This document shows positions 1 through 11,341 of a stretch of DNA of 11,341 nucleotides, piece after piece. The position numbers were made by a program, and so were the translations under genes. A model generated the notes under the pieces. It did not search any database and was not told where the DNA came from. It saw only the letters and a list, made by a program, of their open reading frames with translations. Every line of letters starts with the position of its first letter. The first letter of the stretch is position 1. This DNA comes from an uncultured Intrasporangium sp. (lineage in GTDB: Bacteria; Actinomycetota; Actinomycetes; Actinomycetales; Dermatophilaceae): positions 1 to 11,341 of the forward strand of contig CALMNV010000186.1 of the NCBI GenBank assembly GCA_937873285.1, read 5' to 3'.

Positions 1-321
1 GGCCTGCCCGAGCACATCACCGTGCACCTGGACGCCGGATACGACTCAGGAAAGACCCGTGAACTGCTCGATGAACTCGGCTGCGACAGCGTGATCAGCA
101 TCAAGGGCTTCCCCCTGCAAGCCGGCGCCCGCTGGGTCGTGGAACGCACCAACTCCTGGCACACCCGCGGCTTCCGCAAACTGCAGGTCTGCACCGAACG
201 GCGACAACGCGTCGTCGACGCCTACATCGCCCTGGCCAACGCCGTCATCATCATCCGACGCCTCATCCGCACCGCCTGGACCACCCACCGCTGGGACACC
301 AGACCCAAACGACGACCATGA
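1..321 (+). CDS. IS5-like family transposase, C-terminal part (5' end outside window)
   Basis: The reading frame is open from the first base and ends at TGA 319-321, so this is the last 106 residues of a longer protein. It shows the C-terminal half of a DDE transposase of the IS5 type: an LDAGYDS motif carrying one catalytic Asp near the window edge, then RWVVERTNSW, which carries the catalytic Glu, followed by a basic FRKLQVCTERR stretch. It ends in a hydrophobic helix (ALANAVIIIRRLIR) and a basic tail, as in actinobacterial members. The protein would cut and rejoin the ends of its own element. No frameshift or internal stop is visible in this part; whether the whole gene is intact cannot be judged. 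It converges on ispF. None of the GTATGCCG octamers found in the host genes lies in it, which fits an incoming element. Confidence 0.88.
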   Translation, partial: GLPEHITVHLDAGYDSGKTRELLDELGCDSVISIKGFPLQAGARWVVERTNSWHTRGFRKLQVCTERRQRVVDAYIALANAVIIIRRLIRTAWTTHRWDTRPKRRP

Positions 322-338
322 CCTATCCGCGCACTCTC
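1..338 (+). mobile_element. Insertion sequence, right-hand part, probable end at about 338
   Basis: After the transposase stop there are 17 bases (322-338) before the ispF stop codon. Read inward from the ispF side they are GAGAGTGCGCGGATAGG, which looks like a terminal inverted repeat of an IS5/IS427-type element. The next three bases, TTA (339-341), are both a plausible 3-bp target duplication and the complement of the ispF TAA stop. The left end is outside the window, so the inverted repeat partner and the duplication cannot be confirmed. The exact end is inferred. Confidence 0.6.
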
Positions 339-851
339 TTAGCCGGCCGGCGGCCCTGCGGGGACGACGAGCGCGGTCGCGACGGCGGCCAGGCCCTCGC
401 CCCGGCCGGTGAGGCCCAGCCCGTCGGTCGTCGTGCCGCTGACGCTGACCGGCGCGCCGGCCGCCGCGGAGAGGGCCCGCTGGGCCTCCTCGCGGCGGGC
501 GCCGATCCTCGGCCGGTTGCCGACGACCTGCACGGCGATGCTGCCGATCTCGAAGTGCGCCTCGCGCACCAGCCGGGCGGCGTGGGTCAGCAGCGCGCAA
601 CCGGCGGCCCCCGCCAGCTCGGGCCGGTCGCTGCCGAAGTGCGCCCCGAGGTCTCCGAGACCGGCGGCGCTGAAGAGGGCGTCGCAGGCGGCGTGCGCCG
701 CGACGTCGGCGTCCGAGTGCCCGACCAGGCCCCGCTCCCCGGGCCAGTGGAGCCCGGCGAGCCACAGCTCGCGGTCCGCGCGCTCGGCGGCATACGCGTG
801 CACGTCGACGCCGACGCCGACGCGGGGCAGGAGGGCCCGGCCGTCACGCAT
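339..851 (-). CDS. ispF: 2-C-methyl-D-erythritol 2,4-cyclodiphosphate synthase
   Basis: Converts CDP-methylerythritol 2-phosphate to the 2,4-cyclodiphosphate plus CMP in the cytosolic MEP isoprenoid pathway. At 170 residues it is slightly longer than the usual ~160. The metal site is visible: D16 and H18 in GVDVHAY, then [10 protein letters not shown] with H53 matching the third zinc ligand of the E. coli enzyme. The C-terminal signature [14 protein letters not shown] (about 140-153) is intact. The ATG at 851-849 overlaps the end of the upstream SDR gene by 8 bases (ATGCGTGA), implying translational coupling. The stop is TAA, unusual in this GC-rich sequence, and it lies exactly at the inferred edge of the insertion sequence. 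In many actinobacteria cysS follows ispF; here the insertion sequence does. The protein looks complete despite the insertion. Confidence 0.96.
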
Positions 852-1614
852 GCTCGTGCTGCCAGTCGATGGTTCCCCGGTGCAGCTTGTGGGGGGCGGC
901 CTGCGCGACCGGCTTGACGACGAGGGTGTCGATGTTGACGTGCTGGGGCAGCGCGACCGCGAAGGCGATGCACCGGGCGACGTCGTCGGCGACGAGCGGG
1001 TGGTCGACGTCGGCGTAGACCCGCTCGGCGCTCTGCCGGTCTCCGAGCCGGGTCAGCGAGAACTCCTCGGTGTGCACGAGCCCGGGGCGGATGTCGATGA
1101 CCCGGATGTGCTCGCCGTTGAGCTCGAGGCGCAGCGTCTCGGTGAGGGCCGAGGTGCCGTGCTTGGCGGCGACGTAGCCGCCGCCTCCCTCGTAGGCGTG
1201 CTGGCCGGCGATGGACGAGACGTCGACGATGGTCGCCCGGGGTGAGCGGCGCAGCAGCGGCAGTGCGGCCTGGGTCACCCGGGCGGTGCCGAGGACGTTG
1301 ACGGCATACATGCGCTCCCACTGGCTGAGGTCAGCGTCCTCGACGCTTGCCAGCCCGAGGGCGCCGCCGGCGTTGTTGACGAGCACGTCGAGCCGGTCGA
1401 GGCCGGCGAAGCCGTCGCGCACGCTGGCCGGGTCGGTGACGTCGAGGACGAGCGCGCGGGCGGCCGCTCCGATCTCGGCCACGACGGCCTCGAGCCGGTC
1501 TCGGCGGCGGCCGGCCACGACGACGGCGTAGCCGTCTGCGGCGAGACGCCGGGCGGTGGCAGCCCCGATGCCGGTCCCGCCGCCGGTGACGAGGGCGGTC
1601 TGGTCGGTGCTCAC
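844..1614 (-). CDS. SDR family NADP-dependent oxidoreductase (YdfG-like)
   Basis: A 256-residue classical short-chain dehydrogenase. The Rossmann motif TGGGTGIG is at 10-17, NNAG at 80-83, N106, the catalytic serine at 133/134 (DVSS), and the YxxxK pair Y147/K151 (YVAAKHG). The basic AGRRRDR after the second strand (about 34-40) favours NADP(H). The overall pattern resembles the YdfG / 3-hydroxy acid dehydrogenase subgroup, but the substrate cannot be read from sequence. The start is GTG 1614-1612, sharing GTGA with the ispD stop, and the end overlaps ispF by 8 bases, so it is the third gene of the carD-ispD-SDR-ispF operon. No role in the MEP pathway is known for this family. Position alone suggests co-expression, not shared chemistry. 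Confidence 0.93.
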
Positions 1615-2300
1615 CGGCCGAGGATACGGGCCGCGGCCGCCAGGTCGTCGGAGGTGGTGACCTTCGCGGCGCGCGGGTCACCGGGGACGACCCGGACGGG
1701 CTGCCCGATGCGTTCGACGAGGCCTGCGTCGTCGGTGGCGCCGGTGGCGCCGGTGGCGCTCGCATGTGCCCGCTCGAGGACGTCACGCCGGAAGCCCTGG
1801 GGCGTCTGGACGGCCCGCAGCAGCGCTCGCTCGGGGGTGGCCGTCACCAGGCCCCGCTCGTCCACCTGCTTGATCGTGTCGACGACCGGCACACCGGGCA
1901 CGACCGCCGGGGCGCCGGCGCGCACCTCGGCGCTGACCCGGTCGAAGACCGCGGCGGGGGTCAGGCACCGGGCCGCGTCGTGGACGAGGACGACCTGGGC
2001 GGCGGGGTCGAGCGCGGCGAGCCCGGCCGCGACCGAGTCGTGCCGCTCGGCACCACCCGCGACGACCGTGACGTATGCCGCCTGGCCGCCCTCGGCGACG
2101 ACGGCTCGCGCCGCCTCCTGCCACCCGGGGGGCACGACGACGACGACGTGGGCCAGCCGCGGGCAGCGCAGCGCGCCCCGCAGGGCATGCCCGAGGATGG
2201 GCCGCCCGGCGAGGGGCACGAAGGCCTTGGGCAGGTCGGCGCCGAGCCGCGAGCCGGAGCCGGCGGCGACGAGGACGATCCCGGTGTCGCGCTCGCTCAG
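1611..2300 (-). CDS. ispD: 2-C-methyl-D-erythritol 4-phosphate cytidylyltransferase, probable CTG start
   Basis: Transfers CMP from CTP to methylerythritol 4-phosphate (MEP pathway). The nucleotide-binding N-terminus [19 protein letters not shown] is present, with R18 and K25 as the expected CTP-binding residues. HDAARCLTP (about 107-115) matches the family signature with Cys for the usual Pro. [17 protein letters not shown] and KVTTSDDL follow. The N-terminal motif lies upstream of the first in-frame GTG (2219), so that start would remove the active site. Reading back from there to the in-frame TGA at 2411-2409 I find no ATG, GTG or TTG. The only good candidate is CTG 2300-2298, which overlaps the carD stop as CTGA, just as ispD's own stop overlaps the SDR start as GTGA. 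A GAGG lies 10 bases upstream (2314-2311). This start gives 229 residues, the normal family length. Three in-frame 9-bp repeats (1734-1760) encode Ala-Thr-Gly units. Confidence 0.92.
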
Positions 2301-2779
2301 GAGGCGAGGACCTCGTCGAGAATCGACTCCGCCTTGTCCTCGTCGGTCTTCTCGGCGAGGGCGAGCTCCGACACGAGGATCTGGCGGGCCTTGGCCAGCA
2401 TCCGCTTCTCACCGGCCGACAGCCCGCGGTCCTGGTCACGCCGCCACAGGTCGCGCACCACCTCGGCAACCTTGATCACGTCGCCGGACGCCAGCTTCTC
2501 GAGGTTTGCCTTGTAGCGGCGGGACCAGTTGGTGGGCTCCTCGCTGTGCGGGGTGCGCAGCACCTCGAACACCCGGTCCAGCCCCTCCTGACCGACGACG
2601 TCGCGGACCCCGACCAGGTCGCAGTTGTCTGCGGGGACCTCGATCGTCAGGTCCCCCTGAGCCACCTTGAGCCTCAGGTAGAGCTTGTCCTCCCCGCGGA
2701 TCGTCCGGGTGTTGATTGCCTCGATCAGTGCGGCCCCGTGGTGGGGGTACACGACCGTCTCGCCGACCTTGAAGACCAT
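2297..2779 (-). CDS. carD: CarD family RNA polymerase-binding transcription regulator
   Basis: A 160-residue protein that follows the mycobacterial CarD pattern nearly throughout (family length about 162). The N-terminal Tudor-like RNAP-interaction domain begins [20 protein letters not shown] and includes R25. The helical DNA-binding domain begins near [20 protein letters not shown] with W85, the residue that wedges into the promoter bubble edge, and continues through [17 protein letters not shown]. CarD binds the RNAP beta subunit and stabilises open complexes at rRNA and many housekeeping promoters. It is the first gene of the operon; its TGA overlaps the proposed ispD CTG. The start ATG 2779-2777 is preceded by AGGGG about 10 bases upstream. 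The carD-ispD-ispF order matches mycobacteria and Streptomyces. Confidence 0.97.
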
Positions 2780-2806
2780 GCGCTGTTTTCCCCTTTCGCG
2801 ACCGCC

Positions 2807-2815
2807 AGAATATCA
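2807..2815 (-). promoter_or_regulatory. Extended -10 promoter candidate for the carD operon
   Basis: Read on the minus strand the site is TGATATTCT, a TGn extended -10 with hexamer TATTCT. It would place transcription start near 2800 and leave a leader of about 21 bases that contains the AGGGG ribosome site. No convincing -35 lies 16-18 bases upstream, which fits an extended -10 promoter. This is the most AT-rich stretch of the spacer. Confidence 0.45.
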
Positions 2816-3077
2816 CGGCCGCGCCCTCGACCGCGAACCTCGGCATCCCATCTGCGCAGGTCAGGACCGGTCGAGCGGATCAGAAGGGCCGTCCCGCGCC
2901 CTTGACAGCAGGGCCGCCGGCGTGCATGCCCGAGGGTCGCGAGGACGTCCCCGGTGGCCGAGGGCCGTGGAGGGCTTCCGGCCCCGATCGCGGACACGAC
3001 GCTGACCAGGACCGGGCGTTCTGGCCCCGTCGCCCCGGGCTCGCGTCCCAGGTCCGCGATAGGGCGGCGGCCGCCGC

Positions 3078-3083
3078 TACGCT
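3078..3083 (+). promoter_or_regulatory. -10 box TACGCT of a leaderless lipoprotein mRNA
   Basis: TACGCT is followed by 7 bases and then the GTG start at 3091, so transcription would begin at or next to the start codon. No Shine-Dalgarno sequence is visible before the GTG. No good -35 is seen. Confidence 0.55.
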
Positions 3084-3090
3084 GAGCCCC

Positions 3091-3645
3091 GTGAAGCGTC
3101 GAATCCTCGCCCTGCCCCGGTCGCGCCGCAGCGTCCGCACGACGGCCGCCGTCGCGGCGGTCCCCGCGGTGGTCGCCCTCACCAGCGCGTGCCAGGTCTT
3201 CTCGCCGGTGCAGACCAACGTCCCCTACGCCCCGGCGGACGGGGTGCCGGCCACGGTGGGGCTGCTGCAGGTGAGCAACCTGCTGCTGGTGAGCAACGGC
3301 ACCGGCGAGGCTGCGGTGTCCGGCGCCCTCTACAACTCGGGCAACGAGCCGGCCGTGGTCCAGCTCGCCGCGCAGCAGCAGGGTGGGACGCCGGGTCCGG
3401 CCGCGCAGGTCGAGGTCGGGCCCGGCCAGCAGCTCATCCTCTCGGACAAGGGGGTCCGTCTCACGGGGGTCACCGCCAAGCCGGGCACGATGGTGCCCAT
3501 GACCGTGCAGAGCAGTGTCGGCGGCGCGACGGTCGTCAACGTGCCGGTGCTCCCGCCGGAGCGCTACTACGCCACGCTGCTGCCGGGCGGGGCCACTCCG
3601 GCGGAGGCGACCCTCCCGTCCGCTCCGCCCAGCCCCACCAGCTGA
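3091..3645 (+). CDS. Small secreted lipoprotein, PCu(A)C/DUF461-like fold suspected
   Basis: A 184-residue protein. The GTG at 3091 gives a classical N-terminus: basic KRRILALPRSRRSVR, a hydrophobic core TTAAVAAVPAVVALTSA, then Cys (about residue 34) in LTSAC, an acceptable though not ideal lipobox. The mature protein is rich in Val, Gly and Pro and beta-strand-like: a VSNLLLVSNGTGEAAVSGALYNSGNEPAVV segment, VGPGQQLILSDKGVRLTG, then GTMVPMTVQSS and VVNVPVL. This order resembles PCu(A)C/DUF461 lipoproteins, but the His/Met copper ligands of that family are not evident, so copper binding is not supported. The tail is low-complexity Pro/Ser. It lies divergent from carD and convergent with regX3. 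The function is unknown; the lipoprotein call is firmer than the domain call. Confidence 0.82.
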   Translation: MKRRILALPRSRRSVRTTAAVAAVPAVVALTSACQVFSPVQTNVPYAPADGVPATVGLLQVSNLLLVSNGTGEAAVSGALYNSGNEPAVVQLAAQQQGGTPGPAAQVEVGPGQQLILSDKGVRLTGVTAKPGTMVPMTVQSSVGGATVVNVPVLPPERYYATLLPGGATPAEATLPSAPPSPTS

Positions 3646-3646
3646 G

Positions 3647-3660
3647 CCGACTGCGGTCGG
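3647..3660. terminator. Weak hairpin between convergent lipoprotein and regX3 genes
   Basis: CCGAC and GTCGG form a 5-bp stem with a four-base loop in the 46-bp gap between two convergent stop codons. There is no T-tract on either side, so it is at best a weak or assisted terminator. Confidence 0.28.
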
Positions 3661-3691
3661 GCGGCGCGGCCTCCGGCGATCCGCGCAGCGC

Positions 3692-4375
3692 TCACGCCGC
3701 CTCGAACTTGTAGCCGAGGCCGCGCACCGTGATGATGTGGACCGGGTTGGCAGGGTCCGGCTCGATCTTGGAGCGCAGCCGCTTGATGTGCACGTCGAGG
3801 GTCTTGGTGTCGCCGACATAGTCGCTGCCCCAGACGCGGTCGATGAGCTGCATCCGGGTCAGCACCCGGCCCGAGTTGCGCAGCAGCATCTCGAGCAGCT
3901 CGAACTCCTTCAGCGGCAGGGAGGTCGCCCTGCCCTCCACGCTCACCGTGTGTCGCTCGACGTCCATCCGGACGGGGCCCGCCTCGATGGTCGTCGGCAC
4001 CAGGTCCTCCGGCTCCGCCAGCCGGCGCAGCACCGCCTTGATCCGCGCGAGCAGCTCGCGGCTCGAGTAGGGCTTGGTGACGTAGTCGTCGGCCCCGATC
4101 TCGAGCCCGACGACCTTGTCGATCTCGCTGTCCTTAGCGGTGAGCATGATGATCGGCACCGACGAGCGTTGCCGAAGCGCGCGGCATACGTCGACACCGG
4201 AGAGCCCGGGCAGCATGAGGTCGAGGAGCACGAGGTCCGCTCCCGCGGCGTCGAACTGGGCCAGCGCGGCCGGTCCGGTCTCCACGACGGCCACGTCATA
4301 GCCCTCCCGGCGCAGCAGGTAGGACAGCGGATCCGAGAACGACTCCTCGTCCTCGACGATCAGGATGCGGCTCAC
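3692..4375 (-). CDS. regX3: Phosphate response regulator, OmpR/PhoB family (RegX3-like)
   Basis: A 227-residue OmpR-type regulator, the same length as mycobacterial RegX3 and closely similar along it. In the receiver domain (about 1-120) the acidic pocket is E8/D9, the phospho-acceptor D52 (LLDLMLP), the switch T79 and K101 (YVTKPYS). The C-terminal winged helix (about 130-225) contains LPLKEFELLEMLLRNSGRVLTR, DTKTLDVHIKRLRSKIE and TVRGLGYKFE. The GTG at 4375 was chosen because GAGAGG (4386-4381) lies 5 bases before it; the open frame extends further upstream without family similarity, and an alternative GTG lies two codons up. It follows senX3 by 13 bases and the pair is surely one operon. 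Streptomyces calls the equivalent pair PhoR-PhoP. It should activate phosphate-starvation genes, probably including this locus. Confidence 0.95.
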   Translation of the reverse strand: MSRILIVEDEESFSDPLSYLLRREGYDVAVVETGPAALAQFDAAGADLVLLDLMLPGLSGVDVCRALRQRSSVPIIMLTAKDSEIDKVVGLEIGADDYVTKPYSSRELLARIKAVLRRLAEPEDLVPTTIEAGPVRMDVERHTVSVEGRATSLPLKEFELLEMLLRNSGRVLTRMQLIDRVWGSDYVGDTKTLDVHIKRLRSKIEPDPANPVHIITVRGLGYKFEAA

Positions 4376-4388
4376 GGGCACCTCTCGT

Positions 4389-5621
4389 TCAGGCGTTGAC
4401 GGCCGGGTCCGGCCGCGGGACAGATGCGGATGCCGAGGCTGCACCGAGCGCCGGCCGCGAGACCGACGGCGCGGCGTCCGCGGGGAGCACGGTACCCGGC
4501 AGGCGGACGGTGAACGTCGACCCGCGCCCCGGCTCGGACCACACCGTCACCTGCCCACCATGATTCTCCGCGACGTGCTTGACGATCGCCAAGCCGAGAC
4601 CCGTGCCCCCGGTGCGCCGGGATCGGGCGGCGTCGACCCGGTAGAAGCGCTCGAAGATCCGCTCCTGCTCCTCCGGCGCGATCCCGACACCCTGGTCGGT
4701 GACCGCGACCTCGACCAGGCCGTCGCGGGCGCGGCGCACCGAGACCCCGACGCGGGTGCCGCTCTCGGAGTAGGAGACCGCGTTGCCCACGAGGTTGGTG
4801 ACCGCGGTCGTGACGAGCCCCTCGTCACCCCAGACGGTGCACCCGGACTCGAGGTGGACCGCGACGTCGATGCGGTGCTGCTCGGCGAGCAGGCGGCAGC
4901 GCTCGGCAGCCTCGGTGGCGCACCGGCCCACGTCGACGAGCACCGGCTCCGTGATGACGTCGGCCCCCTGCAGGCGGGAGAGCTCCACGATCTCGCGGAC
5001 GAGCTGCGTCAGCCGCTTGGACTCCACGGTCATGCGCTGGGCGAAGCGAGCCACCGCCTCGGGGTCGTCCGAGGCGTGCAGCACGGCCTCGGCGAGCAGG
5101 GCGATCCCCCCCACCGGCGTCTTCAGCTCATGCGAGACGTTGGCGAGGAAGTCGCGGCGGACCTCCTCGATGCGGCGGGCATCGGACCGGTCCTCGACGA
5201 GGACCAGGACGTGGTGCGCGCCGAGCGGCGCCACCCTGGCGGCGACGGCCAGGCGCGCGTCGCCGAGGCCCTTGCGCAGCTGCAGCTCCGCCTCGCGGAT
5301 GACGCCGTCCCGTCGCACGTCTCGAGCCAGCTGGACGAGCTCGGGGTGGACGAGCTCCTGGCCGCGGACCAGCCCGTGAGCGGCGGCCGCCGGTGAGTTG
5401 TTGACGACCCGGTCGGAGCTGTCGAGGACGACCCCGCTCGAGCGCAGCACCGCGAGCACCTCGGCCGCACCGGGGGCGAGGTCCTGGACCGGCGGCGCGG
5501 CGGCGTCCCGGGCGGCGGCGCGGGCCGCGGACCGGCCGGTGAGCCGCACTGCGAGCACCGCGACGGCACCGAGCGCGAGCGCGGCGACGGCGCCGAGGAT
5601 CGCCGCGGTTGTTGAATCCAC
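4389..5621 (-). CDS. senX3: Sensor histidine kinase of phosphate regulation (SenX3-like)
   Basis: A 410-residue membrane kinase. One N-terminal transmembrane helix (about 5-27) has almost no extracellular part, then a PAS-like region (about 53-145). The HisKA domain carries phospho-acceptor H164 in FLANVSHELKTPVG. The HATPase domain has the N box NLVGNAVSYS (276-285), G1 DQGVGI (309-314), F box and G2 GGTGLGL (338-344). The C-terminus is Ala/Ser/Pro-rich. Order and motifs match SenX3/PhoR, which senses phosphate status through the Pst-PhoU complex rather than a periplasmic ligand. The start is GTG 5621-5619, directly behind a -10 box (leaderless). A SenX3-type second N-terminal helix is not apparent. 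It is divergent from phoU across a spacer with a PHO-box-like repeat. Confidence 0.95.
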   Translation of the reverse strand: MDSTTAAILGAVAALALGAVAVLAVRLTGRSAARAAARDAAAPPVQDLAPGAAEVLAVLRSSGVVLDSSDRVVNNSPAAAAHGLVRGQELVHPELVQLARDVRRDGVIREAELQLRKGLGDARLAVAARVAPLGAHHVLVLVEDRSDARRIEEVRRDFLANVSHELKTPVGGIALLAEAVLHASDDPEAVARFAQRMTVESKRLTQLVREIVELSRLQGADVITEPVLVDVGRCATEAAERCRLLAEQHRIDVAVHLESGCTVWGDEGLVTTAVTNLVGNAVSYSESGTRVGVSVRRARDGLVEVAVTDQGVGIAPEEQERIFERFYRVDAARSRRTGGTGLGLAIVKHVAENHGGQVTVWSEPGRGSTFTVRLPGTVLPADAAPSVSRPALGAASASASVPRPDPAVNA

Positions 5622-5628
5622 GTCGTTC

Positions 5629-5634
5629 AGGGTA
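5629..5634 (-). promoter_or_regulatory. -10 box TACCCT of leaderless senX3-regX3 mRNA
   Basis: On the minus strand TACCCT is followed by exactly 7 bases and the GTG of senX3. No ribosome-binding sequence lies between them, so the operon probably starts as a leaderless message. The -35 region is poor, which would fit a promoter that needs an activator. Confidence 0.55.
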
Positions 5635-5692
5635 CGCAGAAGCCGAAGCGACCTTGGTCACGGCCGACCTGCCGGGCGGGCCCGTGGGCAGT

Positions 5693-5725
5693 GTTCACCT
5701 TCCCGCCTTGCACCGTTCATCCTCG
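5693..5725 (+). promoter_or_regulatory. PHO-box-like 11-bp direct repeats (RegX3/PhoP operator candidate)
   Basis: Three contiguous 11-bp units lie in the 148-bp divergent senX3/phoU spacer: GTTCACCTTCC (5693-5703), a degenerate CGCCTTGCACC (5704-5714) and GTTCATCCTCG (5715-5725). The known Streptomyces PHO box is built of 11-bp direct repeats beginning GTTCACC. Unit one matches 7 of 7, unit three 6 of 7, and the middle unit poorly. The units read toward phoU. They lie about 70-100 bp upstream of the senX3 start and end 44 bp before phoU. A CAACCT at 5731-5736 could be a poor phoU -10. Confidence 0.55.
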
Positions 5726-5769
5726 GCTGGCAACCTCGGGCCGACCGCCGTCACACGGACAGGACCACC

Positions 5770-6477
5770 ATGCGCAACCAGTTCCATGCGGACCTCGACG
5801 CCATCTCCGAGCACCTCGTCGAGATGACCCGTCTCGCGGGGTCGGCGATGGAGCGCGCCACCACCGCCCTCCTCGACGCCGACGTGCACCTCGCCGAGTC
5901 GGTCATCGAGGCCGACAAGGACCTCGACGACCAGCGTGTCGCGCTGGACGAGCTGGCCATCAACCTCCTTGCCCGCCAGCAGCCGGTGGCGACCGACCTG
6001 CGGATCCTCGTCACCTCCATGCACATGAGCACCGACCTCGAGCGCATGGGGGATCTCGCCCGCCACGTGGCCAAGGTGGCGCGGCTGCGGATGCCCGAGT
6101 CGGCCGTGCCGCCCGAGCTGCGCGCCTCCATCGTGCAGATGGGGCAGGTCGCCGCGATGATCGTCGCCAAGTGCGGGTCGATCATCGCGAGCAAGGACGT
6201 GGAGGCGGCTGCTCGGCTCGAGCAGGACGACGACGAGATGGACGACCTGCACCGCCGCCTGTTCGCGTCGCTGCTCGACGAGGACCGGCCTTGGTCCAAG
6301 AGCACCGTCGTCGACCTCACCCTCGTCGGCCGCTACTACGAGCGGTATGCCGACCACGCCGTCTCGATCGCCCGCCGGGTCATCTACCTGGTCACGGGCA
6401 TGTATGACGGCGGCGTGGACCACGAGGACGAAGAGGACGCGGACGCCATCGCCCGCATCGAGCGCGGCGACGTCTGA
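5770..6477 (+). CDS. phoU: Phosphate signalling and transport accessory protein PhoU
   Basis: A 235-residue all-helical protein with two PhoU repeats (about 15-105 and 115-205). Each carries the metal-cluster signature ExxxDxxxH or its variant: ERMGDLARH at 91-99 and ERYADHAV at 191-198. PhoU links the Pst phosphate transporter to the sensor kinase and holds the kinase in its repressing state when phosphate is ample. The ATG at 5770 has AGGA five bases upstream (5761-5764); the open frame runs much further back, but only from this ATG does the family begin. The C-terminus is an acidic tail (DHEDEEDADA) seen in actinobacterial homologues. No pst genes are in the window. It converges on gpmA across a repeat-filled spacer. 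Confidence 0.95.
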   Translation: MRNQFHADLDAISEHLVEMTRLAGSAMERATTALLDADVHLAESVIEADKDLDDQRVALDELAINLLARQQPVATDLRILVTSMHMSTDLERMGDLARHVAKVARLRMPESAVPPELRASIVQMGQVAAMIVAKCGSIIASKDVEAAARLEQDDDEMDDLHRRLFASLLDEDRPWSKSTVVDLTLVGRYYERYADHAVSIARRVIYLVTGMYDGGVDHEDEEDADAIARIERGDV

Positions 6478-6490
6478 CCCGGCACCCCGC

Positions 6491-6572
6491 CGATTGGCCA
6501 CTTCCGCACAGCCCAAGCCCTCGACCGGCCGTTGCCGCAGGCCCAGCCCGTCGACTGGCCACTTCCGCACAG
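6491..6572 (-). repeat. Left cluster of ~30-bp repeats (inverted relative to right cluster)
   Basis: Three units begin at 6491, 6522 and 6552 (periods 31 and 30). The first and third share the core TGGCCACTTCCGCACAG; the middle one is degenerate (CGGCCGTTGCCGCAGG). Read on the minus strand the core is GCGGAAGTGGCCA followed by a TCG, the same as the right cluster apart from single changes. They begin 14 bases after the phoU stop. Confidence 0.8.
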
Positions 6573-6604
6573 GCTCGGAGCGGTCGCTCGTGCGGCCTCC
6601 ACGT

Positions 6605-6688
6605 GCACCGGACGACCATCGGTCCCGCGTCGATGCCCCACTCGTGCTCAGCCCGACGCGGCCGGCCCACCTATGGTCGTCCGAGTGC
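6605..6688. repeat. Long imperfect hairpin at the centre of the repeat region
   Basis: CGGACGACCAT (6609-6619) is perfectly complementary to ATGGTCGTCCG (6673-6683). Outward, GCAC pairs with GTGC with a one-base bulge. Inward, GGT pairs with ACC, and CCGCGTC (6625-6631) pairs with GACGCGG (6655-6661). The loop is 23 bases (6632-6654). It lies between the convergent phoU and gpmA genes, so it could end transcription from both sides, or be the core of a mobile palindromic element. It lacks a clear T-tract. Confidence 0.65.
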
Positions 6689-6712
6689 CGCACCGGCCCG
6701 GCCAGCGCCGCA

Positions 6713-6866
6713 CGGAACTGACCACTCGACCAAGGTCGGCGGCCTCGTCAGGGCGACGAACCAAGCGGCCAGCCGGGCGGAAGTGACCAGTCGACCGGGA
6801 AGGTGTGCGGAAGTGACCAGTCGACCGGGAAGGTGTGCGGAAGTGACCAGTCGACCGGGAGGGGTG
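6713..6866 (+). repeat. Right cluster: three tandem 30-bp repeats plus a diverged copy
   Basis: Units begin at 6777, 6807 and 6837. The first two are identical (GCGGAAGTGACCAGTCGACC then GGGAAGGTGT) and the third differs only near its end. A diverged copy, CGGAACTGACCACTCGACC, lies at 6713-6731. The left cluster is the same sequence in reverse orientation, so the region is roughly symmetrical about the central hairpin. There are no unique spacers between units. The array ends 20 bases before the gpmA stop codon. Confidence 0.88.
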
Positions 6867-6886
6867 CGGGGCGGCACCGGCCGCGG

Positions 6887-7630
6887 TCAGCGGCCCTGCT
6901 GGGCGACCGCCGCGGCAGCGGCCGCCGCGGCCTCCGGGTCGAGATAGCGTCCACCGAGCGCCACCGGCCGGAACTGGTCGTCCAGCTCGTAGACCAGCGG
7001 CATGCCGGTCGGGATGTTGAGCCCGGCGATGTCGTCGTCGGAGACCTCGTCGAGAGTCTTGACCAGCGCGCGCAGGGAGTTGCCGTGCGCGACGACGAGC
7101 ACGACCTTCCCGGCTCGCAGGTCCGCCTGGATCTCCCCCTCCCAGTAGGGCAGCAGCCGAGCGACCACGTCCTTGAGGCACTCGGTGCGAGGCATCTGCT
7201 CGCCGAGGGCGGCATACCGCGGGTCATCCGTCTGGGCGTACTCGTCGCCCGGGTCGATCGGCGGTGGCGGCGTGTCGTAGGACCGGCGCCACAGCATGAA
7301 CTGCTCCTCGCCGTAGGCGTCGAGCGTCTGCTTCTTGTCCTTGCCCTGCAGCGCGCCATAGTGGCGCTCGTTGAGCCGCCAGTCCCGCCTCACCGGGATC
7401 CAGTGCCGGTCCGCGACGTCGAGGGAGATGTTGGCCGTGCTGATGGCGCGGCGCAGCAGCGAGGTGTGCAGGATGTCCGGGTGCAGCCCCTCGGCGCGCA
7501 TGAGCTCTCCGGCGCGCACTGCCTCGGCTCGCCCCTTGTCGGTCAGCTCGACGTCGACCCAGCCGGTGAAGAGGTTCCTGGCGTTCCAGTCGCTCTCCCC
7601 GTGTCGGACGAGCACCAGCGTGTAGGTCAT
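6887..7630 (-). CDS. gpmA: 2,3-bisphosphoglycerate-dependent phosphoglycerate mutase
   Basis: Interconverts 3- and 2-phosphoglycerate in glycolysis. The 247 residues match the usual ~249. Phospho-histidine H10 sits in [11 protein letters not shown]61 in LLRRAIST, E88 in [12 protein letters not shown], and the second catalytic His H182 in [11 protein letters not shown]. The C-terminus ends in a run of alanines ([11 protein letters not shown]), which may be a flexible tail. The ATG at 7630 directly precedes [11 protein letters not shown], and no ribosome site lies before it; a -10 box 7 bases upstream suggests a leaderless message. The start is 20 bases after the YbjN-like gene stop. The mshA-YbjN-gpm order is the same as in mycobacteria (Rv0486-Rv0487, then gpm1), so the gene order is old. 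Confidence 0.96.
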
Positions 7631-7637
7631 GATCGCA

Positions 7638-7643
7638 ACCCTA
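7638..7643 (-). promoter_or_regulatory. -10 box TAGGGT of a leaderless gpmA mRNA
   Basis: On the minus strand TAGGGT is followed by 7 bases and the gpmA ATG. It lies in the 20-bp gap after the YbjN-like gene, so gpmA can be transcribed apart from mshA. The -35 would fall inside the upstream gene and is not recognisable. Confidence 0.5.
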
Positions 7644-7650
7644 TCGGCGC

Positions 7651-8151
7651 TCAGTCCTCGAGCAGATGGCGGAACGCCTCGAGGTTGGCGGTCGACTCCC
7701 CCCGGGAGACCCGCCACGCCCACTCGCGGCGCATCGAGCTGCGGAACCCGAGGATCAGCAGCTCGTTGAAGGCGGCGTCGGCTGCGGTGAGCAGCGCGCC
7801 GAGCAGCTCGTCGAGCCGCGTGGCGTCGACCGCCTCGTTGGGCAGCGCTCCTCGCACGAAGACGTCCCCGTGTCCGTCGACGGCGTAGGCGAGCCCCGGC
7901 AGCCGAAGGTTTCGGCGCAGCAGGTGACGGTAGAAGGCCTCATGGTTCTCGTCCGGGTTGCGGATGACGAAGGCCGACACGCTCGTGGTGTGCTCCCGCA
8001 CGAGCAGCGACACGACGGTCCGCAGCCTCTGCTCGCCGGGCAGCGTGACGACGTACTCCCCGGGGCGGCCACCGAGCTCCCACCCGAGATCGACCGATTC
8101 GAGGTATGCCGTGAGCCTGGCCGACGCGCCGTCGGCGCCCCCGTCCGTCAC
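7651..8151 (-). CDS. YbjN domain-containing protein (mycobacterial Rv0487-like)
   Basis: A 166-residue soluble protein with a YbjN / type III secretion chaperone-like alpha-beta fold: a [17 protein letters not shown] strand pair, [20 protein letters not shown], a helical [30 protein letters not shown], and a helical C-terminus [22 protein letters not shown]. The GTG at 8151 overlaps the mshA stop as GTGA, so the two are translationally coupled; another GTG lies one codon earlier. The frame is open far upstream inside mshA, but that part is antisense-free shadow coding without family likeness. The biochemical role is unknown. Its conserved place behind mshA suggests a link to mycothiol or envelope metabolism, or simply an old operon. 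Confidence 0.87.
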
Positions 8152-9449
8152 CACGCCAGCGCCGGCCGGGCCCCGGCGAGGCCTGCGGCCGCGTCGGGCA
8201 GGGACACGGCCCGCTCGAGGATCGCCTGCCGGTAGACCGTGAGCAGCCGCTCCGTGGTGGCCCCCCACCCGAACTGCGCGGCGTGCGCCACCCCGCGGGC
8301 GCCGAGCGCCGCACGCCGCTCCGGGTCGCCGAGCAGCGCCTCGATGGCGTCCGCCCAGTCCTTCGTCGCGTGCCCCTGCACCAGCACGCCGGCGTCGCCC
8401 ACCGCGGTCGGCAGGCCGCCGACGTCCGCGGCGACGACCGGGGTGCCGCAGGCCTGCGCCTCGATTGCGACGAGGCCGAAGGACTCGGTGTGGCTGGGCA
8501 CCACGACGAGGTCGGCCGCGCGATACCAGTCGGCGAGGGTCGGCCGCGCCACTGGGCGCAGGAACCGCACGACGTCGGCGACACCCAGGCCCGCGGCGAG
8601 CTCCTCGAGGTCGTGCGGCCGGGCCAGTCCCGTCCCGCTCGGGCCGCCGAGAACGGCCACCGAGAGGCGTGCTCGCCGCGCCGGGTCGCGGGCGATCAGC
8701 TCGGCAGCGACGTGGACGAGGACGTCCGGCGCCTTGAGCGGCTGGATCCGCCCGACGAAGAGGAGCAGCGGGCCGTCGACAGGCAGGCCGAGCGCCTGGC
8801 GGGCCGCCTCCCGCGCGCCGGGGGTGAAGGTGCGGAGGTCGACGCCGGGAGGCACGACGGAGACCTTGGCGGGCGGCGCGGCATACAGCTCGACGAGGTC
8901 GCGGGCCTCGTCCTGCGTGTTCGCCACGAGCCGGTCGGCGGCCTCGACCACCTGCGCCTCCCCGATCTCGCGGCGGGAGGGCTCCGGGACGTCGCCGTCT
9001 GCGACGTGCTGGTTCTTGACCCGCGCCATGGTGTGCATGGTGTGCACGAGCGCCGCGCCCCACCGGTCGGCGGCGAGCCAGCCCACCTGACCGGAGAGCC
9101 AGTAGTGCGAGTGCACGAGGTCGTAGTGGCCCGGCTCAGCGGCGAGGCCGGTCCGCAGCGTGCCGGCGGCGAAGGCACACAGCTGCCCCACGAGCTCCTC
9201 CTTGGGCAGCCCCTCGTAGGGGCCGGCAGCCACGTGGCGCACCCGGACTCCGGGGGCGAGCGGCGCCACCATGGGCAGGTCGGCACTCGTGCGGCGGGTG
9301 AAGATGTCCACCTCGGTGCCGCGGGCGGCCAGCTCCTTGGCCACCTCGACGACGTAGACGTTGAGGCCGCCGGCGTCGCCGGTGCCCGGCTGGTCCAGTG
9401 GCGACGTGTGCACGCTGAGCATCGCCACCCGCCTCGGGTCACCGGGCAC
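8148..9449 (-). CDS. mshA: D-inositol-3-phosphate glycosyltransferase (mycothiol synthesis)
   Basis: First committed step of mycothiol: transfers GlcNAc from UDP-GlcNAc to 1D-myo-inositol 3-phosphate. A GT4 family GT-B protein of 433 residues. The N-terminal acceptor domain has [22 protein letters not shown] (about 12-33), which holds the inositol-phosphate binding loop, and HSHYWLSG (113-120). The C-terminal donor domain has [12 protein letters not shown] (231-242) and the E-x7-E motif ESFGLVAIE (E322, E330). The GTG at 9449 was chosen because AAGGAG (9460-9455) sits 5 bases before it; a TTG six codons upstream would lie over that ribosome site. It is first in mshA-YbjN, divergent from the methyltransferase. 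A TTGACG at 9489-9484 may be a -35, but no matching -10 is seen. Confidence 0.95.
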
Positions 9450-9525
9450 GTGAGCTCCTTCCACCAAGCCATCACCGTCGCTGCGTCAACGACGACTGGA
9501 TGCCGTGCGATTCCCGCCGGCCGGG

Positions 9526-9531
9526 TAGAGT
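9526..9531 (+). promoter_or_regulatory. -10 box TAGAGT of a leaderless methyltransferase mRNA
   Basis: TAGAGT, then 6 bases, then the GTG at 9538. No ribosome site is visible. It sits in the 88-bp spacer shared with divergent mshA. Confidence 0.55.
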
Positions 9532-9537
9532 GCGCCG

Positions 9538-10329
9538 GTGCTGGCTGGCCGACCCGTGGGGAGCATCACCCGAGGGACGACCTCCCCGAACCGGCTGCGC
9601 CGGTGCGACCGCTGGCTGGCGGGTCCCGCCTCCCGCCGCCTGCGCGGGGCGGGGCCGCATCCCGTTGTCGTCGACCTCGGCTACGGCGCCTCACCGGTCA
9701 CGGTCGTCGAGCTGCACGCGCGGCTGCGGCAGGTGCGCCGCGACGTGCGCGTCGTCGGCGTCGAGATCGACCCGCAGCGGGTGGCCGCCGCCTCGCCGCT
9801 CACGCGTGACGGCCTCAGCTTCCGGCGCGGCGGCTTCGAGGTGCCGGTCGACGGCGGGGCCCGGCCGGTGGTCGTGCGGGCCTTCAACGTGCTGCGTCAG
9901 TATGACGAGGACGAGGTCGTCGGCGCTTGGCGCCGGGTGCGCGATCGGCTCGCGCCCGGCGGGGTGCTCGTCGACGGCACCTGCGACGAGGTCGGCCGAC
10001 GCGCGGCGTGGGTGGCCGTCGAGCCGGCCGGGCCGGTGAGCCTGACGCTCTCGCTGCGCCTCGGCGGCCTCGATCGCCCCTCGGAGGTGGCGGAGCGGCT
10101 GCCCAAGGCGCTCATCCACCGCAACGTGCCCGGTGAGCCGGTGCACGCCTTCCTGCGCGACCTCGACGCGGCGTGGGCACACGCCGCCCCGCACGGCGCG
10201 TGGGGCGCCCGGCAGCGCTTCCTCGCCGCCGTGCGGGCCGTCGCTGCGCACTGGCCGCTGCTCGACGGGCCGCCGCGGTGGCGGCTCGGGGAGGTCACCG
10301 TCGCCTGGGACGCGGTCGCGCCGCGCTGA
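9538..10329 (+). CDS. Class I SAM-dependent methyltransferase-like protein
   Basis: A 263-residue protein. The Rossmann-type SAM site is seen as motif I VVVDLGYGASP (43-53) and the acidic end of strand two GVEIDPQRV (74-82), then ARPVVVRAFNVLRQYDEDEV and LAPGGVLVDGTCDE, the usual strand four and five region. The C-terminal half has ALIHRNVPGEPVHAFLRDLDAAWAHAAP, without a motif that names a substrate. It could methylate a small molecule, protein or RNA. The start is the GTG at 9538 behind a -10 box, and the N-terminal RRCDRWLAG fits homologues in actinobacteria. It is divergent from mshA and convergent with the cupin gene. The family call is good; the substrate is unknown. Confidence 0.85.
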   Translation: MLAGRPVGSITRGTTSPNRLRRCDRWLAGPASRRLRGAGPHPVVVDLGYGASPVTVVELHARLRQVRRDVRVVGVEIDPQRVAAASPLTRDGLSFRRGGFEVPVDGGARPVVVRAFNVLRQYDEDEVVGAWRRVRDRLAPGGVLVDGTCDEVGRRAAWVAVEPAGPVSLTLSLRLGGLDRPSEVAERLPKALIHRNVPGEPVHAFLRDLDAAWAHAAPHGAWGARQRFLAAVRAVAAHWPLLDGPPRWRLGEVTVAWDAVAPR

Positions 10330-10389
10330 CCGGCCGGGCGGGCTGTCCCGCGGCGGCGACAAGACGCTGACGCCGCTGGACTTCGTCAT

Positions 10390-10423
10390 CCTGACGTCGC
10401 GCTGGCATCCCGACGACGTCAGG
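10390..10423. terminator. Perfect 10-bp inverted repeat between convergent genes
   Basis: CCTGACGTCG (10390-10399) and CGACGTCAGG (10414-10423) pair perfectly around a 14-base loop. It lies in the 116-bp gap between the convergent methyltransferase and cupin genes, the expected place for a bidirectional terminator. There is no T-tract. A second, weaker hairpin (GCGGG/CCCGC, 10338-10351) precedes it, and a GTATGCCG octamer lies at 10435-10442. A protein-binding palindrome is the alternative. Confidence 0.5.
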
Positions 10424-10445
10424 CAGGTCCGGCCGTATGCCGCAG

Positions 10446-10922
10446 CTAGCGGGCGACGTTCTCGCGGGCGTAGTCGTCCTGCAGCCGGTGGATGTCGGCC
10501 TCGTCGAAGTGCCCGAAGGCGACCTCGAGCAGGCGACCCGGCCGGTCGCCGGTGTTGCCCATCCGATGCGTTGCACCGCACGGCACCCAGACGGTGTCCC
10601 CCGGCTGAGCGGTCCAGCTGCGGTCGCCGACGGTCACCTCGATCGGCACGTCGAGCACCGTCCACATCTCGCCCCGGTGGTCGTGCCGCTGGAGCGAGAG
10701 CCGATGGCCGGGTTGCACGGTGATGACCTTGACCGTGACTCGCTCGTTGGAGACGAACTGCTGGAAGTTCCCCCACGGCCGCTCGGCGAGGAAGATGTCC
10801 CGGGTCGGGTCGCGGTCGCCGAGGTCGGGCCCGTCGATCGGCTGCGGGGCGGCGCCGTGCCGGATGTCTGCGCGCCGGATGTCCGCGCGCCGGCCGTCGG
10901 GCCGCCCGGCCGGCATGCTCAC
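10446..10922 (-). CDS. Cupin protein, type II mannose-6-phosphate isomerase-like
   Basis: A 158-residue protein with one cupin domain at about 45-155. It matches the isomerase domain of bifunctional mannose-1-phosphate guanylyltransferase / mannose-6-phosphate isomerase: RPWGNFQQF (48-56), PGHRLSLQRHDHRGEMWTVL with metal ligands H80, H82 and E85, then PCGATHRMGNTG with H119, and the terminal DIHRLQDDYARE. The guanylyltransferase half is absent, so it is a stand-alone version that may act on sugar phosphates; the substrate is not settled. The N-terminal ~40 residues are polar and unrelated to the fold, and contain a duplicated 15-bp unit giving RADIRRADIR. The GTG at 10922 overlaps the DUF2516 stop as GTGA; an ATG lies two codons further in. 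Confidence 0.88.
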   Translation of the reverse strand: MSMPAGRPDGRRADIRRADIRHGAAPQPIDGPDLGDRDPTRDIFLAERPWGNFQQFVSNERVTVKVITVQPGHRLSLQRHDHRGEMWTVLDVPIEVTVGDRSWTAQPGDTVWVPCGATHRMGNTGDRPGRLLEVAFGHFDEADIHRLQDDYARENVAR

Positions 10923-11233
10923 CACCGGCGCCCCGAGCTCCCACCGCGACCGCGCAGCGCGAGCACCGCCGGCCGCACGTCGGCGAGGTAGACCGCCGCC
11001 GCGACGAACGCCGCCAGCCCGAAGAGGCTCAAGACGTTGAACACCGTGACGATCCCGACTGCGAGGGCGAGCCCGAGGATCAGCAGCCAGAAGGTGCGGG
11101 TCCGCTTGCCGGCGGCGACGTAGGCGGCATCCGGGTGCCGCAGGGCATCGAGAAACGCGAAGAGCTCGCACCCCAGCGCCCCGAGACCCAGCGCCATGAG
11201 GATGACGGACTGGAAGCTGCCGAACAATGCCAT
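10919..11233 (-). CDS. DUF2516 family small membrane protein
   Basis: A 104-residue protein with two to three transmembrane helices: about 6-28 (SVILMALGLGALGCELFAFLDAL), then after a polar loop (RHPDAAYVAAGKRTR) a long hydrophobic part (FWLLILGLALAVGIVTVFNVL and LFGLAAFVAAAVYLADV) and a basic Gly-rich tail. The sequence agrees with the actinobacterial DUF2516 family, whose function is unknown. The ATG at 11233 was chosen over upstream in-frame starts because the family begins at MALFGSFQ and a -10 box lies 6 bases before it. The stop overlaps the cupin start. Confidence 0.88.
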   Translation of the reverse strand: MALFGSFQSVILMALGLGALGCELFAFLDALRHPDAAYVAAGKRTRTFWLLILGLALAVGIVTVFNVLSLFGLAAFVAAAVYLADVRPAVLALRGRGGSSGRRW

Positions 11234-11239
11234 GCCGTC

Positions 11240-11245
11240 AGCGTA
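11240..11245 (-). promoter_or_regulatory. -10 box TACGCT of a leaderless DUF2516-cupin mRNA
   Basis: On the minus strand TACGCT is followed by 6 bases and the ATG of the DUF2516 gene, the same hexamer as before the lipoprotein gene. No ribosome site is seen. Confidence 0.55.
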
Positions 11246-11307
11246 ACCGCACCGCGTGGCTGGCCGTCGACGTCGCCCAGACGCCAGGGCATGCGGCGCC
11301 GCCCGAG

Positions 11308-11341
11308 TCACGTGTCGATGACAAGGGTGACCGGCCCGTCG
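11308..11341 (-). CDS. dtd: 3' end of a probable D-aminoacyl-tRNA deacylase (5' part outside window)
   Basis: The last 34 bases, read on the minus strand, give DGPVTLVIDT and TGA (11310-11308). A DGPVT motif at the C-terminus is typical of Dtd, which hydrolyses D-amino acids from mischarged tRNA. Ten residues are too few to be sure. The 74 bases between this stop and the DUF2516 start hold the leaderless promoter. Confidence 0.5.
   Translation of the reverse strand, partial: DGPVTLVIDT

Follow-up and report, generated by a model that had tools for sequence, protein, structure and literature searches.

An abundant octamer with lineage-specific dialects in an actinobacterial family, a possible DNA uptake word

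Natural transformation in Actinobacteria is known mainly from Micrococcus luteus, and we know of no uptake-sequence system outside two Gram-negative families; an actinobacterial one would be the first. According to the available part of PMC3630211, DNA uptake sequence (DUS) dialects are conserved within species and occur as inverted pairs at terminators, and the genomes it quotes carry 2245-5918 copies. The cyanobacterial octamer HIP1 (GCGATCGC) is a palindrome; one 10-mer form of it is given as 5648 copies in Synechocystis in an extract of PMC1939737, and the accessible text of PMC4390886 links it to orphan methyltransferases. For the Flp/Tad-pilus competence of M. luteus, the portions available of three papers (PMC6370729, PMC8467076, PMC12849477) mention no uptake word. 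Among the papers listed in a literature search, none gave, by its title and the beginning of its abstract, an account of the octamer described below or of any actinobacterial uptake word.

The window, the whole stretch of 11,341 nt analysed here, contains nine copies of the octamer GTATGCCG / CGGCATAC. A preliminary description of this DNA had located nine, and all were recovered at the same positions with the same split on the plus strand (five CGGCATAC and four GTATGCCG). The copies of GTATGCCG are as follows.

788-795, minus strand: in ispF, TAT-GCC, Tyr-Ala frame (Pfam YgbB)
1302-1309, minus strand: in a short-chain dehydrogenase (SDR) gene, TAT-GCC (Pfam adh_short)
2073-2080, plus strand: in ispD, antisense, GCA-TAC, Ala-Tyr (Pfam IspD)
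4182-4189, minus strand: in a regX3-type response regulator, GTA-TGC, Val-Cys (Pfam Response_reg and Trans_reg_C)
6345-6352, plus strand: in phoU, TAT-GCC (Pfam PhoU)
7210-7217, minus strand: in a gpmA-type phosphoglycerate mutase gene, TAT-GCC (Pfam His_Phos_1)
8104-8111, plus strand: in a YbjN-domain gene, antisense (Pfam YbjN)
8879-8886, minus strand: in an mshA-type glycosyltransferase gene, TAT-GCC (Pfam Glycos_transf_1 and Glyco_transf_4)
10435-10442, plus strand: intergenic, between convergent ORFs at 9538-10329 (plus) and 10446-11171 (minus, a cupin gene), immediately beyond the end of the cupin gene

Pfam domains were obtained for all eight genic copies in the genes named earlier; regX3, gpmA and mshA are provisional names taken over from the earlier reader, and Pfam gives the domains. 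Our own gene caller overlooked phoU and ybjN, so that its three intergenic copies in the window are an artefact. The window also contains 30-bp tandem repeats at 6486-6869. Its GC content is 73.3%, which corrects the earlier figure of about 72%. The octamer was the top over-represented 8-mer in the window (9 versus 0.14 expected), and 200 dinucleotide shuffles gave a mean of 0.10 copies and a largest value of 1, in agreement with the earlier estimate of less than one.

The preliminary description had staked its claim on the genome-wide frequency, and the octamer lies far above expectation: the draft genome of the window carries 673 + 668 copies (1341 in 1.84 Mb) versus 189 of the reversed word. 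Of the 186 genomes examined from the window's family, which is very probably Dermatophilaceae, 108 (in 31 genera) had at least 100 copies per Mb; density in these word-rich genomes had a median of 447 and a maximum of 1356 per Mb (about 0.1-1.4 per kb). None of the genomes sampled outside the family (297 of the order and 396 of the phylum) reached 100 copies per Mb. The densest GTATGCCG outside the family was in G727, with 161 copies in 1.8 Mb, 5.4-fold the reversed word.

Several null models were applied to word-rich relatives. Under an order-3 Markov model the octamer ranked first in G438, G361 and G368 and third in G404, after two overlapping words. Enrichment over a word-masked background was 96-fold in G438 and 82-fold in G361, within a range of 25- to 122-fold. 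Synonymous-codon shuffling predicted 7-10 copies versus 86-157 observed, with z values of 45 (G404), 34 (G438), 28 (G361) and 18 (G368); the top word in seven control sets without an assigned word had z of 7-10. Intergenic copies numbered 50 in G438, 42 in G361 and 15 in Terrabacter, versus 0.97, 0.74 and 0.35 expected. If the word were a by-product of codon use or of a Tyr-Ala protein motif, the lead of the Tyr-Ala frame over the other frames (in G404 it accounts for 69 of the 153 copies within genes) would be natural; however, in relatives the octamer occupies all six codon frames as well as intergenic DNA, where enrichment is equally strong. A push at the amino-acid level was also considered, and six-frame dipeptide observed/expected ratios did not clearly separate word-rich genomes from the rest. 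The codon-use explanation is refuted by synonymous shuffling and the intergenic counts, and we give it practically no weight. Its one-frame form, based on Tyr-Ala codon pairs, had been singled out in advance as the outcome that could undo the preliminary description; it fails on the six frames and the intergenic copies. The view that the constraint acts on DNA and not on protein is upheld by the genome-wide counts, codon shuffling, frames and intergenic enrichment.

Several genera without GTATGCCG carry another abundant word, for example GGATGCCG, GTACGCCG, CGATGCGG or GAAGGGGG, and some of the dialect words differ from GTATGCCG by one or two letters. The following dialects were assigned.

GGATGCCG: G324 and G452
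GTACGCCG: G372
GTACG[GA]CG: G366
GTATG[CG]CG: G303
GGTATGCC: G404
CGATGCGG: G365
GAAGGGGG: G341
CGTAGACC, weaker: G302

GGATGCCG reached 2099-4480 copies per genome in seven genomes of genera g100, g105 and g135. Two species contain both of these words: G326 carries 1217 GTATGCCG and 2195 GGATGCCG, and G327 carries 1189 and 2099. In G302, the codon-null z of CGTAGACC was 9, inside the control range, yet the word was strong between genes. The z of 10 in G452 equals the top control value, and the whole genome has 3949 GGATGCCG versus 289 of the reversed word. No dominant word was found in 80 kb each of G428, G202 and G328. GGATGCCG was somewhat raised in genus g11 (1210 copies in G428 and 1336 in G235 versus 614-949 in ten congeners); therefore, a weak word may exist there.

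In Nocardioides, which belongs to another order, three of four forms of the candidate word GTACGNCG had a codon-null z of 12-17, and other words there had z of 11-12. GTACGNCG occurred 95 times between genes versus 19.7 expected, a count inflated by shared ancestry because its 16 loci all represent one conserved gene neighbourhood; other words rank higher in these intergenic regions. Intergenic observed/expected values in other genera were 17/13.4, 11/9.2, 4/2.9 and 2/2.4, with 9/3.7 in G428. Inverted pairs of GTACGNCG in Nocardioides numbered 24 versus 18.7 expected, and direct pairs 8.

Inverted word pairs at most 45 bp apart numbered 34 versus 17.8 expected in 13 word/genome sets, and direct pairs in the same sets 11 versus 17.8. 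By our own gene calls, 23 of the 34 were intergenic, and the pairs form predicted terminator-like hairpins. The five pairs of Terrabacter derive from two orthologous places; G368 and G372 had no inverted pair, and those in G404, G366 and G365 lay only within coding DNA. One-mismatch variants occurred at 1.2-1.9 times expectation for GTATGCCG, 1.2-1.4 times for GGATGCCG and 0.9 times for GAAGGGGG. Expressed as excess over expectation, the measure described in the available part of PMC1939737, these values are 0.2-0.9, versus about 10 for the Pasteurellaceae uptake word in the same extract; the octamer thus has fewer one-mismatch copies than the uptake words treated there. In G438 the one-mismatch excess was 13% of perfect copies, near the 21% given for kingDUS in the accessible text of PMC3630211.

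ComEC was found in 160 of 162 good genomes; the window's genome, 58% complete, gave no match. A Tad domain was present in 46 of 47 genomes tested, and comEA adjoins comEC in G404 and G438; the family shares comEA-comEC and Tad genes with M. luteus. ComEC and Tad genes cannot explain the word distribution, because they are also present in G428, G202 and G328, where no word was found. No receptor gene for the word was found. Type IV pili were rejected as the uptake route: the marker PilM matched in 7 of 186 genomes, full-length in one, and was missing from 179.

From these sequence patterns, we give roughly even odds (about 0.5) that GTATGCCG and its relatives serve this actinobacterial family as DNA uptake sequences with dialects. 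In natural transformation the word would be bound by a DNA-binding protein at the cell surface, for which a Tad/Flp pilin or a partner of ComEA is plausible, and word-bearing DNA would enter via ComEA-ComEC and then recombine. Biased uptake and recombination would spread and maintain the copies, and dialects would arise by drift of the reader protein. Against this reading count the ComEC and Tad genes of genomes in which no word was found, the failure to find a receptor gene, the small one-mismatch excess and the uneven occurrence of inverted pairs. So does the turnover of sites between relatives, whose conservation had been proposed as a check: two were intact of seven or eight aligned to Terrabacter, equal to background, and none of two in Ornithinimicrobium. 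The octamer pattern appears to resemble most closely the uptake tags of two other bacterial families. Like the DUS of Neisseriaceae, it is a short asymmetric word with up to thousands of copies on both strands, lineage-specific dialects, wordless relatives and inverted hairpin pairs between genes; unlike it, the word is actinobacterial, different and eight letters long, is a candidate for uptake by its sequence pattern, and nothing points to a type IV pilus route of the ComP kind. It shares genomic abundance with the uptake signal sequence (USS) of Pasteurellaceae, whereas the USS is a different word of nine to ten letters in Gram-negative hosts, and no clear flanking A/T pattern was seen around the octamer. 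The preliminary description had likened the word to uptake sequences or HIP1 more than to KOPS or Chi, and a DNA-level, genome-wide, strand-neutral word supports this. The dialects, two-word species, hairpin pairs and absence from some acquired islands support placing it nearer to DUS than to HIP1. Its function had been offered as an inference, and we too can only infer it.

The arrangement of the copies bears on the alternatives. Strand totals of the family census were 101,176 forward and 101,512 reverse, and no replichore polarity was found in sampled pieces of three genomes; the word is strand-neutral, as had been claimed, and KOPS-like polarity is ruled out in these pieces. An apparent plus-strand excess among listed places looked like an artefact of listing order (forward matches first), because whole counts were balanced. 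The octamer was absent from a prophage, an RM island, a CBASS/type I island and a polysaccharide island; these are the four annotated of seven word-free gaps longer than 7 kb, and each is of a kind often acquired. A Chi-like signal that a non-RecBCD resection enzyme (e.g. AdnAB) recognises in a single orientation, with dialects tracking enzyme changes, would suit an asymmetric, over-represented word in coding DNA that is absent from some acquired islands, and Chi words vary between lineages. RecBCD was rejected as the general reader, because 13 of the 22 GTATGCCG-rich genomes searched for RecC lack it. E. coli Chi has a leading-strand bias, whereas 248 of 488 octamers were on the leading strand, with the origin assumed at the contig start. 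A Chi role would not account for the inverted hairpin pairs between genes, and the enrichment of 25- to 122-fold exceeds the 5.7 reported for E. coli Chi under a different model in the extract of PMC1939737. We consider a Chi-like signal unlikely.

A sequence-specific chromosome-organising or nucleoid protein that occupies the word at roughly one site per kb would be consistent with even strand use, genome-wide spread and word-free islands, but spacing was near random (CV 0.92-1.07), the sampled pieces had no replichore pattern, and a dialect change would mean thousands of sites rewritten without a drive; we regard such a protein as very unlikely. The word might instead be a HIP1-like mark, recognised by a resident DNA methyltransferase or a repair process that favours its survival; HIP1 too is an abundant octamer tied, in the partial source given above, to orphan methyltransferases. 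However, GTATGCCG is not a palindrome, and one-letter drift between dialects would be less natural for swapped methyltransferases. No searched methyltransferase family was common to all 16 word-rich single-contig genomes (PF01555 in 7, PF00145 in 7 and PF02384 in 14, some matches weak), and G388, with 1336 copies, matched none of the three. An EcoRI-type methylase (PF13651) was found in G404. Of the methylation target suggested earlier, the general idea survives as a rather improbable rival, and a shared methyltransferase is weakened by G388.

Should the octamer have a role other than uptake, a word enriched tens-fold across the family and split into dialects still requires some reader. On the uptake-sequence reading, a wider proposal, which we hold tentatively and at somewhat less than even odds, is that Actinobacteria have their own self-recognition code for natural transformation, comprising five or more dialects within a single family, a related but looser word, GTACGNCG, in Nocardioides and a receptor linked to Tad/Flp or ComEA. 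An uptake tag would provide a second, independent case for testing why uptake words exist. Its dialects would be barriers to gene exchange readable from sequence alone, and natural transformation would have a lasting, species-aware influence across a large family of actinobacteria.

The nine copies of the octamer GTATGCCG that the preliminary description had located in the window were all present. In 200 shuffles of the window, the mean was 0.10 copies and the maximum 1; under a dinucleotide model, GTATGCCG was the top over-represented 8-mer (9 observed vs. 0.14 expected). Eight copies lie in genes with the expected Pfam domains, and the ninth lies between convergent ORFs. Two arrays of ~30-bp repeats between phoU and gpmA (6486-6572 and 6777-6869) are apparent reverse complements of each other, with units around GTCGACTGGNCACTTCCGC, and are possibly the "IS part" of the preliminary description. 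A count across the draft genome of the window (1.84 Mb in 344 contigs, completeness 58%) gave 673 forward and 668 reverse GTATGCCG, vs. 89 and 100 for the reversed word (same letters read backwards), confirming the excess genome-wide.

Order-3 Markov ranking of 200-400 kb sampled per genome placed GTATGCCG first in genomes G438, G361 and G368; in G404, two words that overlap it ranked higher and it came third. When synonymous codons were permuted such that protein sequence and codon usage were preserved, coding copies greatly exceeded expectation in G404 (157 vs. 9.8, z 45), G438 (119 vs. 9.3, z 34) and G361 (86 vs. 6.9, z 28); the top word in seven control sets without an assigned word (three genomes of the window's family and four other genera) had z 7-10. 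All six codon frames were occupied in G404, G438 and G361, so that Tyr-Ala pairs in one frame, although commonest, do not explain the enrichment. Intergenic copies were also in excess (33 vs. 2.0, 50 vs. 1.0 and 42 vs. 0.7 expected in G404, G438 and G361, respectively). These findings demonstrate that GTATGCCG acts at the DNA level, as first proposed from the window. Strand use was near even in both arms (248/488 "leading", origin assumed at contig start), in agreement with the lack of strand bias noted originally, and spacing was near random. Flanks carried at most ~0.6 bit per position, the main signals being G before the word in G404 and, in G438, T or C after it and then G. In five GTATGCCG sets, the perfect word occurred at 25-122x the word-masked background and pooled one-mismatch forms at 1.2-1.9x expectation; the word is sharply defined.

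Every genome with at least 100 GTATGCCG per Mb in an order sample of 297 belonged to the window's family, and none outside it reached this density in a phylum sample of 396. Among the sampled genomes, GTATGCCG at this density was seen only in the family. The highest density outside it was in G727 of the phylum sample (161 copies in 1.8 Mb, 5.4x the reversed word). With density cut-offs of our choice and rounded genome sizes, 108 of 186 family genomes, in 31 genera, had at least 100 per Mb (median 447, maximum 1356), nine had 50-100, and 69 were below 50 (median 10). The 108 word-rich genomes together held 101,176 forward and 101,512 reverse copies. Background-level GTATGCCG was found in G302, G394 and G366, within otherwise word-rich genera. 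The word-bearing family is very probably Dermatophilaceae/Intrasporangiaceae, because the word occurred 12 times in each of three Terrabacter loci of 20.8 kb and 8 times in one Ornithinimicrobium pekingense locus, vs. 0-1 in each of the other 76 of 80 loci in that search.

Genomes with few GTATGCCG carried other dominant words, or dialects: GGATGCCG in G324 (80 per 80 kb vs. 9.5) and G452 (74 vs. 7.9), GTACGCCG in G372 (69 vs. 14.4), GTACGGCG together with GTACGACG in G366, CGATGCGG in G365 (86 vs. 15.4), CGAAGGGGG in G341 (46 vs. 2.3), and CGTAGACC in G302 (42 vs. 10.5). G303 had GTATGGCG in addition to GTATGCCG, and G404 showed a preference for GGTATGCC. No dominant word was evident in the 80 kb sampled from G428, G202 or G328. 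Under the codon-shuffle null, a form of each dialect word ranked first in its own genome, at z 10-15 or, for G302 and G303 on 80 kb, at z 9 (controls 7-10); dialect words were also enriched in intergenic DNA. All seven genomes of genera g100, g105 and g135 held 2099-4480 copies of GGATGCCG, which elsewhere was ~1 to 7x the reversed word, somewhat raised in G428 and G235 of g11. Two g105 genomes, G326 and G327, carry both words (~1200 GTATGCCG and 2100-2200 GGATGCCG) and are an intermediate state; their congeners G324 and G325 have mainly GGATGCCG, with 361 and 288 GTATGCCG left.

Outside the family, GTACGNCG was enriched beyond codon use and in intergenic DNA of 16 Nocardioides loci (L036-L110); it is perhaps a related, looser word of another order, and is a lead drawn from one gene neighbourhood. 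Species differed in the sixth letter that they preferred, L060 and L110 favouring C and L092 and L052 favouring A, for example. Pieces L161-L170 of G438, where GTATGCCG is abundant, had no intergenic GTACGNCG (5.8 expected).

Inverted word pairs within 45 bp numbered 34, and direct pairs 11, vs. 17.8 expected for each (13 word/genome sets, summed by hand, leaving out Nocardioides and the second word of G404); this expectation ignores the higher intergenic word density, an effect that the direct pairs control for. Our gene calls placed 23 of the 34 between genes, in the GTATGCCG, GGATGCCG and GAAGGGGG dialects. Most of these 23 are predicted to form hairpins (-12 to -37 kcal/mol), and several lie where two genes converge. 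The pairs of G404, G366 and G365 were in coding DNA, five Terrabacter pairs represented two orthologous places, and none was found in G368 or G372. GAAGGGGG, among the words least like GTATGCCG, formed hairpin pairs between convergent genes in L185-L188 (G341, genus g9).

Seven word-free gaps longer than 7 kb were found in sampled pieces of G404, G438 and G361. Besides two near the G404 start and one in G438, they comprised four that we annotated:
L176: prophage with serine integrase
L138: polysaccharide cluster
L130 13089-17661 (G404): EcoRI-type methylase/GmrSD island, the methylase adjoining a GmrSD/HNH protein and a DUF5131 gene; likely a defence island
L164: CBASS plus type I restriction island
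From the kind of island we infer that these four were acquired. Conservation of sites was seen among Terrabacter species (26/34 aligned sites intact in three overlapping pairwise comparisons, vs. 0.49-0.58 for 8-mers of like composition) and did not extend to the window, which shared 2 of 7 or 8 aligned sites with Terrabacter, equal to background, and 0/2 with Ornithinimicrobium. Word density is maintained without the sites staying in place, a pattern that biased gain and loss would be expected to give.

ComEC was present in 180/186 family genomes (160/162 good ones), with no match in the window's incomplete genome; a Tad domain was present in 46/47 examined, and PilM, a type IV pilus marker, in 7/186. 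comEA-comEC adjoins degV in G404 and G438. The accessible text of PMC6370729, PMC8467076 and PMC12849477 describes ComEA/ComEC and Tad-type parts in Micrococcus luteus transformation; such parts are therefore found in the family. ComEC and Tad also occur in genomes where no word was found. RecC was absent from 13/22 GTATGCCG-rich genomes, which excludes RecBCD as a general reader. Among 16 word-rich genomes, methyltransferase families PF01555, PF02384 and PF00145 were matched in 7, 14 and 7, and word-rich G388 matched none of them.

Neisseriaceae DUS, in the accessible parts of PMC3630211, fall into eight dialects with 2245-5918 copies in quoted genomes; every dialect genome has inverted pairs, and five genomes lack an obvious word. 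To that extent the present system shares these anatomical traits in large part; it differs in its high-GC Gram-positive hosts, its word and having no known receptor. HIP1 is palindromic (PMC4390886). One-mismatch excess over expectation was 0.2-0.9 here vs. ~10 for an uptake word and for a HIP1 form, and 1.5 for Chi, in the portion of PMC1939737 available; this is a point against a simple copy, although an 8-mer has high chance counts in high-GC DNA. The available portion of PMC2843746, on octamers abundant across most bacteria, does not contain "uptake". No published description of the GTATGCCG word was found among the papers listed by the literature searches, several of which showed part of their matches. 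A real and strong genome-wide word with dialects, apparently undescribed in that literature, is present in the family. We give a probability of about one half to the reading that it works like an uptake sequence, with no claim of membership in that class; G302, G394 and G366 are good contrasts for locating the reader gene.
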